Below are positions 1-64,000 of a DNA stretch of 64,000 bases, piece after piece; the stretch's first letter is position 1, and every line of letters begins with the position of its first letter. Location of the stretch: the NCBI GenBank assembly GCA_902801295.1, contig CADCHN010000008.1, positions 1 to 64,000 of the forward strand, in the 5' to 3' direction. Origin of the DNA: Oscillospiraceae bacterium. Lineage in GTDB: Bacteria > Bacillota > Clostridia > Oscillospirales > Oscillospiraceae. A model generated the notes under the pieces. That model had not been told where the DNA came from and did no database searches. It saw only the letters and a list, made by a program, of their open reading frames with translations. The translations under genes were made by a program, and so were the position numbers.

Positions 1-111
1 ATAGACTCGCATCGACCCGATGGAAGTCTACGAGAGTCCCTGTTCATTCTCTCATAGCTCTGGCGCGGCTTCAATCCGGCCTCTTATTTGACGCTTACAA
101 CTTGGGATGCA
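1..111. other. Left-edge sequence without a recognisable gene
   Basis: No convincing coding frame, promoter or attachment site is seen between the window edge and the stop codon of the first gene. It could be the end of the mobile element or part of a gene that continues to the left. Confidence 0.4.
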
Positions 112-330
112 TTATCCGGCTTTCTTCTTGAAAAAGATTGCCAAAACAACACAAACGATGATTCCAACAGCATATGGAATTGCGACCAAAAACGCTGTCC
201 AGGCTGGTGCACTATAACCGGCATATTTAATGCACCACAGCATGTCGCAATAGTTATATGCAACAACAGCACACATAACGTCAGACAGAAGAACTGCAAA
301 AATCCAGAACACAGTAGATAATGCTTTCAT
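112..330 (-). CDS. Small two-helix membrane protein, function unknown
   Basis: A 72-residue protein I do not recognise. It has two hydrophobic segments (about residues 4-26 and 42-66) and ends in a short basic KKK tail, so it probably forms a helical hairpin in the membrane. The start at 330 is chosen because AAGGAGGG lies 7 bases upstream. That ribosome-binding site overlaps the stop codon of the preceding XRE regulator gene (TAA at 346-344), so the two genes form one leftward transcription unit. Because the regulator itself carries C-terminal membrane helices, the pair may act together at the membrane, but this is inference. Confidence 0.65.
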   Translation of the reverse strand: MKALSTVFWIFAVLLSDVMCAVVAYNYCDMLWCIKYAGYSAPAWTAFLVAIPYAVGIIVCVVLAIFFKKKAG

Positions 331-343
331 GAAAGATCCCTCC

Positions 344-818
344 TTACTTATTTGATGCACTCTTAAGGAGCAAAACAGCACCGGCAACTATGGCTGCAAG
401 GCATATAAGCAGGAATATTCCGTTCCCGTCTATCGTGATCATGGATGATTCGCCAATCTGGTCAGACGCTGAGGGCATGAGAACGGAAACAAGTCCCCAT
501 ATGATCAGGCAAATGATTCCACCAATACAGGCAATCATCCCAAGAATACGCTTCTCTCTGCCGGTATTATTGGTTGGCTGAACATTCTCTGCACCGATAA
601 CCGGCTTAGATACAGCGGAGTCATCTTCCTTCATCAGATAGTCCAGTGATACATCGAAATACTCGCTGATAGAAATAAGCGTATCGCTTTCGGGGACTGC
701 TTTTCCAGATTCCCACTTTTGATACAGCCTGTCTGGATACGCCCAGCCGCTCCGCAAGCTGCTCCTGTGAAAGAGCATCTTTCTTTCGAAGCTCGTATAG
801 TTTTTCCGAAAGTGCCAT
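344..818 (-). pseudogene. XRE-family regulator with C-terminal membrane domain, frameshifted
   Basis: The N-terminus starting at 818 is a typical Cro/C1 helix-turn-helix (SQEQLAERLGVSRQAVSK). The standard continuation (WESGKAVPESD, then YFDVSLDYL) is in another frame. The switch falls at a run of four A's at about 721-724; removing one base restores one 157-residue protein. The total of 475 bases (158 codons plus one) fits a single-base insertion. The restored protein has an N-terminal HTH (about 1-65) and two membrane segments (about 95-115 and 130-150). AGGAGG precedes the start, and a promoter-like pair lies at 864-892. It is followed by, and overlaps the RBS of, the small membrane protein gene. 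The indel could be real decay or a sequencing error. Confidence 0.75.
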
Positions 819-863
819 GTTTTCCTCCTTTCACGCAGAGCATACTCAAACGTCAGGTAGAAG

Positions 864-892
864 TCTATACATACCCGTTTGCAATTACGCAA
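864..892 (-). promoter_or_regulatory. Promoter of the frameshifted XRE gene
   Basis: Reading leftward, TTGCGT (892-887), a 17-base spacer and TATAGA (869-864) match a sigma-A promoter. It lies 46 bases before the ATG at 818. Confidence 0.55.
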
Positions 893-947
893 CCAGCAGT
901 AGCAGTTGTGATTTTCGTGAAATTTTCGGCCGCAGCTGCAGAAGTGG

Positions 948-1475
948 CTATCCTTCGGTATTGCCTTTGAGCGCTTTGATCATGGCGTTGCTCAGTTTCT
1001 GGGACGGCACTTTCGCAGTGATCTGCGTGTCATCGTACTGCGGAAAGTAGTAGCGCCACTTGTCGTAGTCGTCTCTGTTGATCTCTCCGGCACGGTACTT
1101 CTCGGCAACAGTAGCCCAGGCGCAAACCAGCTCAGAAATACGGGCAGCGTCCTTCCCCTTCCGGGGATCAATGCGGAAAAGGAATTCTCCATCCCTGGTC
1201 TCGATGGTCAGGCCGTAACGATCCTCCAAAGCGAACAGGGTATGCATCAGGCCAAAGTAACTGTCGATATCGGGAACATTGAGAGCCAGCGGAGATACAT
1301 CAAGAGCACCAGCCAGAGCCTTGGTCAGATCCTCTTTCGGGGTGCGGGTACCAGCCTCGTATTGAGCCATGCGGATATCGGCGGTCTTCTCCGGGAAGCC
1401 GACCAGTGTGCCAAGATACTTCTGTGTCATGCCGCGCAGATTGCGGATGAAGCGTATCCTTTCTCCAATAGCCAT
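948..1475 (-). CDS. XRE-family transcriptional regulator
   Basis: A 175-residue DNA-binding protein. Residues about 1-65 form a Cro/C1-type helix-turn-helix (MAIGERIRFIRNLRGMTQ, then AQYEAGTRTPKED). The C-terminal 100 residues look like a soluble dimerisation or ligand domain with no family I can name. The start at 1475 has AGGAGG just upstream, and a near-consensus promoter lies at 1507-1535. The gene is divergent from the excisionase-integrase genes, and the same 14-base motif occurs inside both promoters. The natural reading is that it represses itself and the recombination genes. That role is inferred from position; the HTH family is clear. Confidence 0.8.
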   Translation of the reverse strand: MAIGERIRFIRNLRGMTQKYLGTLVGFPEKTADIRMAQYEAGTRTPKEDLTKALAGALDVSPLALNVPDIDSYFGLMHTLFALEDRYGLTIETRDGEFLFRIDPRKGKDAARISELVCAWATVAEKYRAGEINRDDYDKWRYYFPQYDDTQITAKVPSQKLSNAMIKALKGNTEG

Positions 1476-1506
1476 AGGAAAAACCTCCTGTGTATGTACT
1501 GATCAA

Positions 1507-1535
1507 ATTATAGCAGATACGTTTAGTGATGTCAA
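1507..1535 (-). promoter_or_regulatory. Strong leftward promoter of the XRE regulator
   Basis: TTGACA (1535-1530), a 17-base spacer and TATAAT (1512-1507) form a perfect-consensus sigma-A promoter on the minus strand. The spacer contains the motif CAGATACGTTTAGT (1514-1527), which recurs with one change in the rightward promoter at 1579-1607. Confidence 0.85.
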
Positions 1536-1578
1536 GAATATATTAAACAAAAAAGATAAATATTATCTTCAAAACCTC

Positions 1579-1607
1579 TTGACTTTAACAGATAAGTTTA
1601 GTATAAT
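1579..1607 (+). promoter_or_regulatory. Strong rightward promoter of the excisionase/integrase unit
   Basis: TTGACT (1579-1584), a 17-base spacer and TATAAT (1602-1607) form a near-consensus sigma-A promoter. The spacer carries CAGATAAGTTTAGT (1589-1602), 13 of 14 bases identical to the motif in the divergent promoter. This looks like an operator for the XRE repressor. Transcription would start about 1614, giving a leader of about 180 bases. Confidence 0.8.
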
Positions 1608-1643
1608 GAACTCAACTTAAACGATTAGCGTTAAGTTTTCAAC

Positions 1644-1759
1644 TGAATAACCTCCCGCATCAGAGTCATGGTGCAAACCGCCCGGGCAAATCGGATGGCG
1701 GCCAGAAAGTACTTCCGACACTAAACAAGATAAGTCTATGCTCTGACACAGGTTATTCA
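1644..1759 (+). promoter_or_regulatory. Long imperfect hairpin in the leader of the excisionase gene
   Basis: TGAATAACCT (1644-1653) and CAGAG (1661-1665) are answered by CTCTG (1741-1745) and AGGTTATTCA (1750-1759). The leader RNA can therefore close a large stem-loop just before the excisionase RBS. A further copy of the operator-like motif (AGATAAGTCTA, 1728-1738, next to ACTAAAC at 1720-1726) lies inside. The region 1476-1792 holds no other gene. A role in attenuation or repression is inference. Confidence 0.5.
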
Positions 1760-1792
1760 ACAAGAACTAAAAAACAAAGAAAGGAGATTTTT

Positions 1793-1996
1793 ATGGAAAA
1801 CAAGTTTATGCGGGTAGAGGAAGTCGCCGCCGAGCTCGGTGTATCCGCCTCCTGTGCCTACAAGGTCATACGAAGACTGAACGACGAGCTCAAGGCCAAA
1901 GGCTTCGTCACGATCGCAGGAAGGATCAACAGGCAGTATTTCAATGAAAGGGTCTACGGACCGAGAAAGGAGGATTGTAACAATGTCCGTGTATAA
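1793..1996 (+). CDS. Putative excisionase / small HTH DNA-binding protein
   Basis: A 67-residue basic protein with a winged helix-turn-helix (VEEVAAELGVSASCAYKVI) of the excisionase / MerR-like kind, followed by a likely DNA-contacting basic tail. Size, fold and position directly before an integrase gene are the classic arrangement for an excisionase, which bends DNA at the element ends and sets recombination direction. A good RBS (AAAGAAAGGAG) precedes the ATG. It overlaps the integrase start by 14 bases, so translation is coupled. No close family name can be given from sequence alone. Confidence 0.7.
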   Translation: MENKFMRVEEVAAELGVSASCAYKVIRRLNDELKAKGFVTIAGRINRQYFNERVYGPRKEDCNNVRV

Positions 1997-2946
1997 GAAC
2001 GAGGACAGCGGTACCTGGTATGTAATGACCTGGTACACCAACTGGAAGGGCGAACACAAACAGAAATGCAAGCGGGGCTTCCCCACTAAGCGGGAGGCGC
2101 AGGAGTGGGAACGCACCTTCCAGCTCCAAAACGCCGCCGATATGGATATGTCCTTTGAGGCTTTTACAGAGCTTTATGAAAAGGATATCTGAGCTGCTTG
2201 CCTATCGGGATGAAAAGAAGCAGCCCTATTCGCAGACGTATCTGAAAACCGTCCACAATCAGCTCAGCGCCATTTTCAACCATGCTGTGAGGCACTATGA
2301 TCTCCGCTCGAATCCAGCCGCAAAAGCGGGCAGTATGGGCGATAAGGACGGCGGCAACATCAGCTTCTGGACGAAGGAAGAATACCAGCGCTTTGCCGAC
2401 GAAATGATGGACAAGCCCGTATCTTATTACGCCTTTGAAATGCTCTACTGGTGCGGAATCAGGGAAGGCGAGCTACTGGCACTGACGCCTGCAGATTTCG
2501 ATTTTAAGGCCGGTACAGTGAAGATCAGTAAATCGTATCAGCGTCTGCACGGCGAGGATGTGATCACGACGCCGAAAACAAAGAAAAGCAACCGCACGAT
2601 CAAGATGCCGCCGTTTCTCTGCGAAGAGATGCAGGATTATCTGAAAATGCTCTACGGGCTGAAAAAGAAAGACCGGATCTTTACGATCTCCAAGAGCTAT
2701 CTTCACCATGAGATGGACCGTGGCGCAAAGGCTGCAGGGGTCAAGCGGATCAGGATCCATGACCTCCGCCACAGCCACGTTTCCCTATTGATTGACATGG
2801 GGTATTCGGCTGTGGCGATTGCGGATCGCGTCGGTCACGAAAGTATTGAGGTAACGCTGCGTTATGCGCATCTGTTCCCGTCGAAGCAGACGGAAATGAT
2901 TGAAAGATTGGAAAAAGAAAGGATGGTGGAAACCAATGTCAGCTAA
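1983..2946 (+). pseudogene. Tyrosine-type integrase, internal deletion plus frameshift
   Basis: The start at 1983 (RBS AAAGGAGG) encodes an N-terminal arm-binding domain (MSVYKNEDSGTWYVMTWY) that stops at TGA 2190-2192 just after YEKDI. A second frame opens at once (ELLAYRDEKKQPYSQ) and continues to 2946 with an intact catalytic domain: Arg in CGIREGEL, HDLRHSH, GHESIEVTL and the Tyr in LRYAHL. Relatives have roughly 40 residues of core-binding domain between these parts. The gene therefore seems to have lost about 120-140 bases, and the join is out of frame. Without the core-binding domain, site-specific recombination is unlikely. A restart at ATG 2179 could yield a truncated catalytic fragment, but no good RBS is seen. 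Confidence 0.8.
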
Positions 2947-3262
2947 AAACAGAGACGAACACAACCGATGGAGAAACATCACAGTGGGGTTCCGGGTATC
3001 GCCTGAGGAAAACGAGCAGATTAATGCTGCCGTGGCCCTTTCGGGCCTGCCGAAGCAGGAGTATTGCTACAGAAAATGCCTGAACCGGGATATCGTGGTT
3101 CAGGGCAATCCGAGAGTGTATAAGGCGCTGCGGAATCAGCTTGCCTCCGTTCTCGATGAACTCAAACGCATCGAGGCCGCCGGCGAGCTCCGGGACGAGC
3201 TGCTGGACAACATCGAGCTGATCACCCGGACGCTGTATGGAATGAAGGAGGGATCGGAATGA
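2936..3262 (+). CDS. MobC-like plasmid mobilization / relaxosome accessory protein
   Basis: A 108-residue basic protein. Its N-terminal half (RWRNITVGFRVSPEENEQIN, then LPKQEYCYRKCL) looks like a ribbon-helix-helix DNA-binding domain of the kind found in relaxosome accessory (MobC-type) proteins, which help the relaxase open DNA at oriT. The C-terminal half is helical. The start at 2936 is preferred over an in-frame upstream start because an RBS-like GGATGG lies just before it. It overlaps the end of the integrase frame by 11 bases and the ATPase start by 4 bases, so it belongs to the same rightward operon. Assignment rests on resemblance and context with the MobV relaxase. Confidence 0.65.
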   Translation: MSAKNRDEHNRWRNITVGFRVSPEENEQINAAVALSGLPKQEYCYRKCLNRDIVVQGNPRVYKALRNQLASVLDELKRIEAAGELRDELLDNIELITRTLYGMKEGSE

Positions 3263-4362
3263 CGGATAAAACGAGAATGACCGCCCTGAACACATCTGTT
3301 GGCGCAGATGACGGGCGATCACTCACAAAATGTACTGGCGATAGTATAACCGATGAATCCATGACAGAGCTCTTTGACAGTGTGTACCAGAGCAGACCGC
3401 CCATCATAGACGGTCTGCTTTGCAGAGGAACTTATCTGTTCGTCGGAGCGCCGAAGCTGGGCAAGAGCTTTCTCATGGCGCAGATTGCTTACCATGTCAG
3501 CACGGGAACGCCTCTCTGGGGCTTCCCTGTGCGACAGGGCACAGTGCTCTACCTTGCCCTGGAAGACGACTTAGGACGTCTGCAGGAGCGCCTGTACCGC
3601 ATGTTCGGAACGGCGGAGAATGGAAACCTGTTCTTCTCCGTTTCGGCCAAACAACTTGGCAATGGCCTGGATGAACAGCTCACCCGGTTTCTTCGGGAGC
3701 ATCCGGACACCTCTCTGATCATCATAGACACGCTCCAGAAGGTTCGGGAAGTCGGCGGTGACAATTACAGTTATGCAAATGATTATCAGATCATTACCCG
3801 GCTGAAAAGCTTCTCTGACGCCTATGGGATCTGCCTCATGGTGGTGCATCACACCCGGAAACAGAAGGCCGACGATGCCTTTGATATGATTTCAGGCACA
3901 AACGGTCTGATGGGTGCGGCAGACGGAGCTTTTCTCCTTCAAAAGGAGAAGCGCACGTCCGATGCCGCTACACTGGAAGTCTCCGGCAGGGATCAGCAGG
4001 ACCAGCGGCTATACCTTCTTCGGAATGAAGAAAAGCTCTGCTGGGATCTGGACCACGTGGAATGCGAGCTCTGGAAAAGTGAGGTCGATCCCCTGGTAAA
4101 GCAGGTCGGGCAGCTTATGAGTGCAGAGCTGCCGGAATGGGAGGGCAGCGCCAGCGAGCTTGCAGAAAAGCTGGGGCTGGACATTGGCCCGAACATTCTC
4201 ACCCGTAAGCTCAACGTCAATGCCCGCACGCTTCACGACCAGTACGGCATTGAATACAGTTCCCGGCATACGAGGGAGGGATCAAGGATCAGACTGAAAC
4301 GGATGCCGGGAAAGTGTGACGATGGTGACGGATGTGACGGTGTTTTTGAGGGCGCAAAATAA
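3259..4362 (+). CDS. RepA-like RecA-fold AAA ATPase / helicase-loader type protein
   Basis: A 367-residue protein with a RecA-like ATPase core (AAA_25 / plasmid RepA type). Walker A is GAPKLGKS (residues 63-70), Walker B is SLIIIDT (Asp157), and VVHHTRK is a typical motif further on. The C-terminal third looks like a winged-helix DNA-binding region (SASELAEKLGL). Proteins of this family drive plasmid replication or act as replicative helicases in mobile elements, so the element may replicate transiently after excision or transfer. The start overlaps the MobC-like stop by 4 bases. Its last 12 codons lie inside an inverted array of GTGAC repeats (4316-4387). Confidence 0.75.
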   Translation: MTDKTRMTALNTSVGADDGRSLTKCTGDSITDESMTELFDSVYQSRPPIIDGLLCRGTYLFVGAPKLGKSFLMAQIAYHVSTGTPLWGFPVRQGTVLYLALEDDLGRLQERLYRMFGTAENGNLFFSVSAKQLGNGLDEQLTRFLREHPDTSLIIIDTLQKVREVGGDNYSYANDYQIITRLKSFSDAYGICLMVVHHTRKQKADDAFDMISGTNGLMGAADGAFLLQKEKRTSDAATLEVSGRDQQDQRLYLLRNEEKLCWDLDHVECELWKSEVDPLVKQVGQLMSAELPEWEGSASELAEKLGLDIGPNILTRKLNVNARTLHDQYGIEYSSRHTREGSRIRLKRMPGKCDDGDGCDGVFEGAK

Positions 4363-4387
4363 CCGTCACTATCGTCACAACCGTCAC
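4316..4387 (+). repeat. Inverted array of GTGAC repeats in 9-base phase
   Basis: GTGAC occurs at 4316, 4325 and 4334, exactly 9 bases apart. Its complement GTCAC occurs at 4365, 4374 and 4383, again 9 apart. All six are exactly symmetric around 4351/4352. The arms pair over most of about 27 bases with a loop of about 17 bases. The array straddles the stop codon of the RepA-like ATPase. It could be a set of protein-binding iterons, a hairpin terminator or part of oriT; the exact phasing favours a protein array. Confidence 0.8.
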
Positions 4388-4612
4388 AGAAAGTTTGGCT
4401 GAGAGTGCAGAGAGAGCCTTTTCAAAGGCTGCTCTTTGCTGGGGAGTCGGTCGCAACCGACAGGGGCAACGCCCCTCCGGGAGCATCGGAACGCGGCGGC
4501 GGGAAGATGCTTCCGGCATCCCCCTCGGAGAGCGCAACAGCATCTTTTGATGGCCGCAGGCTGTCAAAAGTGCTTTTGCGTTACTTTCGCAGAAAGTAAA
4601 AGGAAAGGATGT
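4388..4612 (+). other. oriT-like region with six consecutive hairpins before the relaxase
   Basis: This gene-free stretch holds six dyads: AGCCTTT/AAAGGCT (4415-4430), GTCGGT/ACCGAC (4446-4461), AGGGGC/GCCCCT (4462-4476), GATGC/GCATC (4506-4520), CTTTTGA/TCAAAAG (4544-4570) and TTACTTTC/GAAAGTAA with a 3-base loop (4581-4599). The last resembles the ACTTT...AAAGT inverted repeat beside the nick site of MobV-type origins such as that of pMV158. It sits just before the MobV gene, the usual place for oriT. The nick position cannot be fixed by eye. Confidence 0.6.
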
Positions 4613-4620
4613 GATTTGAA

Positions 4621-5796
4621 ATGAAAAGAACGATCAGCGCCATGGTCGGAAAAGGCTCCGTCAACCACAACAGCCGGAAATTCAAGGCCGAGAACGTGCA
4701 CGGAGAACGCTCCTACCTCAATATCGATTACTGTAATGAGCCGATCAAACAGGTCTACCACAAGCTCTTCGATGAGGCTCTGGAACGGTACAACGCCAGG
4801 CAGACACGCTCTGACAGACGGATCGAAGATTATTATGAGAAGATCCGGACCGGCAAGCAGGAGAAGCCATTTCATGAGCTGATCCTGCAGATCGGCAACA
4901 AGGACGACACTGGTTCAGAAACCGAGATCGGGGAACAGGCCAAGGCAGCGCTGGATGAGTACTTCCAGGGCTTCCAGGAACGGAATCCTAATTTGTACGT
5001 CTTCTCCGCTCACTTGCACATGGACGAGGCAACGCCACATATCCACATCGATTTCGTTCCCTTCACCACCGGGAGCAAGCGGGGGCTGGATACCCGGGTA
5101 TCGTTGAAACAGGCCCTCGCTGCGCAGGGCTTCCGTGGAGGCACTCGTGGTGCGACGGAGTGGAATCAATGGGTACTGTCCGAAAAGAAAGAGCTTGCCA
5201 TTGCCATGTTCCGGCATGGCTTTGAATGGGAGCAGAAAGGCACCCATGAAGAACACCTGAGCGTGATCGACTATAAGAAGCAGGAGCGGACAAAGGAGCT
5301 CGCCGCCGTAGAAGAAAAGCTGACAGATAAGTCAGAGGAATTCAAAGTTTTAGCCAAGCGGATCAACAATCTGGAGGACAGCGAACAATCCTATCAAGAC
5401 ATGGAGGACAAATTGGCACACGATCCAGAATATCAGCTTCCCGAACCGCAGGGGTTTATGTCTGCCAAGTCCTACAAGGCCAAGTTTGCGGAGCCGCTGG
5501 TAAATCGGCTGAAAAAGCTCGTAAAAAGCCTCCTGGTGCGGTATTTCAAGGTGCAGGACAGCTATTACCGGCTCAATAAGGCAAATGGAGAGCTATACAG
5601 GGATAATGAAGGTCTGGCTCGGAGCAATGACCGGCTCAAAGAGGAAAACACCGCCCTACGGGAGCAAAACAAGGACTATGCACTCCTTCGGAAGGTATTC
5701 GGAAGCAGGCAGATCGACGATCTGGTGGCACAGGCCAGAGAAGCACAACAGGCAAAACGGCGGCAACGCCAGAGAAGCTATGATTATGAAAGGTAG
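4621..5796 (+). CDS. MobV-family relaxase (Pre/Mob plasmid recombination enzyme)
   Basis: A 391-residue relaxase that would nick one strand at oriT, stay bound to the 5' end and lead it into a recipient. The N-terminus carries NHNSR (His16), matching the HNxR motif whose His is the nucleophile in pMV158 MobM. The metal-binding HxDExTPHxH signature is seen as HLHMDEATPHIHIDFVP (His131, His133, His140, His142). From about residue 220 the protein is a long charged coiled coil, common in this family. AGGAAAGG precedes the ATG. With the MobC-like protein and oriT-like dyads upstream it forms the mobilization module. No coupling protein or secretion genes are present, so transfer would need a helper element. 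Confidence 0.88.
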   Translation: MKRTISAMVGKGSVNHNSRKFKAENVHGERSYLNIDYCNEPIKQVYHKLFDEALERYNARQTRSDRRIEDYYEKIRTGKQEKPFHELILQIGNKDDTGSETEIGEQAKAALDEYFQGFQERNPNLYVFSAHLHMDEATPHIHIDFVPFTTGSKRGLDTRVSLKQALAAQGFRGGTRGATEWNQWVLSEKKELAIAMFRHGFEWEQKGTHEEHLSVIDYKKQERTKELAAVEEKLTDKSEEFKVLAKRINNLEDSEQSYQDMEDKLAHDPEYQLPEPQGFMSAKSYKAKFAEPLVNRLKKLVKSLLVRYFKVQDSYYRLNKANGELYRDNEGLARSNDRLKEENTALREQNKDYALLRKVFGSRQIDDLVAQAREAQQAKRRQRQRSYDYER

Positions 5797-5805
5797 GGTC
5801 AAGCG

Positions 5806-6183
5806 ATGGAAAAGCAAATCTACGACGAAAAGAATGGGCTATGGTACGAGCTGCACGGCGACTATTATCTCCCGTGCCTCCTGGTCCCGCCCGAAGAACA
5901 GCGTCCTATCGGCGTATGGGGGCAACGGCATCTGCGGTATCTCCGGCAACACCGCAAGGCGCTGTACACAGAGCTACAGATCACAGGCAAGCTGAACGGT
6001 TATCTGGCCGATCTAAACGAGCAGGCGGAGGCTATGTTTCTTGAGCTGGTAAAGCAGATGGCCGTCCGTGAGGGCGTAACCGAGCAACTCAAAGCACAGG
6101 ATCAAATGCTGTGGGTGCAGCGAATGAACAACATCCGGAATCGGGCTATGGAGGTGGTAAATGACGATCTGATCTACGCATAA
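5806..6183 (+). CDS. TnpV-family transposon-encoded protein
   Basis: A 125-residue protein resembling the TnpV family, found in many Clostridia mobile elements and of unproven biochemical role. The N-terminal half is rich in Tyr, Leu and Pro (GDYYLPCLLVPPEEQRPIG) and the C-terminal half is helical and charged. It starts 9 bases after the relaxase stop, so it is the last gene of the mobilization operon. A GC-rich hairpin at 6191-6214 follows. Family recognition is good; the function is unknown. Confidence 0.75.
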   Translation: MEKQIYDEKNGLWYELHGDYYLPCLLVPPEEQRPIGVWGQRHLRYLRQHRKALYTELQITGKLNGYLADLNEQAEAMFLELVKQMAVREGVTEQLKAQDQMLWVQRMNNIRNRAMEVVNDDLIYA

Positions 6184-6190
6184 GGTTGCG

Positions 6191-6214
6191 GCGGCGGGGA
6201 TTGCTCCCCGCCGC
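6191..6214 (+). terminator. Terminator after the mobilization operon
   Basis: GCGGCGGGGA (6191-6200), loop TTGC and TCCCCGCCGC (6205-6214) form a 10-bp perfect stem followed by TATTTCC. The U-run is short, so termination may be partial. Confidence 0.6.
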
Positions 6215-6336
6215 TATTTCCTGTATGCTTAAAGAAATGCCTTGCATGTTTCAAACCTACAAGGCAGTCGGTTGAGCCCTTGCTTTTTCTATCAAAAAAG
6301 TTTGGAACTGTCCATGTGTCTTTTCTTCCATAAGCC

Positions 6337-6365
6337 TTGAAAAGTTCATAAACTTATGGTATAAT
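6337..6365 (+). promoter_or_regulatory. Promoter of the cargo block
   Basis: TTGAAA (6337-6342), a 17-base spacer and TATAAT (6360-6365) form a near-consensus sigma-A promoter 48 bases before the HTH gene. With the terminator at 6191-6214 it shows that the cargo genes are a separate unit. The rest of 6215-6413 holds nothing else recognisable. Confidence 0.75.
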
Positions 6366-6413
6366 GAATTATCTTGTTAGTGCAATAGCATTTCACCGGA
6401 AGCGAGGTGCGTT

Positions 6414-6626
6414 ATGGTAAAGAATGATTTTGATATAGACGTAAAGGTCAAATGCCTGGAAGAACGCGTCACCCAGGCGCAACTTGCCGAGATGGTGGGA
6501 ACTTCCGCTCCGTACATCAGCAGGCTCATAAACAAAAAAGACGGCATCGTGAACAAGGTGTTCGTGGAGATGCTTGAGAAGCTGGGTTACGATATCCAGA
6601 TCACTTATGTGAAGAAAGAGAAATAG
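6414..6626 (+). CDS. Small Cro/C1-type helix-turn-helix regulator
   Basis: A 70-residue single-domain DNA-binding protein with a clear helix-turn-helix (RVTQAQLAEMVGTSAPYISRLI). It is the first gene after the strong promoter at 6337-6365 and lies 10 bases before the SAP-domain gene. It is therefore probably the autoregulator of the four-gene cargo unit. This first-gene position is common for control proteins of accessory modules. No ligand domain is present. The target is inference. Confidence 0.75.
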   Translation: MVKNDFDIDVKVKCLEERVTQAQLAEMVGTSAPYISRLINKKDGIVNKVFVEMLEKLGYDIQITYVKKEK

Positions 6627-6636
6627 GAAAAAAGGC

Positions 6637-7812
6637 ATGGGACTGTTTGATATATTCAAAACGAAGAAGACAATCGGCGTGTCTAATGGCATATCACATG
6701 CAGTTTCGAATTCGAAAGATTCTTTTGCAGATTCGAGTTCAATATCTCCGGATGAACGCCCTTATTACCAGCCAGATGATTATTATACCTTCTACTCATA
6801 CCCAGGGACAGATATGGCAACTCGGGTGATAACATTTGAAGAACGAAAAAAGACGTCTTTTCCTTCGGCAAGAGGGTTGTATGTAGCCGAAATAATGCTT
6901 CTTGAGTATTGCTCTCAGGGAAAATATCCAAAACCTAAAGACGGTTATCCGGGGTTATGGTGGTTTAAATATGGAATCCGCGATGTAGGTCATTCTTTAG
7001 AATCGCTTAAGAACAGAGGCTTTCTCCAATGGGCACCAAAAGTAAAGAGTCTGGGCACATTAAAAGTTGACGAATTAAAACAACTGCTTACTAATGAAGG
7101 ACTTTCCACAGTGGGCAAAAAGGCTGACCTGGTAAGCAGAATCGCAGCGGAGATCCCAGATGAGAGACTTGTTATTCCTGGTTATGAACCAAAATACGAG
7201 TTAACAGATTTAGGAAAAGCCGAACTGGAGGATAACGGTTACATTCCCTATATGCACAGGCACAATCATCTTACTACTGAGGATAACAGGTTTGGGGAAA
7301 CATTTACTGTATGGGATATCAACAAACTGTTTCCAGATGGAAATGCTACAAACTGGCGCAGAGTTGTAGGAGATATAGAGAAAGAGCGTTTTGGTGTAGA
7401 TATGGCAAATGCCATACCCGTAGAAAAGACAAAAGAAGTTTTGAAGAAAACGGACTATGTTGCCCAAAGGGATGAGGTTCGAAAATATCTCGAGTCGATG
7501 AAAAAAGAAATTGCAAAAGGAATAAAGACGGCTGGGGATGGCTTTGAGGAGGAATCGCAAGGACTTGATTTTAAGTCTACTGGCAGGGATAAAGAAGCTC
7601 TTGTTAAGTTTTACATTTCAATAGGCAAACGATTTGATGCGCCGGCGCTGTACAGGGAGACAGTTAAGTTGCTACGAAAGTATGGTATGTACGAAGAAGA
7701 ATTATCTGTTATTAATGCAGGGCTGCTGAATATCCCTAAAAACAACGGTCATAGAGATGAACTTTTTGAGAGGAAGAAAAAAGTTCATGAACTTATAAGG
7801 AAAAACAAGTAA
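6637..7812 (+). CDS. SAP-domain protein of unknown function
   Basis: A 391-residue protein with an internal SAP motif at about residues 137-172 (LGTLKVDELKQLLTNEGLS, then GKKADLVSRI), a helix-extension-helix that usually binds DNA. The segment before it (from about residue 70) may be a winged-helix-like fold. The C-terminal third is helical, with a repeat-like end (about 315-385) resembling a small TPR-like region. No signal peptide or membrane segment is present, so it is cytoplasmic. It lies between the HTH gene and the zinc-ribbon gene with 10- and 15-base gaps. The domain call is firm; the function is unknown. A nucleic-acid-sensing part of an accessory system is a guess. Confidence 0.7.
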   Translation: MGLFDIFKTKKTIGVSNGISHAVSNSKDSFADSSSISPDERPYYQPDDYYTFYSYPGTDMATRVITFEERKKTSFPSARGLYVAEIMLLEYCSQGKYPKPKDGYPGLWWFKYGIRDVGHSLESLKNRGFLQWAPKVKSLGTLKVDELKQLLTNEGLSTVGKKADLVSRIAAEIPDERLVIPGYEPKYELTDLGKAELEDNGYIPYMHRHNHLTTEDNRFGETFTVWDINKLFPDGNATNWRRVVGDIEKERFGVDMANAIPVEKTKEVLKKTDYVAQRDEVRKYLESMKKEIAKGIKTAGDGFEEESQGLDFKSTGRDKEALVKFYISIGKRFDAPALYRETVKLLRKYGMYEEELSVINAGLLNIPKNNGHRDELFERKKKVHELIRKNK

Positions 7813-7827
7813 ACGAGGAGGCAGAAA

Positions 7828-8772
7828 ATGAAGATAGTGAGTATGGTTTGTCCGAACTGTGGTGCATCATTACAGGTGGATGCGGATCAGAAGAATCTGA
7901 CCTGTAATTATTGCGGAAACTGCTTATATGTTGATGATGAGGTTAAACATGTTCAATATGATAATGCGGAAGAAACCGGATATCAGTTTGAAAAGGGACG
8001 GCAACGCGCTCAAGCAGAAGCATTGGGATTAAATCAGCAAACAGCCAGAATGAACCCTGGACAGCCCCCAAAGAAACGAAAGACGTGGTTGTGGGTGTTG
8101 GGGTGGATATGTATTTTCCCCGTTCCGCTTACCATATTGATGATTAGAAACCGGAAACTCAGTAAGCCCGTAAAGATTGGTATCATCGCAGCTGCATGGA
8201 TTATATATCTACTTATAGCCTTTTCCGGCGGTGTTTCTGGGGATAATAATGATACATCCAATGTGAATACTGAAACCACAACTGTTGAACAGACTACGGA
8301 CGAGTCTGTTATTGATAATGACGAAGCGACAAATGGTAGTTCCGAGAGTGCGATAGATAAGTTTATTGCAGATATCAATAAGTCCGAGGATGTTAACCTG
8401 GAGTTTGTAGAGGATTTTATTCCTTCCAATAAAGAGGGCGGGCATTACCGTACAGAGTTCAGACTTAATGCGTGGAAGGATTCTACAGGCAAATCCTATA
8501 AATATGGAGATGCAACTGTAGATATTATTCTTTCCAGCAGCGGTGAAATCCAAAGAATCTATATGGATGGTTCAACTCTAGAACAATGTGAGAGCATGAT
8601 CAGGTGCGCTTCTCCGTTACTGGATTCTACAGTTGGCGATTCTGATATACAAGAGGCAATCGATTATGTAGATGAACATAAAGAAGCAAACGGCTATTAT
8701 TACGGAAAGTTAGGACTGCTTGTGCTTGGGCACGGAGATAGAGGCTATGAGTTTATGCTGAAGTTATCCTGA
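7828..8772 (+). CDS. Zinc-ribbon membrane protein
   Basis: A 314-residue protein. An N-terminal zinc ribbon (Cys8, Cys11, Cys26, Cys29) is followed by a linker, two membrane segments (about 86-106 and 114-132), a Thr/Asp-rich spacer (about 135-175) and a C-terminal domain of about 135 residues. Topology suggests that the ribbon is inside and, with two crossings, the C-terminal domain also returns inside, though prediction by eye is uncertain. The ATG at 7828 has GAGGAGG upstream and lies 15 bases after the SAP gene. No enzyme motif is seen. Probably a partner of the SAP and DUF4236 proteins. Confidence 0.7.
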   Translation: MKIVSMVCPNCGASLQVDADQKNLTCNYCGNCLYVDDEVKHVQYDNAEETGYQFEKGRQRAQAEALGLNQQTARMNPGQPPKKRKTWLWVLGWICIFPVPLTILMIRNRKLSKPVKIGIIAAAWIIYLLIAFSGGVSGDNNDTSNVNTETTTVEQTTDESVIDNDEATNGSSESAIDKFIADINKSEDVNLEFVEDFIPSNKEGGHYRTEFRLNAWKDSTGKSYKYGDATVDIILSSSGEIQRIYMDGSTLEQCESMIRCASPLLDSTVGDSDIQEAIDYVDEHKEANGYYYGKLGLLVLGHGDRGYEFMLKLS

Positions 8773-8809
8773 TAGACCATGTGGCAATATTATACGAGGT
8801 GATAAGTTT

Positions 8810-10150
8810 ATGGGAATGAGATTTAGAAAATCTGTAAAAATCTGCAAGGGTGTTAAAGTGAATTTTTCAAAGTCAGGAGCGAGCCTATCTCTTGGCGGAA
8901 GAGGACACTCCATGAATTTCGGAGGGCGCGGAACAAGAGCTACAGTTGGAATTCCGGGAACAGGTCTATCCTACAGCACGAAAGTCGGCGGTTCTCACAA
9001 AACACGGTCATCCTCACATAGAAGTTCGACATCTCGTTCCGGATCAAGAAGCAATGCTGTGGTAGTTCCGAATTCAGTTCAGTTGAAAATGAGTCCAGAT
9101 GGGAGAGTTGAGATACTGGATGGCAAAGGGAATGTCATTACAGACCAGTCGGTAGTGAGAAAAATAAAAACCACTGATGCTTATAAAAATATGGTTAGAA
9201 ATCTTGAAGGCCAGCGTCAGGATATGCTTGAGCAAGCCTACAAGGAAGCCCGGGAAGAGAACGATAAGTTCATTGAAATATATAGGCTTGCACCTCAAGT
9301 GGATAGAGAGGAACAGTATGTTCAGATACTCAACAGTCTTAAACCTCCGGTATATCAAAGGAGACAGTATGAGATACCCTGTCCTACTGAAGCTACAGTG
9401 CGGGAACAGCTGATACATGAAGCAAAGGATACTGTTCAGGGTAGCATCTTTAAGGTCGGAAAAATGCGTAAGGAATATGTAGCTGCGAACATACAGAGCC
9501 GTTTAAATGCTGCCATTTCCGTCTGGTCTCAGGAAAAAGATGCTTTTGAACAACAGGAATATGAAAATGAAGTATCAGAGAACGAACGCTATGCTGCAGA
9601 GTTTAATTCAAGCAGAAAATACATGAGCAATCTTATCAGCGGTGAGGATGATGCAGTAGGCGATGCCGTTGAGACATGGATTTCATCTTGTAAGCTTCCA
9701 GTCGAAATCAACGTGGACTATGAGTGGAATCAAAACGATCATGTGATGTATCTTGATGTGGATTTGCCCGAGATTGAGGATATCCCTGAAAATGAGGTAG
9801 TTCGACTTGCAAGCGGAAATCTCAAAGAAAAAAAGAAAACGCAGGCTACTTTAAAGCAGGAATATGCAAATCTTGTACTCGGCCTTGCTATCTTTATCTC
9901 TGCAAATATTTTTAATGTGAGTCCAGCAATCTACAACATTGTGATGTCTGGATATACGCAGAGGAGAAACAATGCAGGTGAAGTTAACGATGAGTATGTT
10001 TATTCGATCAAATTTACAAGAGGGATATTTGAAAGCAGCGTATTGGCTAATGTAAATCCTATGGACTTCTGCATGAGATTTGAAAACAGAAGCAATATTA
10101 CAAGCACTATGCTTATGAAGAAAATACAACCCTATGAGATAGGCGAATAA
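8810..10150 (+). CDS. DUF4236-domain protein
   Basis: A 446-residue protein. The N-terminal 60 residues match DUF4236: MRFRKSVKICKGVKVNFSKS, a Gly-rich GGRG pair and a GIPGTGLSYS signature. A Ser/Arg-rich linker follows, then a charged, probably coiled-coil region (about 110-285) and a C-terminal domain (about 290-446) containing ISANIFNVSPAIYNIVMSGY and a YSIKFTR strand. DUF4236 has no known function and is often seen in prophages and islands. A second in-frame ATG (8816) is also possible. It is the last gene of the cargo unit, 37 bases after the zinc-ribbon gene, with base composition like its neighbours and unlike the chromosome. Confidence 0.75.
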   Translation: MGMRFRKSVKICKGVKVNFSKSGASLSLGGRGHSMNFGGRGTRATVGIPGTGLSYSTKVGGSHKTRSSSHRSSTSRSGSRSNAVVVPNSVQLKMSPDGRVEILDGKGNVITDQSVVRKIKTTDAYKNMVRNLEGQRQDMLEQAYKEAREENDKFIEIYRLAPQVDREEQYVQILNSLKPPVYQRRQYEIPCPTEATVREQLIHEAKDTVQGSIFKVGKMRKEYVAANIQSRLNAAISVWSQEKDAFEQQEYENEVSENERYAAEFNSSRKYMSNLISGEDDAVGDAVETWISSCKLPVEINVDYEWNQNDHVMYLDVDLPEIEDIPENEVVRLASGNLKEKKKTQATLKQEYANLVLGLAIFISANIFNVSPAIYNIVMSGYTQRRNNAGEVNDEYVYSIKFTRGIFESSVLANVNPMDFCMRFENRSNITSTMLMKKIQPYEIGE

Positions 10151-10313
10151 TATATGCAAGTAACGAGAAAGGGGATAAAATCTTACTTGCCGAGGACATA
10201 TAATCATCACAGCCGCTCCATCACAAGCGATCAACGTCATAGGCTTTATAAGGAAGGTTGTGGCAACAGTGTTGATAATGGCCTTTTTATTCACACCATT
10301 GTCCCAAAGCATC

Positions 10314-10341
10314 TTGAAATTGACCATTATTCTGGTATAAT
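10314..10341 (+). promoter_or_regulatory. Promoter with no gene behind it
   Basis: TTGAAA (10,314-10,319), a 16-base spacer and TATAAT (10,336-10,341) form a good sigma-A promoter. No intact gene follows for 270 bases. Confidence 0.55.
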
Positions 10342-10375
10342 AACAGAACTGTTATCCATAGCAGTTCCCCGCCAC

Positions 10376-10395
10376 TGTTATCAACGCTGATAACA
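10376..10395. promoter_or_regulatory. Operator-like palindrome and extra half-site
   Basis: TGTTATCA (10,376-10,383) and TGATAACA (10,388-10,395) form a perfect 8-bp dyad with a 4-base centre. A further TGATAACA lies at 10,399-10,406. It is just downstream of the orphan promoter, where a repressor would bind. Confidence 0.55.
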
Positions 10396-10550
10396 AAATG
10401 ATAACAGGAGGGGTGATAGGCTGGATAATATGGATAGATCAAATAATCAAAGGAACTACGAGCAGGATAAACAATAATTCCTAAACGGAATCAGTTAAGT
10501 CCTGTCGAGTGGGAATGAGATATCAAAACCGGAAAACCCAATAAAATCAA

Positions 10551-10581
10551 GGCCCTTTGTCGCAGCTTGCAGCAAAGGGCC
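10551..10581 (+). terminator. Hairpin at the boundary before the first chromosomal gene
   Basis: GGCCCTTTG (10,551-10,559) pairs with CAAAGGGCC (10,573-10,581) around a 13-base loop. The downstream sequence is A-rich rather than T-rich, so it may be a leader structure of the next gene rather than a terminator. Confidence 0.4.
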
Positions 10582-10609
10582 TGAAAAATCATGAAACAGG
10601 AGTGAAAAA

Positions 10610-12187
10610 ATGAAGGTCAGAATGGTCTTGCTGCGTGTCTTCAGCGGTTTACTTGCGTTTGTTTGCACTCTTTGCCTGACTTTGAACGGGATTGGGCTCA
10701 AGCAGACGCTGGACTGCAAGGCTTATTGGGAAAAGCAGGGCGCCGAGGCGACCGAGAGCTTTGATAAGCTGGAGGATGGCATCCGTCAGCTTCGCGCCAA
10801 CGAAGCTGCCTATCAGGAGGGCGTGGACGCCTATCAGGAAGGTCTGGAAGAGTATGAACAGGGCGAGGCAGCTCTGGAGGCCGGCGCAGCCCAACTCTAT
10901 AACGGGCAGAGCCAGTATAACGACGGCGCTGCCAAACTTGCGGATGCGCACCAGCAGTATGACGAAAATATCGCCAAGCTGAATCAGGCCAAGGCGGAGT
11001 TGGAAGCCGGCAAGGCCAAGCTGGAGCAGGGAAAGGCAGAGGTTGCCGCCGGCGAGGCCGAGCTGGCAGCACACCAGCAGGAATATGAGGACGGAAAGGC
11101 GAAGCTGGCTGAGGTCGCGCCGATCTATACCGCCGCCAAGGCTGCCAAGGATGAGCTCGACTCCGTCAAAGCTCAGTATGACGACGCCGTTGCCCGCGGC
11201 GACCTGATCATGCAGGCCGCCCTGAAGGACAAGGTCACCTGGGCGGAGATCGCTTTAAACACCAGCCTCCAGGGCTATTCTCTGGCAGGAATTGTCCAGG
11301 AGTATGAGGCCGGCCAGGCCAAGGTCGCCGAGTATGAAGCCGGGCAGGCCAAGGTACAGGAAGGAAATCAGCAGATCGCCGAGGGCGAGGCGAAGATTGC
11401 TGAATCCGAAAAGCAGATCGCTGAGGCGGAAGCCAAGCTGAGCGCGGCGAAGAGCGTTCTGGATCAGAAGGATCAGGAGCTTGCCGACGCCGGCGGACAG
11501 CTTGCCACCGGCTATGCTCAGTATGCGGCCGGCAAGGAGCGGCTGGAGGACGGTGCGGAGCAGCTGACGGACGGCCTTGCCAAGCTTGGAGAATATGAAG
11601 GCGGCCAGGATCAGGTCGCAGCAGGCCTTGATATGGTTCTTGCCACGGATACTTACTATAACCGCGCCAAGGAAGCCCTGGTTAAAAAGATTGCAGATCG
11701 CCTGGGGCAGGGCTTCACTTACTGGGCGTTGGACGAAAACGGAGCGCCTGTTTTCCTGAACGATCAGCGTTTTCTGGATCTGGATAAGGCGCTGCAGGTG
11801 GTTCAGGCCGGGCGTGATTTTCTGGGCGATACAAGCGGCGTTGTGACCAAGGAGATCGTCGGCCGTCTGATCGTGTGGGCCGTTGCCGCGCTCGCCATTC
11901 TGAGCGGCCTCCTGGCCGCGATTCTTGGCCTGTGCGGAAAGCGCCTCGGCGCCCTGATCGGCTCAGTGATCAGCGTTGTCGCCGCCATGAACAGCCTTGT
12001 TCTCGCCTTCTTCTTCGGCACCGAAAATCCGATGTCTGTCATTTCCGGTACCGGCACAATCGGCATCGTTCTGGCCGGCGTGATCGCGCTTTTTGTCGCA
12101 GGCGTGGCGGAGATCGTTTTCTCCTCCATCGCACTTGCCGGCAAGAATACTCCCAAGGCCGCAGACGCCGCTGCTGCCGAAGCCTGA
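10610..12187 (+). CDS. YhgE/Pip-like heptad-repeat membrane protein
   Basis: A 525-residue membrane protein. One membrane segment (about 5-27) is followed by a large outside region (about 45-330) made of heptad-like repeats ending in Gly (QEGLEEYEQGEAALEAG), the pattern of YhgE/Pip and related ABC-2-type proteins. A short globular part (about 350-410) and four C-terminal membrane segments (about 425-520) complete it. The repeat YEAGQAKV is duplicated in tandem at about 11,307-11,353. The last residues are Ala-rich. RBS CAGGAG precedes the ATG; a strong terminator follows at 12,202-12,245. Members of this group have been tied to phage adsorption and protein export, but the role here is unknown. 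Confidence 0.6.
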   Translation: MKVRMVLLRVFSGLLAFVCTLCLTLNGIGLKQTLDCKAYWEKQGAEATESFDKLEDGIRQLRANEAAYQEGVDAYQEGLEEYEQGEAALEAGAAQLYNGQSQYNDGAAKLADAHQQYDENIAKLNQAKAELEAGKAKLEQGKAEVAAGEAELAAHQQEYEDGKAKLAEVAPIYTAAKAAKDELDSVKAQYDDAVARGDLIMQAALKDKVTWAEIALNTSLQGYSLAGIVQEYEAGQAKVAEYEAGQAKVQEGNQQIAEGEAKIAESEKQIAEAEAKLSAAKSVLDQKDQELADAGGQLATGYAQYAAGKERLEDGAEQLTDGLAKLGEYEGGQDQVAAGLDMVLATDTYYNRAKEALVKKIADRLGQGFTYWALDENGAPVFLNDQRFLDLDKALQVVQAGRDFLGDTSGVVTKEIVGRLIVWAVAALAILSGLLAAILGLCGKRLGALIGSVISVVAAMNSLVLAFFFGTENPMSVISGTGTIGIVLAGVIALFVAGVAEIVFSSIALAGKNTPKAADAAAAEA

Positions 12188-12201
12188 TCGTTGATTCCGT
12201 C

Positions 12202-12245
12202 AAAAAAGAGCTAACTGATTTTGAACGTCAGTTAGCTCTTTTTTT
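12202..12245 (+). terminator. Rho-independent terminator
   Basis: AAAAAGAGCTAACTGA and TCAGTTAGCTCTTTTTTT form a strong stem with a 9-base loop and long T-run, just after the heptad-repeat membrane protein gene. Confidence 0.9.
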
Positions 12246-12341
12246 GTTCTTCCATATTGGTTAATGCAAATGCTGATTTCGTTTGGGAATCAAAACCGGC
12301 TTATGCTCATCGTTGCTCCCCCTCAGCGCAATCAGGGCTTC

Positions 12342-13706
12342 TCAATGATCCACGATCATGCTGCCGCGGTTTTTCCAGCCGCCGCGGCGGAAGTAGACGT
12401 ACAGCACGGCGCTCGTCACGACCCAGGACACGGGATAGCAGAGGCAGAGCACAAAGAGCGTGTGGACGGCGGTAAACAGCGTGCCGATCCAGATGATGCG
12501 CAGCAGGCAGATGCCGAGACCGACGATGACGACCGGGCGCACTGCGTCGCCGGCGCCGCGCAGCACCGCCGTGAGTACCTCGACCGCGACCCAGGTGAAG
12601 TAGTAGGGCACGAAGTAGGTCATAATCAGATAGGTCGTGTCGATGACCGCCTGATCCTCGGTGAGAACGCGCAGGAGCGGCTTGCCCAGCAGCATGATGA
12701 GCCCGCTCAGCGTGACGGTGATGATGCCGGAGAGGATCATGCCCTCCTTGACGCAGAGCTTGACGCGGTCATGCCGTCCGGCGCCGAGGTTCTGCCCTAC
12801 AAAGCTGGTGATCGCCGCGCCGAGGGCGCTGCTCACGGCCCAGAAGATGCCGTCGGTCTTGCTCGTCATGGCCCAGGAGGCCACGACCACGGTGCCGAGG
12901 GAGTTGATGGCCACCTGAATGATCATGTTTGACACCGCGTACATGGACGACTGCAGCCCGGCCGGGATGCCCAGCCGGAGCATATTCGTCAGGTACACGC
13001 CCCGGAGCTTCAGTTCCTGGAAGCTCAGGCGGTAGGACTCTTTGGTGGTCAGGAGCTTTCCGGTCAGAAGCGCCATATTCAGCACCTGCGCTGCCACCGT
13101 GGCGATGGCGACGCCCGCGGTGCCCCAATGGAACACCAGCACAAAGAGCGTGTCGAGCACAATGTTCATCAAGCAGCCCGCTACCATGTACAGGAAGGGG
13201 CTGAAGGAATCGCCCACGGCGCGGAGCATGTTGGACTCCATGTTCAGCACCAGCACGAAGGGAACGCCGATGAAATAGATGCGCAGGTAGAGGATCGCAT
13301 CGGCCAGGGTGTCCTCCGGGGTTTTCAGCAGCCGGAGCATGGCAGGCGTGGCGACGAGGCCGAAGGCCGTCAGCAGGCAGCCCAGCAGCGCGAAGACCGC
13401 GATGGCATTGCCGGCGGCGATCTGTACGTCTCGGGTGCGGTTTGCGCCGTAGACCTGGGCGATGACCACCGAGGCGCCGGAGGTGATGGCGACAAAAAAG
13501 CCGATCAGCAGATTGATGATCTGCGCCGAGCTGCCGCCGACGGCAGCCAGCGCGACCGTTCCCACAAAGCGGCCGACGATCAGGCCGTCCACCGCATTAT
13601 ACAGCTGCTGGATGCAGGTGCCGGCAGCGATGGGCAGGAAAAAGACCAGCAGCTTTTTCCACACCACGCCCTCCGTCAGATCTTTTCTGGATAAGCGTTG
13701 TTCCAT
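12342..13706 (-). CDS. MATE-family efflux transporter
   Basis: A 454-residue protein with about 12 membrane segments, organised as the two 6-helix halves of MATE antiporters, which export drugs or metabolites using Na+ or H+. Typical features are the start LTEGVVWKKLLVFFLPI, the QQLYNAVDGLIVGRFVG motif in helix 1 and the GLQSSMYAVSNMIIQ region at the second half. Length is usual. It starts 3 bases after the stop of the cytidylate-kinase-like gene, so both are read from the promoter at 14,367-14,395. The substrate cannot be told from sequence. Confidence 0.88.
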   Translation of the reverse strand: MEQRLSRKDLTEGVVWKKLLVFFLPIAAGTCIQQLYNAVDGLIVGRFVGTVALAAVGGSSAQIINLLIGFFVAITSGASVVIAQVYGANRTRDVQIAAGNAIAVFALLGCLLTAFGLVATPAMLRLLKTPEDTLADAILYLRIYFIGVPFVLVLNMESNMLRAVGDSFSPFLYMVAGCLMNIVLDTLFVLVFHWGTAGVAIATVAAQVLNMALLTGKLLTTKESYRLSFQELKLRGVYLTNMLRLGIPAGLQSSMYAVSNMIIQVAINSLGTVVVASWAMTSKTDGIFWAVSSALGAAITSFVGQNLGAGRHDRVKLCVKEGMILSGIITVTLSGLIMLLGKPLLRVLTEDQAVIDTTYLIMTYFVPYYFTWVAVEVLTAVLRGAGDAVRPVVIVGLGICLLRIIWIGTLFTAVHTLFVLCLCYPVSWVVTSAVLYVYFRRGGWKNRGSMIVDH

Positions 13707-13709
13707 GGC

Positions 13710-14333
13710 TCAGCCCTCAAACCACCGCAGCGCGAAATCCGCCAGCGCGCCGGTCAGCTTTTTGATGTCCCAGCCGGTAGTGTTCACCGTCAGGTCGAAG
13801 GAGCTGCCGTCGCCGTGCACCTTGCCGGTGAGGATCTCGCGGGTGTGCGCGCGGTTGCGGTCGATGCGGCGGATGTTGCGCAGCACCTGCCGCTCGCTCA
13901 GGCGCTCCGACTCCGGGCGGCGCTGCTCGTGCTTCATGCAGCGGCGAAGCCGCGCCTCCGCATCCGCGCAGACAAACACGCGGAAGGGGTGGTAATCCTC
14001 CAGGATCACGTCGGCGTCGCGGCCGATGATGACGCAGTCATTGCCCAGGGCGGCGATCTCCCGCAGGATCTCGCGCTCCCGGATCCGGATCTGGGTGCTC
14101 ATGCCCGGGTCGTACAGCAGGTGCGAAAAGCTGTTGCGGTAGGTCAGCTGCATATTCTGCCAGCCGTGATTGGCCAGCGCTTTTTTCACATAGTCCGGCT
14201 CGAGGCCCTGCTCGGCGGCCAGCGTGTCGATGATTTCCCTGTCGTAATAGTCCCAGCCCAGGTGCTCGGCCAGGCGCTTGCCCAGCTCGCGCCCGCCGCT
14301 GCCGAACTGGCGGCTGATGGTGATGATTCTCAT
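13710..14333 (-). CDS. Cytidylate-kinase-like nucleotide kinase family protein
   Basis: A 207-residue cytoplasmic P-loop kinase. MRIITISRQFGSGGRELGKR contains the P-loop variant GSGGRELG typical of the cytidylate kinase-like family (PF13189), distinct from classical Cmk. Further on are a YYDREII motif and a VIIGRDADVIL segment that fit the family. The start at 14,333 is chosen for its position at the family's conserved N-terminus and the upstream AAAGGGAG. It is the first gene of an operon with a MATE exporter. The physiological substrate is not known for most members. Confidence 0.82.
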   Translation of the reverse strand: MRIITISRQFGSGGRELGKRLAEHLGWDYYDREIIDTLAAEQGLEPDYVKKALANHGWQNMQLTYRNSFSHLLYDPGMSTQIRIREREILREIAALGNDCVIIGRDADVILEDYHPFRVFVCADAEARLRRCMKHEQRRPESERLSERQVLRNIRRIDRNRAHTREILTGKVHGDGSSFDLTVNTTGWDIKKLTGALADFALRWFEG

Positions 14334-14366
14334 AGGATAGGCTCCCTTTCGCATCGTTTCCGAATG

Positions 14367-14395
14367 GATATACCACCGACGCCGCGCTTTGTCAA
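14367..14395 (-). promoter_or_regulatory. Promoter of the kinase-MATE operon
   Basis: Reading leftward, TTGACA (14,395-14,390), a 17-base spacer and TATATC (14,372-14,367). It lies 33 bases before the kinase ATG. Confidence 0.65.
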
Positions 14396-14433
14396 GCGCC
14401 GGATTCCATCCTCTGTCCGCCATGTATCAAAAC

Positions 14434-14460
14434 GCAGCGCCGACCGCCGGTCGGCGCTGC
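14434..14460 (-). terminator. Terminator after the DUF937 gene
   Basis: GCAGCGCCGACC (14,434-14,445) and GGTCGGCGCTGC (14,449-14,460) form a 12-bp perfect stem with a 3-base loop. On the minus strand it is followed by GTTTTG. Confidence 0.75.
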
Positions 14461-14481
14461 GGTGATTGGGCGGCTGTTTCC

Positions 14482-15069
14482 TTACATCAGCTTCAGCAGG
14501 GTCTGCAGCAGCGCGTTGCCGTTGAGGCCGTCGTCCTTTTCATCGGTCTTTTTGCCGCCGAACAGGCTGCCCAGCAGGCTTCCGCCGCCGTTGCCGCCCA
14601 GCAGAGCCATCACGTCGGACAGATCCAGTCCGTCGGACAGGTCTACTTTGTTATTTTTCTTTGCGGAGGCAGCCGCGGTGTTCAGGCTGCTCAGCAGAAC
14701 GGGCGCGATGCTGCCCAGCGCCGTGTTGACTTCCTTCCCGGAAAGGCCGGACTCGCTGGCCAGCGCCTCGATCTCAGGCTCGGCGTTCTTACCGAAGATA
14801 TGGCCGAGGATCTTGCCGCCGTCCTCGGGATCGGCCTCGGCGATCTGCTCGGGCAGCGCCTTGGCGGTGCTATGCTGGCCCAGCGCGCCCAGCAGGGACA
14901 GAGCGCCGGACTGGGTGGATGCATTGCCGGTGAGGTACTTGAGCAGCAGGGGCAGCGCCAGCGGAATGAGCTTCTTGAGTTTGGCGGGGGTCAGGCCGGT
15001 CTTTTTGGCCAGAGCGGAGAGGGTGTTCTTACCCAAGAGTGTTTTTAACAGGATGCCAAGCAGATTCAT
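14482..15069 (-). CDS. DUF937-domain protein
   Basis: A 195-residue protein with the DUF937 pattern: helical repeats rich in Leu, Ala and Gly (KTGLTPAKLKKLIPLALPLL, then KILGHIFGKN) followed by a Gly/Leu-rich tail (GSLLGSLFGG). No signal peptide or enzyme motif is seen. The start at 15,069 is chosen for AAAGGAGG upstream and the promoter at 15,104-15,132; an in-frame extension upstream would run through the promoter. It stands alone, divergent from the alpha-galactosidase. Related short proteins (YidB-like) have no established function. Confidence 0.78.
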   Translation of the reverse strand: MNLLGILLKTLLGKNTLSALAKKTGLTPAKLKKLIPLALPLLLKYLTGNASTQSGALSLLGALGQHSTAKALPEQIAEADPEDGGKILGHIFGKNAEPEIEALASESGLSGKEVNTALGSIAPVLLSSLNTAAASAKKNNKVDLSDGLDLSDVMALLGGNGGGSLLGSLFGGKKTDEKDDGLNGNALLQTLLKLM

Positions 15070-15103
15070 GGGAAAGCCTCCTTTTATCCTTTGGATTGTT
15101 TCC

Positions 15104-15132
15104 AGTATAGCGCGTTCCCGGTCGAAATTCAA
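15104..15132 (-). promoter_or_regulatory. Promoter of the DUF937 gene
   Basis: Reading leftward, TTGAAT (15,132-15,127), a 17-base spacer and TATACT (15,109-15,104), 35 bases before the ATG. Confidence 0.65.
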
Positions 15133-15187
15133 CCGGACGCCCCGCCTTTTTTCGATCGGCGTCCGCGCCGGGAAAGGGCGCCGGGGC

Positions 15188-15215
15188 TTGTGTTTTCGGC
15201 AGAACATGATATAAT
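15188..15215 (+). promoter_or_regulatory. Promoter of the alpha-galactosidase gene
   Basis: TTGTGT (15,188-15,193), a 16-base spacer and TATAAT (15,210-15,215), about 40 bases before the start codon. No catabolite (cre-like) site was recognised nearby. Confidence 0.65.
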
Positions 15216-15254
15216 GCGGCCAGAATATCAAGTCCAGAAGAAGGGATGAACGCC

Positions 15255-17456
15255 ATGCCGATCATCTATACGCCCGAACAGCGGATTTTTACCATACACA
15301 CCGCCCATTCCACTTATCAAATGCAAGCCGACGCGCTCGGCCATCTGCTGCATCTGTATTATGGAGCCCGGAGCGAGGGCAGCATGGATTATCTGCTGAC
15401 CTATGCCGACCGCGGCTTCTCCGGCAACCCCAACGCCGCCGGGCGTGACCGGACCTATTCGCTTGACGCGCTGCCCCAGGAGTTTCCCACCCAGGGTACC
15501 GGCGACTACCGCAGTCCGGCGCTCACGGTGCGCGACGCCAATGGCGTCTTTGGCTGCCGGCTGCTCTACCGCAGCCACGAGATCATCCCCGGCAAATACG
15601 CGCTCCCCGGCCTCCCCGCGGTTTATGCCGAAGCGGAGGACGGGGCCGAGACGCTGCGGATCGAGCTGGAGGATGCGCGCCTGGGTCTTGCTGTGACACT
15701 TTGTTACGGCGTGCTGCCTTCGCTGGATATCATCACCCGCAGCGCCGTCGTCCGCAACCGCGGCACGGCGGCCGTGACCGTGGAAAAGCTCCAGAGCGCC
15801 TGCCTGGACTATGTCTGCGGCGACTTTGACCTCGTCAGCTTCCCCGGCCGCTACGCCATGGAGCGCCAGTTCGACCGGCGCCCGCTCGGCCGCGGCGCCG
15901 CCGTCATCGGCAGCCGCCGGGGCTATTCCTCCCACCAGTACAATCCCTTTGTCATCCTCGCCGACCGCGGCACGACCGAGAGCGCGGGGCGCTGCTGGGC
16001 CATGCAGCTTGTGTGGAGCGGCGGCTTTCGCGCCGAGGCGGAGCGCGATCAGCTTGAGCAGACGCGCCTGCTGATGGGCCTCGGCGAAGAGCAGTTTTCC
16101 TATCCGCTGCAGCCCGGCCAGTCTCTCACCGCGCCCGAGGTGATCCTCAGCTTCAGCGCGCAGGGCTTTGAACGGCTGAGCCATCAGCTGCACCGCTGCC
16201 TGCGCCGGCACGTCTGCCGCGGCAAATACCGGGACGCGCGCCGTCCGGTTCTCCTCAACAGCTGGGAGGCTTCCTACTTTGATTTTACGGGCGAGTCCAT
16301 TCTCCGCCTGGCCGAAGAGGCCAAGGCGCTCGGCGTGGAGCTTCTGGTGATGGACGACGGCTGGTTCGGCGACCGCTGCGACGACAATCGCGCGCTCGGC
16401 GACTGGACGGCCAACGAGCAGAAGCTCGGCGGCTCCCTCGGCGCGCTCGTCGAAAAGGTTTGCGCCCTGGGCCTGAAATTCGGCATCTGGATGGAGCCGG
16501 AAATGGTCAACGAGGACAGCGATCTCTACCGCAGCCACCCCGACTGGGCGCTGACGATCCCCGGCCGGCCGCCCATCCGCTCGCGCAATCAGCTGGTGCT
16601 GGATTTCTCCCGCCGGGAGGTGCGCGACGAGATCTATGCACGCATCTGCCGGGTGCTCGACCAGGGCAGCATCGAATATCTGAAATGGGACGTCAACCGC
16701 TCGATCGCCGAGGTGTATTCACACACAACGGGCGATCAGGGCAAGGTGCTTTACGACTACATGCTGGGCGTCTACGAAGTGCTTGAACGTCTCTGCACGC
16801 GCTATCCCGATCTGCTCATCGAGGGCTGCAGCGGCGGCGGCGGGCGCTTCGATGCGGGCATGCTCTACTACTGCCCGCAGATCTGGTGCAGCGACAACAC
16901 CGACGCCATCGACCGCCTGCGCATCCAGTACGGCAGCTCCTTCGGCTATCCCGCCTCCGCCATCGGTGCGCACGTCTCCGCCTGCCCCAACCACCAGACG
17001 GGGCGGACGACGCCGCTGAGCACCCGCGCCGTCGTCGCCGCGGCCGGAACCTTCGGCTATGAGCTCGACCCGGCCAAGCTCAGCGAAGCAGAGCGCGCCG
17101 AAATCCGGCGGCAGATCGAGACCTTCCGCGAGGACGCGGAGCTTGTGCAGCAGGGCCTCTACTATCGCCTGAGCGACCCGGAGACCGCGCCCTGCTGCGC
17201 CTGGGCCTTTGTCGCCGAGGACGGGACGCGCGCGATCATCAGCGCGGTGCTGCAGGAAAAGCACGCCAACATGCCCGCCGTCTACGTGCGCCCGCGCGGG
17301 CTCACGCCCGGCGCCTTCTACCGCGACAGGGCAAGCGGCCGGGTCTATCCCGCCGACGCGCTGATGGACACGGGTCTGCCCCTGCCGCTGACTCTGGGTC
17401 AGTATGACAGCGTCGTCTGGCGGCTGGAGCGGATCGAAGGGACGGGACGGCCATGA
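15255..17456 (+). CDS. Alpha-galactosidase, GH36
   Basis: A 733-residue cytoplasmic glycosidase that removes terminal alpha-galactose from melibiose, raffinose-type sugars and related glycans. It has the GH36 layout: an N-terminal beta-sandwich (1 to about 320), a TIM barrel with RPVLLNSWEASYFDFT and VMDDGWFG, the nucleophile Asp in YLKWDVNRS (about Asp479), the acid/base Asp in WCSDNTDAIDR (about Asp547) and a C-terminal beta domain. Length and Asp positions fit the Geobacillus AgaA type. The start at 15,255 gives AAGGG a 9-base spacing; an ATG at 15,246 is in frame but touches the RBS. Its stop overlaps the DUF554 start by 4 bases. Confidence 0.92.
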   Translation: MPIIYTPEQRIFTIHTAHSTYQMQADALGHLLHLYYGARSEGSMDYLLTYADRGFSGNPNAAGRDRTYSLDALPQEFPTQGTGDYRSPALTVRDANGVFGCRLLYRSHEIIPGKYALPGLPAVYAEAEDGAETLRIELEDARLGLAVTLCYGVLPSLDIITRSAVVRNRGTAAVTVEKLQSACLDYVCGDFDLVSFPGRYAMERQFDRRPLGRGAAVIGSRRGYSSHQYNPFVILADRGTTESAGRCWAMQLVWSGGFRAEAERDQLEQTRLLMGLGEEQFSYPLQPGQSLTAPEVILSFSAQGFERLSHQLHRCLRRHVCRGKYRDARRPVLLNSWEASYFDFTGESILRLAEEAKALGVELLVMDDGWFGDRCDDNRALGDWTANEQKLGGSLGALVEKVCALGLKFGIWMEPEMVNEDSDLYRSHPDWALTIPGRPPIRSRNQLVLDFSRREVRDEIYARICRVLDQGSIEYLKWDVNRSIAEVYSHTTGDQGKVLYDYMLGVYEVLERLCTRYPDLLIEGCSGGGGRFDAGMLYYCPQIWCSDNTDAIDRLRIQYGSSFGYPASAIGAHVSACPNHQTGRTTPLSTRAVVAAAGTFGYELDPAKLSEAERAEIRRQIETFREDAELVQQGLYYRLSDPETAPCCAWAFVAEDGTRAIISAVLQEKHANMPAVYVRPRGLTPGAFYRDRASGRVYPADALMDTGLPLPLTLGQYDSVVWRLERIEGTGRP

Positions 17457-18127
17457 TCGGGACGCTGGTCAATGTGGGAACGATCCTCGCGGGCAGCCTG
17501 ATCGGCGGCTTCTTCCGCAAGGTGATGAACGAGAAAATCAGCGAGGGACTGATGGGTGCGATGGGCCTTGCGGCCTTTGGGCTTGGAATCAACGCCGTTG
17601 TGCAGAACATGCCCAAGAGCCAGTATCCCGTGCTCTTCATCGTGAGTCTCGCGCTGGGATGTGTGATCGGCACGCTCCTGCAGCTCGACCGCCGCGTCAG
17701 CGCGCTGACGGAACGCCGCGAGGGCGGCGGGAAGCTCGGTCAGGGCATCGTCACCGGCTGCCTGATCTTCTGCATCGGGACGCTCTCGATCCTCGGGCCG
17801 GTGCAGAGTGCGCTCTACGGCGACCACACCTATCTGTTCACGAACGCCTCGCTCGATTTTGTCACCTCGATGGTGCTCGCCTCGGCCTACGGCCCGGGGA
17901 TCGCGCTGTGCGCCGCGGTGCTCTTTTTGTGGCAGGGCTCGATCTACCTGCTCACAACGCTCGTCGGCGGCTTTATTACCGAGACGATGATGACGGAGAT
18001 CTCCATTGTCGGCGGCTTTCTGATCGCGATGTCCGGCCTGTCGATCATGAAGGTCAAGGACTTCCACACGCTCAATTACCTGCCCGCGCTGCTGGTGCCG
18101 CTCACCTGGTGCCTGCTGCGGGGCTGA
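17453..18127 (+). CDS. DUF554 membrane protein
   Basis: A 224-residue integral membrane protein with about seven hydrophobic segments, matching the DUF554 (YdfK-like) family. Typical are the start MIGTLVNVGTILAGSLIGG, the IVTGCLIFCIGTLSILGP stretch and LTTLVGGFITETMMTEIS. The family has no proven function; transporter roles have been proposed. The start codon overlaps the alpha-galactosidase stop (ATGA), so expression is coupled, although a functional tie to galactoside use is unproven. truA follows after 9 bases. Confidence 0.85.
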   Translation: MIGTLVNVGTILAGSLIGGFFRKVMNEKISEGLMGAMGLAAFGLGINAVVQNMPKSQYPVLFIVSLALGCVIGTLLQLDRRVSALTERREGGGKLGQGIVTGCLIFCIGTLSILGPVQSALYGDHTYLFTNASLDFVTSMVLASAYGPGIALCAAVLFLWQGSIYLLTTLVGGFITETMMTEISIVGGFLIAMSGLSIMKVKDFHTLNYLPALLVPLTWCLLRG

Positions 18128-18136
18128 GGATTCAAG

Positions 18137-18889
18137 ATGCCGAACTTCAAGCTGACGCTCTGCTATGACGGGACGCGCTATCGCGGCTGGCAGAAGCAGG
18201 GCAACACCGACAACACGATCCAGGGGAAGCTGGAGGCTCTGCTGAGCCGCCTGCTTTCGCAGGAGGTCGAGGTCGCCGGCTGCGGCCGCACCGACGCGGG
18301 CGTGCACGCGCGCGGCCAGGTCTGCTCCTTCCGTGCGGAGACCGCCATGAGCTGCGGCGAGCTGCTCGCCGCCCTGCGGGAGTATCTGCCCGAGGATATC
18401 GGCGCGCTCGCGCTCGAAATCGCGCCGCCGCGCTTTCACGCGCGGCTGAGCTGCACGGGAAAAACCTACGTCTACCGCGTCTGGAACAGCGAGACGCCGA
18501 ACGTCTTCGAGCGCCGCTACCTGCTGCGCGAGCCGCGGCCGCTTGACGAGGACGCGATGCGCCGCGCCGCGGCACTGCTTTGCGGGCGGCACGATTTTGC
18601 CGCCTTCTGTTCGCTCAAGCGCAGCAAAAAAAGCACCGTGCGCGAACTTCGGCGCCTGGAGCTTCTCCGCGAGGGTGAGGAACTGCGCCTGGTGTTTGAG
18701 GGCGACGGCTTTCTCTACAACATGGTGCGCATCCTCACGGGAACGCTGCTCGAGGTCGGGCGCGGCGAACGGCCGCCGGAGGACATGGCGGCGATCCTCG
18801 CCTCCGGGGATCGGGCGCAGGCCGGTCCCACCGCTCCCGCGCAGGGTCTCACGCTGTGGAGCGTGGCATATGAAAAGGACCGTGGTTGA
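18137..18889 (+). CDS. truA: tRNA pseudouridine synthase A (first of two in the window)
   Basis: A 250-residue TruA, which converts uridines at tRNA positions 38-40 to pseudouridine. LCYDGTRYRGWQKQ opens the fold, GCGRTDAGVHARGQVCSF carries the catalytic Asp, and KTYVYRVWN plus GFLYNMVRILTGTL are family signatures. Length is typical. It is the last gene of a rightward operon with the alpha-galactosidase and DUF554, and its stop codon lies within the terminator stem at 18,873-18,904. A second, divergent truA lies at 49,397-50,164 next to ecfT, the more usual location. One of the two may have a changed specificity. Confidence 0.92.
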   Translation: MPNFKLTLCYDGTRYRGWQKQGNTDNTIQGKLEALLSRLLSQEVEVAGCGRTDAGVHARGQVCSFRAETAMSCGELLAALREYLPEDIGALALEIAPPRFHARLSCTGKTYVYRVWNSETPNVFERRYLLREPRPLDEDAMRRAAALLCGRHDFAAFCSLKRSKKSTVRELRRLELLREGEELRLVFEGDGFLYNMVRILTGTLLEVGRGERPPEDMAAILASGDRAQAGPTAPAQGLTLWSVAYEKDRG

Positions 18890-18904
18890 TCCACGGTCCT
18901 TTTT
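18873..18904. terminator. Bidirectional terminator between truA and the HD gene
   Basis: AAAAGGACCGTGG (18,873-18,885) and CCACGGTCCTTTTT (18,891-18,904) make a strong stem with A- and T-runs on both sides, serving the converging truA and HD-hydrolase genes. The truA stop codon is in the loop region. Confidence 0.88.
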
Positions 18905-19900
18905 CTATTCCCCGCACAGCCAGGCGGTCTGCGGCTCGTCCAAAAATGCCTTCAGCTCGCGCCGGAAGCTCTCGTCGAGCGCCGACACACGACCACGGCC
19001 CTCGACCAGCGGGTCAATATAGCGCTTTTTGGCCGGGATCACCCGGCGATTCTCCCGCGGGGCGCCGTCATCCGTCCGCATCCGGTGCAGCGCGCAAAAT
19101 TCCCGCCAGCGCAGGCGAAATGCATCGTCCGCCTCGAGCTTGGCGATCACTTCCGGCTCCGTGCCGCCGAGATCGCCCTCGCTGAGGACGCCCCCTCCGA
19201 TGGCCGCAGCCAGCAGCTCCGCGAGCAGCTGCATCGCGTAGCGATCCTCGTCGGACACATAGACCCGCGCGCAGCGCAGCGCCGTGCGCGCAAAGCCGAG
19301 AGCTGCCGCAGGCTCCGAAAAAGCCAGCTCGATCTGTCCGTCCGGCGCGGCGGCGACACGGAGATCCCGGTACCATCCTGCGATCTCGCCCGGCGCGGCA
19401 AAGCCGTAGGCGAGGGCGTTGCCCAGGGTATATTCCAGCCGGTCGGACGACAGGCGCGGCGCGTCGTTGTCCGCGACGGGATAGCGGTGATAATCCTTCA
19501 CCGCGTCGAGGGGAATCGCCAGCGCGTCCAGCAGCCGCCCGATCTCGGCGCTCCCGCGCAGAATCTCCGCCGTGCCGCTCTCTGTGGCCTCCTGCCGCAG
19601 GTGGTCGCCCCGCAGGAAATCCACCACGTGGGCAAAAACAGGCGTGGCGATATCATGAAAGAGCGCAGCGAGCGTCTGCTCCCGGTCGCCGGTGAAGTGC
19701 CAGACGATCAGCGCCGCACCCAGACTGTGGGAAAACCGCGAATAGGCCGGCAGACCGCGAAAGCGCGGAAAGGCCGTGTATTCGCAGCCGCAGTTCATGC
19801 CGACCGCCTGCAGACGGCGCAGCTCCGACGTCTCGAGAAAGGGCAGCAGAAAGGCCGGGATTACCGGGTGGTACAGACAGAGCAGTTCGTTTCTGTCCAT
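18905..19900 (-). CDS. HD-domain phosphohydrolase
   Basis: A 331-residue protein with an HD-domain: SRFSHSLG (His58) and LFHDIATPVFAH (His82-Asp83) supply metal ligands of the HD superfamily, resembling dGTPase/deoxynucleotide-phosphohydrolase-like proteins that act on nucleotides. The C-terminal part (about 200-331) is helical and without a known motif. It starts 5 bases after the zinc-ribbon gene's stop, so the two are co-transcribed. The exact substrate is unknown; a dNTPase, a nucleotide or an (p)ppGpp-like substrate are alternatives. Confidence 0.75.
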   Translation of the reverse strand: MDRNELLCLYHPVIPAFLLPFLETSELRRLQAVGMNCGCEYTAFPRFRGLPAYSRFSHSLGAALIVWHFTGDREQTLAALFHDIATPVFAHVVDFLRGDHLRQEATESGTAEILRGSAEIGRLLDALAIPLDAVKDYHRYPVADNDAPRLSSDRLEYTLGNALAYGFAAPGEIAGWYRDLRVAAAPDGQIELAFSEPAAALGFARTALRCARVYVSDEDRYAMQLLAELLAAAIGGGVLSEGDLGGTEPEVIAKLEADDAFRLRWREFCALHRMRTDDGAPRENRRVIPAKKRYIDPLVEGRGRVSALDESFRRELKAFLDEPQTAWLCGE

Positions 19901-19905
19901 CTATC

Positions 19906-20274
19906 TCAGGGCAGCCTGGAGCCGCAGTATTCGCAGACCTTGCCGCGGCCGGTCGCGCCGCAGTTGGGGCAGGTTTTTACCGCGTTCTCCCGCTCGGCCT
20001 TTTCTTCGGCGCGGCGCTGCCTTTCTTCCCGGCGGCGCTCCTCTTCCTGCGCGGCACGGCGTTTTTCCTCCCGGCGGAAGGCCAGCCAGGGCAGCAGCGC
20101 CCAGGCGATCAGCGCCAGGCCGATCGTCAGGCACATGACGACAAAGCCGATCGGGTCGCTTTCGCCGGGATCAGAGCCGCTGACAGACATAAAGATTACA
20201 CCGAAGGCGGCTTTGGCAATCGTGCCGCCGATGGACGGGCGCTTGACGGTTTTCGTTTTTGTCTGCATTGCCAT
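19906..20274 (-). CDS. Small membrane protein with C-terminal zinc ribbon
   Basis: A 122-residue protein. Two hydrophobic segments (about 13-27 and 40-62) are followed by a very charged Arg/Glu helix (FRREEKRRAAQEEERRREE) and a zinc ribbon (CPNCGATGRGKVCEYCG). The start at 20,274 has AAAGGAGA upstream and a promoter at 20,317-20,345. It is the first gene of a two-gene operon with the HD hydrolase. The function is unknown; this plan is typical of small membrane-anchored proteins with a cytoplasmic ribbon. Confidence 0.7.
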   Translation of the reverse strand: MAMQTKTKTVKRPSIGGTIAKAAFGVIFMSVSGSDPGESDPIGFVVMCLTIGLALIAWALLPWLAFRREEKRRAAQEEERRREERQRRAEEKAERENAVKTCPNCGATGRGKVCEYCGSRLP

Positions 20275-20316
20275 AGGTCTTGTCTCCTTTCCTCTTTGGG
20301 GGACGCTTCTGTATGG

Positions 20317-20345
20317 ATTATACCTGGCCTCCCGCCGCATTTCAA
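20317..20345 (-). promoter_or_regulatory. Promoter of the zinc-ribbon/HD operon
   Basis: Reading leftward, TTGAAA (20,345-20,340), a 17-base spacer and TATAAT (20,322-20,317), 43 bases before the ATG. Confidence 0.75.
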
Positions 20346-20397
20346 CACCCCTCCCGGCGCAGGGACGGGCAAAAAGCCGTGATAATGAAAAAAATGC

Positions 20398-20426
20398 TTG
20401 CCATATCCGTCGCTTTCGCGTAATAT
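20398..20426 (+). promoter_or_regulatory. Promoter of the small lipoprotein gene
   Basis: TTGCCA (20,398-20,403), a 17-base spacer and TAATAT (20,421-20,426), 60 bases before the ATG at 20,486. Confidence 0.5.
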
Positions 20427-20485
20427 CATGGTATAGGCGCGAATGTCGCGTGAAGAGGGCAACAGGTCGATCAAAGGAGGAGCTT

Positions 20486-20839
20486 ATGAAACGTTTGGCA
20501 TGTTTGATTCTGGCCATGGCAATGCTGCTGGCTCTCGCGGCCTGCGGCGGCGAACCGGACCCCCACGCCGGCGTGTATGAGGCGCAGTCCGCCGAAATGA
20601 GCGGCATCAGCATTGACGTGAATACGGTCTACGAGGGCGGTCTGTCCTTCGAGCTGAAAAACGGCGGTCGGGCTGTTATGCACATGGACGGCCAGGACTA
20701 CAACCTCAAGTGGGAGCTGGACGGCGAAGCGATCAGCATCATCGCCTCCGACACCACGCTGACCGGCACCCTGGTTGACAACACCATGGTTCTGGACATG
20801 GGCAGCGGCGTCACCATTACGCTGACGAAGGCAGATTAA
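20486..20839 (+). CDS. Small secreted lipoprotein
   Basis: A 117-residue protein with a lipoprotein signal peptide (MKRLACLILAMAMLLALAAC, Cys20 being the lipid anchor). The mature part (about 95 residues) is rich in beta-type stretches (GGLSFELKNGGRAVMHMDGQ) and resembles small beta-rich lipoprotein domains of Firmicutes that carry no enzyme motif. The start is fixed by AAAGGAGG 6 bases upstream. It is monocistronic, with its own promoter and a strong terminator at 20,855-20,895. The function is unknown. Confidence 0.75.
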   Translation: MKRLACLILAMAMLLALAACGGEPDPHAGVYEAQSAEMSGISIDVNTVYEGGLSFELKNGGRAVMHMDGQDYNLKWELDGEAISIIASDTTLTGTLVDNTMVLDMGSGVTITLTKAD

Positions 20840-20854
20840 GCGCGGCCATTTGGC

Positions 20855-20895
20855 AAAAAAGAACTCCCGGCTCTGCAAGCCGGGAGTTCTTTTTA
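20855..20895. terminator. Bidirectional terminator
   Basis: AAAAAAGAACTCCCGGCT and AGCCGGGAGTTCTTTTT form a strong hairpin between the converging lipoprotein and M42 peptidase genes. Confidence 0.88.
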
Positions 20896-21927
20896 TCTCG
20901 TCATGTAGGCCATCAGCAGCTCGTAGGTATTGCGCAGGCCGTCGAGGTGCGTGCGCTCATAGCCGTGGCTGTTGGCCGTGCCGGGGCCGATGGCCGCGTG
21001 GCGGATGTCATAGCCGGCCACCACGCTGACGTCGCCGTCCGTGCCGTAGTGCGGAGTGAAAATATCCATGACATAGTCCACGCCCGCGTCAATGGCCGCC
21101 TGCCGCAGCTCGTTGGTCATGCCCCAGTGATAGGGGAAGCGGGAGTCCTTGGCGAAGATGGACACCTTGTGCTCATCGGAGTTCTGATCCGGCCCGGTCG
21201 GCGCGATATCGACGGCCAGAATGTCCTCCACGTCCGCCGGAAGCCAGGCCGTGCCGTGGCCGATCTCTTCGAAGAAGGCGAAATAGGCGTAAACCTTGCG
21301 GGGCAGGACGGTCTTTTCCTCCCGCAGCGCACGGATCGCCGTCAGCAGCACCGCGGCGCAGGCCTTATCGTCGATGAAGCGGGACTTGAGATAGCCGTTA
21401 GCCAGCCGATAGCGCGGCTCGAGGGCGACCATGTCGCCGGTCTCGATGCCGAGCGCGCGCACGTCCTCCGCCGTCCTGACGTCCTCGTCGAGCACGACGC
21501 AGACGTTCGTGCGGAAATCCGGAAGCACCGCGCGCAGCTCTTCCTCGGTGACATGGACGGAGTTCGGCGTGCGGCAGACGGCTCCGGTATATACCTTGCC
21601 GTCCCGGGTGTGGACGCGCACGTTCTCCGTCACGCAGTAGAAGGGGTAAAGTCCGCCCACAGGGCAGACGTTCAGCGTGCCGTCGGCGTTCACATGCCGC
21701 ACCATCAGCCCGATATCGTCCAGATGCGCCGTCACCGCGAGGGCGCGGCCCTCGCCGCCGAGGTCGGCGACCACGCCGCCCTTGTGCGTCAGGCGGTACG
21801 GCACGCCGAGCTCATCGAGCATCGCGGCGATAAGCGCCTGAATCTCCTCATACTGGCCGGTGGTGCTGTCCACCGCGAGCAGGCGCTCAAAGGTTTTCAG
21901 GCAATCGCTTTCATCAAAGGGCGGCAT
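20893..21927 (-). CDS. M42-family metallo-aminopeptidase
   Basis: A 344-residue cytoplasmic peptidase of the M42 family (glutamyl/lysyl aminopeptidase or FrvX-type), probably forming a dodecamer that trims peptides. Two-metal ligands are visible in AVTAHLDDIG, FIDDKACAAV, FFEEIGHG (Glu-Glu base) and AVDIAPTG, with a His in TANSHGYERTH. The start at 21,927 is chosen because AAGGAGAG lies upstream; an in-frame ATG 24 bases before it is weaker. The start overlaps the 3' end of the MATE gene by 14 bases, so the two are coupled. Confidence 0.9.
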   Translation of the reverse strand: MPPFDESDCLKTFERLLAVDSTTGQYEEIQALIAAMLDELGVPYRLTHKGGVVADLGGEGRALAVTAHLDDIGLMVRHVNADGTLNVCPVGGLYPFYCVTENVRVHTRDGKVYTGAVCRTPNSVHVTEEELRAVLPDFRTNVCVVLDEDVRTAEDVRALGIETGDMVALEPRYRLANGYLKSRFIDDKACAAVLLTAIRALREEKTVLPRKVYAYFAFFEEIGHGTAWLPADVEDILAVDIAPTGPDQNSDEHKVSIFAKDSRFPYHWGMTNELRQAAIDAGVDYVMDIFTPHYGTDGDVSVVAGYDIRHAAIGPGTANSHGYERTHLDGLRNTYELLMAYMTR

Positions 21928-23338
21928 GGTTTTTTCTCTCCTTGCGTTCAATTTGGATCAAGGGATTCCAGCTTCCGCGCAGATAATAGGCTCCGAAGAG
22001 CAGGAACAGCAGCAGATTGTGACCGATCATGCAGCCCCAGGCGGCCTCCAGGCCGTAGGACAGCAGCACCGTGCAGATCCAGGTGCCCAGGATGCGCACG
22101 CCCCACATGCCGGTCATGTTGATGACAAAGGGGATCCTGGTCTTGCCCGCGCCCTGCAGCATGCCCTCGAGCGCGATGCTCACGCCGTAAATCGGCTCGG
22201 AGCAGGCCACCATGCGCAGCACCGTCACGCCCAGCGCGATCACAGCCGCATCCTTGCTGAACAGGCCCACCAGCGGCGGTGCGAAGGCGAAGAGCAGCGC
22301 GCCGGAGACGAGCATCAGCGCCGTCTCCATCAGCAGGATCGTGCGCGCGAGCTTCTTCTGCCGCGGCAGATCCCGCGCGCCGATGGCGTTGCCGGTCAGC
22401 GTGGCCGCCGCCTGCATCATGCCGAAGCCCGGGATGTAGAACGCCGATTCCACAGTGTTGGCGATGATGTGCGCAGCCGCGGACACGGGGCCGAGGGCAT
22501 TGATCATCGCGGCAAAGGCGACGTAGCCCAGCGAGGTGCCGAAGCGCTGCAGCATATTCGGGAAGGAGACGCGCAGACAGGGGCGCAGTACCTCCCAGTC
22601 CGGCCGCAGGGACTGGCCGCGCGGCGAGATCAGCGGATGGCGGAAGAAGAGCAGCGTCAGCACAACGCCGCCGAAGACGAAGGAGGCCGCGCTCGCGACC
22701 GCCGCGCCGATCACGCCCCAGCCCGCGCCCCACATTGGGACGCGCAAACCGAGCAGCGTCAGCGTCCGCGGCTTGTAGATCAGCAGAAAATTCAGCACCA
22801 CGTTGATGAGGTTCACGCCGATCCCGACGCGCATCGGGGTTTTGGTGTCGCCCGCCGCGCGCAGCACCGTGCCGAAGATCATGCTGGCGCTGCGAAAGAG
22901 CATCGGCAGATAGAGGATGAAGAAATACCGCGCCGCGGTGGCCCGGATGTCCGGGTCCACCTGCATCCAGGCGGGCACCTGCCGGCTGAGCGCGAGCGGA
23001 ACGGCGGTGAAGAGCAGGCCGAGCACCAGCACGGCCAGCACCGACTGCGCCGCCGCTTTGCGCGCCCTTTCCTGCTCGCCCGCGCCGAGGTGCTGGGCGA
23101 TATATGCCAGGAAGCCCACGCCGAAGGCCGAAACCGTGCCGTTAACGAGCCAGCCGACCGTGCTGGTCGAGCCGACAGCGGCGGTCGCCTCGGTGCCGAG
23201 CGCGCCGACCATGGCCGTATCGATGTACTGCACGGCCGTGCTCATGGCCATTTCGATCATGGCAGGGCCGGCCAGTGCGAACACCGTCGGCATCAGGCTC
23301 AAATCAAAGATTGACTTTTTGTCACGTAATTCATTCAT
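21914..23338 (-). CDS. MATE-family efflux transporter (second)
   Basis: A 474-residue protein with about 12 membrane segments and MATE signatures: PTVFALAGPAMIEMAMSTAV, QYIDTAMVGALGTEA and the second-half start VSFPNMLQRFGTSLGYV. It is a cation-driven exporter of unknown substrate, from a different MATE branch than the one at 12,342-13,706. It is read from the promoter at 23,348-23,376. Its end overlaps the M42 peptidase start by 14 bases. Confidence 0.88.
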   Translation of the reverse strand: MNELRDKKSIFDLSLMPTVFALAGPAMIEMAMSTAVQYIDTAMVGALGTEATAAVGSTSTVGWLVNGTVSAFGVGFLAYIAQHLGAGEQERARKAAAQSVLAVLVLGLLFTAVPLALSRQVPAWMQVDPDIRATAARYFFILYLPMLFRSASMIFGTVLRAAGDTKTPMRVGIGVNLINVVLNFLLIYKPRTLTLLGLRVPMWGAGWGVIGAAVASAASFVFGGVVLTLLFFRHPLISPRGQSLRPDWEVLRPCLRVSFPNMLQRFGTSLGYVAFAAMINALGPVSAAAHIIANTVESAFYIPGFGMMQAAATLTGNAIGARDLPRQKKLARTILLMETALMLVSGALLFAFAPPLVGLFSKDAAVIALGVTVLRMVACSEPIYGVSIALEGMLQGAGKTRIPFVINMTGMWGVRILGTWICTVLLSYGLEAAWGCMIGHNLLLFLLFGAYYLRGSWNPLIQIERKERKNHAAL

Positions 23339-23347
23339 AACGGCCTT

Positions 23348-23376
23348 ATTTTAGCACAAAGGCCGCATGTGCACAA
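23348..23376 (-). promoter_or_regulatory. Promoter of the MATE-M42 operon
   Basis: Reading leftward, TTGTGC (23,376-23,371), a 17-base spacer and TAAAAT (23,353-23,348). It is 10 bases before the ATG, so the leader is very short or absent. Confidence 0.5.
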
Positions 23377-23390
23377 CCGTTTTGCGGCAA

Positions 23391-23422
23391 AAAAACGCCC
23401 GTCCATGCGGACGGGCGTTTTT
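23391..23422 (-). terminator. Terminator after rplL
   Basis: AAAAACGCCCGTCC (23,391-23,404) and GGACGGGCGTTTTT (23,409-23,422) make a perfect 14-bp stem with a 4-base loop. It ends the rplJ-rplL unit on the minus strand. Confidence 0.88.
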
Positions 23423-23443
23423 GTGTTTGGCTTAGACGATCTC

Positions 23444-23815
23444 TTACTTGAGCTCGACGGTAGCGCCGACGGCTTCGAGCTTGGCCTTGATCTCTTCGCC
23501 GTCTTCCTTGGAAACGGCTTCCTTGATCTTGGCGGGCACGCCTTCGACCAGAGCCTTGGCGTCAGCCAGGCCGAGACCGGTGATGCCGCGGACTTCCTTG
23601 ATGACCTTGATCTTCTCAGCACCGAAGCTGGTCATGACAACGTCAAACTCGGTCTGCTCTTCGACGGGAGCGGCAACAGCGCCGGTGGCGGGGCCAGCAG
23701 CGACGGCAGCGGCGGAAACGCCGAAGGTGTCTTCCAGAGCATGGACGAGCTCGCTGAGCTCGAGAACGGTGAGGCCCTTGATGGACTCGATCAGGGCAGC
23801 GATTTTTTCACTCAT
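23444..23815 (-). CDS. rplL: 50S ribosomal protein L7/L12
   Basis: A 123-residue L7/L12, the multi-copy stalk protein that recruits translation factors. It has the N-terminal dimerisation helices ([20 protein letters not shown]), the Ala-rich hinge ([19 protein letters not shown]) and the C-terminal domain ([20 protein letters not shown]). The start at 23,815 is the family start and has GGAGG upstream. It follows rplJ after 36 bases. A strong terminator lies directly downstream, so rpoB is not in this operon. Confidence 0.97.
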
Positions 23816-23851
23816 TGTAATTTCCTCCATTAAATTCTTTGTGGTCTGCGA

Positions 23852-24385
23852 TTATTCCGCAGCTTCGGCAGCGGGGGTCTCGATGGAGCCGCCCTTCTGC
23901 TCCAGGATCTGACCGAGGCAGACGGCCAGGCCGGTGATGGGTGCGATCATGGTGCCCAGAACCTTGGCGTACAGGGTGTCCTTGCTCTGCAGCTCGGACA
24001 TCTCGGCGATTTCCTTCTCATTGAGGACCTTGCCCTCCATGAAGGCGGCCTTAATGTTGAAGCGCTCATTGAGCTTCTTGCTGTAATCGCTGAGGATACG
24101 GAAAGGAGCGATGGGGTCATTCTCGGCGGTAGCCAGAGAGGTGGTGCCGTTGAGGACGGAGTCGAGCTCGTTCATCCCCAGCTTGTCCAGAGCCTTTCTG
24201 GTCAGGGTGTTCTTGACGACGGTGTACTCCACGCCGTCCTTGCGCAGATCGGTACGCAGAGCGGTGTCCTCGGCCACGGTGATGCCCTTGTAATCGACCA
24301 GGACGCCGGCGCCCGCGTTCTTGATACGCTCGGCCAGTGCTTCGACGATCGCCTGCTTTTCGCTAAGAACCTTTGCGTTCGGCAT
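23852..24385 (-). CDS. rplJ: 50S ribosomal protein L10
   Basis: A 177-residue L10, which anchors the L7/L12 stalk to 23S rRNA. The start MPNAKVLSEKQAIVEALAER and the VVKNTLTRKAL motif are typical, as is the C-terminal L7/L12-binding helix. An L10-leader RNA lies upstream (24,404-24,540), where excess L10-L7/L12 complex represses the operon. Here rplJ-rplL form a two-gene unit with their own promoter, terminated after rplL. Confidence 0.97.
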   Translation of the reverse strand: MPNAKVLSEKQAIVEALAERIKNAGAGVLVDYKGITVAEDTALRTDLRKDGVEYTVVKNTLTRKALDKLGMNELDSVLNGTTSLATAENDPIAPFRILSDYSKKLNERFNIKAAFMEGKVLNEKEIAEMSELQSKDTLYAKVLGTMIAPITGLAVCLGQILEQKGGSIETPAAEAAE

Positions 24386-24403
24386 GTGTGTTTTTCACCT
24401 CCA

Positions 24404-24540
24404 CACAGATGATTCACGCCCATAAAGAAAACCCTTCCGCCAACAGACGAAAGGGCACAAAAACAATCAATTCCATAGAGATGTTGTTGATGTCCTCGGC
24501 AGGATTTACGGCCGGAGCCACCTGCTGTCTTTGGAGCGCT
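24404..24540 (-). promoter_or_regulatory. Ribosomal protein L10 leader
   Basis: The leader on the minus strand contains the family hallmark AAGACAGCAGGTGGC followed by a CCTGCCGAGG segment. A later hairpin pairs CCCTTTCG with CGGAAGGG close to the rplJ RBS. This matches the L10 leader (Rfam L10_leader) by position and sequence. Binding of L10-L7/L12 to it is known to repress translation or promote termination. Confidence 0.85.
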
Positions 24541-24545
24541 CAACT

Positions 24546-24574
24546 AATATAGCCGAAAAGCAGCGGCTTGTCAA
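24546..24574 (-). promoter_or_regulatory. Promoter of rplJ-rplL
   Basis: Reading leftward, TTGACA (24,574-24,569), a 17-base spacer and TATATT (24,551-24,546). The -35 box overlaps the stop codon of folT. Confidence 0.85.
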
Positions 24575-25113
24575 GGTTTTTTTTCGCTTTTTCCGCCGCT
24601 TTTTTCACGGATCAGGCGCAGCAGCGCCGTGGATGCCTGGATAGCGACGATCACCGCGGTCTGCACGGCGGTCATCACAAAAAACTGCGGGATGCGCGCG
24701 GCCGCGAGCGCGGTCAGATTGGCCTTGAACTTCCAGACGATGAGCGCGGTATTGAGCACGAGAGTCACGAGGAGACAGTTGGTGAGCGCGGCCAGAAAGG
24801 CGCGCAGCCAGCTCCCTTCCCGGCGGTAGAGATACAGGCCGAAAATGAGGCCCGTCAGCGCCGCCGTCGCGGTAAAGCCCCAGTAGTAGGCGCCGGTGGG
24901 GAACAGCAGTGCCCCGATCAGATCGCCCAGCGCGGCGGTCAGCGCCGCCCAGGCCGGCCCGTACAGCATGGCCGACACCGCTACCGCGGCAAAGCCCAGG
25001 CCGATCTTCATCAGCGGCGTATTGATGGCCAGTACGCGGGAAAACACCACGTCCAGCGCGATCAGCAGCGCCGACACCGTCAGCTGCCGCAGCGTGATTG
25101 TTTCAGATTTCAT
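24571..25113 (-). CDS. folT: Folate-type ECF transporter S-component
   Basis: A 180-residue membrane protein with about six helices, matching the folate S-component family: RVLAINTPLMKIGLGF, then MLYGPAWAALTAALGDLIGA and LFPTGAYYWGFTATA. S-components bind the vitamin and share an energising module; EcfA1, EcfA2 and EcfT are encoded at 50,161-52,678. The gene is preceded by a THF riboswitch (25,162-25,259), which strongly supports folate as substrate. The start at 25,113 has AAAGGAGG upstream. The rplJ promoter begins at its stop codon. Confidence 0.9.
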   Translation of the reverse strand: MKSETITLRQLTVSALLIALDVVFSRVLAINTPLMKIGLGFAAVAVSAMLYGPAWAALTAALGDLIGALLFPTGAYYWGFTATAALTGLIFGLYLYRREGSWLRAFLAALTNCLLVTLVLNTALIVWKFKANLTALAAARIPQFFVMTAVQTAVIVAIQASTALLRLIREKSGGKSEKKP

Positions 25114-25161
25114 TAAAAAGCCTCCTTTCCACAGTCGCGGAAAAGAGGGCGCTCATTCCGG

Positions 25162-25259
25162 GACAGCGGACGCGGGAATCCATCGCAGCATGCATCATGC
25201 TTTCGTCCGGCGGCGACATCCCATCTGCCGGCACTTGACGCGGTTTCCCTACTCTGTCA
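25162..25259 (-). promoter_or_regulatory. Tetrahydrofolate (THF) riboswitch
   Basis: The minus-strand leader contains, in order, GACAGAGTAG, CGCGTCAAGTG, ATGGGATGTCG, an ACGAA joint and GCGTCCGCTGTC. The end pair GACAG/CTGTC closes the structure. These segments match, in the same order, those of the known THF riboswitch before folT genes. An inner stem of CCGGC type pairs with GCCGG. Binding of reduced folate would repress folT. Confidence 0.9.
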
Positions 25260-25274
25260 GTTTTGTTCGCGCTC

Positions 25275-25303
25275 AATATATCACAGGCGCGCGCACATTG
25301 CAA
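25275..25303 (-). promoter_or_regulatory. Promoter of folT
   Basis: Reading leftward, TTGCAA (25,303-25,298), a 17-base spacer and TATATT (25,280-25,275). Transcription would begin about 10 bases before the riboswitch. Confidence 0.7.
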
Positions 25304-25309
25304 GCGCGC

Positions 25310-25339
25310 GTATCAAATTTCCCAACCCGGGAAATACTA
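25310..25339 (+). promoter_or_regulatory. Candidate forespore (sigma-F/sigma-G type) promoter of sigG
   Basis: GTATC (25,310-25,314), a 15-base spacer and GGAAATACTA (25,330-25,339) resemble the sigma-F/sigma-G consensus rather than sigma-A. It lies 35 bases before the sigG start. The -10 region overlaps a small palindrome ATTTCCC/GGGAAAT. Confidence 0.5.
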
Positions 25340-25373
25340 ACTCCACTCTTGTTTACGGGGGTGGAGCATTTTT

Positions 25374-26150
25374 ATGCAGGCGAAAGTCGAGATCTGCGGT
25401 GTGAACACCGCAAAGCTGCCGGTGCTCAAAAGCGCGGAGTCGCGCGCGCTGATGGAGAAAGCCCAGGCCGGCGACAAGGCCGCCCGCGAAGAGCTGATTG
25501 CCGGGAACCTCCGGCTGGTGCTGAGCGTGGTGCAAAAGTTCGCCGGGCGCGGCGAGAGCATGGACGACCTCTTCCAGGTGGGCTGCATCGGGCTTATCAA
25601 GGCCATCGACTGCTTCGATCTGAACCAGAACGTCCAGTTTTCCACCTACGGCGTTCCCATGATTGCCGGGGAGCTGCGGCGCTTCCTGCGCGACCACAGC
25701 GCGCTGCGCGTCAGCCGCTCGATGCGCGACACCGCCTACAAGGTGCTGCAGGCCAAGGAAAAGCTGACCGCCCGCGACGGCCGGGAGCCGAGCGTGGAGC
25801 AGATCGCCGCGGAGCTGGGCATCCCCCGGCAGGAGGTCGTGTTCGCGATGGACGCGGTCTGCGAGCCGGTGAGCCTCTACGAGCCGGTGTTCAGCGACGG
25901 CGGAGAGAGCTCCACCGTGATGGACCAAATCGGCGACACCCGCAACACCGACGAGCATTGGCTGGAGCAGATCGCCCTGGCCGACGCGATGCGCCGCTTA
26001 ACAAAGCGCGAAAAGCGCATCCTCGCGCTGCGCTTTTACGACGGACGCACCCAGATGGAGGTTGCCCGCGAGGTTGGCATCTCCCAGGCCCAGGTCTCCC
26101 GCCTGGAGAAAAACGCGATCTCGCAGATCAAGAAGAATATGAGCTCTTAA
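25374..26150 (+). CDS. sigG: RNA polymerase sporulation sigma factor sigma-G
   Basis: A 258-residue sigma-70 family protein. The N-terminus KVEICGVNTAKLPVLKS is diagnostic for sigma-G, the late forespore sigma factor. Region 2 (ELIAGNLRLVLSVVQKF, DDLFQVGCIGLIKAID, QFSTYGVPMIAGELRRFL), region 3 (EQIAAELGI) and region 4 (RFYDGRTQMEVAREVGISQA) follow in order. The start at 25,374 is near a GGGGGTGGAGC RBS. In many spore formers sigG follows spoIIGA-sigE; here it stands alone between folT and dapF. It shows that the organism belongs to a sporulating lineage. Confidence 0.95.
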   Translation: MQAKVEICGVNTAKLPVLKSAESRALMEKAQAGDKAAREELIAGNLRLVLSVVQKFAGRGESMDDLFQVGCIGLIKAIDCFDLNQNVQFSTYGVPMIAGELRRFLRDHSALRVSRSMRDTAYKVLQAKEKLTARDGREPSVEQIAAELGIPRQEVVFAMDAVCEPVSLYEPVFSDGGESSTVMDQIGDTRNTDEHWLEQIALADAMRRLTKREKRILALRFYDGRTQMEVAREVGISQAQVSRLEKNAISQIKKNMSS

Positions 26151-26159
26151 CGCTGAAAA

Positions 26160-26190
26160 GAGGTCCCGGAAACTGTGTTTCCGGGACCTC
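26160..26190. terminator. Terminator between sigG and dapF
   Basis: GAGGTCCCGGAAA (26,160-26,172) and TTTCCGGGACCTC (26,178-26,190) form a 13-bp perfect stem with a 5-base loop between converging genes. T-runs are weak on both sides. Confidence 0.7.
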
Positions 26191-26191
26191 G

Positions 26192-27010
26192 TTAACAATT
26201 AAATTCTTCCACGACAGCGGTCGGGCCGGTGAGCAGCAGATCGCCCACACGCCCGTTTTCGCGCCGGAACCGAACGCTGAGACGCCCGCCGGGCATGTCG
26301 ATTTCCAGCCGATTGCCGGGAATTGCTCCGCGCAGGGCGAGGCTCGCGGCGATCGAGCCGCAGCCGGTGCCGCAGGCGAGCGTAAAGTCCTCGACGCCGC
26401 GCTCGAAGGTGATCGCGCGCACGCGCTCTTCTCCCGTCCGGCAGACAAAGCTGACGTTTGCGCCCTTCGGGAAGGCTGGGCTGCGCCGCAGGGCGCGGCC
26501 GCGCTCGCGCAGGGCGTCCAGGTCGTCAAAATCGGCCGCCGGCGTCTCGACCACCGCGTGCGGGATGCCGGGGTCGCCGAGCTCCACATAGGCGCAGTCA
26601 TAGACTGCGCCCAGCGCCTCGGCCGGGCGGTGCGGATCGACGATCGAAGGGTCGTTGAGGCGCACCTCGTACTGTTCCCGGGTGATCTGCCGGGCGGTGA
26701 CCAGGCCGGCCGTGGCGAGCACGCGGATGTGCTGCGGATCAGGCGCAAGGCCATGCTCCACGCCGTAGCGGGCGATGCATCGCGCGCCGTTGCCGCACAT
26801 CTCGCCGAGGCTGCCGTCCGCGTTATAAAACAGCATGCCGAAGTCCGCCTCATCCCCGGCCGCCGGCACGATCACGATCATGCCGTCCGTTTCAGCGCAG
26901 GCGCATAAACGCAGGGCGAGGCCGCTGAGGTCCTCGCCCTGAAGTCCGCCGTGCAGGTTCTCCGTCAAAACGAAGGAGTTGCCCGCGCCGTGCATTTTGG
27001 TGCAGCGCAT
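26192..27010 (-). CDS. dapF: Diaminopimelate epimerase
   Basis: A 272-residue DapF, converting LL- to meso-diaminopimelate for lysine and peptidoglycan synthesis. The start MRCTKMHGAGNSFVL, the first catalytic Cys in EMCGNGARC (Cys72) and the second in LACGTGCGS (Cys213) are as expected. Most family members have ACGTGAGS, so the extra Cys217 is unusual but next to, not replacing, the catalytic Cys. It begins directly after the stop codon of the symporter gene with no gap, so they are co-transcribed. Confidence 0.95.
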   Translation of the reverse strand: MRCTKMHGAGNSFVLTENLHGGLQGEDLSGLALRLCACAETDGMIVIVPAAGDEADFGMLFYNADGSLGEMCGNGARCIARYGVEHGLAPDPQHIRVLATAGLVTARQITREQYEVRLNDPSIVDPHRPAEALGAVYDCAYVELGDPGIPHAVVETPAADFDDLDALRERGRALRRSPAFPKGANVSFVCRTGEERVRAITFERGVEDFTLACGTGCGSIAASLALRGAIPGNRLEIDMPGGRLSVRFRRENGRVGDLLLTGPTAVVEEFNC

Positions 27011-28243
27011 TTATTGTTTCTTCGCGTTGAGCTTCTTCTGCAGCCAATCCTTGCCGTCGTTGAAGCGGGAGACGATGAAGGAGGCCACATAGTCGCCGGC
27101 CGCGTTGACCATGGTGGCGGGAGGATCGACGAGGTCGCCGATGGCCTGCGCGATCGGGAAGGCGATGGGCAGCGCCTCGGGGAAGAACAGGGAGCAGAGC
27201 ACCAGCTCGCCGGTGCCGCCGCCGCCGGGGATACCGGACATGGCAACGGAGGAGACCGTCGCGACGACGATCGCCAGCAGCGCGTCGGTGGTGGCGAAGT
27301 CCTTGCCGAACATGCCGAAGAGGAAGGCGACCTTGATGATGGCGCTCATGCCGGAGCCGTCCATGTTCATCGTTGCGCCCATGGGCAGCACGATATCGGT
27401 GACGTCCTTGGAGATGCCGGTGTCCTCGGCAGCTTCCATGTTGGTGGGAATGGTCGCGACAGAGGAGCAGGTGCCAAAGGCAACCGCGGCGGGACGGAAG
27501 AGGTGCCGGAACATGACCTTGACGGCGCCCTTGCCGCCGCCGAAGCGGGCGTAGAGCGGGAAGATCAGGAACATGTAGGCGAAGGAGACGACGTAGTAGA
27601 GGATGATGGCGCGGGCGTAGTTGGTCATCAGGTCGGCGCCGTGGGCGGCGACGAGAGCGGCGAAGAAGCCGAAGAAGCCGATCGGGGCGTAGTAGCTGAT
27701 GAGCTTAATGACCTTCATGAGGACGTTGGTGATCTCCTCGAGGAGCTTGGCGACCTTGGTCTCAGGCCCGCCGCACATCTGCACGCCGAAGCCGAAGAAA
27801 ATGCCGGCGATGATGAGCTGCAGGATAGAGCGGCGGCTCCAGAGCTCGGGGAAGTCGGACTTGGTGAAGAAGCCGACGATCATTTCACCGGCGCTCATGG
27901 GCTCTTTCGCGCCCTCTTCAAAGGCGGGATCGCCGATGTACACGGGGATGAAGCGCACGAGGACGTACATGATGACGGAAGCGATGATCGTGGTGACCAT
28001 GAAGGTGAGCACCGTCGTTCCCATCAGCTTGCCGGCGCGCTTGGCGCTCTTCATGTTAGCGATGGCGGAGGAGATGGAGAAGAAGACCATCGGGACGACA
28101 ACGCAGAACATCATGTTGATGAACAGCGTGCCCAGAGGCTCGAGCACCGAGGCGCCCTTCCAGTAGAAACCGACCAGGCAGCCGGCCACGATGCCGATGA
28201 TCATAGTAAAGAAGAACCAGTTGTTTTTCAGAAACTTTGACAT
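27011..28243 (-). CDS. Dicarboxylate/amino acid:cation symporter (DAACS)
   Basis: A 410-residue membrane transporter of the DAACS (GltP/SstT-like) family that takes up glutamate, aspartate, serine or C4-dicarboxylates with Na+ or H+. About eight helices plus two re-entrant hairpins are indicated. Signatures are the Ser-rich hairpin FGTCSSVATIPTNM, the NMDGSG motif in helix 7 and GIPGGGGTGELVL in hairpin 2. It is read from the promoter at 28,278-28,306 and is immediately followed by dapF. Divergent from it lies an AraC-type regulator that may control it. Confidence 0.9.
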   Translation of the reverse strand: MSKFLKNNWFFFTMIIGIVAGCLVGFYWKGASVLEPLGTLFINMMFCVVVPMVFFSISSAIANMKSAKRAGKLMGTTVLTFMVTTIIASVIMYVLVRFIPVYIGDPAFEEGAKEPMSAGEMIVGFFTKSDFPELWSRRSILQLIIAGIFFGFGVQMCGGPETKVAKLLEEITNVLMKVIKLISYYAPIGFFGFFAALVAAHGADLMTNYARAIILYYVVSFAYMFLIFPLYARFGGGKGAVKVMFRHLFRPAAVAFGTCSSVATIPTNMEAAEDTGISKDVTDIVLPMGATMNMDGSGMSAIIKVAFLFGMFGKDFATTDALLAIVVATVSSVAMSGIPGGGGTGELVLCSLFFPEALPIAFPIAQAIGDLVDPPATMVNAAGDYVASFIVSRFNDGKDWLQKKLNAKKQ

Positions 28244-28277
28244 GAGCGGAACCCTCCTTGAGGCTTTTTACTGCTTC

Positions 28278-28306
28278 ATTATATTTGCGAAGAAACGCAA
28301 AGTAAA
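28278..28306 (-). promoter_or_regulatory. Promoter of the symporter-dapF operon
   Basis: Reading leftward, TTTACT (28,306-28,301), a 17-base spacer and TATAAT (28,283-28,278), 34 bases before the ATG. Confidence 0.7.
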
Positions 28307-28319
28307 TGGCTTTCGGTGC

Positions 28320-28348
28320 TTGAAACATTGCAAAAAGTGCTGTATACT
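28320..28348 (+). promoter_or_regulatory. Promoter of the AraC-type regulator
   Basis: TTGAAA (28,320-28,325), a 17-base spacer and TATACT (28,343-28,348), 21 bases before the ATG at 28,370. It is 14 bases away from the -35 box of the divergent symporter promoter, so one regulator could affect both. Confidence 0.75.
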
Positions 28349-28369
28349 TGTCCGCGGGAGGGATGCTCG

Positions 28370-29212
28370 ATGAAAAAGGACGGCAGCTTTGCCCGCGAGG
28401 GCTATCTGGAGGAGAATTACCACTATTTTCATCTGCGCGACACGGCCGGGCAGGAGCGGGATTTTCATTTTCACGACTTTGACAAGATCGTGCTGCTGCT
28501 GGCAGGGCGCGTGGACTACACGGTGGAGAATGTGACCTACTCTTTGCGGCCCTGGGATGTGCTGCTCGTGAAGCACCACACGATCCACAAGGCCGTCATC
28601 GACCGCGCCGTCCCCTACGACCGCGTGATCGTCTATCTCGACCGGCGCTTTTTCGAGCGCAGCGCGCCGGGCGTCGGGCTGATGGACTGCTTCGACTGGG
28701 CCGACCAGAGCGGACAGTATCTGCTGACGCCCGACGAGGAGCAGAAGAAAGCCCTCGCGGAGGCGATGACCTCCTACGAGGCGCTGATCGGCGACCGGCA
28801 GCTCGGCGCGCAGATGCTGCGCGACAACTGCATCTCACGCCTTCTGGTGCACGTCAACCGTCTCTCGGTCAGCTCCTCCCTGCCGCGCGGCGCCGATGCC
28901 GTCAGCGATCCGAAGATCGCGCAGGCGCTGAGCTACATCAATGAAAATCTGAGCCGCGACCTGAGCGTCGAAACGCTCTGTGAACAGGTATTTCTCAGCC
29001 GCTATCACTTCATGCGCCTGTTCAAGGCGCAGACCGGCATGACCGTGCACGCCTATGTGCGCCAGAAGCGCCTGATCCAGGCCGCGCGGCTGATCCGCGA
29101 GGGCGCGCCCGCCGCCCGCGCCGCCGCCGAGAGCGGCTTTGCGGACTATTCCGCCTTTCATCGCGCCTTCCGCGAGGCCTTCGGCACCAGCCCTGGCCGG
29201 CTCAAGGAGTAG
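28370..29212 (+). CDS. AraC-family transcriptional regulator
   Basis: A 280-residue regulator. The N-terminal cupin-like ligand domain (DFHFHDFDKIVLLLAGRVDY, then PWDVLLVKHHTIHKAV) is followed by the two C-terminal HTHs of AraC/XylS proteins (about 185-280; LSVETLCEQVFLSRYHFMRL and AAAESGFADYSAFHRAF). The start at 28,370 has GGGAGGG upstream. Gene and symporter promoters are back to back, so it may regulate amino-acid or dicarboxylate uptake; this is inference. The effector is unknown. Confidence 0.88.
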   Translation: MKKDGSFAREGYLEENYHYFHLRDTAGQERDFHFHDFDKIVLLLAGRVDYTVENVTYSLRPWDVLLVKHHTIHKAVIDRAVPYDRVIVYLDRRFFERSAPGVGLMDCFDWADQSGQYLLTPDEEQKKALAEAMTSYEALIGDRQLGAQMLRDNCISRLLVHVNRLSVSSSLPRGADAVSDPKIAQALSYINENLSRDLSVETLCEQVFLSRYHFMRLFKAQTGMTVHAYVRQKRLIQAARLIREGAPAARAAAESGFADYSAFHRAFREAFGTSPGRLKE

Positions 29213-29225
29213 ATAAACATATAAG

Positions 29226-29253
29226 AAAAGAGGATGCTGTCGCATCCTCTTTT
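29226..29253. terminator. Bidirectional terminator
   Basis: AAAAGAGGATGC and GCATCCTCTTTT form a 12-bp stem with loop TGTC between the converging AraC and PAP2 genes. Confidence 0.85.
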
Positions 29254-29258
29254 CTGTA

Positions 29259-30227
29259 TCAGGCAGCTTTTTCGGTTTTCTTTTTGCCAATCCTGGCCGT
29301 GAGCTTGAAGAGCATCGGGTAGACGGCGATGACGACGAAAATCACGATTGCGTAGCGTCCGGAACGGATCAGGTGCGCGGCAAAGTTGCCCGCGTCGAGC
29401 AACTCCTTCGGGAAGGGAAGCTTGAGCAGCGTATTGAGCCCGAAGTACACCGCGCCGCCTCCCACGATGCGAAGCAGCGCGCGGATCGGGCTGCGGGTAT
29501 TTTCAAAGCGCACATACCTTTCCTCGAAGGGCTCGGCCAGCAGGAAGCCGACCAGCATGCCGAAGGCGCTGAAATAGTCGGTGCTGGTGCAGTAGAAGAA
29601 GCCCGGCAGCGCCGTGAGGACGATCACGCCGGCAAAGACCCAGCGGTTTTTGATTTTCTTCTGCAGCCAGGGGATGAAGAAGATGACGAGCGCGCCGAGC
29701 GCCCAGCCGGCCAGCACGTCCGTCGGGAAGTGCGCGCCGACGACCACGCGGGAGATGCCCACCAGCAGCGGCAGCACGAAGGCCAGCACAGTGGCCCATT
29801 TTTTCCGCAGGCAGAGGGCGGCCGATCCGTACACCGTGGCAGCGCCCGAGGAATGGCCGCTGGGGAAAGAATAGCCCTGGGCGGCGACGTCGAATTTGTC
29901 GGCCTTGCTGTCAATCAGGCGCAGCAGGTCGATCCGCTCGCTGCAGAAATACGGCCGCAGGCGCAGCGCGATGTTCTTGATCAGCGGGTTCCAGACGTTG
30001 GCGACGAGGAAGTTCATGCCGATGAATTTGCCGAACTCCTTGTCGTAACACCAGTAGAAAAAGCCCATAATGACGATCATCAGCAGCTCCTCGCCGAACA
30101 TCGACAGCTGCGAGAGAGCGCCGATCGCGCCGGCGCTGAGATGGCTTTGCAGCCACTCCATCAGCGCGATCTCCCAGTCGAGGAAGAAGCGGTTGCCCTG
30201 GACGGCCGCGGCGGTCAGAAAGCTCAT
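29259..30227 (-). CDS. PAP2-family membrane phosphatase
   Basis: A 322-residue integral membrane protein with the three PAP2 phosphatase motifs: KNIALRLRP, PSGHS and SRVVVGAHFPTDV, all in the first 180 residues. Enzymes of this type dephosphorylate lipid phosphates such as undecaprenyl diphosphate or phosphatidic acid on the outer membrane face. Extra C-terminal helices (to about residue 310) make it longer than the simplest members and resemble the DedA-free long PAP2 type of Firmicutes. The basic tail is rich in Lys. It is the last gene of a leftward run that begins with the GH2 gene; the gap to GH36 is 18 bases. Confidence 0.88.
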   Translation of the reverse strand: MSFLTAAAVQGNRFFLDWEIALMEWLQSHLSAGAIGALSQLSMFGEELLMIVIMGFFYWCYDKEFGKFIGMNFLVANVWNPLIKNIALRLRPYFCSERIDLLRLIDSKADKFDVAAQGYSFPSGHSSGAATVYGSAALCLRKKWATVLAFVLPLLVGISRVVVGAHFPTDVLAGWALGALVIFFIPWLQKKIKNRWVFAGVIVLTALPGFFYCTSTDYFSAFGMLVGFLLAEPFEERYVRFENTRSPIRALLRIVGGGAVYFGLNTLLKLPFPKELLDAGNFAAHLIRSGRYAIVIFVVIAVYPMLFKLTARIGKKKTEKAA

Positions 30228-30245
30228 TGCCTGTTCCTCCTTTTG

Positions 30246-31838
30246 TTATTCAATCGTCAGGAAATGCTCCTGCCCGTCCACCCGGTAGCGGACGGAGAGC
30301 CCTTTTCCGTCGGCCAGGACGCGGACGTCCTCGGCCTCGCGGTTATGCAGCAGCTGCCGATAGGCGGCCTTCGCCGCTTCGGTATAGCGCCCCATGTTGT
30401 CCGAGCAGAGAAGCATGCCGCCGAAGAGGCTGTTGACGGTGGCGAGGATGTGCTTTTCCCGGGCGCTCAGCTTGAGATTGTCGTCGCGCAGGAAGAACAC
30501 GTCCGGGTCGTTGAGCCAGGCGCGGCCGTTCAGCTGGCGGCGGAAGATCGTGTTGCCGATCGCGTGCCGGGTGGACAGGTGCTCGCGGTGGATCTCCCGC
30601 GTGAAGATGCGCCCGTTCCAGTCGAGGCCCACGTCGCAGCCGATGCGGCAGTAATCCACCAGTCCGAAGGCGGGCATCAGCGGCACGCCGCAGCCGAGGA
30701 TCGGCTTGTCGCCGCAGAGCTCGCGCAGCCACTCCATCGCGCGCCTCATGCGCCCGGCGCGGGTTTCTCGCTCGCTGCCGTAGGGCGCCGCGCCGTAGAG
30801 GAAGTCCAGCTTCACGAGGTCAAAGCCCCAGTCGTCAAACACGCGGCGGAAGACCTGTTTCAGGTACTCCCGCACGCCGGGATGGTCGATGTCCAGCGCA
30901 TAGAAGCCGCCCCAGGCGATGCCGCAACGGATCGGTTTTCCCCTGTGCCGCAGCAGCCAGTCCGGGTGCTCGGCAACGAGCCGGGAGCTCTTCTGCGCCA
31001 CAAAGGGCGCGAGCCACAGCCCTGCCTTGAAGCCCTTGGCGTGGATCTCGTCCACGATGGGTCTGAGGCCGCGCGGGAATTTTTTGGCGTCCGTCTCCAG
31101 CCAGTCGCCCACGGCGGGCTCGAAGCCGTCGTCGATCTGGAAGAGGTCGCCGGGCTTGAGTACCTTGGCGCAGCCGCGCAGGTCCTCGAGGATCGTCTGC
31201 TCGCTGATCTTCTGATAGCGATTGTACCAGCTGGAATAGCCGGTGAGCCGTTCGCTCGTGCGCGGCTTGACGCCCAGCGCGCGAAACCAGCCGTCAAAGA
31301 CCTCGTCCTCGCCGCCCTCGGCCAGGAAAAGGTCGAAGGCGTGGAAGGCGCCGCCCCCGTGCAGCAGGCCGCGGCAGTCGCGCTTGACCGACAGCAGGCC
31401 GAGGTGCGCGTCATAGCCGAAAATCGTATAGCCCGGGCGCTCATCCAGTGAGGCAAACAGCGTATAGCGCTCGCCGCTGCGGAAATAGCACCAGCTCTCG
31501 CCGTGGGTAAAGCCCGGCGCGTTGGGATAGTGCACGAAGTAGTAGTCGCCGTAATAATCCAGGCCGAAACGGCGCACAATGGTCTCAGGCAGATGACTGA
31601 GGTCACGGATTTTTCCCCAGCGGCTGTATTCCGGGCAGTAGGTCCAGCTCTGAAAGCCGTTCATGAAGATCTTTTCCTGCTCGCCGAGCGAGCGGTGCAG
31701 CGTTGCGGAAGCGCGGTAGATCTTCGCCCGCGGCAGCTCCGGCGCCACAATATTGGCGCCCGGCTGCAGCTCCACGGAGCCCTTGAGTTCCTCCGGCCCA
31801 TGCCCGCGATAGTAGCGGATGCAATAGTCCAGTTTCAT
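30246..31838 (-). CDS. GH36-type alpha-galactosidase (short form)
   Basis: A 530-residue protein of the GH-D clan, shorter than the 733-residue GH36 at 15.3 kb. FQIDDGFEPAVGDW, GLWLAPFVAQ and FDLVKLDFLYG (likely nucleophile Asp345) are barrel-strand motifs; the likely acid/base is Asp402 in RIGCDVGLDW. It may release alpha-galactose or a related sugar. The start at 31,838 has AAAGGAGC upstream; a TTG start 21 bases earlier overlaps the GH2 stop and is less likely. It lies 13 bases after the GH2 gene, so the two enzymes probably act on the same glycan. Confidence 0.85.
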   Translation of the reverse strand: MKLDYCIRYYRGHGPEELKGSVELQPGANIVAPELPRAKIYRASATLHRSLGEQEKIFMNGFQSWTYCPEYSRWGKIRDLSHLPETIVRRFGLDYYGDYYFVHYPNAPGFTHGESWCYFRSGERYTLFASLDERPGYTIFGYDAHLGLLSVKRDCRGLLHGGGAFHAFDLFLAEGGEDEVFDGWFRALGVKPRTSERLTGYSSWYNRYQKISEQTILEDLRGCAKVLKPGDLFQIDDGFEPAVGDWLETDAKKFPRGLRPIVDEIHAKGFKAGLWLAPFVAQKSSRLVAEHPDWLLRHRGKPIRCGIAWGGFYALDIDHPGVREYLKQVFRRVFDDWGFDLVKLDFLYGAAPYGSERETRAGRMRRAMEWLRELCGDKPILGCGVPLMPAFGLVDYCRIGCDVGLDWNGRIFTREIHREHLSTRHAIGNTIFRRQLNGRAWLNDPDVFFLRDDNLKLSAREKHILATVNSLFGGMLLCSDNMGRYTEAAKAAYRQLLHNREAEDVRVLADGKGLSVRYRVDGQEHFLTIE

Positions 31839-31851
31839 CGCGTCTGCTCCT

Positions 31852-34194
31852 TTACTCAACGGTAAAACGCAGCGTCACGTCGCCGGCCTGGCCGCCGCGG
31901 ATGTGCAGCAGCGCCTCGCCGGTCTCTCCCTTCGTGCGCAGATAGCAGCCCGTCATGCCGCCCTCGGCGGTGACGAGCGCCGGACCGACGAGCTCTGCCG
32001 CGCCCTCGACCTCAAACTGCAGCGGCAGCTGCGCGTAAGGCGCGGGGTTGTCATAGCCGTCGAGCACGCGGATGCGCACGGCGGCCATATCATAGGTATC
32101 GCCCTCGCGCAGCGCGGTCTTGCTGGCGCGCGCCTCCAGATGCAGCTCTCTGCTCGGGCAGTAGGTGCGGCTGGCGACGACCCGGCCGTCTTTCTTCGCG
32201 TCGAAGCGCCAGACAGTGGCCTCGCCGCCCCAGTTGCCGACGTACTTGCCGTAAAGCTCCATCGCGTCGGCAAAATTCATATGGTAGCGCGTGAAGGCAA
32301 AGAGGAACTTCGCCTTCCAGTTGAGCGGCAGATTGGCCGTACCGTACTTGCCGGCGGCCTGCAGGCATTCGCGCAGGAACTCGGCCTTGTCGTGGTCAAA
32401 GCCCTCCTGACTCTCCAGGAGCTGCCCGATCAGGTCGTCCACGGGGATCGGCCCGTGCTTGAGCGCCTGCCAGCCGTGGGGCCGGAAGGTGGTGACATAG
32501 GCGCCGTTTTTGTAGAGCGCCACCTCGTCGGCGTTCGTGAAGAGGTAGGGGTGGCCGATCTGGCCGCCGGGGTAGTCGCCGATGTCCATCGTGGAGCCGA
32601 GCTCCAGCACGGGGAAAGCCTCGCCCTGGCTCGCGTAGGTCGCGGCGGCGAGCTTCGGGTTGCGGAAGAAGTCCAGCACGCCGTGATAGCAGACGCGGTC
32701 GCCGGAGCCGAAGTCCTTGTGCGTGGGGTAATCGAACATGCACCAGCCAAAGCAGCCGGCGTGTTCGCCGTCGGCCAGGGCCGCATCCTGCACGCGGGCA
32801 TGGCGCAGCGCGTGCTCCTGGCGCTTTTCCCAGGTGTCGAAGGGCTTGGTCGGGAACATATGTCCGTTGCACTCGGAAATCAGGAAGCCCTTGCTCATGT
32901 CGGTCGTGATCTTGCTCTTCGGCTTGCAGCCGGGATTGTCGCCGGTGTGGGAGAAATCGTTGAAAGCGTAGACGTCCTCCAGGAGGCTGCTCTTTTCGAG
33001 ATAGCGCACGCCGGAGGTCTGGCGGCTCGGGTCGAGCTCGTGCGCCAGGGCGTTAGTGCGGCGGTAGAACTCGTCGTCGTCCTGGCTCTCGTTGATGCGC
33101 ACGCCCCAGAGCACGATGCTCGGGTGGTTGCGGTACTGCGTCACCATCTCCCGCACGTTTTCCACCGCCTGATCCTTCCAGGCCGCGTCTCCGATGTGCT
33201 GCCAGCCGGGGATCTCGGTAAAGACCAGAAGGCCGAGGCGGTCGCACTCGTCGATGAAGTGCTGGCTCTGGGGATAGTGCGAGGTGCGCACGGCGGTGCA
33301 CTGCAGCTCCTCCTTGAGGATGCGCGCATCCTCGCGCTGCAGATGCTCCGGCGCGGCGTAGCCGATATAGGGGTAGTTCTGGTGGCGGTTCAGGCCGCGC
33401 AGGAAGAACTTTTTGCCGTTGAGATAGAAGCCGTCGGCCTTGAAAACGACCGTGCGGAAGCCGAATTTTTCCTGCACGCGGTCGATGACCTCGCCCTGGC
33501 GGCCCAGCAATTCTGCCTCGCAGGTATAGCGCACAGGGCTGTCCGCCTCCCAGGGCCTGGCATCCGGCACGCGCAGTTCGAAGTCGCCGCTGCCGCTCTG
33601 TTCGGCGACGATTTGTCCCTCCTCGTCGCGGATGCGGACGCGCATCCCGCCGATCTTGCTCAGCTTGCCGTCCACCGTCAGCTTCACAACGGCGCGATCC
33701 AGCGCCGGGGTGCGCACAAAGAGGTCGGAGATATAGTTCTCGCCGCGCACGTCCAGCCAGACCTCGCGGTAGAGCCCGCCGAAGGTCAGGTAGTCGATGA
33801 CAAAGCCGAAGGGCGGCACGCTGCCGTTTTCCGTGCAGTCGAGCTTCACGGCGACGGTATTTTCTCCGCCGACTTCGACCGCATCGGTGATCTCCACGCG
33901 GAAAGCGGTGTAGCCGCTGCGGTGGGTCGCCAGCTCGCGGCCGTTGACATAGACCGTGGCAATATGCGCCGCGGCGTCAAACTGCAAAAAGAGGCGTTTG
34001 CCGCGGTATGTTTCGGGGATATCCAGCGCCCGGCGGTAGCCGCAGACCATCTCATAATCCTCAGGTCCCGCGTAGTGCAGCGGAATCTCCCGCACGGTAT
34101 GCGGCAGGCAGACGGCGCTTCCCTCCGTCTTGCCGGCGAGGAAATCCTCCGTCCATTGCTCGGTAAACTGCCAGCCTCGGCAAAGACTGATCAT
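31852..34194 (-). CDS. GH2-family glycoside hydrolase (beta-galactosidase type)
   Basis: A 780-residue cytoplasmic enzyme with the GH2 order: sugar-binding jelly roll (1 to about 165), Ig-like domain (about 165-265) and TIM barrel (about 270-545), then a beta-rich C-terminal domain. The acid/base is Glu369 in GVRINESQ and the nucleophile Glu441 in LISECNGHM. It probably hydrolyses beta-galactosides; beta-glucuronidase or another beta-glycosidase is possible. No signal peptide is seen. The promoter at 34,234-34,262 is upstream, and the GH36 and PAP2 genes follow in the same direction. Confidence 0.88.
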   Translation of the reverse strand: MISLCRGWQFTEQWTEDFLAGKTEGSAVCLPHTVREIPLHYAGPEDYEMVCGYRRALDIPETYRGKRLFLQFDAAAHIATVYVNGRELATHRSGYTAFRVEITDAVEVGGENTVAVKLDCTENGSVPPFGFVIDYLTFGGLYREVWLDVRGENYISDLFVRTPALDRAVVKLTVDGKLSKIGGMRVRIRDEEGQIVAEQSGSGDFELRVPDARPWEADSPVRYTCEAELLGRQGEVIDRVQEKFGFRTVVFKADGFYLNGKKFFLRGLNRHQNYPYIGYAAPEHLQREDARILKEELQCTAVRTSHYPQSQHFIDECDRLGLLVFTEIPGWQHIGDAAWKDQAVENVREMVTQYRNHPSIVLWGVRINESQDDDEFYRRTNALAHELDPSRQTSGVRYLEKSSLLEDVYAFNDFSHTGDNPGCKPKSKITTDMSKGFLISECNGHMFPTKPFDTWEKRQEHALRHARVQDAALADGEHAGCFGWCMFDYPTHKDFGSGDRVCYHGVLDFFRNPKLAAATYASQGEAFPVLELGSTMDIGDYPGGQIGHPYLFTNADEVALYKNGAYVTTFRPHGWQALKHGPIPVDDLIGQLLESQEGFDHDKAEFLRECLQAAGKYGTANLPLNWKAKFLFAFTRYHMNFADAMELYGKYVGNWGGEATVWRFDAKKDGRVVASRTYCPSRELHLEARASKTALREGDTYDMAAVRIRVLDGYDNPAPYAQLPLQFEVEGAAELVGPALVTAEGGMTGCYLRTKGETGEALLHIRGGQAGDVTLRFTVE

Positions 34195-34233
34195 AGAAAA
34201 ATCACACTCCAGTCTGTTTTTTCGGTAACTCTT

Positions 34234-34262
34234 ATTGTATCATCAAAACGGCCTTTACACAA
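34234..34262 (-). promoter_or_regulatory. Promoter of the GH2-GH36 operon
   Basis: Reading leftward, TTGTGT (34,262-34,257), a 17-base spacer and TACAAT (34,239-34,234), 39 bases before the ATG. Confidence 0.6.
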
Positions 34263-34290
34263 TCGGTATTTTTTATTCTCCGACGGACTC

Positions 34291-34319
34291 TTGCGTCCTC
34301 CGACGCCCTGTGCTATGCT
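34291..34319 (+). promoter_or_regulatory. Promoter of the AlkZ-related gene
   Basis: TTGCGT (34,291-34,296), a 17-base spacer and TATGCT (34,314-34,319), 31 bases before the GTG start. Confidence 0.55.
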
Positions 34320-34350
34320 GTCAGCAGAAGGAAAAAGGAGCTGAAGGGCC

Positions 34351-35025
34351 GTGTTTCTGCCGGAAATCTGCACAAAAGAGGATATCGTCCGTCTGGTGGA
34401 CGAGCTGGGCTTTCTGCCCTATTTCAAGGGCGAGATCCCGGGCTTTTCCATTGAGGAAAACTGCAGCTGCTTCTGGGGCACGCCGGAGAATCCGGACTGT
34501 CCCTGGGACTGGAAGGGGCCGATTATCCGCGAGAGCGGCTGCGCCTACGGCAAATATTACCGCGGGCGGGCGCTCTATATCAGCCGGGACTGGTTCCCCG
34601 ACTTTGCCAACTACCGCCGCGACGGTTACGACTACGACGCGCGCGTGGACGACGGCAAAGCCCGGCACAAGGATGAGCGCATCATGCAGGTACTGACCGA
34701 GCGCTCGCCGCTCGTGTCCAAAGAGCTGCGGTCGCTCGCCTGTCTGAGCGAGGAAAGCCGCAAGGGTTTTGACGCAAGCATCGTTTTCCTGCAGATGCAG
34801 GGCTATGTGACCGTGTCGGATTTCGTCTACCAGACCGACCGGCACGGAAAGCCCTTCGGCTGGGGTCTGGCACAGTACGCGACACCCGAGCAGCGCTTCG
34901 GCGCGGATTTCACCGACCGCGTCTATGCGCGTGAGCCGGAGGAGTCCGCCGCACGTATCCGCGCCCATCTGACAAAGCTCTTGCCGCAGGCCACGCCCGC
35001 GCAAATTGCAAGATTTTTGGGATAA
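34351..35025 (+). CDS. AlkZ-related winged-helix protein
   Basis: A 224-residue cytoplasmic protein resembling the AlkZ-related proteins of Clostridia. The N-terminal half contains an aromatic-rich part (FWGTPENPDCPWDWKGP, KYYRGRALYISRDWFPDF) and the C-terminal half a winged-helix-like part (TERSPLVSKELRSLACL). True AlkZ glycosylases are larger and have a catalytic QxQ motif that I do not see here, so DNA-repair activity is doubtful. The start is GTG, with AAAGGAG 11 bases upstream. The gene is divergent from the GH2 operon. Confidence 0.6.
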   Translation: MFLPEICTKEDIVRLVDELGFLPYFKGEIPGFSIEENCSCFWGTPENPDCPWDWKGPIIRESGCAYGKYYRGRALYISRDWFPDFANYRRDGYDYDARVDDGKARHKDERIMQVLTERSPLVSKELRSLACLSEESRKGFDASIVFLQMQGYVTVSDFVYQTDRHGKPFGWGLAQYATPEQRFGADFTDRVYAREPEESAARIRAHLTKLLPQATPAQIARFLG

Positions 35026-35094
35026 AAGACCGGGAACCTTTTGCCGTGTCCGGCGTCAAACCGCACGAGGACAAAATCAAAGGAGGAAACAAGC

Positions 35095-36054
35095 ATGAAA
35101 AAAGCCTTTGCCTTATTCTTCAGTACCCTGATGCTTCTGTCGCTGTGCGCCTGCGGCAGCTCACAGAGCGCCAAGGACGCAAACTACTATGACGCCGCGC
35201 CCGCCGAAATGCCGATGGCGGAGCCGGAAATGGCCATGGACGAGGAATCCGCCTACGGCGGCTTCGCCGCGAACAGCATGAAAACAGCGGACGCACCCGA
35301 GTCGAAGGCGCCCGACGTCGACCCCGAGAAGATCATCTACTCCGCCGACGCCACCGTGGAGACCACCGAATTTGAGCTGACTCTCGAAAAGCTGCAGGGC
35401 CTCGTGCAGCAGTACGGCGGCTTCATCGAGTCGAGCAGCATCAACGGCAGCAACTACTACAGCCAGTCCCGCGGCTACGCGGGCAACCGCAGTGCCAATT
35501 ACACCATCCGCATCCCCAGCGCGCGTTTCCAGGAGCTGATGGGCAGTCTCTCCTCTCTCGGCAACGTCCCCTATACCTATACCTACACCGAGAACATCAC
35601 CTCCCGCTATTACGACGTGCAGGCGCGCCTGACGGCCTATGAGACGCAGGAGCAGCGGCTGCTGGAGATGATGGAGATGGCCGAAACCGTGTCCGACATC
35701 ATCGTGATCGAGGACCGGCTGACCGAGCTGCGCTACCAGATCGAAAGCCTGCAGTCCACGCTGAACAACTGGGACCGTCAGGTGAGCTACAGCACCGTGA
35801 ACGTCAACATCAACGAGGTGACGATCTACACGCCGGAGGCCAAGCTCTCTTACGGCCAGCGCCTGGGTCTTGCCGTGCGCAACGGCCTCAAGAGCACCGG
35901 TGAATTCTTCAGCGACTTCCTGCTCTGGTTCCTGGAGGCGCTGCCCGCGCTCGTGATCCTGGCCGTGCTGATCGTGCTTGTCGTCGTGCTGATCCGCCGC
36001 GCCCGTAAAAAACGCCGCGCCCGCAAGGCTGCGGAAAGAGAAGCAAAAGAATAA
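35095..36054 (+). CDS. DUF4349 lipoprotein
   Basis: A 319-residue lipid-anchored protein with a signal peptide ending LLSLCAC (Cys20). The DUF4349 domain covers about residues 80-290: IIYSADATVETTEFELTLEK, YGGFIESSSI and a long helical pair with ITSRYYDVQARL. One membrane helix (about 280-302) is followed by a very basic tail (RRARKKRRARK). The family is thought to be membrane-attached at both ends, with a coiled-coil outside; its function is unknown. The start at 35,095 has AAAGGAGG upstream. Two identical terminators follow. Confidence 0.82.
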   Translation: MKKAFALFFSTLMLLSLCACGSSQSAKDANYYDAAPAEMPMAEPEMAMDEESAYGGFAANSMKTADAPESKAPDVDPEKIIYSADATVETTEFELTLEKLQGLVQQYGGFIESSSINGSNYYSQSRGYAGNRSANYTIRIPSARFQELMGSLSSLGNVPYTYTYTENITSRYYDVQARLTAYETQEQRLLEMMEMAETVSDIIVIEDRLTELRYQIESLQSTLNNWDRQVSYSTVNVNINEVTIYTPEAKLSYGQRLGLAVRNGLKSTGEFFSDFLLWFLEALPALVILAVLIVLVVVLIRRARKKRRARKAAEREAKE

Positions 36055-36068
36055 GCCCGAAAACAGCA

Positions 36069-36105
36069 AAAAGCCTTCGGTTCCGATGGAACCGAAGGCT
36101 TTTTG
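36069..36105 (+). terminator. Terminator of the DUF4349 gene (copy 1 of a duplicated hairpin)
   Basis: A-run, GCCTTCGGTTCC, loop GAT, GGAACCGAAGGC and T-run: a strong, symmetric terminator. The same 37 bases occur again at 36,313-36,349. Confidence 0.9.
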
Positions 36106-36312
36106 AGACGGTCAAAGAAGCAGGATAATGCTCCGTGATCGCGCCGCGGGGGAGCGCGAGGGGGCAAGACCCTCCTCGCGTTTCAATCATCCGCCGTCCG
36201 AAAAGCCTTGAAAAAGCAAGGCTTTTCGGGTCATGGCATTTTGTGTTCTGCAAAATGCCCGGCGGCAGAAGCGCGGTCAAAAAAGTCCATCACGGACTTT
36301 TTTGACAAGCTG

Positions 36313-36349
36313 AAAAAGCCTTCGGTTCCGATGGAACCGAAGGCTTTTT
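36313..36349 (-). terminator. Terminator of the threonine-aldolase cluster (copy 2)
   Basis: Identical in all 37 bases to the hairpin at 36,069-36,105. It lies 10 bases beyond the threonine-aldolase stop on the minus strand and ends the leftward secA-to-aldolase run. Confidence 0.88.
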
Positions 36350-36359
36350 TGCTGTTCCG

Positions 36360-37385
36360 TTACAGCAGCTCCGCCAGGCGGTCGATGTCCTCGTCGGTCG
36401 TGGCCCAGCTGGTGCAGAAACGCAGCACCGTGTGATCTGCGTCCGGCTTTTCCCAGACGCTGAAGCGCAGCTTTCCGTCCAGCCGCCGCACAAGCTCGTC
36501 CGGCACCAGCAGGAACTGCTGGTTGGTCGGTGACTCGAGGAAGAAGTCGATTCCTTTCTCCCGGAAGAGCGCCTTGAGGCGCTCGGCCTTGTCGATCGCG
36601 TTCTTCGCGGCCTCGAAATACAGCCCGTCCGTAAAGAGCGCGTCAAACTGCACGCCCAGCAGCCGCCCTTTGGCCAGCAGCGCGCCGTGCTGCTTGATGA
36701 TGGAAGTGAAGTGCTCGGGTGCGTTTCCCTTTGGGAAGACCACCGCTTCGCCGCAGAGCGCGCCGCACTTGGTGCCGCCGATGTAGAACACGTCGCAGAG
36801 CGCGGCGATGTCCGGCAGTGTCAGCTCCGCTTGGCGGCTCATCAGGCCGTAGCCCAGGCGCGCGCCGTCCAGGAACAGCGGCAGCCGGTACTCCCGGCAC
36901 ACGGCCGCGATGGCTTCCAGCTCCGCGCGGGTGTAGAGCGTGCCGTACTCGGTGGGATGGGAGACATAGACCATGCCCGGGCGCACCATGTGCTCGTAGG
37001 CCTCGTCCCCGAAATAGGTCGAAAGCCACTCGCGCAGCTCGCCGGCGTCGATCTTGCCGAGATGCTGCGGCAGCGTGAGCACCTTGTGGCCGGAATACTC
37101 GATCGCGCCGGCCTCGTGGCCGTTGATGTGTCCGGTCACGGCCGCGAGAACGCCCTCATAGCTCCGCAGGAGCGAGGCGATGACGACCTGGTTGGTCTGT
37201 GTGCCGCCGACGAGAAAGCGCACCGCCGCCTCCGGCGCCCGGCAGGCCTGGCGGATCTTCTCTGCTGCGCGCAGGCAGTATGCATCCTCGCCGTAGCCGG
37301 GCTGGGGATCGAGGTTGGTGCTCGCCAGCGCCTCAAGCAGCTTCGGATGCGCGCCGGTGTTGTAGTCGCACTCAAAAGACAGCAT
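36360..37385 (-). CDS. Threonine aldolase family PLP enzyme
   Basis: A 341-residue fold-type I PLP enzyme of the beta-eliminating lyase group; low-specificity L-threonine aldolases cleave threonine or allo-threonine to glycine and acetaldehyde. The start MLSFECDYNTGAHPKLLEAL, FLVGGTQTNQVVI (cofactor phosphate), the Asp in PLFLDGARLGYGL and the PLP-Lys in YIGGTKCGAL are typical. Length is normal. It is the last gene in the leftward secA-pgeF-SBP-cdd-aldolase run, with a 22-base gap to cdd. Confidence 0.88.
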   Translation of the reverse strand: MLSFECDYNTGAHPKLLEALASTNLDPQPGYGEDAYCLRAAEKIRQACRAPEAAVRFLVGGTQTNQVVIASLLRSYEGVLAAVTGHINGHEAGAIEYSGHKVLTLPQHLGKIDAGELREWLSTYFGDEAYEHMVRPGMVYVSHPTEYGTLYTRAELEAIAAVCREYRLPLFLDGARLGYGLMSRQAELTLPDIAALCDVFYIGGTKCGALCGEAVVFPKGNAPEHFTSIIKQHGALLAKGRLLGVQFDALFTDGLYFEAAKNAIDKAERLKALFREKGIDFFLESPTNQQFLLVPDELVRRLDGKLRFSVWEKPDADHTVLRFCTSWATTDEDIDRLAELL

Positions 37386-37407
37386 ACGACATCCCCCCGG
37401 CTTTCAC

Positions 37408-37788
37408 TCAATACTCGAAGGTGTGCGGCAGCAGCTCGGAGAGCTTATAGCTCACGTAGCGGTCGCCGGCCTTGGCGCAGAGAACCTCCATCTCCGGGGA
37501 GAACTCCGCCAGAAACTGACGGCAGGCGCCGCAGGGCGTGCACCAGTTCTGGCTGTCGGCGTAGATGGCGATGCGGCGGAAGCTGCGGCGGCCCTCGCTG
37601 ACGGCCTTGCAGCAGGCGGTGCGCTCGGCACAGATGGTGCTGCCGAGGGCGGCGTTTTCGACATTGCAGCCGGTGAACACCGTGCCGTCGTCACACTCCA
37701 GCGCAGCGCCGACGGCGAAGCGGGAATAGGGCACATAGGCGTTCATCGAGGCCTTTTTGGCCATGGACATCAATTCTCTGTCGGTCAT
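37408..37788 (-). CDS. cdd: Cytidine deaminase
   Basis: A 126-residue tetramer-type zinc enzyme deaminating (deoxy)cytidine to (deoxy)uridine for pyrimidine salvage. Zinc ligands are Cys53 in CAERTA (with catalytic Glu55) and Cys86/Cys89 in PCGACRQ. AYVPYSRFAVGAAL and GCNVENAAL are substrate-binding motifs. Length is typical for the small homotetrameric form. It lies between an SBP gene and the threonine-aldolase gene in the same direction. Confidence 0.95.
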   Translation of the reverse strand: MTDRELMSMAKKASMNAYVPYSRFAVGAALECDDGTVFTGCNVENAALGSTICAERTACCKAVSEGRRSFRRIAIYADSQNWCTPCGACRQFLAEFSPEMEVLCAKAGDRYVSYKLSELLPHTFEY

Positions 37789-37823
37789 TTCGATTCTCCT
37801 CCTGTATTATTTCTGCCGCGGGG

Positions 37824-39458
37824 TCAGGACAGGTCGATCTCCCAGTCGGTAAAGCCGTAGAGCGGATTGCCCGCGTTGGGATCGACGCCCTTGACGACGC
37901 CGCGGTGGGTAAAGATCTCCTGCTTTTCAAAGCCGATGCTGATGAGCGAGCCGGTGTCCAGCAGATACTGGCAGAGCTCCTCGTAGCGTGAGGCGCGGTT
38001 GGAGTCGCTGGCGGCGAGATAGGCGTTGATGTAGTTTTCAAAGGTACGGTCGGTGGAACGGGTGAAGTTGATGTTGCTGCTCTCGTTATCCTCGGTGCGC
38101 ACCTGCAGCAGCTCCGTCAGGTCGAAGTCGTTGCGAAGCTTTACTTCGCCGTAGAAGATGTCAAACGGCGTCTTTACCTCGTCTTTCTCGGTGATATAGC
38201 CATCCTCCAGCGCCTTGGTGTATTCCGCCCAGGTCAACTCGCGCACCCGGATCGTAAAACCGATCCTTGCCATATCCTCGGCAAAGCGGTGGGCCATGCC
38301 GGCCTTGACGCTGCTGTCGGCGGGGACGATCATCAGCATGTCCATCTCCTGCGCCGAGCCGGCGGAGAGCTCCAGCCGTCCGTCCTCGTCAAAGTCGGTA
38401 ATGCCGTAGTTGCTCAGGATGCGCTGGCAGCGCTCCATATCGTAGCCGTGGCTGGCGGCCAGCGCGCTGGGATAAATGTCCACCGTCGGCACCATGGGCA
38501 CCGGCGTGCCGACGCCGTTGCCGCGCGTCAGCTCCTCGAAATAGGAGCGGTCGAAGGCGTAGCTCAGCGCGGAGCGGATGTTGGAATAGCGGCCGAGCGT
38601 CGTCTCCTCGTTGAAGGCCACAAAGTGCAGGTTGGTGGTGTAGAAGGTGCGCTTTTCGTTGGTGCTGGCATAGCCCAGGTTCGTGATACTCGAGGGGTCG
38701 TTGACCACCACGTCGATCAGACCGTCCTCAAAAGCGCTGAGGATATCGGCGGCCTCGGTCAGCTGCTGGATATAGATTTCCTTCACAGGCAGGCTGTCGT
38801 AGCCCGGGTAACCCTCAAAGGCGATGAGCTTGTTTTCCACCTCGGGGTCCCAGGTATAGGGGCCGGAGCCGATGGGATGGTCGTCGCCGAAGGTGCCCGC
38901 CTTGCAGACGGGGATGTTCAGCAGCTTGTAAAACTGCGTATTCGGGATGCCGAGGGTCACGACCATGTAGTCCTTGTCATAGCCTACACCCTGGATACTG
39001 GCGAAGCGGCCCTGGAAGCGGTCGGAGTGGATGGCGTTTTCCAGCGACATGCGCAGATCGTTGCCGGTGACGGCGCTGCCGTCGTGGAAGATGTGGTCGG
39101 GGTCGATGTTGAAGGTCCAGGTTTTCCCCTCGTTTGACACGGTCCAGCTCGTGATGAGCCCCGCGCCCTCGATCACCTCGAAGTTGTCGTCCAGCTCCAG
39201 CATGTTCTCATAGATCAGGTTGCAGACCAGCTGGTTGGCGTGGTTGGTGGCCACGGTCGGGCGAAAGCTGTACTTGGGATGGGAGTTGAGGGAGAAGATG
39301 TGGTCGACCGAATCGGCCTTCTCCACGTCCTTGCCGCCGCTGGATTCCGGGAGGCCGCCGTTTTGGTCGTCCGTCCGCCCGCCCGCGCAGCCAACCAGGG
39401 CCAGCAGCAGGGCCAGCGCGCACAGCACGGCCATCCATTGTCTGATTCTCTGCTTCAT
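37824..39458 (-). CDS. Extracellular solute-binding lipoprotein, family 5 (peptide/nickel type)
   Basis: A 544-residue SBP of the oligopeptide/nickel (OppA/DppA-like) class. A signal peptide ends LALVGC (Cys24). The mature part begins with DHIFSLNSHPKYSFRPTVA and has the family's large two-lobe layout, with LIYENMLELDDNFEVIEG and WTFNIDPDHIFHDGSAVTG near the N-terminus. No permease or ATPase genes are adjacent, so it is an orphan binding protein or works with a remote transporter. It lies between pgeF and cdd in a leftward run with short gaps. Confidence 0.88.
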   Translation of the reverse strand: MKQRIRQWMAVLCALALLLALVGCAGGRTDDQNGGLPESSGGKDVEKADSVDHIFSLNSHPKYSFRPTVATNHANQLVCNLIYENMLELDDNFEVIEGAGLITSWTVSNEGKTWTFNIDPDHIFHDGSAVTGNDLRMSLENAIHSDRFQGRFASIQGVGYDKDYMVVTLGIPNTQFYKLLNIPVCKAGTFGDDHPIGSGPYTWDPEVENKLIAFEGYPGYDSLPVKEIYIQQLTEAADILSAFEDGLIDVVVNDPSSITNLGYASTNEKRTFYTTNLHFVAFNEETTLGRYSNIRSALSYAFDRSYFEELTRGNGVGTPVPMVPTVDIYPSALAASHGYDMERCQRILSNYGITDFDEDGRLELSAGSAQEMDMLMIVPADSSVKAGMAHRFAEDMARIGFTIRVRELTWAEYTKALEDGYITEKDEVKTPFDIFYGEVKLRNDFDLTELLQVRTEDNESSNINFTRSTDRTFENYINAYLAASDSNRASRYEELCQYLLDTGSLISIGFEKQEIFTHRGVVKGVDPNAGNPLYGFTDWEIDLS

Positions 39459-39479
39459 CTCTGTCTGTTCCTCTCTCCG

Positions 39480-40268
39480 TCAGAGTACGATCCCCGCCGC
39501 CTGGCTGCCGCGGCGGCCGTGGGTATAGCGGTGGGACCAGTATTTGTCGTGGCTGCAGAAGGTGCATTCGTCCGACACGTCGATCTGACTGGCCGGGACG
39601 CCGAGCTGCATCAGCCGGCGGGCGTTGGCCCCGCGCAGATCCACCAGGTATTTGCCGTCCGCCCGGCGCTCGATCAGCCCCGCCGTTTCGCCGCAGAGCC
39701 AGGCCTCGATCGCGTCCGGCACGTCCCGGTCGGTCTCAAAGCAGCACTTTCCGATCGAAGGGCCGATGGCGGCGCGGATGTTTCTGCTCTCCGCCCCGAG
39801 TGCGCGCATCTTCCGCAGCGCCTCGCCCAGGATGTCGCCGACGGAGCTGCGCCAGCCGCAGTGCACCGCGGCGATCACGCCGGCCTCGCTGTCGCACAGG
39901 AGCGTCGGTACGCAGTCGGCCACAAAGCAGAAGATCGGCAGACCGTGCACATTCGTCACAAGGCCGTCGGCCTCGTAGGGCACGGTGCTCAGACAGACGT
40001 GGCGGTCTTGCTCGGTCACGACGCGCACCTCCGTGCCGTGCACCTGCCTGGTCACGCAGCAACCGTCGATCCCGGCGCCGAAGAGCGCCGCGACGCGGCG
40101 GTAGTTTTCGCGCACGGCCTCCGGGTCGTCGCCCCGGTTCGAGCCGAGGTTCAGCGTGGCCCACTCGCCCGTGCTCACGCCGCCATAGCGCGTCGTAAAG
40201 GCGTGCCGTACTGGCAGAATCTCCGAGCGCATGTAAACAAGCCCGTTTTCGTTTTCTTCAACAAACAT
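39480..40268 (-). CDS. pgeF: Peptidoglycan editing factor / multicopper-laccase-fold protein PgeF
   Basis: A 262-residue YfiH-type protein. It has the conserved zinc-site motifs TRQVHGTEV, FVADCVPTLLC and AVHCGWRSSV and ends with CTFCSHDKYWSHR. PgeF removes misincorporated L-Ser from cell-wall precursors in E. coli; related proteins have purine nucleoside phosphorylase activity. The start at 40,268 is preferred because GGAAG lies before it; a GTG start 39 bases upstream would overlap the secA stop region. It follows secA by 17 bases. Confidence 0.9.
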   Translation of the reverse strand: MFVEENENGLVYMRSEILPVRHAFTTRYGGVSTGEWATLNLGSNRGDDPEAVRENYRRVAALFGAGIDGCCVTRQVHGTEVRVVTEQDRHVCLSTVPYEADGLVTNVHGLPIFCFVADCVPTLLCDSEAGVIAAVHCGWRSSVGDILGEALRKMRALGAESRNIRAAIGPSIGKCCFETDRDVPDAIEAWLCGETAGLIERRADGKYLVDLRGANARRLMQLGVPASQIDVSDECTFCSHDKYWSHRYTHGRRGSQAAGIVL

Positions 40269-40285
40269 CGTTTTCTTCCAAACGC

Positions 40286-43054
40286 TTATTCGTTCCTTCC
40301 GCAGCACTCTTTATATTTGAGGCGGCGGCTGCCGTCGGCCTTCATTTTGCCGCAGGGGCAGGGGTCGTTGCGGCCGGGTTTGGCGGCTTTTTTCACCGGT
40401 GCCTTCTTGTCCGTGCCGCCGACGTTTGCCACCGAGCTCTTGGACACGGCCTTGCGCTCAATCGGCGCCTCGCGGCGCACGGCGACGGTGTAGAGCCTGC
40501 GCACCGTCTCCTCGCGGATGCCGCGCACCATGGCCTCGAACATCTCGAAGCCCTCCTGCTTGTACGCGTCGATGGGCTTGACGGAGCCGTAGCCGCGCAG
40601 GCCGATGCCGCGCTTGAGCTCGCTCATGGCGTCGATGTGGTCCATCCAGTACTCGTCCACCACGCGCAGCATCACCACGCGCTCGAGCTCGCGCATCATC
40701 GGCAGGCCGTTCGGCCCGGGGCCGAAGGCCGTCTCACGCGCGGCATAGACCTTCTTGGCGATCTCCATGACCGCATCGGCAATACGCTCGGGCTTCGTGT
40801 GGCCGCCGAAGTCGGAAATCTTCAGCTGCCCACGGCGCAGGAAGAGCTTTTCAAAAGGCTGCAGCGCGTCGTCCAGCTGCTCCTGGCTCTCGGCCGGCGC
40901 GCCGTTCAGGCCGTCGGTGACGGTGCTGCGGACGAATTCCTCGATCATGCCCATGATCTGCTCGCGCAGATCCTCGCCGTCGAGCACCTTGCGGCGCTCG
41001 CCGTAGATGATGCCGCGCTGCTGGTTCATCACGTCGTCGTATTCCAGCACGCTCTTACGGGTCTGGAAGTTGCGGCTTTCGACGGTGCGCTGGGCCTGCT
41101 CGATGGAGTTGGAGAGGATCTTCGCGTCGAGCGGCGTGTCCTCGTCCACCTTCAGCGTCTCCATCATGTTCATGATGCGCTCCGAGCCGAAGAGGCGCAT
41201 GATGTCGTCGGTCATGGCGAGATAGAAGCGGCTCTCGCCCGGGTCGCCCTGGCGGCCGGCGCGGCCGCGCAGCTGGTTGTCGATGCGGCGGGATTCGTGC
41301 CGCTCGGTGCCGAGGATGAACAGACCGCCTGCCGCGCGCACCTGCTCGGCCTCGGCGCTGATGGCCTGCTTATGGGCGGCCATCCGCTCGGCAAACATCG
41401 CACGGGCGGCGAGGATATCCTCGTTGTCGGTCTCGGCATAGCCGGTGGCCTCGTTGATGACCTCGTCTGCAAAGCCCGCCTTGCGCAGATCCTTCTTGGC
41501 CAGGAACTCCGCGTTGCCGCCGAGCATGATGTCGGTGCCGCGGCCGGCCATGTTGGTGGCGATCGTCACGGCGCCGAGCTTGCCGGCCTGCGCGACGATC
41601 TCGGCCTCTTTCTCGTGGTACTTCGCGTTGAGCACCGTGTGCGGCACGCCCCGGCGCTTGAGAAGCGAGGAGATATATTCGCTCTTTTCGATGCTCACGG
41701 TGCCGACCAGCACGGGCTGGCCCTTGGCGTGGCAGTCGAGGATCTGCTGGATGATGGCGCGGTTCTTGCCCGCCTCGTTTTTGTACACGCAGTCCGGGTG
41801 ATCCTGGCGGATGACCGGCTTGTTGGTGGGGATCTCGACGATGTCCAGCTTGTAGATGGCGCTGAATTCCTCGGCCTCGGTAGCCGCGGTGCCGGTCATG
41901 CCGGACAGCTTGCCGTAAAGGCGGAAGTAGTTCTGGAAGGTGATGGTGGCGAGGGTCTTGTTCTCCTCCTGCACGTCCACGTGCTCCTTGGCCTCGATGG
42001 CCTGGTGCAGCCCCTCGGAGTAGCGGCGGCCGAGCATCAGTCGGCCGGTGAACTCGTCGACGATGATGATCTCGCCGTCCTTGACGATGTAGTCGATGTC
42101 GCGCTTCATGATGCCGTGGGCCTTCAGCGCCTGGTTGATGTGGTGGCTGAGAGTGGCGTTTTCGATGTCGGCGAGGTTTTCCAAGCCGAAGGCGCGCTCT
42201 GCCTTCGAAATGCCGCGGGCGGTGAGCGTGGCAGTGCGGGCCTTCTCGTCCACGACGTAGTCGGCGTCGAGATCCTCGCTCTCCTCCTGCTTCTCGTCCA
42301 CCGAGGCGTAGACGATGGGCTTGAGGCGGGCGACGAAGTCGTCGGCCTGGCGGTAGAGGTCGGTGCTCTCGTCGCCCTGTCCGGAAATGATGAGGGGCGT
42401 GCGCGCCTCGTCGATGAGGATGGAGTCCACCTCGTCGACGATGGCAAAGGCGTGGCCGCGCTGCACCATGCTGCTCTTGTAGAGCGCCATGTTGTCGCGC
42501 AGGTAGTCAAAGCCCATCTCGTTGTTGGTGCCGTAGGTGATGTCGCAGGCGTAGGCCGCGCGGCGCTCGTCGTTGTCGAGTCCGTGGACGATCAGGCCGA
42601 CCGACAGCCCGAGGAAGCGGTGCACCTTGCCCATCCACTCGCTGTCGCGGCGGGCCAGGTAGTCGTTGACGGTGACGATATGTACGCCTTCTCCGGCCAG
42701 CGCGTTCAAGTACGCCGGCAGCACGGCCACGAGGGTTTTACCCTCGCCGGTTTTCATCTCGGCGATGCGCCCCTGGTGGAGCACCACGCCGCCGATCAGC
42801 TGCACGCGGAAGGGCTTCATGCCAAGCACGCGCCAGGCTGCCTCGCGCGCGGTAGCAAAGGCCTCGGGCAGGATGTCGTCGAGCGTCTCGCCGGCGGCGA
42901 GGCGCTGCTTGAATTCGTCGGTCTTGGCGCGCAGCTCCTCGTCGGTTTTGGCGGCGTATTCCGCCTCCAGCGCCTCGATCGAATCGACGATCGGCTTGAG
43001 CTTTTTGAGCTCGCGGTCGTTGTAGCTTCCAAAAATCTTATCTAAAAATCCCAT
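40286..43054 (-). CDS. secA: Preprotein translocase ATPase SecA
   Basis: A 922-residue SecA, which drives proteins through Sec[20 protein letters not shown] is Walker [18 protein letters not shown] is the DEAD-like motif, and the family motifs [13 protein letters not shown] and [16 protein letters not shown] follow. The C-terminal zinc-binding SEC-C motif (CPCG, later ECCG) is present with a longer Cys spacing than the common CPCGSGKKYKxC. Length and start ([16 protein letters not shown]) are normal. It is the first gene of a leftward cluster with pgeF, an SBP, cdd and threonine aldolase. Confidence 0.97.
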
Positions 43055-43190
43055 GGTTCATGCCTTTCTTCGCAGGATAACATTCCAAATATAAAGTATA
43101 GCATAAAAAGATGAATAAAAAAAGCCCTTTTGGGAGTTTAAGATCTTAGTATATCCGAGTCGATGCGCAACCGAATCCCAGTTTTTTCCG

Positions 43191-43219
43191 TTGACTTGAC
43201 CGCATCTTGTGCTTATACT
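43191..43219 (+). promoter_or_regulatory. Promoter of the aminotransferase gene
   Basis: TTGACT (43,191-43,196), a 17-base spacer and TATACT (43,214-43,219), 52 bases before the ATG. Confidence 0.75.
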
Positions 43220-43271
43220 ATCCCCTGTTATGGAAAAAGGCAAAAGAATTCTGTCTCCGGGAGGGACGCAC

Positions 43272-44441
43272 ATGAAAGCATTATCATCCAGAACCGCGGG
43301 TTTTACCGACTCCGTCATCCGCCGCATGACCCGCATCTCCAATCAATACGGCGCGGTCAACCTCAGCCAGGGTTTTCCGGACTTTGAGCCGCCCGCCGAA
43401 ATTCTGAAACGGCTGGAGCAGGTCGCGCATGAGGATTATAACCAGTATTCCATCACCTGGGGCGCGCAAAAGCTGCGGGAGGCGCTGGCACAGAAGCAGA
43501 GCCGCTTCATGGGCCGCCCCATCGACCCGAACAGCGAGATCGTCGTCACCTGCGGCAGCACCGAGGCCATGATGGCCGCCGTCATGACCGTCACCGACCC
43601 GGGCGACAAGCTGATCGTCTTTTCGCCCTTTTACGAGAACTACGGCGCGGACGTGATCCTCGCCGGCGCCGAGCCGATCTACGTGCCGCTCTATCCGCCG
43701 GAGTTCAACTTCCGCCCGGAGGAGCTGGAGGCCGCCTTCCGGCAGCATCCCAAGGCGCTGATCCTCTGCAACCCCTCCAACCCCAGCGGCAAGGTGTTTA
43801 CTCGCCAAGAGCTGCAGTTCATCGCGGATCTGGCCGGGAAATACGACGCCTACGTCATCACCGACGAGGTCTATGAGCACATCGTCTATCAGCCCTATGA
43901 GCACGTGTACTTCGCCACGCTGCCCGGCATGTGGGAGCGGACGCTCTCCTGCTCGTCCCTGTCCAAGACCTACTCCATCACCGGCTGGCGCCTCGGCTAC
44001 ATCATCGCGCCGCCTGCGATCACAGACGTGGCGAAAAAGGTGCATGATTTCCTGACCGTCGGCGCGGCGGCGCCCCTGCAGGAGGCAGTGGTACCCGGGC
44101 TGCTGTTCGGGCGGGACTACTACGACTGGCTGCGGGACACCTACACGGCCAAGCGCGACCTGCTTCTCCGCGGTCTGGACGACATCGGCATCGAACATAC
44201 CAATCCCCAGGGCGCCTACTACGTGCTGCTGGATATCTCCCGCTTCGGCTTCGATTCCGACCTGGAATTCTGCGAGGTGCTGGCGCGGGACGTGGGCGTC
44301 GGCGCAGTGCCCGGCTCCAGCTTTTTCCGTGAGCCGGTGAACCACCTGATCCGGCTGCATTTCGCCAAGAAAGATGAAACGCTCAATGAGGCGCTCAACC
44401 GCCTGGAAAGTATCTTCCGGAAAATTCCCGCAAAAAAATAA
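43272..44441 (+). CDS. Class I/II PLP aminotransferase
   Basis: A 389-residue fold-type I aminotransferase. NLSQGFPDFEPP at the start, VTCGSTEAMMAAVM (cofactor phosphate), NPSNPSGKVF, ITDEVYEHIVY and the PLP-Lys motif SSLSKTYSITGWRLGYI are present. The pattern is that of the aspartate / kynurenine-oxoglutarate / methionine aminotransferase branch (KAT-like). Specificity cannot be fixed. The start at 43,272 has CGGGAGGG upstream; an in-frame upstream extension would reach into the promoter. It is monocistronic with its own promoter and a strong terminator. Confidence 0.9.
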   Translation: MKALSSRTAGFTDSVIRRMTRISNQYGAVNLSQGFPDFEPPAEILKRLEQVAHEDYNQYSITWGAQKLREALAQKQSRFMGRPIDPNSEIVVTCGSTEAMMAAVMTVTDPGDKLIVFSPFYENYGADVILAGAEPIYVPLYPPEFNFRPEELEAAFRQHPKALILCNPSNPSGKVFTRQELQFIADLAGKYDAYVITDEVYEHIVYQPYEHVYFATLPGMWERTLSCSSLSKTYSITGWRLGYIIAPPAITDVAKKVHDFLTVGAAAPLQEAVVPGLLFGRDYYDWLRDTYTAKRDLLLRGLDDIGIEHTNPQGAYYVLLDISRFGFDSDLEFCEVLARDVGVGAVPGSSFFREPVNHLIRLHFAKKDETLNEALNRLESIFRKIPAKK

Positions 44442-44442
44442 A

Positions 44443-44490
44443 AAACCAGATCGGAGGCTGACAATGAACCGTCAGCCTCCGATCTGGTTT
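44443..44490. terminator. Strong bidirectional terminator
   Basis: A 20-base perfect stem (44,443-44,462 with 44,471-44,490) and an 8-base loop lie between the converging aminotransferase and DUF523 genes. Confidence 0.85.
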
Positions 44491-44929
44491 ATATCATGGA
44501 ATCTGTCTCACTCTCGCCGTAGAGCTCGAGTCCTGCTGCGCGCAGAGTCTCGGCCGCGACGCCGTCGCCCGGAACGCGGATATGGCTGAACGAGCCGTCG
44601 TAGATCTCGCCCGCGCCGCAGGATGGACTGCGCTCCTTCAGCAGCGCCTTCCGGCAATCGAAGCGCCGGGCAAGCGCCAACGCGATCTGAGCGCCTTTTT
44701 GGTACTCGCCTGTCACATCGTTTCCCTCGCGCGAAATCACGCGCACGCCCCGCCGCTCGCTCGGCGCGCGGGGAATCGGCAGGCCGCCGGCCGTTTCGGG
44801 GCAGACGGGCACCAGCTCGTACTTCTCACGCAGCGCCACGATCGTCTCGGCGGACAGGCTGTTCGTACCGCCGTCGTATTTGCAGTGAAAGCCCAGCAAA
44901 CAGGCGGAAATTAACAACTTTTCTTTCAT
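44489..44929 (-). CDS. DUF523 protein
   Basis: A 146-residue cytoplasmic protein matching the DUF523 family: KLLISACLLGFHCKYDGG at the start, VPVCPETAGGLPIPRAP in the middle and CRKALLKERSPSCGAGEIYDG near the end. The conserved Cys residues suggest metal or iron-sulfur binding; a role in 2-thiouracil or Cys metabolism is proposed for related proteins, but nothing is settled. The start codon overlaps the rhomboid stop (ATGA), and that gene in turn overlaps the macrodomain gene. Confidence 0.88.
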   Translation of the reverse strand: MKEKLLISACLLGFHCKYDGGTNSLSAETIVALREKYELVPVCPETAGGLPIPRAPSERRGVRVISREGNDVTGEYQKGAQIALALARRFDCRKALLKERSPSCGAGEIYDGSFSHIRVPGDGVAAETLRAAGLELYGESETDSMI

Positions 44930-45492
44930 CTTCTCAAGCTCATCCCCAGAAAAGCGCCGCAGAGGCCGCCGATTACATGCGTCAGCTGTGAGACGTTGTC
45001 GCTGAGCGTGACTCCCTTGACGACTTCGCCGCCGATGTAGAGGATCAGCACCAGGATCAGCGTGATGGGGATAGCGCCGTCCTTCATTCCGGCCAGCGAC
45101 GACATGACGATCATCATAAATACGATGCCCGATGCGCCGAGCAGCGCCGTGCCGGGGAAGAAGAGCCAATGCACCAGCCCGGACACCAGCGCCGTGACCG
45201 CGATGGCCCACAGCAGCGGGCGGCTGCCGTATTTCTCCTCCAGCGGCGGCCCGACGACGAGGATCAGCATCATGTTTGAGATGTAGTGCGTGAAATTCGC
45301 GTGCCCCAGCACATGCAGAAAAAAGCGCGGGTAGGTCAGCGGCTGGAGCAGCGAGGAGCGGTAGACGGAAAAGAGCATCACGTTGCTGCGCCCGTGGGTG
45401 AGGAGATTGAGCAGCAGCGCCCCGAGCGAGACGAGCGCAAAGCTCAGCACGACCGGGGAATTATACTGCAGATGCAGCGTTTTCTTTTTCAT
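44926..45492 (-). CDS. Rhomboid-family intramembrane serine protease
   Basis: A 188-residue membrane protein with about six helices. The catalytic Ser121 is in LLGASGIVF and the catalytic His172 in SQLTHVIGG; the L1-loop-like region and HANFTHYISNMMLI (His69, Asn73) fit the rhomboid pattern. Such proteases cut membrane helices of substrate proteins. The start at 45,492 overlaps the macrodomain stop by 4 bases, and its own stop overlaps the DUF523 start by 4 bases. The substrate is unknown. Confidence 0.88.
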   Translation of the reverse strand: MKKKTLHLQYNSPVVLSFALVSLGALLLNLLTHGRSNVMLFSVYRSSLLQPLTYPRFFLHVLGHANFTHYISNMMLILVVGPPLEEKYGSRPLLWAIAVTALVSGLVHWLFFPGTALLGASGIVFMMIVMSSLAGMKDGAIPITLILVLILYIGGEVVKGVTLSDNVSQLTHVIGGLCGAFLGMSLRR

Positions 45493-46010
45493 GCCCGCGC
45501 TTCCCATTCCTTCAGCGCCGCGTCGTAGGCGGCCTTGGTGCGGCTGTCAAAGCAGACCATGCGCACCCGCTCGATGGCCGGGTGATCGGCCAGGAATGCC
45601 CCGATCGTCCGGATGGCGATGCCCGCCGCCCGATCGACCGGAAAGGCGTACACGCCCGTGCTGATGGACGGGAAGTCGACGGTCTGGCAGCCGTTTTCGT
45701 CCGCAAGCGTCAGGCAGGAGCGGTAGCAGGAGGCGAGCAGTTCGTCCTCGCGGTGCGTGCCGCCGTGCCAGACCGGCCCGGGGGTGTGGATGACGTGCTT
45801 TGCCGGCAGGCGGTAGCCGCGGGTGATCTTGGCCTTACCGGTTTCGCAGCCGTGCAGCGTGCGGCACTCACGCAGCAGCTCGGGGCCGGCCGCGCGATGG
45901 ATCGCGCCGTCCACCCCGCCGCCGCCCAGCAGCGAGCAGTTGGCAGCGTTGACAATGGCATCCACCGCCTGCTTCGTGATATCGCCCTGGATGATCTCAA
46001 TCTTGGACAT
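45489..46010 (-). CDS. Macrodomain protein (O-acetyl-ADP-ribose deacetylase type)
   Basis: A 173-residue macrodomain of the YmdB/MacroD type. EIIQGDITKQAVDAIVNAAN, the Asn and Gly-rich loop LLGGGGVDGAIHRAAGP, the phosphate-binding PSISTGVYAFPV and AAYDAALKEW are conserved. It should bind ADP-ribose derivatives and remove O-acetyl groups or mono-ADP-ribose from proteins. It begins a three-gene leftward operon whose genes overlap by 4 bases each. No ADP-ribosyltransferase is visible near it. Confidence 0.92.
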   Translation of the reverse strand: MSKIEIIQGDITKQAVDAIVNAANCSLLGGGGVDGAIHRAAGPELLRECRTLHGCETGKAKITRGYRLPAKHVIHTPGPVWHGGTHREDELLASCYRSCLTLADENGCQTVDFPSISTGVYAFPVDRAAGIAIRTIGAFLADHPAIERVRMVCFDSRTKAAYDAALKEWEARA

Positions 46011-46045
46011 GGTTTTTTCCTCCCGACAAATAGAATGAGGAATCC

Positions 46046-46073
46046 AAAAAAGCCCCTTTAACAGGGGCTTTTT
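46046..46073 (-). terminator. Terminator after the ClpE-like gene
   Basis: AAAAAAGCCCC and GGGGCTTTTT form a stem with a 7-base loop, 4 bases beyond the ClpE-like stop on the minus strand. Confidence 0.85.
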
Positions 46074-46076
46074 GTG

Positions 46077-48410
46077 TTATTTCAGTTCAAACTGCACCTT
46101 GCCGTCGGCGGCGGTGAGGGTGATCTCGTGCACCTCGCGTCCGCGGGCCTCGACCAGGCGGGCGGCCAGCTCATCCTCGATCTGCTTCTGGATCGTGCGG
46201 CGGAGGTTCCGCGCGCCGTAGGTGAGCGAATAGGCAGTCTTGACAAGGTAATCGACCAGCGCCTCGTCCCAGGCGAAGGTGATATTCTTCTCCGCGAGCA
46301 GATCGCGCACCTCGCCGAGCATCAGCGCCGCGATGCCGCGGAAGTTTTCTTCGCTCAGCGGGTTAAAGCACACGACCTCGTCCACGCGGTTGAGGAATTC
46401 CGGGCGCAGGAATTCGCCCAGCGCCTTCATGCTGCGCTCGCGGCTCATGTCGCCGAGGCTGCCGCCGAAGCCGACGCTGCCGGTTTTGCGGTTGCTGCCG
46501 GCGTTGGTGGTCATGATGATGATGGTATTCTCGAAATTCACGGTGCGGCCCTGCGCGTCGGTGATGCGGCCGTCGTCGAGGATCTGCAGGAGGATATTCA
46601 TCACGTCCGGGTGCGCCTTTTCGATCTCGTCGAAGAGCACCACGCTGTAGGGCTTGCGGCGGATCTTCTCAGTCAGCTGTCCGGCCTCGTCATAGCCGAC
46701 ATAGCCCGGGGGCGAACCGATGATGCGCGAAACGGAGAATTTCTCCATGAATTCGGACATATCCAGGCGGATCAGGCTCTCGGGGCTGTCGAAAAGGTCG
46801 GCAGCCAGGCGCTTGACGAGCTCCGTCTTACCCACGCCGGTACCGCCGACGAAGATGAAGCTGACGGGCTTGCGCTTGACCTGCAGGCCGACGCGGCTGC
46901 GCTTGATGGCGGCGCAGACGGCCTTGACCGCCTCGTCCTGGCCGACGATGTGGGCTTTCAGCCGCTCGTCGAGCTTTGCCAGGCGCTCAAACTCGTCCTC
47001 GCGGATCGAGGAGGCGGGGATCTTCGTCCAGAGCTCGATGATGCGCGCGAGGTTATCCATCGTGAGCTTCGGTTTTCCGGCCTTTTTCAGGCCGTCCAGT
47101 TCCTGCTCGAGCTGCATTTCGCGGCTGCGGAGTTTGGCGATGCGGGCGTAGCGCTGATCGAGCTGTTCGTTGGTCAGCGCTTCGCCGCCGGGATTGTCGG
47201 CGGACATGAGGCCCTCGCGCTCGAAGCGGATGTCGTCGAGCTCCTTTTCGGCCAGCATCCGGGCGCGGATGCCCTCGTCCTTGAGGTTGACGTCCGAGCA
47301 GGCCTCGTCGATGAGGTCGATGGCCTTGTCGGGCAGGAAGCGGTCGGTGATATAGCGCTCGCTCATCAGCACGGCCTGGCGGCACATCTCGTCGCTGATC
47401 TCGACGCCGTGGTAATCCTCGTAATAGTGGGCGATGCCCTTGAGGATGGCGAAGCTGTCGTCGATGGAGGGCTCGTTGACCGTGACGGGCTGGAAGCGGC
47501 GCTCAAGCGCGGAGTCCTTTTCGATGTGCTTGCGGTATTCGGCGAAGGTCGTCGCACCGATGACCTGGATCTCACCGCGGGAGAGCGCGGGCTTGAGGAT
47601 GTTGGCGGCGTTCATGCTGCCCTCGGCGTCGCCCGCGCCGACGATGGTATGCACCTCGTCGATGACGAGGATGATGTTGCCCTGCTTGCGGATCTCCTCA
47701 ATGAGCCCCTTCATGCGGCTCTCGAACTGGCCGCGAAACTGCGTGCCGGCCACAAGCGCGGTCAGATCGAGCAGATAGACCTGCTTATTCTGCAGCTTAT
47801 AGGGTACCTGGCCCATGGCGATGCGCTGGGCGAGGCCCTCGGCGATGGCCGTTTTGCCGACGCCGGGCTCGCCGATCAGGCAGGGATTGTTCTTCTGGCG
47901 GCGGTTGAGGATCTGGATCACGCGCTCCAGCTCCTCCTCGCGGCCGATCATGCGGTCGAGTTTTCCTTCCCGGGCGCGGGCCGTCAGGTCGATGCAGTAG
48001 CTGCCGAGGAACTTGGTCTTGCCGCCGCGCGGCGCGTCCTTGCCGTCGCTGCGGGGCCGATCATTGTTATTCGGCTGCGGATTCTGCGGCGCGTTGGGGC
48101 CGCCGAAGAGGCGGTTGAGGAAGGGGAAGGTGGCGGTTTTGCCCTCGTCGTCCTCGCTGCCGTCGTCGCCGTCGCCGGCGTTCATCAGCTCCTCCACGCC
48201 GTTCATGGCGCTGAGCATGTTGCCGGAGAAGCTGTCGAGATCCTCATCGGTGAGTCCGAGCTTCTGAATCATATCGTCCACGGGCTTGATGTGCAGCTCG
48301 CGGGCGCACTTGAGGCACAGGCCCTCGTTCTTTGTCTGGCCTGCGTCGATTTTCGTGATAAATACCACCGCCGGGTTCTTGCCGCAGCGGGAGCAGAGGG
48401 TAGGCTGCAT
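46077..48410 (-). CDS. ClpC/ClpE-type AAA+ unfoldase with N-terminal zinc finger
   Basis: A 777-residue Hsp100 ATPase. The N-terminus is a zinc finger (Cys6, Cys9, Cys32, Cys35) as in ClpE, instead of the ClpC N-domain. Two AAA+ modules follow: the first with [18 protein letters not shown] and [11 protein letters not shown], the second with [12 protein letters not shown] and [11 protein letters not shown]. Such proteins feed damaged or regulated proteins to ClpP. The start at 48,410 has GGAGG upstream. A terminator is directly downstream, and CvpA is upstream in the same direction. No CtsR-type repeat was recognised. Confidence 0.9.
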
Positions 48411-48449
48411 AAATACCTCCAATGGAAATGCGGAGTTCGGAATTCGGAA

Positions 48450-49169
48450 TTACAACAGTCCTCGCGTGATGAAGTCAAACGAGAGGAAGAAGCGGGCAAG
48501 CGCCGTGCCCTCGAGCGTGTCGCGGCCGATGATGATGCCGAAAAAGCTCAGCACCCAGCACAGCAGCACGCAGTAGAGAAAGCCGCGGATAAAGCCCAGC
48601 ACCGCGCCGCCGATCTCGTCGAGACTCTCCATGTTGGGAAGGCGGAAGGAGAGATTGCCGACGTTGGCAAGCGCGACGAGAACGATCAGGATCATCAGGA
48701 AGGCCAGCAGCAGTCCCACCACATAGGTGACGGTGTCGCACAGCACGGCCACCACCGCGTCCGTCATGCTCATCTCGGCGTTTTCCTCGCGCAGCTCGGA
48801 GGCGCGGTTGGCCAGCTCCGTGCAGCGGTCGGCGGAAAAGCCCACAAACTCCATGCACCCGTAGGCGTAGTCGTAGCAGAGGGACGGATCGTCCGCCAGG
48901 ATGTCGTTGAGGGACTTGTCGCTGCCGCCGTAGCCCATCTCGTCGAGGATCTGATCCCGGGTGGCGGGCGTGTCGATGATGCCGCCGACGAAGGGCTTGA
49001 GCGCCGGGATCACCTCGCCGGAATAAGTAGCGGACAGCAGGCTGCCGCCGAAGAGGGCGATCACGATGGCCAGCAAGCCCGCGATGCCGCCCACAAGGCC
49101 GCGCTTAAAGCCGCCCCAGGTACACAGGGCGATGATGACCAGCAATACAATGTCAATAATCAATGTCAT
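48450..49169 (-). CDS. CvpA-family membrane protein
   Basis: A 239-residue membrane protein with four hydrophobic segments (about 1-22, 26-48, 142-172 and 188-215), matching the CvpA family. IDIVLLVIIALCTWGGFKRG at the start and NMESLDEIGGAVLGFIRGFL near the end are typical. A soluble outside part (about 55-135) is larger than in the E. coli protein. The family is needed for colicin V export in E. coli; its general role is membrane or cell-wall related. It lies 39 bases before the ClpE-like gene. Confidence 0.85.
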   Translation of the reverse strand: MTLIIDIVLLVIIALCTWGGFKRGLVGGIAGLLAIVIALFGGSLLSATYSGEVIPALKPFVGGIIDTPATRDQILDEMGYGGSDKSLNDILADDPSLCYDYAYGCMEFVGFSADRCTELANRASELREENAEMSMTDAVVAVLCDTVTYVVGLLLAFLMILIVLVALANVGNLSFRLPNMESLDEIGGAVLGFIRGFLYCVLLCWVLSFFGIIIGRDTLEGTALARFFLSFDFITRGLL

Positions 49170-49258
49170 ATGTAGGTCCTCTTTTCTCTCGGAGATCCCT
49201 TTACGATCCCGGCAAACAGTATATCAGCCAATTGTGAACAAATCTTCTTTAATCTCTT

Positions 49259-49289
49259 GCCATCATTTCCCCAACCGTGCCGTCGTACC
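49259..49289 (-). pseudogene. Fossil of a second truA 3' end
   Basis: Thirty-one bases match the 3' end of the intact truA at 49,407-49,437 with two mismatches. On the minus strand it reads YDGTVGEMMA and is followed by RD and a TAA stop, against YDGAVGEMMAHD and a stop in the intact gene. The codons differ by substitution, not copying noise, so it looks like a diverged homologue. Nothing else of a truA is found. The 49,170-49,396 gap holds no other gene. Confidence 0.6.
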
Positions 49290-49365
49290 TCGTCAAAGCG
49301 AGGGAATAAGGCCATGAGGACGCGCCAAGCGCGGCCTCATGGGCCGTTTCCCTTGCTTTTCCTCT

Positions 49366-49393
49366 CAAAAACAAAGCCTTCGCTTTGTTTTTG
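49366..49393 (-). terminator. Terminator after the second truA
   Basis: CAAAAACAAAG (49,366-49,376) and CTTTGTTTTTG (49,383-49,393) form an 11-bp stem with loop CCTTCG, 4 bases beyond the truA stop on the minus strand. Confidence 0.75.
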
Positions 49394-49396
49394 TTT

Positions 49397-50164
49397 TCAG
49401 TCGTGGGCCATCATTTCCCCAACCGCACCGTCGTACCAAAGGCGATTGAGGTACAGGCCCTGGGGCGGCATGGTCGGCCCGGTCAGGCGCCGGTCGCCCG
49501 CAGCCAGCAGCGCGGGGATATCCCCGGGCTCGAGTTTGCCGTAGGAGGCATAGACCATCGTGCCCACCATGGCCCGGCACATGTTGTACAGAAAGCCGTC
49601 GGCGCAGATGGAGACGGTGATGAGATCCCCGTCCTTCTCCGCGCGGCACCAGTGCACGGTGCGCACGGTGGTTTTCGTCTCGGTGCCGAGAGAGCGGACG
49701 GCGCGGAAATCGTGCGTGCCCTCGAAGGCGCGCGCCGCGGCCTGCATCCGCTCCAGATCCAGGTGCTGCGGATAGAAGCACACCCGGGTTTCCAGGAAGG
49801 GATCGCGGATATTTCTATTGAGTATTTTATAGATATATTCCTTTTTTATGCACGAGCCGATGGCGTTGAAATCCTCCGGCGCCTCGACGGCGTCCGTCAC
49901 GGCGATATCGGCCGGCAGCCGGGAATTGACGGCCAGCGGGAAGCGCTCGATCGGGATCGTGCAGTCCGTGCGGAAATTGGCGCAGTAACGCAGAGCGTGC
50001 ACGCCCGCATCCGTGCGTCCGCAGCCGACGGTTTTCACCGGGTGGCCGCAGATCTTCGTCAGCGCCGTTTCCAGTGTTTCGGCCACGCTGATCTCGGTTT
50101 TCTGCACCTGCCAGCCGTGGTAGTTCGAGCCGTCATAGCTCAGCCGCAAAGCAATGTTTTTCAT
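49397..50164 (-). CDS. truA: tRNA pseudouridine synthase A (second)
   Basis: A 255-residue TruA at its common location after ecfT. LRLSYDGSNYHGWQVQK, the catalytic Asp in GCGRTDAGVHALRYCANF, KKEYIYKILN and DGFLYNMCRAMVGTMV are the family motifs. The start codon overlaps the ecfT stop by 4 bases (ATGA). It is clearly diverged from the copy at 18,137-18,889; in Clostridia, two TruA types often coexist. A diverged copy of its last codons lies downstream at 49,259-49,289. Confidence 0.95.
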   Translation of the reverse strand: MKNIALRLSYDGSNYHGWQVQKTEISVAETLETALTKICGHPVKTVGCGRTDAGVHALRYCANFRTDCTIPIERFPLAVNSRLPADIAVTDAVEAPEDFNAIGSCIKKEYIYKILNRNIRDPFLETRVCFYPQHLDLERMQAAARAFEGTHDFRAVRSLGTETKTTVRTVHWCRAEKDGDLITVSICADGFLYNMCRAMVGTMVYASYGKLEPGDIPALLAAGDRRLTGPTMPPQGLYLNRLWYDGAVGEMMAHD

Positions 50165-50958
50165 AATCCGAAATGTCTCAGCACGATGACCGCCGCGAGG
50201 AAGACCGCGCCCAGCGCGAAGGCGGCGTAGTCGATCCCCTGCAGCTTCATCTGCTTCATGCGCGTGCGGCCGTCGCCGCCGTGGTAGCAGCGGCTCTCCA
50301 TGGCCACGGCCAGCTCGTCGGCGCGCCGGAAGGCAGACACGAACAGCGGCACCAGGATCGGCAGCAGCGCCTTGGCGCGCTGCACGAGGCTGCCGGTCTC
50401 GAAGTCCGCGCCGCGGGCCTTCTGGGCGGACATGATCTTGTCCGTCTCCTCGATCAGCGTGGGGATAAAGCGCAGCGCCATGCTCATCATCAGCGTCATC
50501 TCGTGCACGGGCACGCCGATGCGCTTGAGCGGACTGAGCAGCTTCTCCAGTCCGTCCGTCAGAGCGATGGGGCTGGTGGTATAGGTCAGCAGGAAGGTGC
50601 CGGTGATGAGCAGCACGATGCGCAGAATCATCTGCACCGAGCGGCCGATGCCCTCCCAGGTGATGATCCAGCCCTCGACGATGGGCGTGCCCTGGGTGTA
50701 AAAGATGTTCAGCAGCGCGGTGAGCACGATGATGAACAGCATCGGCTTGAGGCCCTTGAAAATGTTTTTCGGCTTGATGTGCCCCAGCGTCATGGCCAGC
50801 ACGGTGACGAGCGTGACGAGGGCGTAGCTCCACCAGCTCACGGCCTGGAACAGCGCCACGATATACACGATCAGCAGCACGATCTTCGTGCGCGGATCGA
50901 GGCGGTGGACAATGGTATCGCCGGGGAAGAACTGGCCCAGCGTAATATCCTTCAGCAT
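50161..50958 (-). CDS. ecfT: ECF transporter transmembrane component EcfT
   Basis: A 265-residue integral membrane protein with about five helices. The ITLGQFFPGDTIVHRLDPRTK opening and the two coupling-helix Ala-Arg-Gly motifs (ARGADFET and SRCYHGG region) that contact the EcfA subunits are present. It is the shared scaffold that links ATPases to S-components such as FolT. The start overlaps ecfA2 by 7 bases and its stop overlaps truA by 4 bases. Confidence 0.95.
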   Translation of the reverse strand: MLKDITLGQFFPGDTIVHRLDPRTKIVLLIVYIVALFQAVSWWSYALVTLVTVLAMTLGHIKPKNIFKGLKPMLFIIVLTALLNIFYTQGTPIVEGWIITWEGIGRSVQMILRIVLLITGTFLLTYTTSPIALTDGLEKLLSPLKRIGVPVHEMTLMMSMALRFIPTLIEETDKIMSAQKARGADFETGSLVQRAKALLPILVPLFVSAFRRADELAVAMESRCYHGGDGRTRMKQMKLQGIDYAAFALGAVFLAAVIVLRHFGL

Positions 50959-51812
50959 ACGCCCGCCTCCTTTGCTCCGAGGATGGCGGCCTTGAGCTGC
51001 TCGTGGGTGTAGATCGAGCCCTCGAGGCGCACGCCGCGCTGGCGCAGAGCCATCGCGATGGCGGCCGCGTGCGGCACGTTGAGGCCAATGGCGACAAGCT
51101 CCTCCGGCCGGGAGAAAACCTGCTCCGGACTGCCGTCCATCGCCACGTGGCCGTGATCAAAGACGATCAGACGCTCGGCCATGCGGGCCGCGTCGTCCAT
51201 GTTGTGGCTGACGAGGATCACGGTGGAGCCGGTTTTTTCGCGGTAATCGCGGATGTTGTCCAGGATCTGGCGGCAGCCGGCCGGGTCGAGACCCGCGGTG
51301 GGCTCGTCCAGGATCAGCACGCCCGGGCGCATCGCGATCACGCCCGCGATGGCGACGCGGCGCTTCTGTCCGCCGGACAGCTCCAGCGGGGAGCGCTCGA
51401 AGAGGCTCTCCTCCACGCCGACAAAGGCGGCGGCCTCGCGCACGCGCTCGTCGATCTCCTGCTCGCTCAGCCGCTGGTTCTTCGGGCCGAAAGCGATGTC
51501 CTTGTACACGGTCTCCTCAAAAAGCTGGTACTCCGGGTACTGGAACACCAGCCCCACCTGCCCTTTGATATCGCGGCGGGCAAATTTGTCGGCGTTGATA
51601 TCCTTGCCGTCGTACCAGACCTTGCCCGACGTGGGCTGCAGCAGGGCGTTGAGGTGCTGGATAAAGGTGGATTTGCCGGAGCCGGTATGGCCCAGCAGCC
51701 CCACCATCTGTCCCTGTGGGATGGTCAGCGTGATATTTTCTATCGCGGTTTTCTGAAACGGGGTCCCTGCGCTGTAGGTATGCGTCAGGGCCTCAACACG
51801 AAGTTCTGGCAT
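50952..51812 (-). CDS. ecfA2: ECF transporter ATP-binding protein EcfA2
   Basis: A 286-residue ABC ATPase. Walker A is GHTGSGKST, the Q-loop is VGLVFQYPEYQLFEETV, the signature is LSGGQKRRVAI and Walker B is VLILDEPTAGLD, followed by the His switch (VSHNMDD). YPEYQLFEETVYKDIAFGP is typical of the EcfA2 type. It pairs with EcfA1 and EcfT. The gene is 26 bases after ecfA1. Confidence 0.95.
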   Translation of the reverse strand: MPELRVEALTHTYSAGTPFQKTAIENITLTIPQGQMVGLLGHTGSGKSTFIQHLNALLQPTSGKVWYDGKDINADKFARRDIKGQVGLVFQYPEYQLFEETVYKDIAFGPKNQRLSEQEIDERVREAAAFVGVEESLFERSPLELSGGQKRRVAIAGVIAMRPGVLILDEPTAGLDPAGCRQILDNIRDYREKTGSTVILVSHNMDDAARMAERLIVFDHGHVAMDGSPEQVFSRPEELVAIGLNVPHAAAIAMALRQRGVRLEGSIYTHEQLKAAILGAKEAGVC

Positions 51813-51838
51813 AGAACAATCTCCAAGTGAATTCGGAT

Positions 51839-52678
51839 TTATCGGGAATGCTTCAGGCAGGCGGCGATCGCATCGGCGCAGGCCACGGTGCTCAGCGCGT
51901 CGATCGGCAGCTCACATCCCTCGGCGCGCAGCTCGTAGAGGAGCCTTGTCGTCTCCGGCACGGCGAGTCCCTCGCTCTCCATCAGCTCGACCTGCGAAAA
52001 GACCGCGGCCGGGCTTCCGTCGGCCACGATCCGGCCATCCGACATGACGACGAGGCGGTCGGCTCCGACGCACTCGTCCATGTGGTGCGTGATGAGCACC
52101 ACGGTCATGCCGTTTTCGCGGCAGAGGCGCGTGACGGTGGCGATGACCTCCTGCCGGCCCTGGGGGTCGAGCATGGCGGTCGGCTCGTCGAGCACGATGA
52201 TATCCGGCTGCATGGCGATCACGCCCGCGATGGCGACGCGCTGCTTCTGTCCGCCGGACAGCAGGTGCGGCGCATGCTGACGGAATTCAAACATGCCGAC
52301 CTGTTTGAGCGCCGCGTCCACGCGCTGCCGGATCTCCTCCGGCGGCACGCCGAGATTCTCCGGCGCAAAGGCCACGTCGTCCTCGACGACGTTGGCAACG
52401 ATCTGGTTGTCGGGGTTCTGGAACACCATGCCCACCTTGCGCCGTATGTCCAGCAGGCGGCTCTCATCGGCGGTGTCGATGCCGTGCACCAGCACGTGCC
52501 CCTCCGTCGGAGTCAGGATGGCGTTCATGTGCTTGGCGAGCGTCGATTTGCCGGAGCCGTTGTGACCCAGCACGGCCACAAAGCTGCCGGACTCGATCGT
52601 GAGATCGATCCCGCGCAGACTCTCCTTTTCCTCGCCGGGATAGGTAAAATGCACTTGTTGAAATTCAATAACGGTCAT
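51839..52678 (-). CDS. ecfA1: ECF transporter ATP-binding protein EcfA1
   Basis: A 279-residue ABC ATPase. Walker A GHNGSGKST, Q-loop VGMVFQNPDNQIVANVVEDD, signature LSGGQKQRVAI and Walker B IIVLDEPTAMLD are all intact; QNPDNQ is typical of EcfA1. It starts the leftward operon ecfA1-ecfA2-ecfT-truA, the energising module for vitamin S-components such as the FolT encoded at 24.6 kb. The RBS is AGGAAG. No clear promoter was found in the hairpin-rich gap upstream. Confidence 0.95.
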   Translation of the reverse strand: MTVIEFQQVHFTYPGEEKESLRGIDLTIESGSFVAVLGHNGSGKSTLAKHMNAILTPTEGHVLVHGIDTADESRLLDIRRKVGMVFQNPDNQIVANVVEDDVAFAPENLGVPPEEIRQRVDAALKQVGMFEFRQHAPHLLSGGQKQRVAIAGVIAMQPDIIVLDEPTAMLDPQGRQEVIATVTRLCRENGMTVVLITHHMDECVGADRLVVMSDGRIVADGSPAAVFSQVELMESEGLAVPETTRLLYELRAEGCELPIDALSTVACADAIAACLKHSR

Positions 52679-52882
52679 AGATGATACTTCCTAATATGCT
52701 CTCTTAACGCAGGCGGCGGGAATCTTTTCCACCTTGCCGCTTTTGCCGTTCCCGGGCCGGGCTTGATCGCCCCGGCCCGCCAACGCCCCAGGTCGCCCTC
52801 TCTTGCTCCTGTCGGAGCAATTCACCTTGCGGCGCGGCTGCGGAGAAAGATGATTCCCTTCTTCCGCCGCAGGCGGCGGGAA
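52679..52882. repeat. Hairpin- and repeat-rich intergenic region
   Basis: No gene is seen. The 17-base direct repeat CGCAGGCGGCGGGAATC lies at 52,708-52,724 and 52,868-52,884. GAAAGATGATTCCC (52,845-52,858) pairs with GGGAATCATCTTTC (52,878-52,891), which includes the stop of the methyltransferase gene. GGGCCGGGC/GCCCCGGCCC and GCTCC/GGAGC form further stems. Confidence 0.6.
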
Positions 52883-53743
52883 TCATCTTTCCCATCTGCA
52901 GGTCGCCCCACACGGCAGCACGAGGCCGGTGTCGGTCACGGGCAGGCCGAGCTCCTGGCTGTCGCTGCGGCCGCCGAACTTCCTGGTGAATATGCTCTCG
53001 GTCACATAGCTCAGCACCGAGGCGGACAGGCCAGTGGTATAGGAATTGATGATGACGAAGAGCGGCTCCTCGCTCAGCACGCCCGCGCAAAGCGAGACGA
53101 AGGGCCAGAGATTCGTCTCCAGCTTCCACACCTCGCCGCCGGGGCCGCGCCCGTAAGAGGGCGGATCCATAATGATGGCGTCGTAGCGCTTGCCGCGGCG
53201 GATCTCCCGCTCGACAAACTTCGCGCAGTCGTCCACGATCCAGCGGATCGGCGCCTCCGCCACGCCGGAAGCGGCGGCGTTATCCTTGCCCCAGGCCACC
53301 ATGCCCTTGGCCGCGTCCACATGGCAGACCTCGGCGCCCGCCTTTGCGCAGGCCACCGTGGCAGCGCCCGTGTAGCCGAAGAGGTTCAGCACGCGGATCG
53401 GCCGCCCGGCCGCGCGGATCTTTTTCATGGCCCAATCCCAGTTCGCGGCCTGCTCCGGGAACAATCCGGTGTGCTTAAAGTTCATGGGTTTGACGTGGAA
53501 GGTGAGTTCCCCGTAGTGGATGCGCCAGCTTTCGGGCAGCCGGCCCTTATCCCAGCTGCCGCCGCCGGTTTCGCTGCGGCGGTAGCGCGCGTCGCGGTCG
53601 TTCCAGTGCACATTGCGCCGCGGCGTGTCCCAGATGGCCTGCGGGTCGGGCCGCACCAGGAAATAGTTTCCCCAGCGCTCGAGCTTTTCTCCGCGGGAGC
53701 AGTCCAGCAGTTCAAAATCTTTCCATTGATCGGCAATAAACAT
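52883..53743 (-). CDS. Class I SAM-dependent rRNA methyltransferase (RlmI-like)
   Basis: A 286-residue methyltransferase. The SAM site is VLNLFGYTGAATVACAKAGA, followed by VCHVDAAKGMVAWGKDNA, and the catalytic motif IIMDPPSYGRGPGG, a DPPSY-type motif of RlmI/RlmK-like RNA C5-methyltransferases. The N-terminal part (about 1-100) is a beta-rich RNA-binding region without the usual PUA domain. It probably methylates rRNA; substrate unproven. The promoter at 53,786-53,814 is upstream. Its 3' end lies in a large inverted repeat. Confidence 0.82.
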   Translation of the reverse strand: MFIADQWKDFELLDCSRGEKLERWGNYFLVRPDPQAIWDTPRRNVHWNDRDARYRRSETGGGSWDKGRLPESWRIHYGELTFHVKPMNFKHTGLFPEQAANWDWAMKKIRAAGRPIRVLNLFGYTGAATVACAKAGAEVCHVDAAKGMVAWGKDNAAASGVAEAPIRWIVDDCAKFVEREIRRGKRYDAIIMDPPSYGRGPGGEVWKLETNLWPFVSLCAGVLSEEPLFVIINSYTTGLSASVLSYVTESIFTRKFGGRSDSQELGLPVTDTGLVLPCGATCRWER

Positions 53744-53785
53744 TGTTTTTCTCCGCCAAGATGATTACAGATAATAAGTCATGAT

Positions 53786-53814
53786 ATTTTATCACCAATG
53801 CGCCCGCCGGTCAA
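53786..53814 (-). promoter_or_regulatory. Promoter of the methyltransferase gene
   Basis: Reading leftward, TTGACC (53,814-53,809), a 17-base spacer and TAAAAT (53,791-53,786), directly after the terminator of the upstream gene. Confidence 0.65.
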
Positions 53815-53821
53815 CAAAAAA

Positions 53822-53855
53822 GCGGACAATCTTAGGGATTCCTAAGATTGTCCGC
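53822..53855 (-). terminator. Terminator after the binding-lipoprotein gene
   Basis: GCGGACAATCTTAGG (53,822-53,836) and CCTAAGATTGTCCGC (53,841-53,855) form a 15-bp perfect stem with loop GATT. On the minus strand it is followed by six T's. Confidence 0.9.
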
Positions 53856-53871
53856 GGGATGGCGATTCATT

Positions 53872-54681
53872 TTAATGCGAATTGTAGTACATCATCGCGG
53901 TGGAGTCGGTCAGCACGGCGTCGCAGTCGCCGGCGTAGAGCGCCGCGAAGCAGTCGGTCGTGCCGCCGGGGATGCGGCTGATCTGCCCGAGCCGATCCAT
54001 CAGCTTCGGCTGAGTCTCCAGAGCGGCGGTGGCCTCCGGTGTCGTCGGCATGGCCATCGTTTTTCCCTTCAGGCTGCCGGCGCCGCTGATGCGCGAGCCG
54101 TCGCGCGCGACGACGACGATGTCGTTTTCAATGTACGGCCCGTACTGGGTGTACTTGCCGGCGTCCAGCTCCTTCTGATCCAGCGCGACGCCGCCCCAGG
54201 CCACGTCGATATTGCCGGAATAAAGCTCAACATAGACGTTTTCCTTGTCGATGGGGATAACCTGCAGCGTCCAGCCGAGCTTGTCGCAGACAAAGCTCGC
54301 CAGCTCCACGTCAAAGCCCCAGTAGTTGCCGCTCTGCATATATGCCATCGGGAAAGAGTTGATGTCCACACCCAGCAGCAGGGTGTGGGCCTCCGGCGGC
54401 TCCATCTCGGCCAGCACGCCTTCCTTTTTGCCGAAATCGACGGCGCTGCGGCCGAACCACTTGCGGCTGAGCTCCTCGACGCGCCCTTCGGCGTTGAGCT
54501 CCTCAATGGCGGCGACCACATAGTCCCGCAGCGGATCGTCGTTGCGGAAGGCGAGGGAATACTCCTGCTCCACCAGCGTGACCACGCTGCGCACCTTATA
54601 GGATAGATCGTCCCCGCAGGCGGTCAGCGCCAGCAGCATCAGCACCGCCAGCGCCGCGCACAGGATTCGTTTGCTTTTCAT
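53872..54681 (-). CDS. Family-3 solute-binding lipoprotein, apparently circularly permuted
   Basis: A 269-residue lipoprotein (signal LMLLALTAC, Cys22) of the amino-acid-binding SBP family. Residues about 38-77 (EQEYSLAFRNDDPLRDYV, AAIEELNAEGRVEELSRKWFG) look like the very end of an ordinary SBP, where YGIAVRKGD...KWFG closes the protein. Residues about 100-269 then begin like the N-terminus (TLLLGVDINSFPMAY, GFDVELASFVCDKLGW) and continue through AWGGVALDQKELDAGKYTQY to LTDSTAMMYY, which is where the usual C-terminal piece would start. The order of the two pieces is therefore swapped. It lies 19 bases after the M18 peptidase gene; no permease is nearby. Confidence 0.8.
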   Translation of the reverse strand: MKSKRILCAALAVLMLLALTACGDDLSYKVRSVVTLVEQEYSLAFRNDDPLRDYVVAAIEELNAEGRVEELSRKWFGRSAVDFGKKEGVLAEMEPPEAHTLLLGVDINSFPMAYMQSGNYWGFDVELASFVCDKLGWTLQVIPIDKENVYVELYSGNIDVAWGGVALDQKELDAGKYTQYGPYIENDIVVVARDGSRISGAGSLKGKTMAMPTTPEATAALETQPKLMDRLGQISRIPGGTTDCFAALYAGDCDAVLTDSTAMMYYNSH

Positions 54682-54700
54682 GGTCTTCTCCGTTCTGCTG

Positions 54701-55999
54701 TCAGAGAGAAATGCTCTCTTCGCTCACCCGGTAACCGCTCTCATAGAAGGCGCGGGCGGCGCGCACGAGATAGTCGGTGTCCTTCGCGCCGGCGGTCTCG
54801 TAGCTCGAGTGCATCGCCAGCTGCGCCAGGCCGATATCCAGCGTCGGCACCGACACGTGCGCCAGGCTGATATGGCCCAGCGTGCCGCCGCCGCGCAGGT
54901 CGGGGCGGTTGGAATAGCGCTGCACGGGCACCTCGGCCGCGCGGCAGAGCTCGGAGAACACGGCGGCGGAGAGGCCGTCGGTCGTGTAGCTCATGGCGGC
55001 GTTGAACTTGATGACGACGCCGCCGTTCATCACGGGGCGCTCGTTGCGGTCGGCATACTCCGGGTGGTTGGGGTGGACGGCGTGGGCGTTGTCGGCCGAA
55101 ACCATAAAGCTGTTGGCCAGCGCGGCGCGGTACTGCGCGTCGCTGCGGCCGAGAGCCGCCCAGGCTCTGCTGAGCATATCGTCCAGGAAGCCGGAATCCG
55201 CGCCCTGGCGAGTGCCGCTGCCGACCTCCTCGTTGTCAAAGACGCAGAGCACGGTGGCCTTTTTCGGCTTGTCCGCCCGCAGAAAACCCTTCATGCAGCC
55301 GAAGGCGCACTGCAGGTCGTCCAGGCGCGGCGCGGAGAGGTACTCGTTCTCGGCGCCCCAAACTGTGCCGGGCGTGCGCGGATAGAGGTTCAGCTCGCGG
55401 CTGACGATGTCCTCCTCCTTCACGCCGAGGGTCTCGGCGATCAGGGCGTTCAGGCCGGTTTTCAGCTCGGCGCTGCCGATCAGGGGGATCATGTCGGAAT
55501 TGACGTTGAAGCTCTTGCCCTCGTTGGCCGAGCGGTCCATGTGGATGGCGAGGTTCGGGATCACGAGCAGGTCGCGGTCGATGTTCACGAGCTTCATCGT
55601 GACGCCGCCCTCTTCCCGCACGGCCACGCGGCCGGCGAGGGACAGCGGACGGTCCAGCCAGGTGCTGCAGAGCATGCCGCCGTATTTTTCCACGGCGAGG
55701 CGGCTGTAAATCCCGAGAGTCTTTTCCTCTCCCTCGGCCTTGACGCGGAAGGCGGGCGAGTCGTCGTGCGCGGCCATGATGAGAAAGCCGTCCGGCTGCT
55801 CCGGCAGGTTCAGGGCGATGACGGCCGAGCCGTTTCGCACGGCGTGATACTTGCCGGGCGCCTGCAGCTGCCAGTTTTCCTCCTCATACAGGCGGGTATA
55901 GCCCGCCCGCTCGAGCTCGGCGGCGATGTTCGCCGCGGCGTGCCAGGCGGTGGGGCTCCTGTCAATGAAGTCCAAAAGTTCACGGTTGATGTTTTCCAT
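54701..55999 (-). CDS. M18-family aminopeptidase
   Basis: A 432-residue metallo-aminopeptidase of the M18 family, which forms large dodecamers and removes N-terminal residues, often acidic or hydrophobic, from peptides. The metal ligands lie in MAAHDDSPAF, FDNEEVGSGT and the late SYETAGAKD. Length fits the family. It is the first gene of a leftward unit with the binding lipoprotein. Divergent from it lies the M3 peptidase, so two peptidase genes share this intergenic region. Confidence 0.92.
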   Translation of the reverse strand: MENINRELLDFIDRSPTAWHAAANIAAELERAGYTRLYEEENWQLQAPGKYHAVRNGSAVIALNLPEQPDGFLIMAAHDDSPAFRVKAEGEEKTLGIYSRLAVEKYGGMLCSTWLDRPLSLAGRVAVREEGGVTMKLVNIDRDLLVIPNLAIHMDRSANEGKSFNVNSDMIPLIGSAELKTGLNALIAETLGVKEEDIVSRELNLYPRTPGTVWGAENEYLSAPRLDDLQCAFGCMKGFLRADKPKKATVLCVFDNEEVGSGTRQGADSGFLDDMLSRAWAALGRSDAQYRAALANSFMVSADNAHAVHPNHPEYADRNERPVMNGGVVIKFNAAMSYTTDGLSAAVFSELCRAAEVPVQRYSNRPDLRGGGTLGHISLAHVSVPTLDIGLAQLAMHSSYETAGAKDTDYLVRAARAFYESGYRVSEESISL

Positions 56000-56067
56000 A
56001 CCGGTATCTCCTCACATGAATGAGTTTTCTTTACTATATCACAGAATTCGGCCTTTGCATATAAGGA

Positions 56068-56096
56068 TTGAAAAAATTTAGAATCTCCTGTATAGT
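56068..56096 (+). promoter_or_regulatory. Promoter of the M3 peptidase gene
   Basis: TTGAAA (56,068-56,073), a 17-base spacer and TATAGT (56,091-56,096), 50 bases before the ATG. Confidence 0.7.
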
Positions 56097-56146
56097 AAAG
56101 GCAGGAAAAACGCTCCAATTACTTCATAATAGAAAGGAAAAACGCC

Positions 56147-57829
56147 ATGAAAGTCTCCGAACTGCCCTATCGCCGCGTCACACTCGAGGAAGTCGCCGCC
56201 GTGATGGAGGACGTGATTCCCCGCATCCGGAACGCTTCGTCCGTTGAGGAGATCCTGAAAGCCCGCGAGGATTACCTGAAGATGAACCTGGAGTTTGCCA
56301 CCAACGCCAGCCTCGCCTCCATGCGCTACACGATCAACACCGTGGACGAGTTCTACGTGGCCGAGAACGAATACTACGACGAGATCGGCCCCGCCGTCAG
56401 CAACTACACGGTCAACTATGCCTCCGCGCTGCTGGATTCTCCCTTCCGCGCCGAGCTGGAGCAGGCGCTCAGCCCGGTGCTGTTCCAGTCGATGGAGGTG
56501 GCGCGCAAGTCCATGTCCGAGAACGTCATCGAGGACATGGTCGAGGAAAACAAGCTCGTGCGCCGCTACTCCGACCTGATGGCCGGGATGGAATTTGAGT
56601 TCCGCGGCGAGACGCTGCCACGCGCGATGCTGATGAAGTACGCCAAGGACGCTGACCGCGCCACCCGCAAGGAGTGCTTTGAGGTGCTCGGCCGCGGGCT
56701 CGAGGCACACAAGGCGGAGCTGGACGAGATCTTCGATCTTCTCGTCAAGGTGCGCGACCGCATGGCCAAGAAAATGGGCTACGTCAACTTCGTCGAGCTC
56801 GGCTACTACCGCATGGGCCGTCTCTGCTACGACCAGGAGAAGGTCAAGACCTTCCGCGAAAACGTGCTGCGCGACATCGTGCCGGTCGTTGCCCGCCTGC
56901 GCACCGAAAACGCCAAGCGCCTCGGCATTGAGGACTACCACTTCTACGACGACGGCGTCATCATCCCCGGCGGCGACCCGACGCCCTGCGGCAAGGAGGA
57001 GATCTTCGCCGCGGCGAAGGAGATGTACCACGCGATGGGCGAGGAGACCGGCGCCTTTATCGACCTGATGCTGGAAAACGAGGCCTTCGACGTCGATTCC
57101 CGCAAGAACAAGTGGGGCGGCGGCTACTGCACCGAGTTTGCCAAGTACAAGCAGCCCTTCATCCTCGCCAACTTCAACGGCACCGCCGGCGACGTGGACG
57201 TTGTGACTCACGAGGCCGGCCATGCGCTCAACGCCTACCTCATCGCGGACAACCGCTTCGCGCTGGAGCTCGGCTGCGGCGGCATGGAGACCGCGGAGAC
57301 CCACTCGATGAGCATGGAGTTCTTCGCCTGGCCCTACATGGAGAAGTTCTTCGGAGAAAACGCCGGCAAGTACAAGTTCATGCACGCGCTCGAGAGCTTC
57401 TCCTTCATCCCCTACGGCACCATGGTCGACGCCTTCCAGCACATCGTCTACGAGCACCCCGAGCTCACGCCCGACGAGCGCGACGCCGCGTGGCTGAAGC
57501 TGGAAAAGCAGTTCCGCCCGCACATCTCCTTCGAGGGCATGCCCTATCTCGACAAGGGCACCCGCTGGCAGTACCAGATGCACATCTATGAAAGCCCCTT
57601 CTACTACATCGACTACTGCCTGGCGCAGACCGCGGCCTTCCACTTCCTGCTGGCCAGCCGCCGCGATTACGCCGACGCCTTTGCGCGCTACCTTCGCCTG
57701 TCCAAGCAGGGCGGCGAGAAGGTCTGGACCGATCTGCTGGAAGAGGCGGGCTTCCCCTCGCCCTTCACGCCGGGTTCGCTGAAGAACCTGGCCGAACAGG
57801 TCGAAGCCCTGCTCGAAACCCTGCGGTAA
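56147..57829 (+). CDS. M3-family oligoendopeptidase
   Basis: A 560-residue cytoplasmic zinc peptidase of the M3 family (PepF-like). The HExxH site is HEAGH (His355, Glu356, His359) and the third ligand lies in METAETHSMSME. It cuts short oligopeptides inside the cell. The N-terminal part (about 1-190) is the helical domain that narrows the channel. AGAAAGGA precedes the ATG. Together with the M42 and M18 enzymes it suggests peptide-based nutrition. Confidence 0.92.
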   Translation: MKVSELPYRRVTLEEVAAVMEDVIPRIRNASSVEEILKAREDYLKMNLEFATNASLASMRYTINTVDEFYVAENEYYDEIGPAVSNYTVNYASALLDSPFRAELEQALSPVLFQSMEVARKSMSENVIEDMVEENKLVRRYSDLMAGMEFEFRGETLPRAMLMKYAKDADRATRKECFEVLGRGLEAHKAELDEIFDLLVKVRDRMAKKMGYVNFVELGYYRMGRLCYDQEKVKTFRENVLRDIVPVVARLRTENAKRLGIEDYHFYDDGVIIPGGDPTPCGKEEIFAAAKEMYHAMGEETGAFIDLMLENEAFDVDSRKNKWGGGYCTEFAKYKQPFILANFNGTAGDVDVVTHEAGHALNAYLIADNRFALELGCGGMETAETHSMSMEFFAWPYMEKFFGENAGKYKFMHALESFSFIPYGTMVDAFQHIVYEHPELTPDERDAAWLKLEKQFRPHISFEGMPYLDKGTRWQYQMHIYESPFYYIDYCLAQTAAFHFLLASRRDYADAFARYLRLSKQGGEKVWTDLLEEAGFPSPFTPGSLKNLAEQVEALLETLR

Positions 57830-57842
57830 TCAATCTTTCATT

Positions 57843-57884
57843 CAAACAGATGGCGGATGCGCAAGCGCATCCGCCATCTGTTTG
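57843..57884. terminator. Terminator between the M3 and HAD genes (20-bp stem)
   Basis: A perfect 20-base stem (57,843-57,862 with 57,865-57,884) with a 2-base AA centre, placed between converging genes. T-rich sequence lies on both sides. Confidence 0.8.
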
Positions 57885-57892
57885 ATCTTTTC

Positions 57893-58720
57893 TTAAAAAA
57901 ACTCTTCCAGCACCATTGCCACGCCCGAATCGTCGTTCGTGCCTGTGACGCGGTCGGCCGCCGCCTTGACCGCCGGCTCCGCGTTTTCCATCGCGACGCC
58001 GCAGCCCGCCGCGCGCAGCAGCGAGATATCGTTGCTGCCGTCGCCGAAGGCGACCGTATCGGCCGGGTCGATGCCCAGCATCTCGCACAGGCGCTCGAGC
58101 GCGCGCCCCTTGGTGGACAGGGCGCTGTTGATCTCAATATTGAATGGCACAGAGCTCGTGACGGCGAGCGTCGGATATCGCTCCGGCAGCTCGCGCAGCA
58201 TCTGCCGGCGCTGTGCCGGATCGGTGAAATAGAGCTGCAGCTTCTGCAGCGGCTCGCCCTTGGCGCGCAGATACGCGCGCAGCTCCGGCACCGGTGTGCG
58301 CAGCCGCTCCAGCAGGTCGAGAATGCCTGGGTCGGGAATAAACTCCCGGGCGCGGCGCTTGGTCGCCTCCGTGATAAAGCCCCAGTTGTCCTGGTAGCAG
58401 TCGTAGGGCAGGCCGAGAGATTCGGCGTAATCCAGCACGTCCAGCGCCGTGTCGAGCGGGATCTCCTCCCGGTGCACGATCTTCCGCGCCTCAAAGTCGT
58501 AGATTTCCGCGCCGTTGGAGAGGATGCCCCAGCGCAGCCCGGGCATGCCTCGCAGCGGCTCGGGCAGTCCCGCCGGGATGCGCCCGGTAGCCGGAACAAG
58601 CCAGATTCCGGCCTCGCCCGCGGCGATCAGCGCGCGGCGGTTTCGCTCCGGCAGCCCCTTGCGGCTGTCCAGCAGCGTGCCGTCCAGGTCAAAGGCGATC
58701 AGTTTCGGTTTTGTCATCAT
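57893..58720 (-). CDS. Cof-type HAD-superfamily phosphatase
   Basis: A 275-residue HAD hydrolase with C2-type cap. Motif 1 is FDLDGTLLDS (nucleophile Asp and acid/base Asp), motif 2 is PATGR (Thr), the Lys is in SALSTKGRALERL, and motif 4 is FGDGSNDISLL. Such enzymes remove phosphate from sugar phosphates, nucleotides or vitamins; specificity cannot be told. The start is one of two adjacent ATGs (58,720 or 58,717). The promoter is at 58,752-58,781. Confidence 0.9.
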   Translation of the reverse strand: MMTKPKLIAFDLDGTLLDSRKGLPERNRRALIAAGEAGIWLVPATGRIPAGLPEPLRGMPGLRWGILSNGAEIYDFEARKIVHREEIPLDTALDVLDYAESLGLPYDCYQDNWGFITEATKRRAREFIPDPGILDLLERLRTPVPELRAYLRAKGEPLQKLQLYFTDPAQRRQMLRELPERYPTLAVTSSVPFNIEINSALSTKGRALERLCEMLGIDPADTVAFGDGSNDISLLRAAGCGVAMENAEPAVKAAADRVTGTNDDSGVAMVLEEFF

Positions 58721-58751
58721 CGTTGTTGCCCCAATCCTTGTTGATCGGCCA

Positions 58752-58781
58752 ATTATAGCAAGTCCGCCGCCCGCTTGTCAA
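58752..58781 (-). promoter_or_regulatory. Promoter of the HAD gene
   Basis: Reading leftward, TTGACA (58,781-58,776), an 18-base spacer and TATAAT (58,757-58,752). Confidence 0.75.
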
Positions 58782-58808
58782 ATTCCGCCTCCTTTTGCGC
58801 GCGGGCAG

Positions 58809-58837
58809 TTGATTTGAACGGAAAAATCTGCTATACT
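58809..58837 (+). promoter_or_regulatory. Promoter of the DivIVA-like gene
   Basis: TTGATT (58,809-58,814), a 17-base spacer and TATACT (58,832-58,837), 43 bases before the ATG. Confidence 0.65.
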
Positions 58838-58880
58838 TCAAGCCATCAACAGGAATCCCCATTTGGGCAGGAGGTGCGGC

Positions 58881-59474
58881 ATGGCGCTGGATCAGGCCTA
58901 TTTCGACGCGATCAGCATTGACCTCGTCAAGAAAAAATACTATAACGCGAACAAGGTGCAGGCGGTGCTGGAGGACATCCGGCGGCAGGCGCTGCTGCTC
59001 AACCGCGAAAACGAGCTGCTGGGCCGCCAGCTGTACGCGCTGCACGGCCAGAAGGACGAGATCGGCGACGCGCTGCTGTCGGCCAAGACCATCGCCCAGC
59101 AGATCATCTCCGACGCGCAGAGCCAGGCCGAAAAGATTTTGGGTGAGGCCCGCCGTCTCAGCCGCGAGATGAGCGCCGAGGCCGAACGAAACACCCGTGA
59201 GGCCAGGGAAGAGGCAGAGGCGCAGCGCCGCGAGCTGCCGCGGCGGCTGGATGAGCTGGATCAGCGGCTGCGCGTGCAGCTGCTCGGGATGCTCGAGGAA
59301 ATCAGCGGTGAGCTGAAGGACTTTTCCGCCGCGGAGGGCATTCCGGCCGAAGAAGGCGACGAAGAGGCCGCCGTAGCCCCGGTCCCCGCCGACGAAGCCA
59401 GCGCACCCGCCGATCTCAGCGAGAAGGTGGACGCCATCGCCCGCGAGCTTGAGGCCATTTCTTCGGGGGATTAG
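58881..59474 (+). CDS. DivIVA-like coiled-coil protein
   Basis: A 197-residue, mostly helical protein. The start YFDAISIDLVKKKYYNANKV followed by a long coiled coil (about 25-145, with LSAKTIAQQIISDAQSQAEK) resembles DivIVA/SepIVA-type division-site proteins. The tail (about 150-197) is acidic and Pro/Ala-rich. No membrane segment is present; such proteins sense curved membrane and organise poles or septa. The start at 58,881 has AGGAGGTG upstream. It is monocistronic, with a terminator at 59,489-59,519. Confidence 0.65.
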   Translation: MALDQAYFDAISIDLVKKKYYNANKVQAVLEDIRRQALLLNRENELLGRQLYALHGQKDEIGDALLSAKTIAQQIISDAQSQAEKILGEARRLSREMSAEAERNTREAREEAEAQRRELPRRLDELDQRLRVQLLGMLEEISGELKDFSAAEGIPAEEGDEEAAVAPVPADEASAPADLSEKVDAIARELEAISSGD

Positions 59475-59488
59475 TTTTTCGCTCTCAG

Positions 59489-59519
59489 AAAAAGGATGGA
59501 GCCTGCTCCGTCCTTTTTT
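59489..59519 (+). terminator. Terminator after the DivIVA-like gene
   Basis: AAAAAGGATGGAGC and GCTCCGTCCTTTTT pair (one G-T pair) with a 2-base loop and T-run. Confidence 0.8.
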
Positions 59520-59531
59520 GCGCTCTCGGTT

Positions 59532-59584
59532 TTATCGAAAAACGATAATTTTTCATTGACAAGCGATATACTGCATGGTATGAT
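59532..59584 (+). promoter_or_regulatory. Promoter and operator-like dyad of the DUF2975 operon
   Basis: TTGACA (59,556-59,561), a 17-base spacer and TATGAT (59,579-59,584) form a strong promoter. A perfect dyad TTATCG/CGATAA (59,532-59,548) lies just upstream, where the HTH protein of the operon may bind. Confidence 0.7.
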
Positions 59585-59616
59585 ATCTGCGTAAGAACGA
59601 ACGGGAGGTTCGGCTC

Positions 59617-60066
59617 ATGAACTGGGATAAAGATCAAAGCATCCTGCTGACGCAGATCTGCACGGCGGTCTTCGCCGCGCTGCTGCTGGCGTTGGATATC
59701 GGCTGCTACTGGGCGATGAGCTGGTTTGTGCTGCTGCGCGGTCTCGACCGCAGCAGCGTCTGGTATTTCACCGCGACGATCTACGGCTGCAGCGTCTTTG
59801 CCTGGCTGCTGCTGTGGAATCTGTGGGGTCTGCTGGGCAGCATCCGGCGCGGGGAGGTTTTCACCGCGGACAACGTCCGGCGGCTTCGCATCGTCAGCTG
59901 GTGCTGCGTGGGCGCGGCGCTGCTGTGCCTCGTCAGCGCGCTGTATTACCCGTCCTTCCTGATGATCACCGCTGCGGCAGGCTTTATGTGCCTGATCGTG
60001 CGCGTGGTCAAGAATGTGTTCCAGCAGGCGATCGCGATGAAATCCGAGCTGGATCTGACCATCTGA
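59617..60066 (+). CDS. DUF2975 membrane protein
   Basis: A 149-residue protein with four hydrophobic segments (about 10-40, 55-78, 95-112 and 116-133), matching DUF2975 by length, helix pattern and the GSIRRGEVFTADNVRRLR loop. Its partner in many genomes is a small YozG-like HTH regulator encoded directly downstream, as here (gap 10 bases). The function is unknown; a membrane sensor paired with the HTH is plausible. Confidence 0.8.
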   Translation: MNWDKDQSILLTQICTAVFAALLLALDIGCYWAMSWFVLLRGLDRSSVWYFTATIYGCSVFAWLLLWNLWGLLGSIRRGEVFTADNVRRLRIVSWCCVGAALLCLVSALYYPSFLMITAAAGFMCLIVRVVKNVFQQAIAMKSELDLTI

Positions 60067-60076
60067 GGATGCGGCG

Positions 60077-60280
60077 ATGGAGATCTTAGTCAATCTGGAC
60101 GTGATGATGGCCCGTCGGAAGATCTCGAGCGGGGAGCTGGCCGAGCGCATCGGCATCACCCCGGCCAATCTCTCGATTTTGAAAACGGGCAAGGCCAAGG
60201 CCATCCGCTTTTCCACGCTGATGGCCCTCTGCCGCGAGCTGGACTGCCAGCCCGGGGATCTGTTGGAATACCGTCCCTGA
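60077..60280 (+). CDS. Small XRE-family (YozG-like) regulator
   Basis: A 67-residue single HTH protein: LVNLDVMMARRKISSGELAE, then ITPANLSILKTGKAKAIRFS. The short form, the closing CRELDCQPGDLLEY motif and the place after a DUF2975 gene are typical of the YozG-like group. It likely represses its own operon through the dyad at 59,532-59,548 (inference). The gap to the DUF4153 gene is 18 bases. Confidence 0.85.
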   Translation: MEILVNLDVMMARRKISSGELAERIGITPANLSILKTGKAKAIRFSTLMALCRELDCQPGDLLEYRP

Positions 60281-60298
60281 CGGAAAAAGGAGCCTGAA

Positions 60299-61585
60299 AT
60301 GAACGAACTTGAACAGTCGGAGGGCATGTCGCCCGCCGAAGAAATGTCTGCACCCGTTTTGCCGGAAAAACCGCGCTTTTCCGCCTCCTGGCAGGAGATC
60401 GCCGCAGCGCTGGCGATGTATCTGCTGGCCTGGATTTGGTTCGACCTGGAGCAGCCGGCCTGGCTGCTGATTTTCGTGGCCGGCTTTGTGGGGCTGGCGG
60501 AGCTGCTGCACCGCGAGACCCCGCGCCCGCGCGAAAGCTGGTTCTGGCTCGGCTGCATGCTGGTACTCACCGCCTCGGTGGTCTTTGACCGTTACAATGC
60601 CTGGGAGGAAGCCATTTTTCCGCTGTTTTTCCTGCACATTTTTGCCGTATGGTGGCTCTTGTGCCGCAGCGGGCGGCTCAGCGAGGGCGAGAGCGGGCAT
60701 CTGCTGCCCTTCGATGCGCTCAACGCCTTTCTTGTGTTCCCCTTCAAGCACTTTTTCCTGCGCATCCGCTGCCTGTGGTACGGCCTGACCCATCTCGGCC
60801 GCGGTGAACAGCGCGTGAAAGCCGAAACGCTCGTCTGGAGCGCCGCGGCGGTGCTCGCCGCCGTGCTGCTCTTTGCCAAGGCGGTGCAGCTGCTGATGCG
60901 GGCGGACGACGGCTTCGGCGCGCTGCTCGAGGACTTTGCGAACTGGTTTTCCTTTGATTTTGACGGGATCCGCTTGCTCTTCTCCCTGCCTGTCGGCGCG
61001 TACGCCTTCGGTCTGCTCGCCGGCGCTGCGCGGGAGGACGCGGAGCTGCTGCATGAGCGCGGCAGCCGGCTTAAAACCTGGCTCACGACGCTGCGCAAGG
61101 TGCCGTCCCCGGTCTTTGCCGTGCTGATGGCCGCCTTTGCGCTGCTGTACCTCGCCTTTTTCATCCTCCAGGGGCGCTATCTGTTCGGCGCCTTCACCCG
61201 CACGCTGCCCGAGGGTTTTGTGGTGGCCGAATACGCTCGGCAGGGCTTTTTCGAGCTGTGCCGGGTGATGGCGGTGAACTTTGCGCTGCTGTGGCTGGCG
61301 TCTCGGCTGCCGGAACGGCCGCTGCGCGAGCAGACCCTGCTGCGCGCCTGCGCGCTGGCGCTGCTGATCGAGAGTCTGCTGTTCGCGGTGGTCGCTGCCT
61401 CCAAGATTGGGCTGTATATCGACTGCTTCGGCTTTACCCCCCTGCGCCTGCAGTCGATGTGGCTGGTGTGCGTGCTGTTTGCCGGTTGTATTGCTGCGCT
61501 CTACAGCCTCCTCACAGGAAAAAAGAGCTTTCGCGCCTGGATGTTCTTCGGCGCGGCGAGCCTCTCGCTGTTGTGCCTGTACTGA
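60299..61585 (+). CDS. DUF4153/DUF4173-type membrane protein
   Basis: A 428-residue protein with about ten to twelve hydrophobic segments after a 35-residue soluble start. LQGRYLFGAFTRTLPEGFVV followed by AEYARQGFFEL is the signature seen in DUF4153/DUF4173 proteins. The function is unknown. It is the third gene of the DUF2975-HTH unit and ends 1 base before the convergent gene stop at 61,587, with no room for a terminator. Confidence 0.75.
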   Translation: MNELEQSEGMSPAEEMSAPVLPEKPRFSASWQEIAAALAMYLLAWIWFDLEQPAWLLIFVAGFVGLAELLHRETPRPRESWFWLGCMLVLTASVVFDRYNAWEEAIFPLFFLHIFAVWWLLCRSGRLSEGESGHLLPFDALNAFLVFPFKHFFLRIRCLWYGLTHLGRGEQRVKAETLVWSAAAVLAAVLLFAKAVQLLMRADDGFGALLEDFANWFSFDFDGIRLLFSLPVGAYAFGLLAGAAREDAELLHERGSRLKTWLTTLRKVPSPVFAVLMAAFALLYLAFFILQGRYLFGAFTRTLPEGFVVAEYARQGFFELCRVMAVNFALLWLASRLPERPLREQTLLRACALALLIESLLFAVVAASKIGLYIDCFGFTPLRLQSMWLVCVLFAGCIAALYSLLTGKKSFRAWMFFGAASLSLLCLY

Positions 61586-61586
61586 C

Positions 61587-62132
61587 TCAAGCCGCTACGA
61601 CGCGGCCCTCGCCGTCGCTGTACATCACCGGGACGAGGCCCGTGACGAGCATGCAGAGATCCTCCGCCGTGCTCTCCCGTCCGGCGCGGGTATAGACCGG
61701 GCGGATGTCGATGTCCTCCGTGTAGCGGCCGCTGACCGCTCCCGGCGGACGCGTGCTGAAAATATGCCGCCGCAGGGCTTCGCGGAGCTTGTCTCCCTCG
61801 GCCGTGCAGCCTAAGTACAATCCGTTGACGCGGCAGCCCTCCCGCAGCGCCACGCCCGGCGTTCGCCGCAGCAGATAATCGCTGACCGGGCCCGCGTCCT
61901 CCGATGGCGGCGGCAGCGACAGGATCAATCTCGTCTTCAGCCCGGGCGGAGCGCCCTGCTCGTCCGACAGTTCAGCCGCCGCGGCCTCGGCCGCCCGAAC
62001 GCCGCGCGCGCAGGCATAGAGGCTGAAGAGCCCCTCCGGCGCCGCTTCGTCCCCGCTCAGCCGCAGGCAGACGTGCAGATTGGCCGCCGCTGTCAGCAGC
62101 AGCGCCAGGATCATGCAGATTGCTTTTTTCAT
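61587..62132 (-). CDS. Secreted protein, possible truncated peptidase N-terminus
   Basis: A 181-residue protein with a signal peptide (MKKAICMILALLLTAAA). The rest is a repeated-like alpha/beta region with VNGLYLGCTAEGDKLREAL and FSTRPPGAVSGRYTEDIDIR. This part resembles the region before the G5/LysM and M23 domains in Clostridia cell-wall peptidases, but those domains are missing and the frame stops after GEGRVVAA. It may be a small independent protein or a truncated relic. It lies between DUF1846 and the converging DUF4153 gene. Confidence 0.45.
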   Translation of the reverse strand: MKKAICMILALLLTAAANLHVCLRLSGDEAAPEGLFSLYACARGVRAAEAAAAELSDEQGAPPGLKTRLILSLPPPSEDAGPVSDYLLRRTPGVALREGCRVNGLYLGCTAEGDKLREALRRHIFSTRPPGAVSGRYTEDIDIRPVYTRAGRESTAEDLCMLVTGLVPVMYSDGEGRVVAA

Positions 62133-62216
62133 TCCCGGAAACCACCTCCGACGGACAGGCTATGGGATTTCCCGTTTCCCGTCAAGGCCTTCGCCAAAAG
62201 TAGAAGAAAAGAACGC

Positions 62217-62252
62217 AAAAGAGCCGGAAAAACTTTTGTTTTTCCGGCTCTT
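62217..62252 (-). terminator. Terminator after the DUF1846 gene
   Basis: GAGCCGGAAAAAC (62,221-62,233), loop TTTT and GTTTTTCCGGCTC (62,238-62,250) form a 13-bp perfect stem; on the minus strand it is followed by TTTTG. Confidence 0.88.
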
Positions 62253-62271
62253 GCTTCTATGCGCGAAGCGC

Positions 62272-63756
62272 TTATTTATGGTAGAGCTTCTTGGCCTGGT
62301 ATTTCGGCTCGGTGGTGAGGTTGACGCCCAGCTTCTTGAAAAGATCGGCGTCCACATGCGAGAGAATGACCGAGGAATGCGCCTCGCAGCCGCGCAGCGA
62401 GTTGAGTTGGTCGATGGTGACCTCCGCCATCGGATTCGTCACGGCACAGATCGACAGCGCGATCAGCAGCTCGTCGGTGTGCAGGCGGGGATTGTGGTTG
62501 CCGAGATGCTCGACCTTGAGGTGCTGGATGGGCTGGATGATGCCCGGCGCGATCAGCATCATCTTTTTATCGATACCGGCGAGCTTTTTCAGCGCGTTGA
62601 GCAGGCAGGCCGAGGCCGCGCCGAGCAGGGAGCTCGTTTTGCCGGTGACGATGCTGCCGTCCGGCAGCTCGAGCGCCATCGCCGGGCCGCCGGTCTCCTC
62701 CGCGCGCCGGAGCGCCGCGCCAACGACCGGGCGCTCTTCGGTGCCGATGTCCAGCGAGTTCATGATCATCTCGATCTTCCGCGCCTCGGCCGCATCGGAC
62801 AGGCCCTGGCGAACAGCGACGGCCGTGTCGTACCAGCGGCGCAGGATCTCCTGACGGGACGCTGCGCGGCAGGCTTCGTCGTCCGAAATGCACTGGGCGA
62901 TGACGTTGACGCCCATGTCCGTGGGGCTCTTGTAGGGGCTCTCGCCGTAAATGCGGCGGAACATCGCCTCCAGCACCGGGAAGATCTCCACGTCGCGGTT
63001 GTAGTTGACGGTGGTCTCGCCGTAGGCCTCGAGGTGGAAGGGATCGATCATGTTCACGTCGTCGAGGTCGGCGGTCGCGGCCTCATAGGCGAGGTTCACC
63101 GGGTGCTTGAGCGGCAGGTTCCAGACCGGGAAGGTCTCGAATTTGGCGTAGCCGGCATGCACGCCGCGCTTGTATTCGTGATAGAGCTGGCTGAGGCAGG
63201 TGGCCATTTTGCCGCTGCCGGGGCCGGGTGCGGTGACCACGACAAGGCTCCGCTCCGTCTCGATGTAGTCGTTGCGGCCGAAGCCCTCGTCCGACACGAT
63301 CAGCGGAATATTGGCGGGGTAGTCGGGGATGATGTAGTGCTTATAGACCTTGATGCCGAGGGCCTGCAGGCGGCGGATGAACTTGTCGGCGATGGCCTGC
63401 TCCCGGTAGTGCGTGATGACGACGCTGCCGATATAGAGCCCGATGCCGCGGAAGGCGTCGATCAGGCGCAGGGTGTCGTCGTCGTAGGTGATGCCGAGGT
63501 CGCCGCGGCGCTTGCTGCGCTCGATGTCGTCGGCCGAGATTGCGATGACGATCTCCGCGTCCTCCTTCATCTCCAGCAGCATCTTAACTTTGCTGTCCGG
63601 CTGGAAGCCCGGCAGCACGCGGGAGGCGTGATAGTCGTCGAAGAGCTTGCCGCCGAATTCCAGATACAGCTTTCCACCGAACTGGTTGATGCGGTCGCGG
63701 ATCTTCTGGCTCTGCAGCTTCAGATATTTCCCGTTGTCAAATCCGATTTTGTTCAT
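62272..63756 (-). CDS. DUF1846 protein
   Basis: A 494-residue cytoplasmic protein matching the DUF1846 family over its whole length: GFDNGKYLKLQSQKIRDRIN at the start, LYLEFGGKLFDDYHASRVLP, VVTAPGPGSGKMATCLSQLY and NHNPRLHTDELLIALSI. The GPGSGK motif suggests a nucleotide-binding site. A structure of a relative shows a dimer with an alpha/beta fold, but no reaction is known. The start overlaps the stop of the partial gene upstream by 4 bases. Confidence 0.9.
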   Translation of the reverse strand: MNKIGFDNGKYLKLQSQKIRDRINQFGGKLYLEFGGKLFDDYHASRVLPGFQPDSKVKMLLEMKEDAEIVIAISADDIERSKRRGDLGITYDDDTLRLIDAFRGIGLYIGSVVITHYREQAIADKFIRRLQALGIKVYKHYIIPDYPANIPLIVSDEGFGRNDYIETERSLVVVTAPGPGSGKMATCLSQLYHEYKRGVHAGYAKFETFPVWNLPLKHPVNLAYEAATADLDDVNMIDPFHLEAYGETTVNYNRDVEIFPVLEAMFRRIYGESPYKSPTDMGVNVIAQCISDDEACRAASRQEILRRWYDTAVAVRQGLSDAAEARKIEMIMNSLDIGTEERPVVGAALRRAEETGGPAMALELPDGSIVTGKTSSLLGAASACLLNALKKLAGIDKKMMLIAPGIIQPIQHLKVEHLGNHNPRLHTDELLIALSICAVTNPMAEVTIDQLNSLRGCEAHSSVILSHVDADLFKKLGVNLTTEPKYQAKKLYHK

Positions 63757-64000
63757 GTCTCTTCCTCCTCGGTGTATTCTGCCGGCTCCGGTGCTTCCTC
63801 GGGCGCCTTGTCCGGCGCGAGACGCGCGTTTTCTTTCAGTATCGCCAGCGCGGTGAGATATTTTTCCGCGCAGATTGCTTTGATGGTTTTCAGCTCGAAG
63901 CGGCTGCCTCGGCGCGTCTCGATCGCCAGGCCGCTGCCGCCGACCAGACGCAGGGACAGGATGTCCTCTGTCGGGATGGCAATGCCGGTGGGCAGCTCCA
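63753..64000 (-). CDS. C-terminal part of an unknown protein (runs off the window)
   Basis: The last 81 codons of a gene whose start lies beyond base 64,000. The visible part reads ELPTGIAIPTEDILSLRLVG, then a basic stretch ETRRGSRFELKTIKAICAEK and an acidic, Pro-rich tail (APEEAPEPAEYTEEEET). I do not recognise a family. Its TGA overlaps the DUF1846 ATG (ATGA), so the two are translationally coupled. Confidence 0.55.
   Translation of the reverse strand, partial: ELPTGIAIPTEDILSLRLVGGSGLAIETRRGSRFELKTIKAICAEKYLTALAILKENARLAPDKAPEEAPEPAEYTEEEET

Follow-up and report, generated by a model that had tools for sequence, protein, structure and literature searches.

The gene at positions 53872-54681 of the window analyzed here (the whole stretch of 64,000 nucleotides from an Oscillospiraceae bacterium, contig CADCHN010000008.1) encodes a substrate-binding lipoprotein in which a segment typical of the C-terminus of family 3 substrate-binding proteins (SBPs) stands after the lipid-anchor Cys. 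This locus raises the questions (i) whether the protein is a genuine circular permutant of the SBP_bac_3 domain, (ii) where its chain ends and its membrane anchor have come to lie, and (iii) what role may be filled by a binding protein with no permease beside it. A circular permutation that could change how the protein meets its permease had been proposed from the letters of the window (hereafter the sequence-only reading), and its claims were followed up by profile searches, structure prediction and comparative genomics.

Gene structure and genomic neighborhood

The open reading frame is intact, with an ATG start, 269 amino acids and Cys22 within the lipobox LTAC (residues 19-22). The signal peptide and the lipobox Cys are those of a bacterial lipoprotein, Cys22 being present in all 59 window-clade rows of alignment A1, and lipidation is predicted. 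The following features were assigned:

53872..54681 (-), gene of the permuted SBP_bac_3 lipoprotein, 269 amino acids (open reading frame, reversed double PF00497 match, rotation test, AlphaFold2 model)
54616..54681 (-), signal peptide and lipobox LTAC with the lipid-anchor Cys22, residues 1-22 (sequence reading)
54442..54609 (-), moved segment, residues ~25-80, corresponding to the canonical C-terminal part (canonical HMM, PF00497, DSSP)
54388..54441 (-), new linker, residues ~81-98, between the former C- and N-termini (region left uncovered by the two HMM matches)
53875..54387 (-), canonical N-terminal part, lobe 1 then lobe 2, residues ~99-269 (canonical HMM, VIA-align)
53822..53855 (-), 15-bp terminator-like hairpin with a T6 tail directly 3' of the SBP gene
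54701..55999 (-), M18 aminopeptidase, 19 bp upstream of the SBP gene on the same strand (Pfam PF02127, E 1e-115)

The M18 aminopeptidase is a probable operon partner of the permuted SBP and is retained in many loci of the same genus. Two ATPases and EcfT form an ECF transporter module, which together with TruA behind it occupies window positions 50161-52678 (-), downstream of a methyltransferase; the module lies two genes downstream of the SBP gene and past the strong terminator-like hairpin. The order SBP-methyltransferase-ECF-TruA was also found at loci L071, L073, and L074, which have other genes upstream.

Sequence evidence for a circular permutation

PF00497 matches the protein above the Pfam gathering score (72.2 bits, cut-off 26.4) and does so twice in reversed order, with model positions 82-131 at 54600-54451(-) followed by model positions 2-98 at 54378-54049(-). 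The canonical arrangement, with the N-terminal part before the C-terminal part in one stretch, is not that of the window protein, which is a permuted relative of SBP_bac_3 and no ordinary member. A canonical profile built from eleven canonical SBPs of the same bacterial order matched the native protein with model positions 197-249 at residues 27-79 and model positions 20-190 at residues 94-266. When residues 22-96 were moved to the C-terminus a single continuous match was obtained (model positions ~23-249, ~145 bits); the rotation worked with the cut placed at residues 80-97, and most other cuts gave split matches and lower scores. Shuffling the moved segment within the rotated protein gave 117.3 +/- 1.3 bits with a maximum of 122.7 (n=200), so far below ~145 bits that the match of the moved segment is not due to chance. 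Rotation and shuffling together therefore demonstrate that the order is rotated and that the part moved is genuinely the C-terminal segment of an SBP.

The swapped halves described in the sequence-only reading were thus recovered as a reversed double match that becomes continuous after rotation. Its boundaries needed revision: a segment of the C-terminal type does come first, and it extends over residues ~27-80 instead of 38-77, with a linker at about 81-96.

Predicted structure and position of the chain ends

The AlphaFold2 model used here was based on a multiple sequence alignment of 69 homologs with the same order and reached a pLDDT of 95.3 and a pTM of 0.86; a single-sequence model (pLDDT 38.9) was discarded in its favor. 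The model has two long hinge strands (residues 30-45 and 178-193), and DSSP assigned strand to residues 30-45 and helix to residues 51-64 and 67-76. In Foldseek and VIA-align, residues ~96-269 corresponded to the initial ~170 residues of the LAO-, Gln-, and Arg-binding proteins, VIA-align pairing model residues 96-269 with residues 1-172 of the LAO-binding protein, and the best VIA-align superposition had a Z of 13.9 and an rmsd of 4.2 over 178 residues. Both tools are sequential, and the structural match thus covers the N-terminal part and leaves the moved segment outside the superposition. The bilobed model with its two hinge strands has the type II SBP fold; as the protein matches SBP_bac_3 and type II structures, it does not belong to the type I (cluster B) fold. 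Residues 30-80 are part of the fold, which disposes of the alternative that the N-terminal region stands apart from it. In its rotated order the window protein makes up one complete SBP domain, as a natural circular permutant.

The moved segment holds a lobe-2 strand, the second hinge strand, two lobe-1 helices and the KWFG motif, and the canonical N-terminal part stops at the lobe-2 helix preceding the second hinge strand. The chain is opened between positions ~190 and ~195 of the canonical protein, behind the last helix of lobe 2 and ahead of the second hinge strand. Canonical type II SBPs (LAO/HisJ fold) have both termini in lobe 1. Judged from the positions of homologous residues and from the model's DSSP assignment, both termini of the window protein, and hence its lipid anchor, would be in lobe 2, in agreement with the earlier claim that chain ends and anchor had moved to another side of the binding lobes.

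Conservation and distribution of the permuted order

Full-length homologs with the same order were identified in 85 of 91 sampled genomes of the same genus (the homolog of genome G068 spans residues 57-269 only). At the family level 106 genera were sampled, and 23 of them, counting that of the window, had such homologs. Identity ranged from 50-91% within the genus to 27-45% in other genera, with the same order and the same ends, the homologs starting with the signal peptide and stopping at the same final residues. Public records with homologs (L001-L003) came from uncultured Clostridia, Ruminococcaceae, and Oscillospiraceae MAGs. The canonical-profile scan found no window-group relative with a full domain on either side of the permuted unit, contrary to what a truncated tandem protein would predict. 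Since the rotation, the model and the occurrence of the same order in 85 of 91 genus genomes and 22 further genera all agree, the protein is a real circular permutant and no truncated tandem protein. The circular permutation put forward in the sequence-only reading hence stands on the rotation test, the reversed double Pfam match, the alignment-based model and a conserved family of the same order.

Across all loci the canonical-profile scan distinguished three orders, namely canonical, cut at ~193 (types A and B), and cut at ~118-135 (type C); type A denotes the window clade and type B the other permuted SBPs sharing the cut at ~193. Type A forms a single clade (SH-aLRT 97), and its own permutation is therefore old. 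Dozens of residues are invariant across 27 genus rows. Close pairs of permease-less genomes gave dN/dS values of 0.13 (G000/G019) and 0.16 (G006/G021), and distant pairs gave 0.3-0.65 by a simple counting method that is prone to saturation.

Residues of the binding pocket

In the LAO, HisJ, and Gln-binding proteins the amino-acid pocket has established roles for an Arg that binds the alpha-carboxylate of the ligand, for a Ser/Thr and for an Asp that binds the amine. The carboxylate-Arg position holds Arg in 33 of 39 canonical and 35 of 46 type B sequences, and Glu in 38 of 46 sequences of the window's genus. The pocket Ser/Thr and the stacking aromatic are present in all canonical sequences (39/39 each); in the genus the former is replaced by Ala (46/46) and the latter by Ser (40/46), while the amine-binding Asp is kept throughout (46/46). 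The pair of Arg and Ser/Thr that marks the amino-acid pocket of SBP_bac_3 is thus lacking. Many other positions are invariant in the genus. Binding of a standard alpha-amino acid in the canonical pose is therefore unlikely for the window-clade protein, and a different, conserved ligand is likely.

Association with permease genes

A PAAT permease gene was found directly downstream of the SBP at 30 of 37 type B loci, at all six type C loci that were counted and at none of the 59 window-clade loci. With most permuted relatives outside the clade beside a permease and the window clade decoupled from it, the altered meeting with the permease proposed in the sequence-only reading is plausible. Ten of these 59 (two in the same genus, eight in other genera) have a permease within 4 kb, so transport is still possible in part of the clade. 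At L073 and L074, which belong to the same genus, a permease, an ATPase and a racemase-like gene precede the type A SBP, the sole SBP next to them, and in several other genera the type A gene is part of, or close to, a cluster of permease, ATPase and histidine-racemase-like gene. These operons of relatives suggest that type A began as an importer-associated SBP.

The usual set in the genus consists of the M18 aminopeptidase, a Beta-lactamase2 membrane protein and the permuted SBP, with gaps mostly below 45 bp. The Beta-lactamase2 protein (6716-7984 of L215; near the permuted SBP in 24 loci) is a secreted or membrane protein with a basic tail, and its gene immediately precedes that of the SBP in many genomes of the genus. 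A protein combining a kinase-like C-terminal lobe with a C-type-lectin-like domain was seen near the SBP at L003 (1456-3057) and 15 more loci. At L085, L086, and L090, in other genera, a response regulator, a histidine kinase and an HtrA-like protease are encoded divergently from the window-type SBP; this gene set hints at a possible link of the permuted SBP to sensing.

The window's genome (G000; 2.0 Mb, 95.5% complete) was searched as a whole. The genomic profile search returned no other PF00497 match, the permuted SBP being the sole SBP_bac_3 gene found. The sequence-only reading had seen no permease next to the gene, and this absence extends to the genome: no HEQRo/PAAT permease (TIGR01726) was detected above the cut-off genome-wide, the one weak match staying below it (21.6 bits, cut-off 42.2), and the cognate HisM/GlnP-type permease of a PAAT-importer receptor was not found among the matches, although 24 permease domains of the wider family are present. 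TIGR01726 is absent from 10 of 92 genus genomes (G000, G006, G019, G021, G029, G035, G039, G046, G062, and G073), and all ten keep the permuted SBP. Retention is therefore independent of the permease; because the SBP is present in 85 of 91 genomes anyway, the ten cases do not show an association with permease absence. Many assemblies are incomplete, several of the permease-less ones being 67-87% complete, and an assembly gap may explain a missing permease in one genome but is less likely to do so in ten.

Putative function

For the ligand, the partner and the function of the protein we infer the following course. Opening of the chain just before the second hinge strand would have placed both ends in lobe 2, a short linker joining the old ends. 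The permuted SBP would at first have stood beside a polar-amino-acid ABC importer, as the permease, ATPase and histidine-racemase-like genes in the operons of relatives suggest. The pocket of the window clade would then have been altered, with loss of the carboxylate Arg, the hydroxyl residue and the stacking aromatic and retention of the amine-binding Asp, and several species including the window's would have lost the importer genes and kept the permuted SBP. What was kept would be an orphan binding or receptor lipoprotein, anchored through lobe 2, whose small ligand would not be a standard alpha-amino acid. Since it usually shares its operon with the M18 aminopeptidase and the membrane protein with a beta-lactamase-type domain, its role is probably tied to the turnover of peptides outside the cell or in the cell wall. 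As a whole, this account, which leads from a permutant family 3 SBP through an altered pocket and a lost importer to an orphan lobe-2-anchored lipoprotein, appears to us reasonably probable; a binding or a sensing role of such an orphan is most likely for the window protein.

Alternatively, the permuted SBP could still be an ABC-importer receptor; its permease would then either belong to another family and be encoded at a different site in the genome, or be of the PAAT type and have escaped assembly. The permuted relatives outside the window clade directly upstream of a PAAT permease (30/37 and 6/6), the SBPs of L073 and L074 that follow an importer gene set as its only adjoining SBP, and the 24 other permease domains in G000 would fit a receptor. 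We nevertheless regard it as rather unlikely, given that a PAAT permease above the cut-off is missing both from G000 and from nine further genus genomes that keep the SBP, that the canonical pocket residues are lost, and that the usual operon partners in the genus are non-transporters. That the protein is a degenerate SBP remnant devoid of binding function is very improbable: a canonical pocket stripped of its Arg, Ser/Thr and aromatic, and the lack of a cognate permease, would agree with decay, but the low dN/dS in close pairs, the near-universal presence in the genus and the dozens of invariant residues in the 27 genus rows do not.

Recurrent permutation and its probable route of origin

Types A and B share their cut to within a few residues throughout, and cut-193 proteins occur in ten families of the order and in four further families of the class. 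Type C (L064, L065, L177-L180, and, outside the class, L258 and L259) is cut after the 'NAQVVV' strand, which is also in the lobe-2 part; coordinates are 5534-6403 in L064, 2582-3418 in L065, 4175-4990 in L258, and 5097-5969 in L259. Both cut sites would accordingly put the new chain ends, and with them the anchor, in lobe 2. Among the matches listed from a phylum-wide sample, those outside the class were all canonical except for two of type C.

A tree of 87 proteins aligned in one register interleaves canonical and permuted sequences. Its well-supported branches force at least nine changes of the cut-193 order, with the same count in a tree of the N-terminal part only; the tree was inferred in quick search mode with SH-aLRT support only, and the event count depends on it. 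A single clade of all cut-193 proteins was rejected (delta lnL 880, AU p 5e-71). The pair L137/L160, one protein canonical and one permuted and both from one genus, has 78% and 70% identity in the two parts, and further close canonical/permuted pairs are L062/L130, L061/L099, L102/L202, and L064 (type C)/L090. These sister pairs are robust in both protein parts despite the quick tree. Within genus g301 the loci of canonical and permuted genes were not syntenic. The order of SBP_bac_3 has changed repeatedly across Clostridia and a single origin is rejected.

The route probably led from a canonical SBP gene through in-frame tandem duplication to loss of the first N-terminal and the last C-terminal part, which would leave the permuted order. 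L223 (G1334:C6; positions 1312-2895 of the locus) is a single reading frame of 528 amino acids with two near-identical canonical SBP_bac_3 domains in tandem, and such a protein is a likely natural model of the intermediate. L114 (G585; positions 598-2958 of the locus, 787 amino acids), from the same order of bacteria, is a GlnP-like SBD-SBD-permease fusion, and in GlnP itself (6H30) the junction between the tandem domains gives a match to positions 41-273 of the permuted profile. A GlnP-like SBD-permease fusion of 522 amino acids from the same order of bacteria was also noted (L129 in G591; positions 604-2169 of the locus). L171 and L172, which had been taken for intermediates with a duplicated C-terminal part (A2 matched 6-268), are in fact canonical with a long Thr-rich linker, and no half-way gene between tandem and permuted forms was found.

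It is scarcely credible that the window protein is itself a truncated tandem, made of the C-terminal part of one domain and the N-terminal part of the next with no complete domain: tandem SBPs such as L114 and L223 do exist and their junction reads like the permuted order, yet the rotated sequence is one continuous domain, the AlphaFold2 model is a high-confidence single domain, and the same ends are kept at 27-91% identity. Equally hard to sustain is one permutation for all permuted SBP_bac_3 proteins, with canonical relatives as reversions or tree artefacts, since against the near-identical main cut of types A and B stand the AU test, the mixed pairs supported in full and N-part-only trees with at least nine changes each, the closeness of BLAST pairs in both parts (78%/70% within one genus) and the second cut site.

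Comparison with known systems and implications

With the family 3 SBPs (PF00497; GlnH of Escherichia coli, 1WDN; the LAO-binding protein of Salmonella, 1LST; 4OHN of Streptococcus pneumoniae) the window protein shares the family, the bilobed type II fold, the conserved Asp, the hinge strands and the KWFG ending. It differs from them in its rotated order, in the predicted placement of ends and anchor in lobe 2, in the loss of the carboxylate Arg and the Ser/Thr, and in that no PAAT permease was found in its genome. Tandem proteins of the GlnP type (SBD1-SBD2-permease, 6H30), L114, and L223 have a junction that reads C-terminal part then N-terminal part as in the permuted proteins, but each of their domains is complete and canonical, whereas the window protein is exactly one rotated domain. 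Among the 60 best PDB sequence matches none was a permuted chain, the only match in permuted register being the GlnP tandem junction.

The nearest precedent is MglB-2 (Tp0684) of Treponema pallidum, a tethered binding lipoprotein that is circularly permuted in nature and has relatives among Gram-positive bacteria of the gut; it has a type I (cluster B) sugar-binding fold and a cognate ABC transporter and was described as one family (PMC4990184). Natural permutation of a binding lipoprotein is common to both, but compared with MglB-2 ('type Ic') the window protein is of type II and its order change is recurrent, with two cut sites. A literature search, which covered papers outside subscription, returned no report of natural circular permutation in family 3 or type II SBPs. 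Permutation of a binding lipoprotein being already known, what stands out here is that it recurs, that there is a second cut site and that one clade is transporter-free.

Circular permutation in nature is commonly regarded as rare. Here one family has undergone many order changes at two cut sites, even within one genus, with tandem proteins as likely intermediates, which amounts to a natural experiment that bears on the origin of permutations and on the question whether it matters to Venus-flytrap receptors which lobe carries the anchor. Family searches class such proteins with the ordinary amino-acid-binding proteins and so mislead substrate prediction. It is conceivable, although we would not yet favor it, that recurrent permutation acts as a switch moving the anchor from lobe 1 to lobe 2, and that the window family has become a transporter-free receptor that senses or sequesters a new class of ligand beside peptide and cell-wall hydrolases. 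The window clade also presents a binding protein that appears to have outlived its importer.
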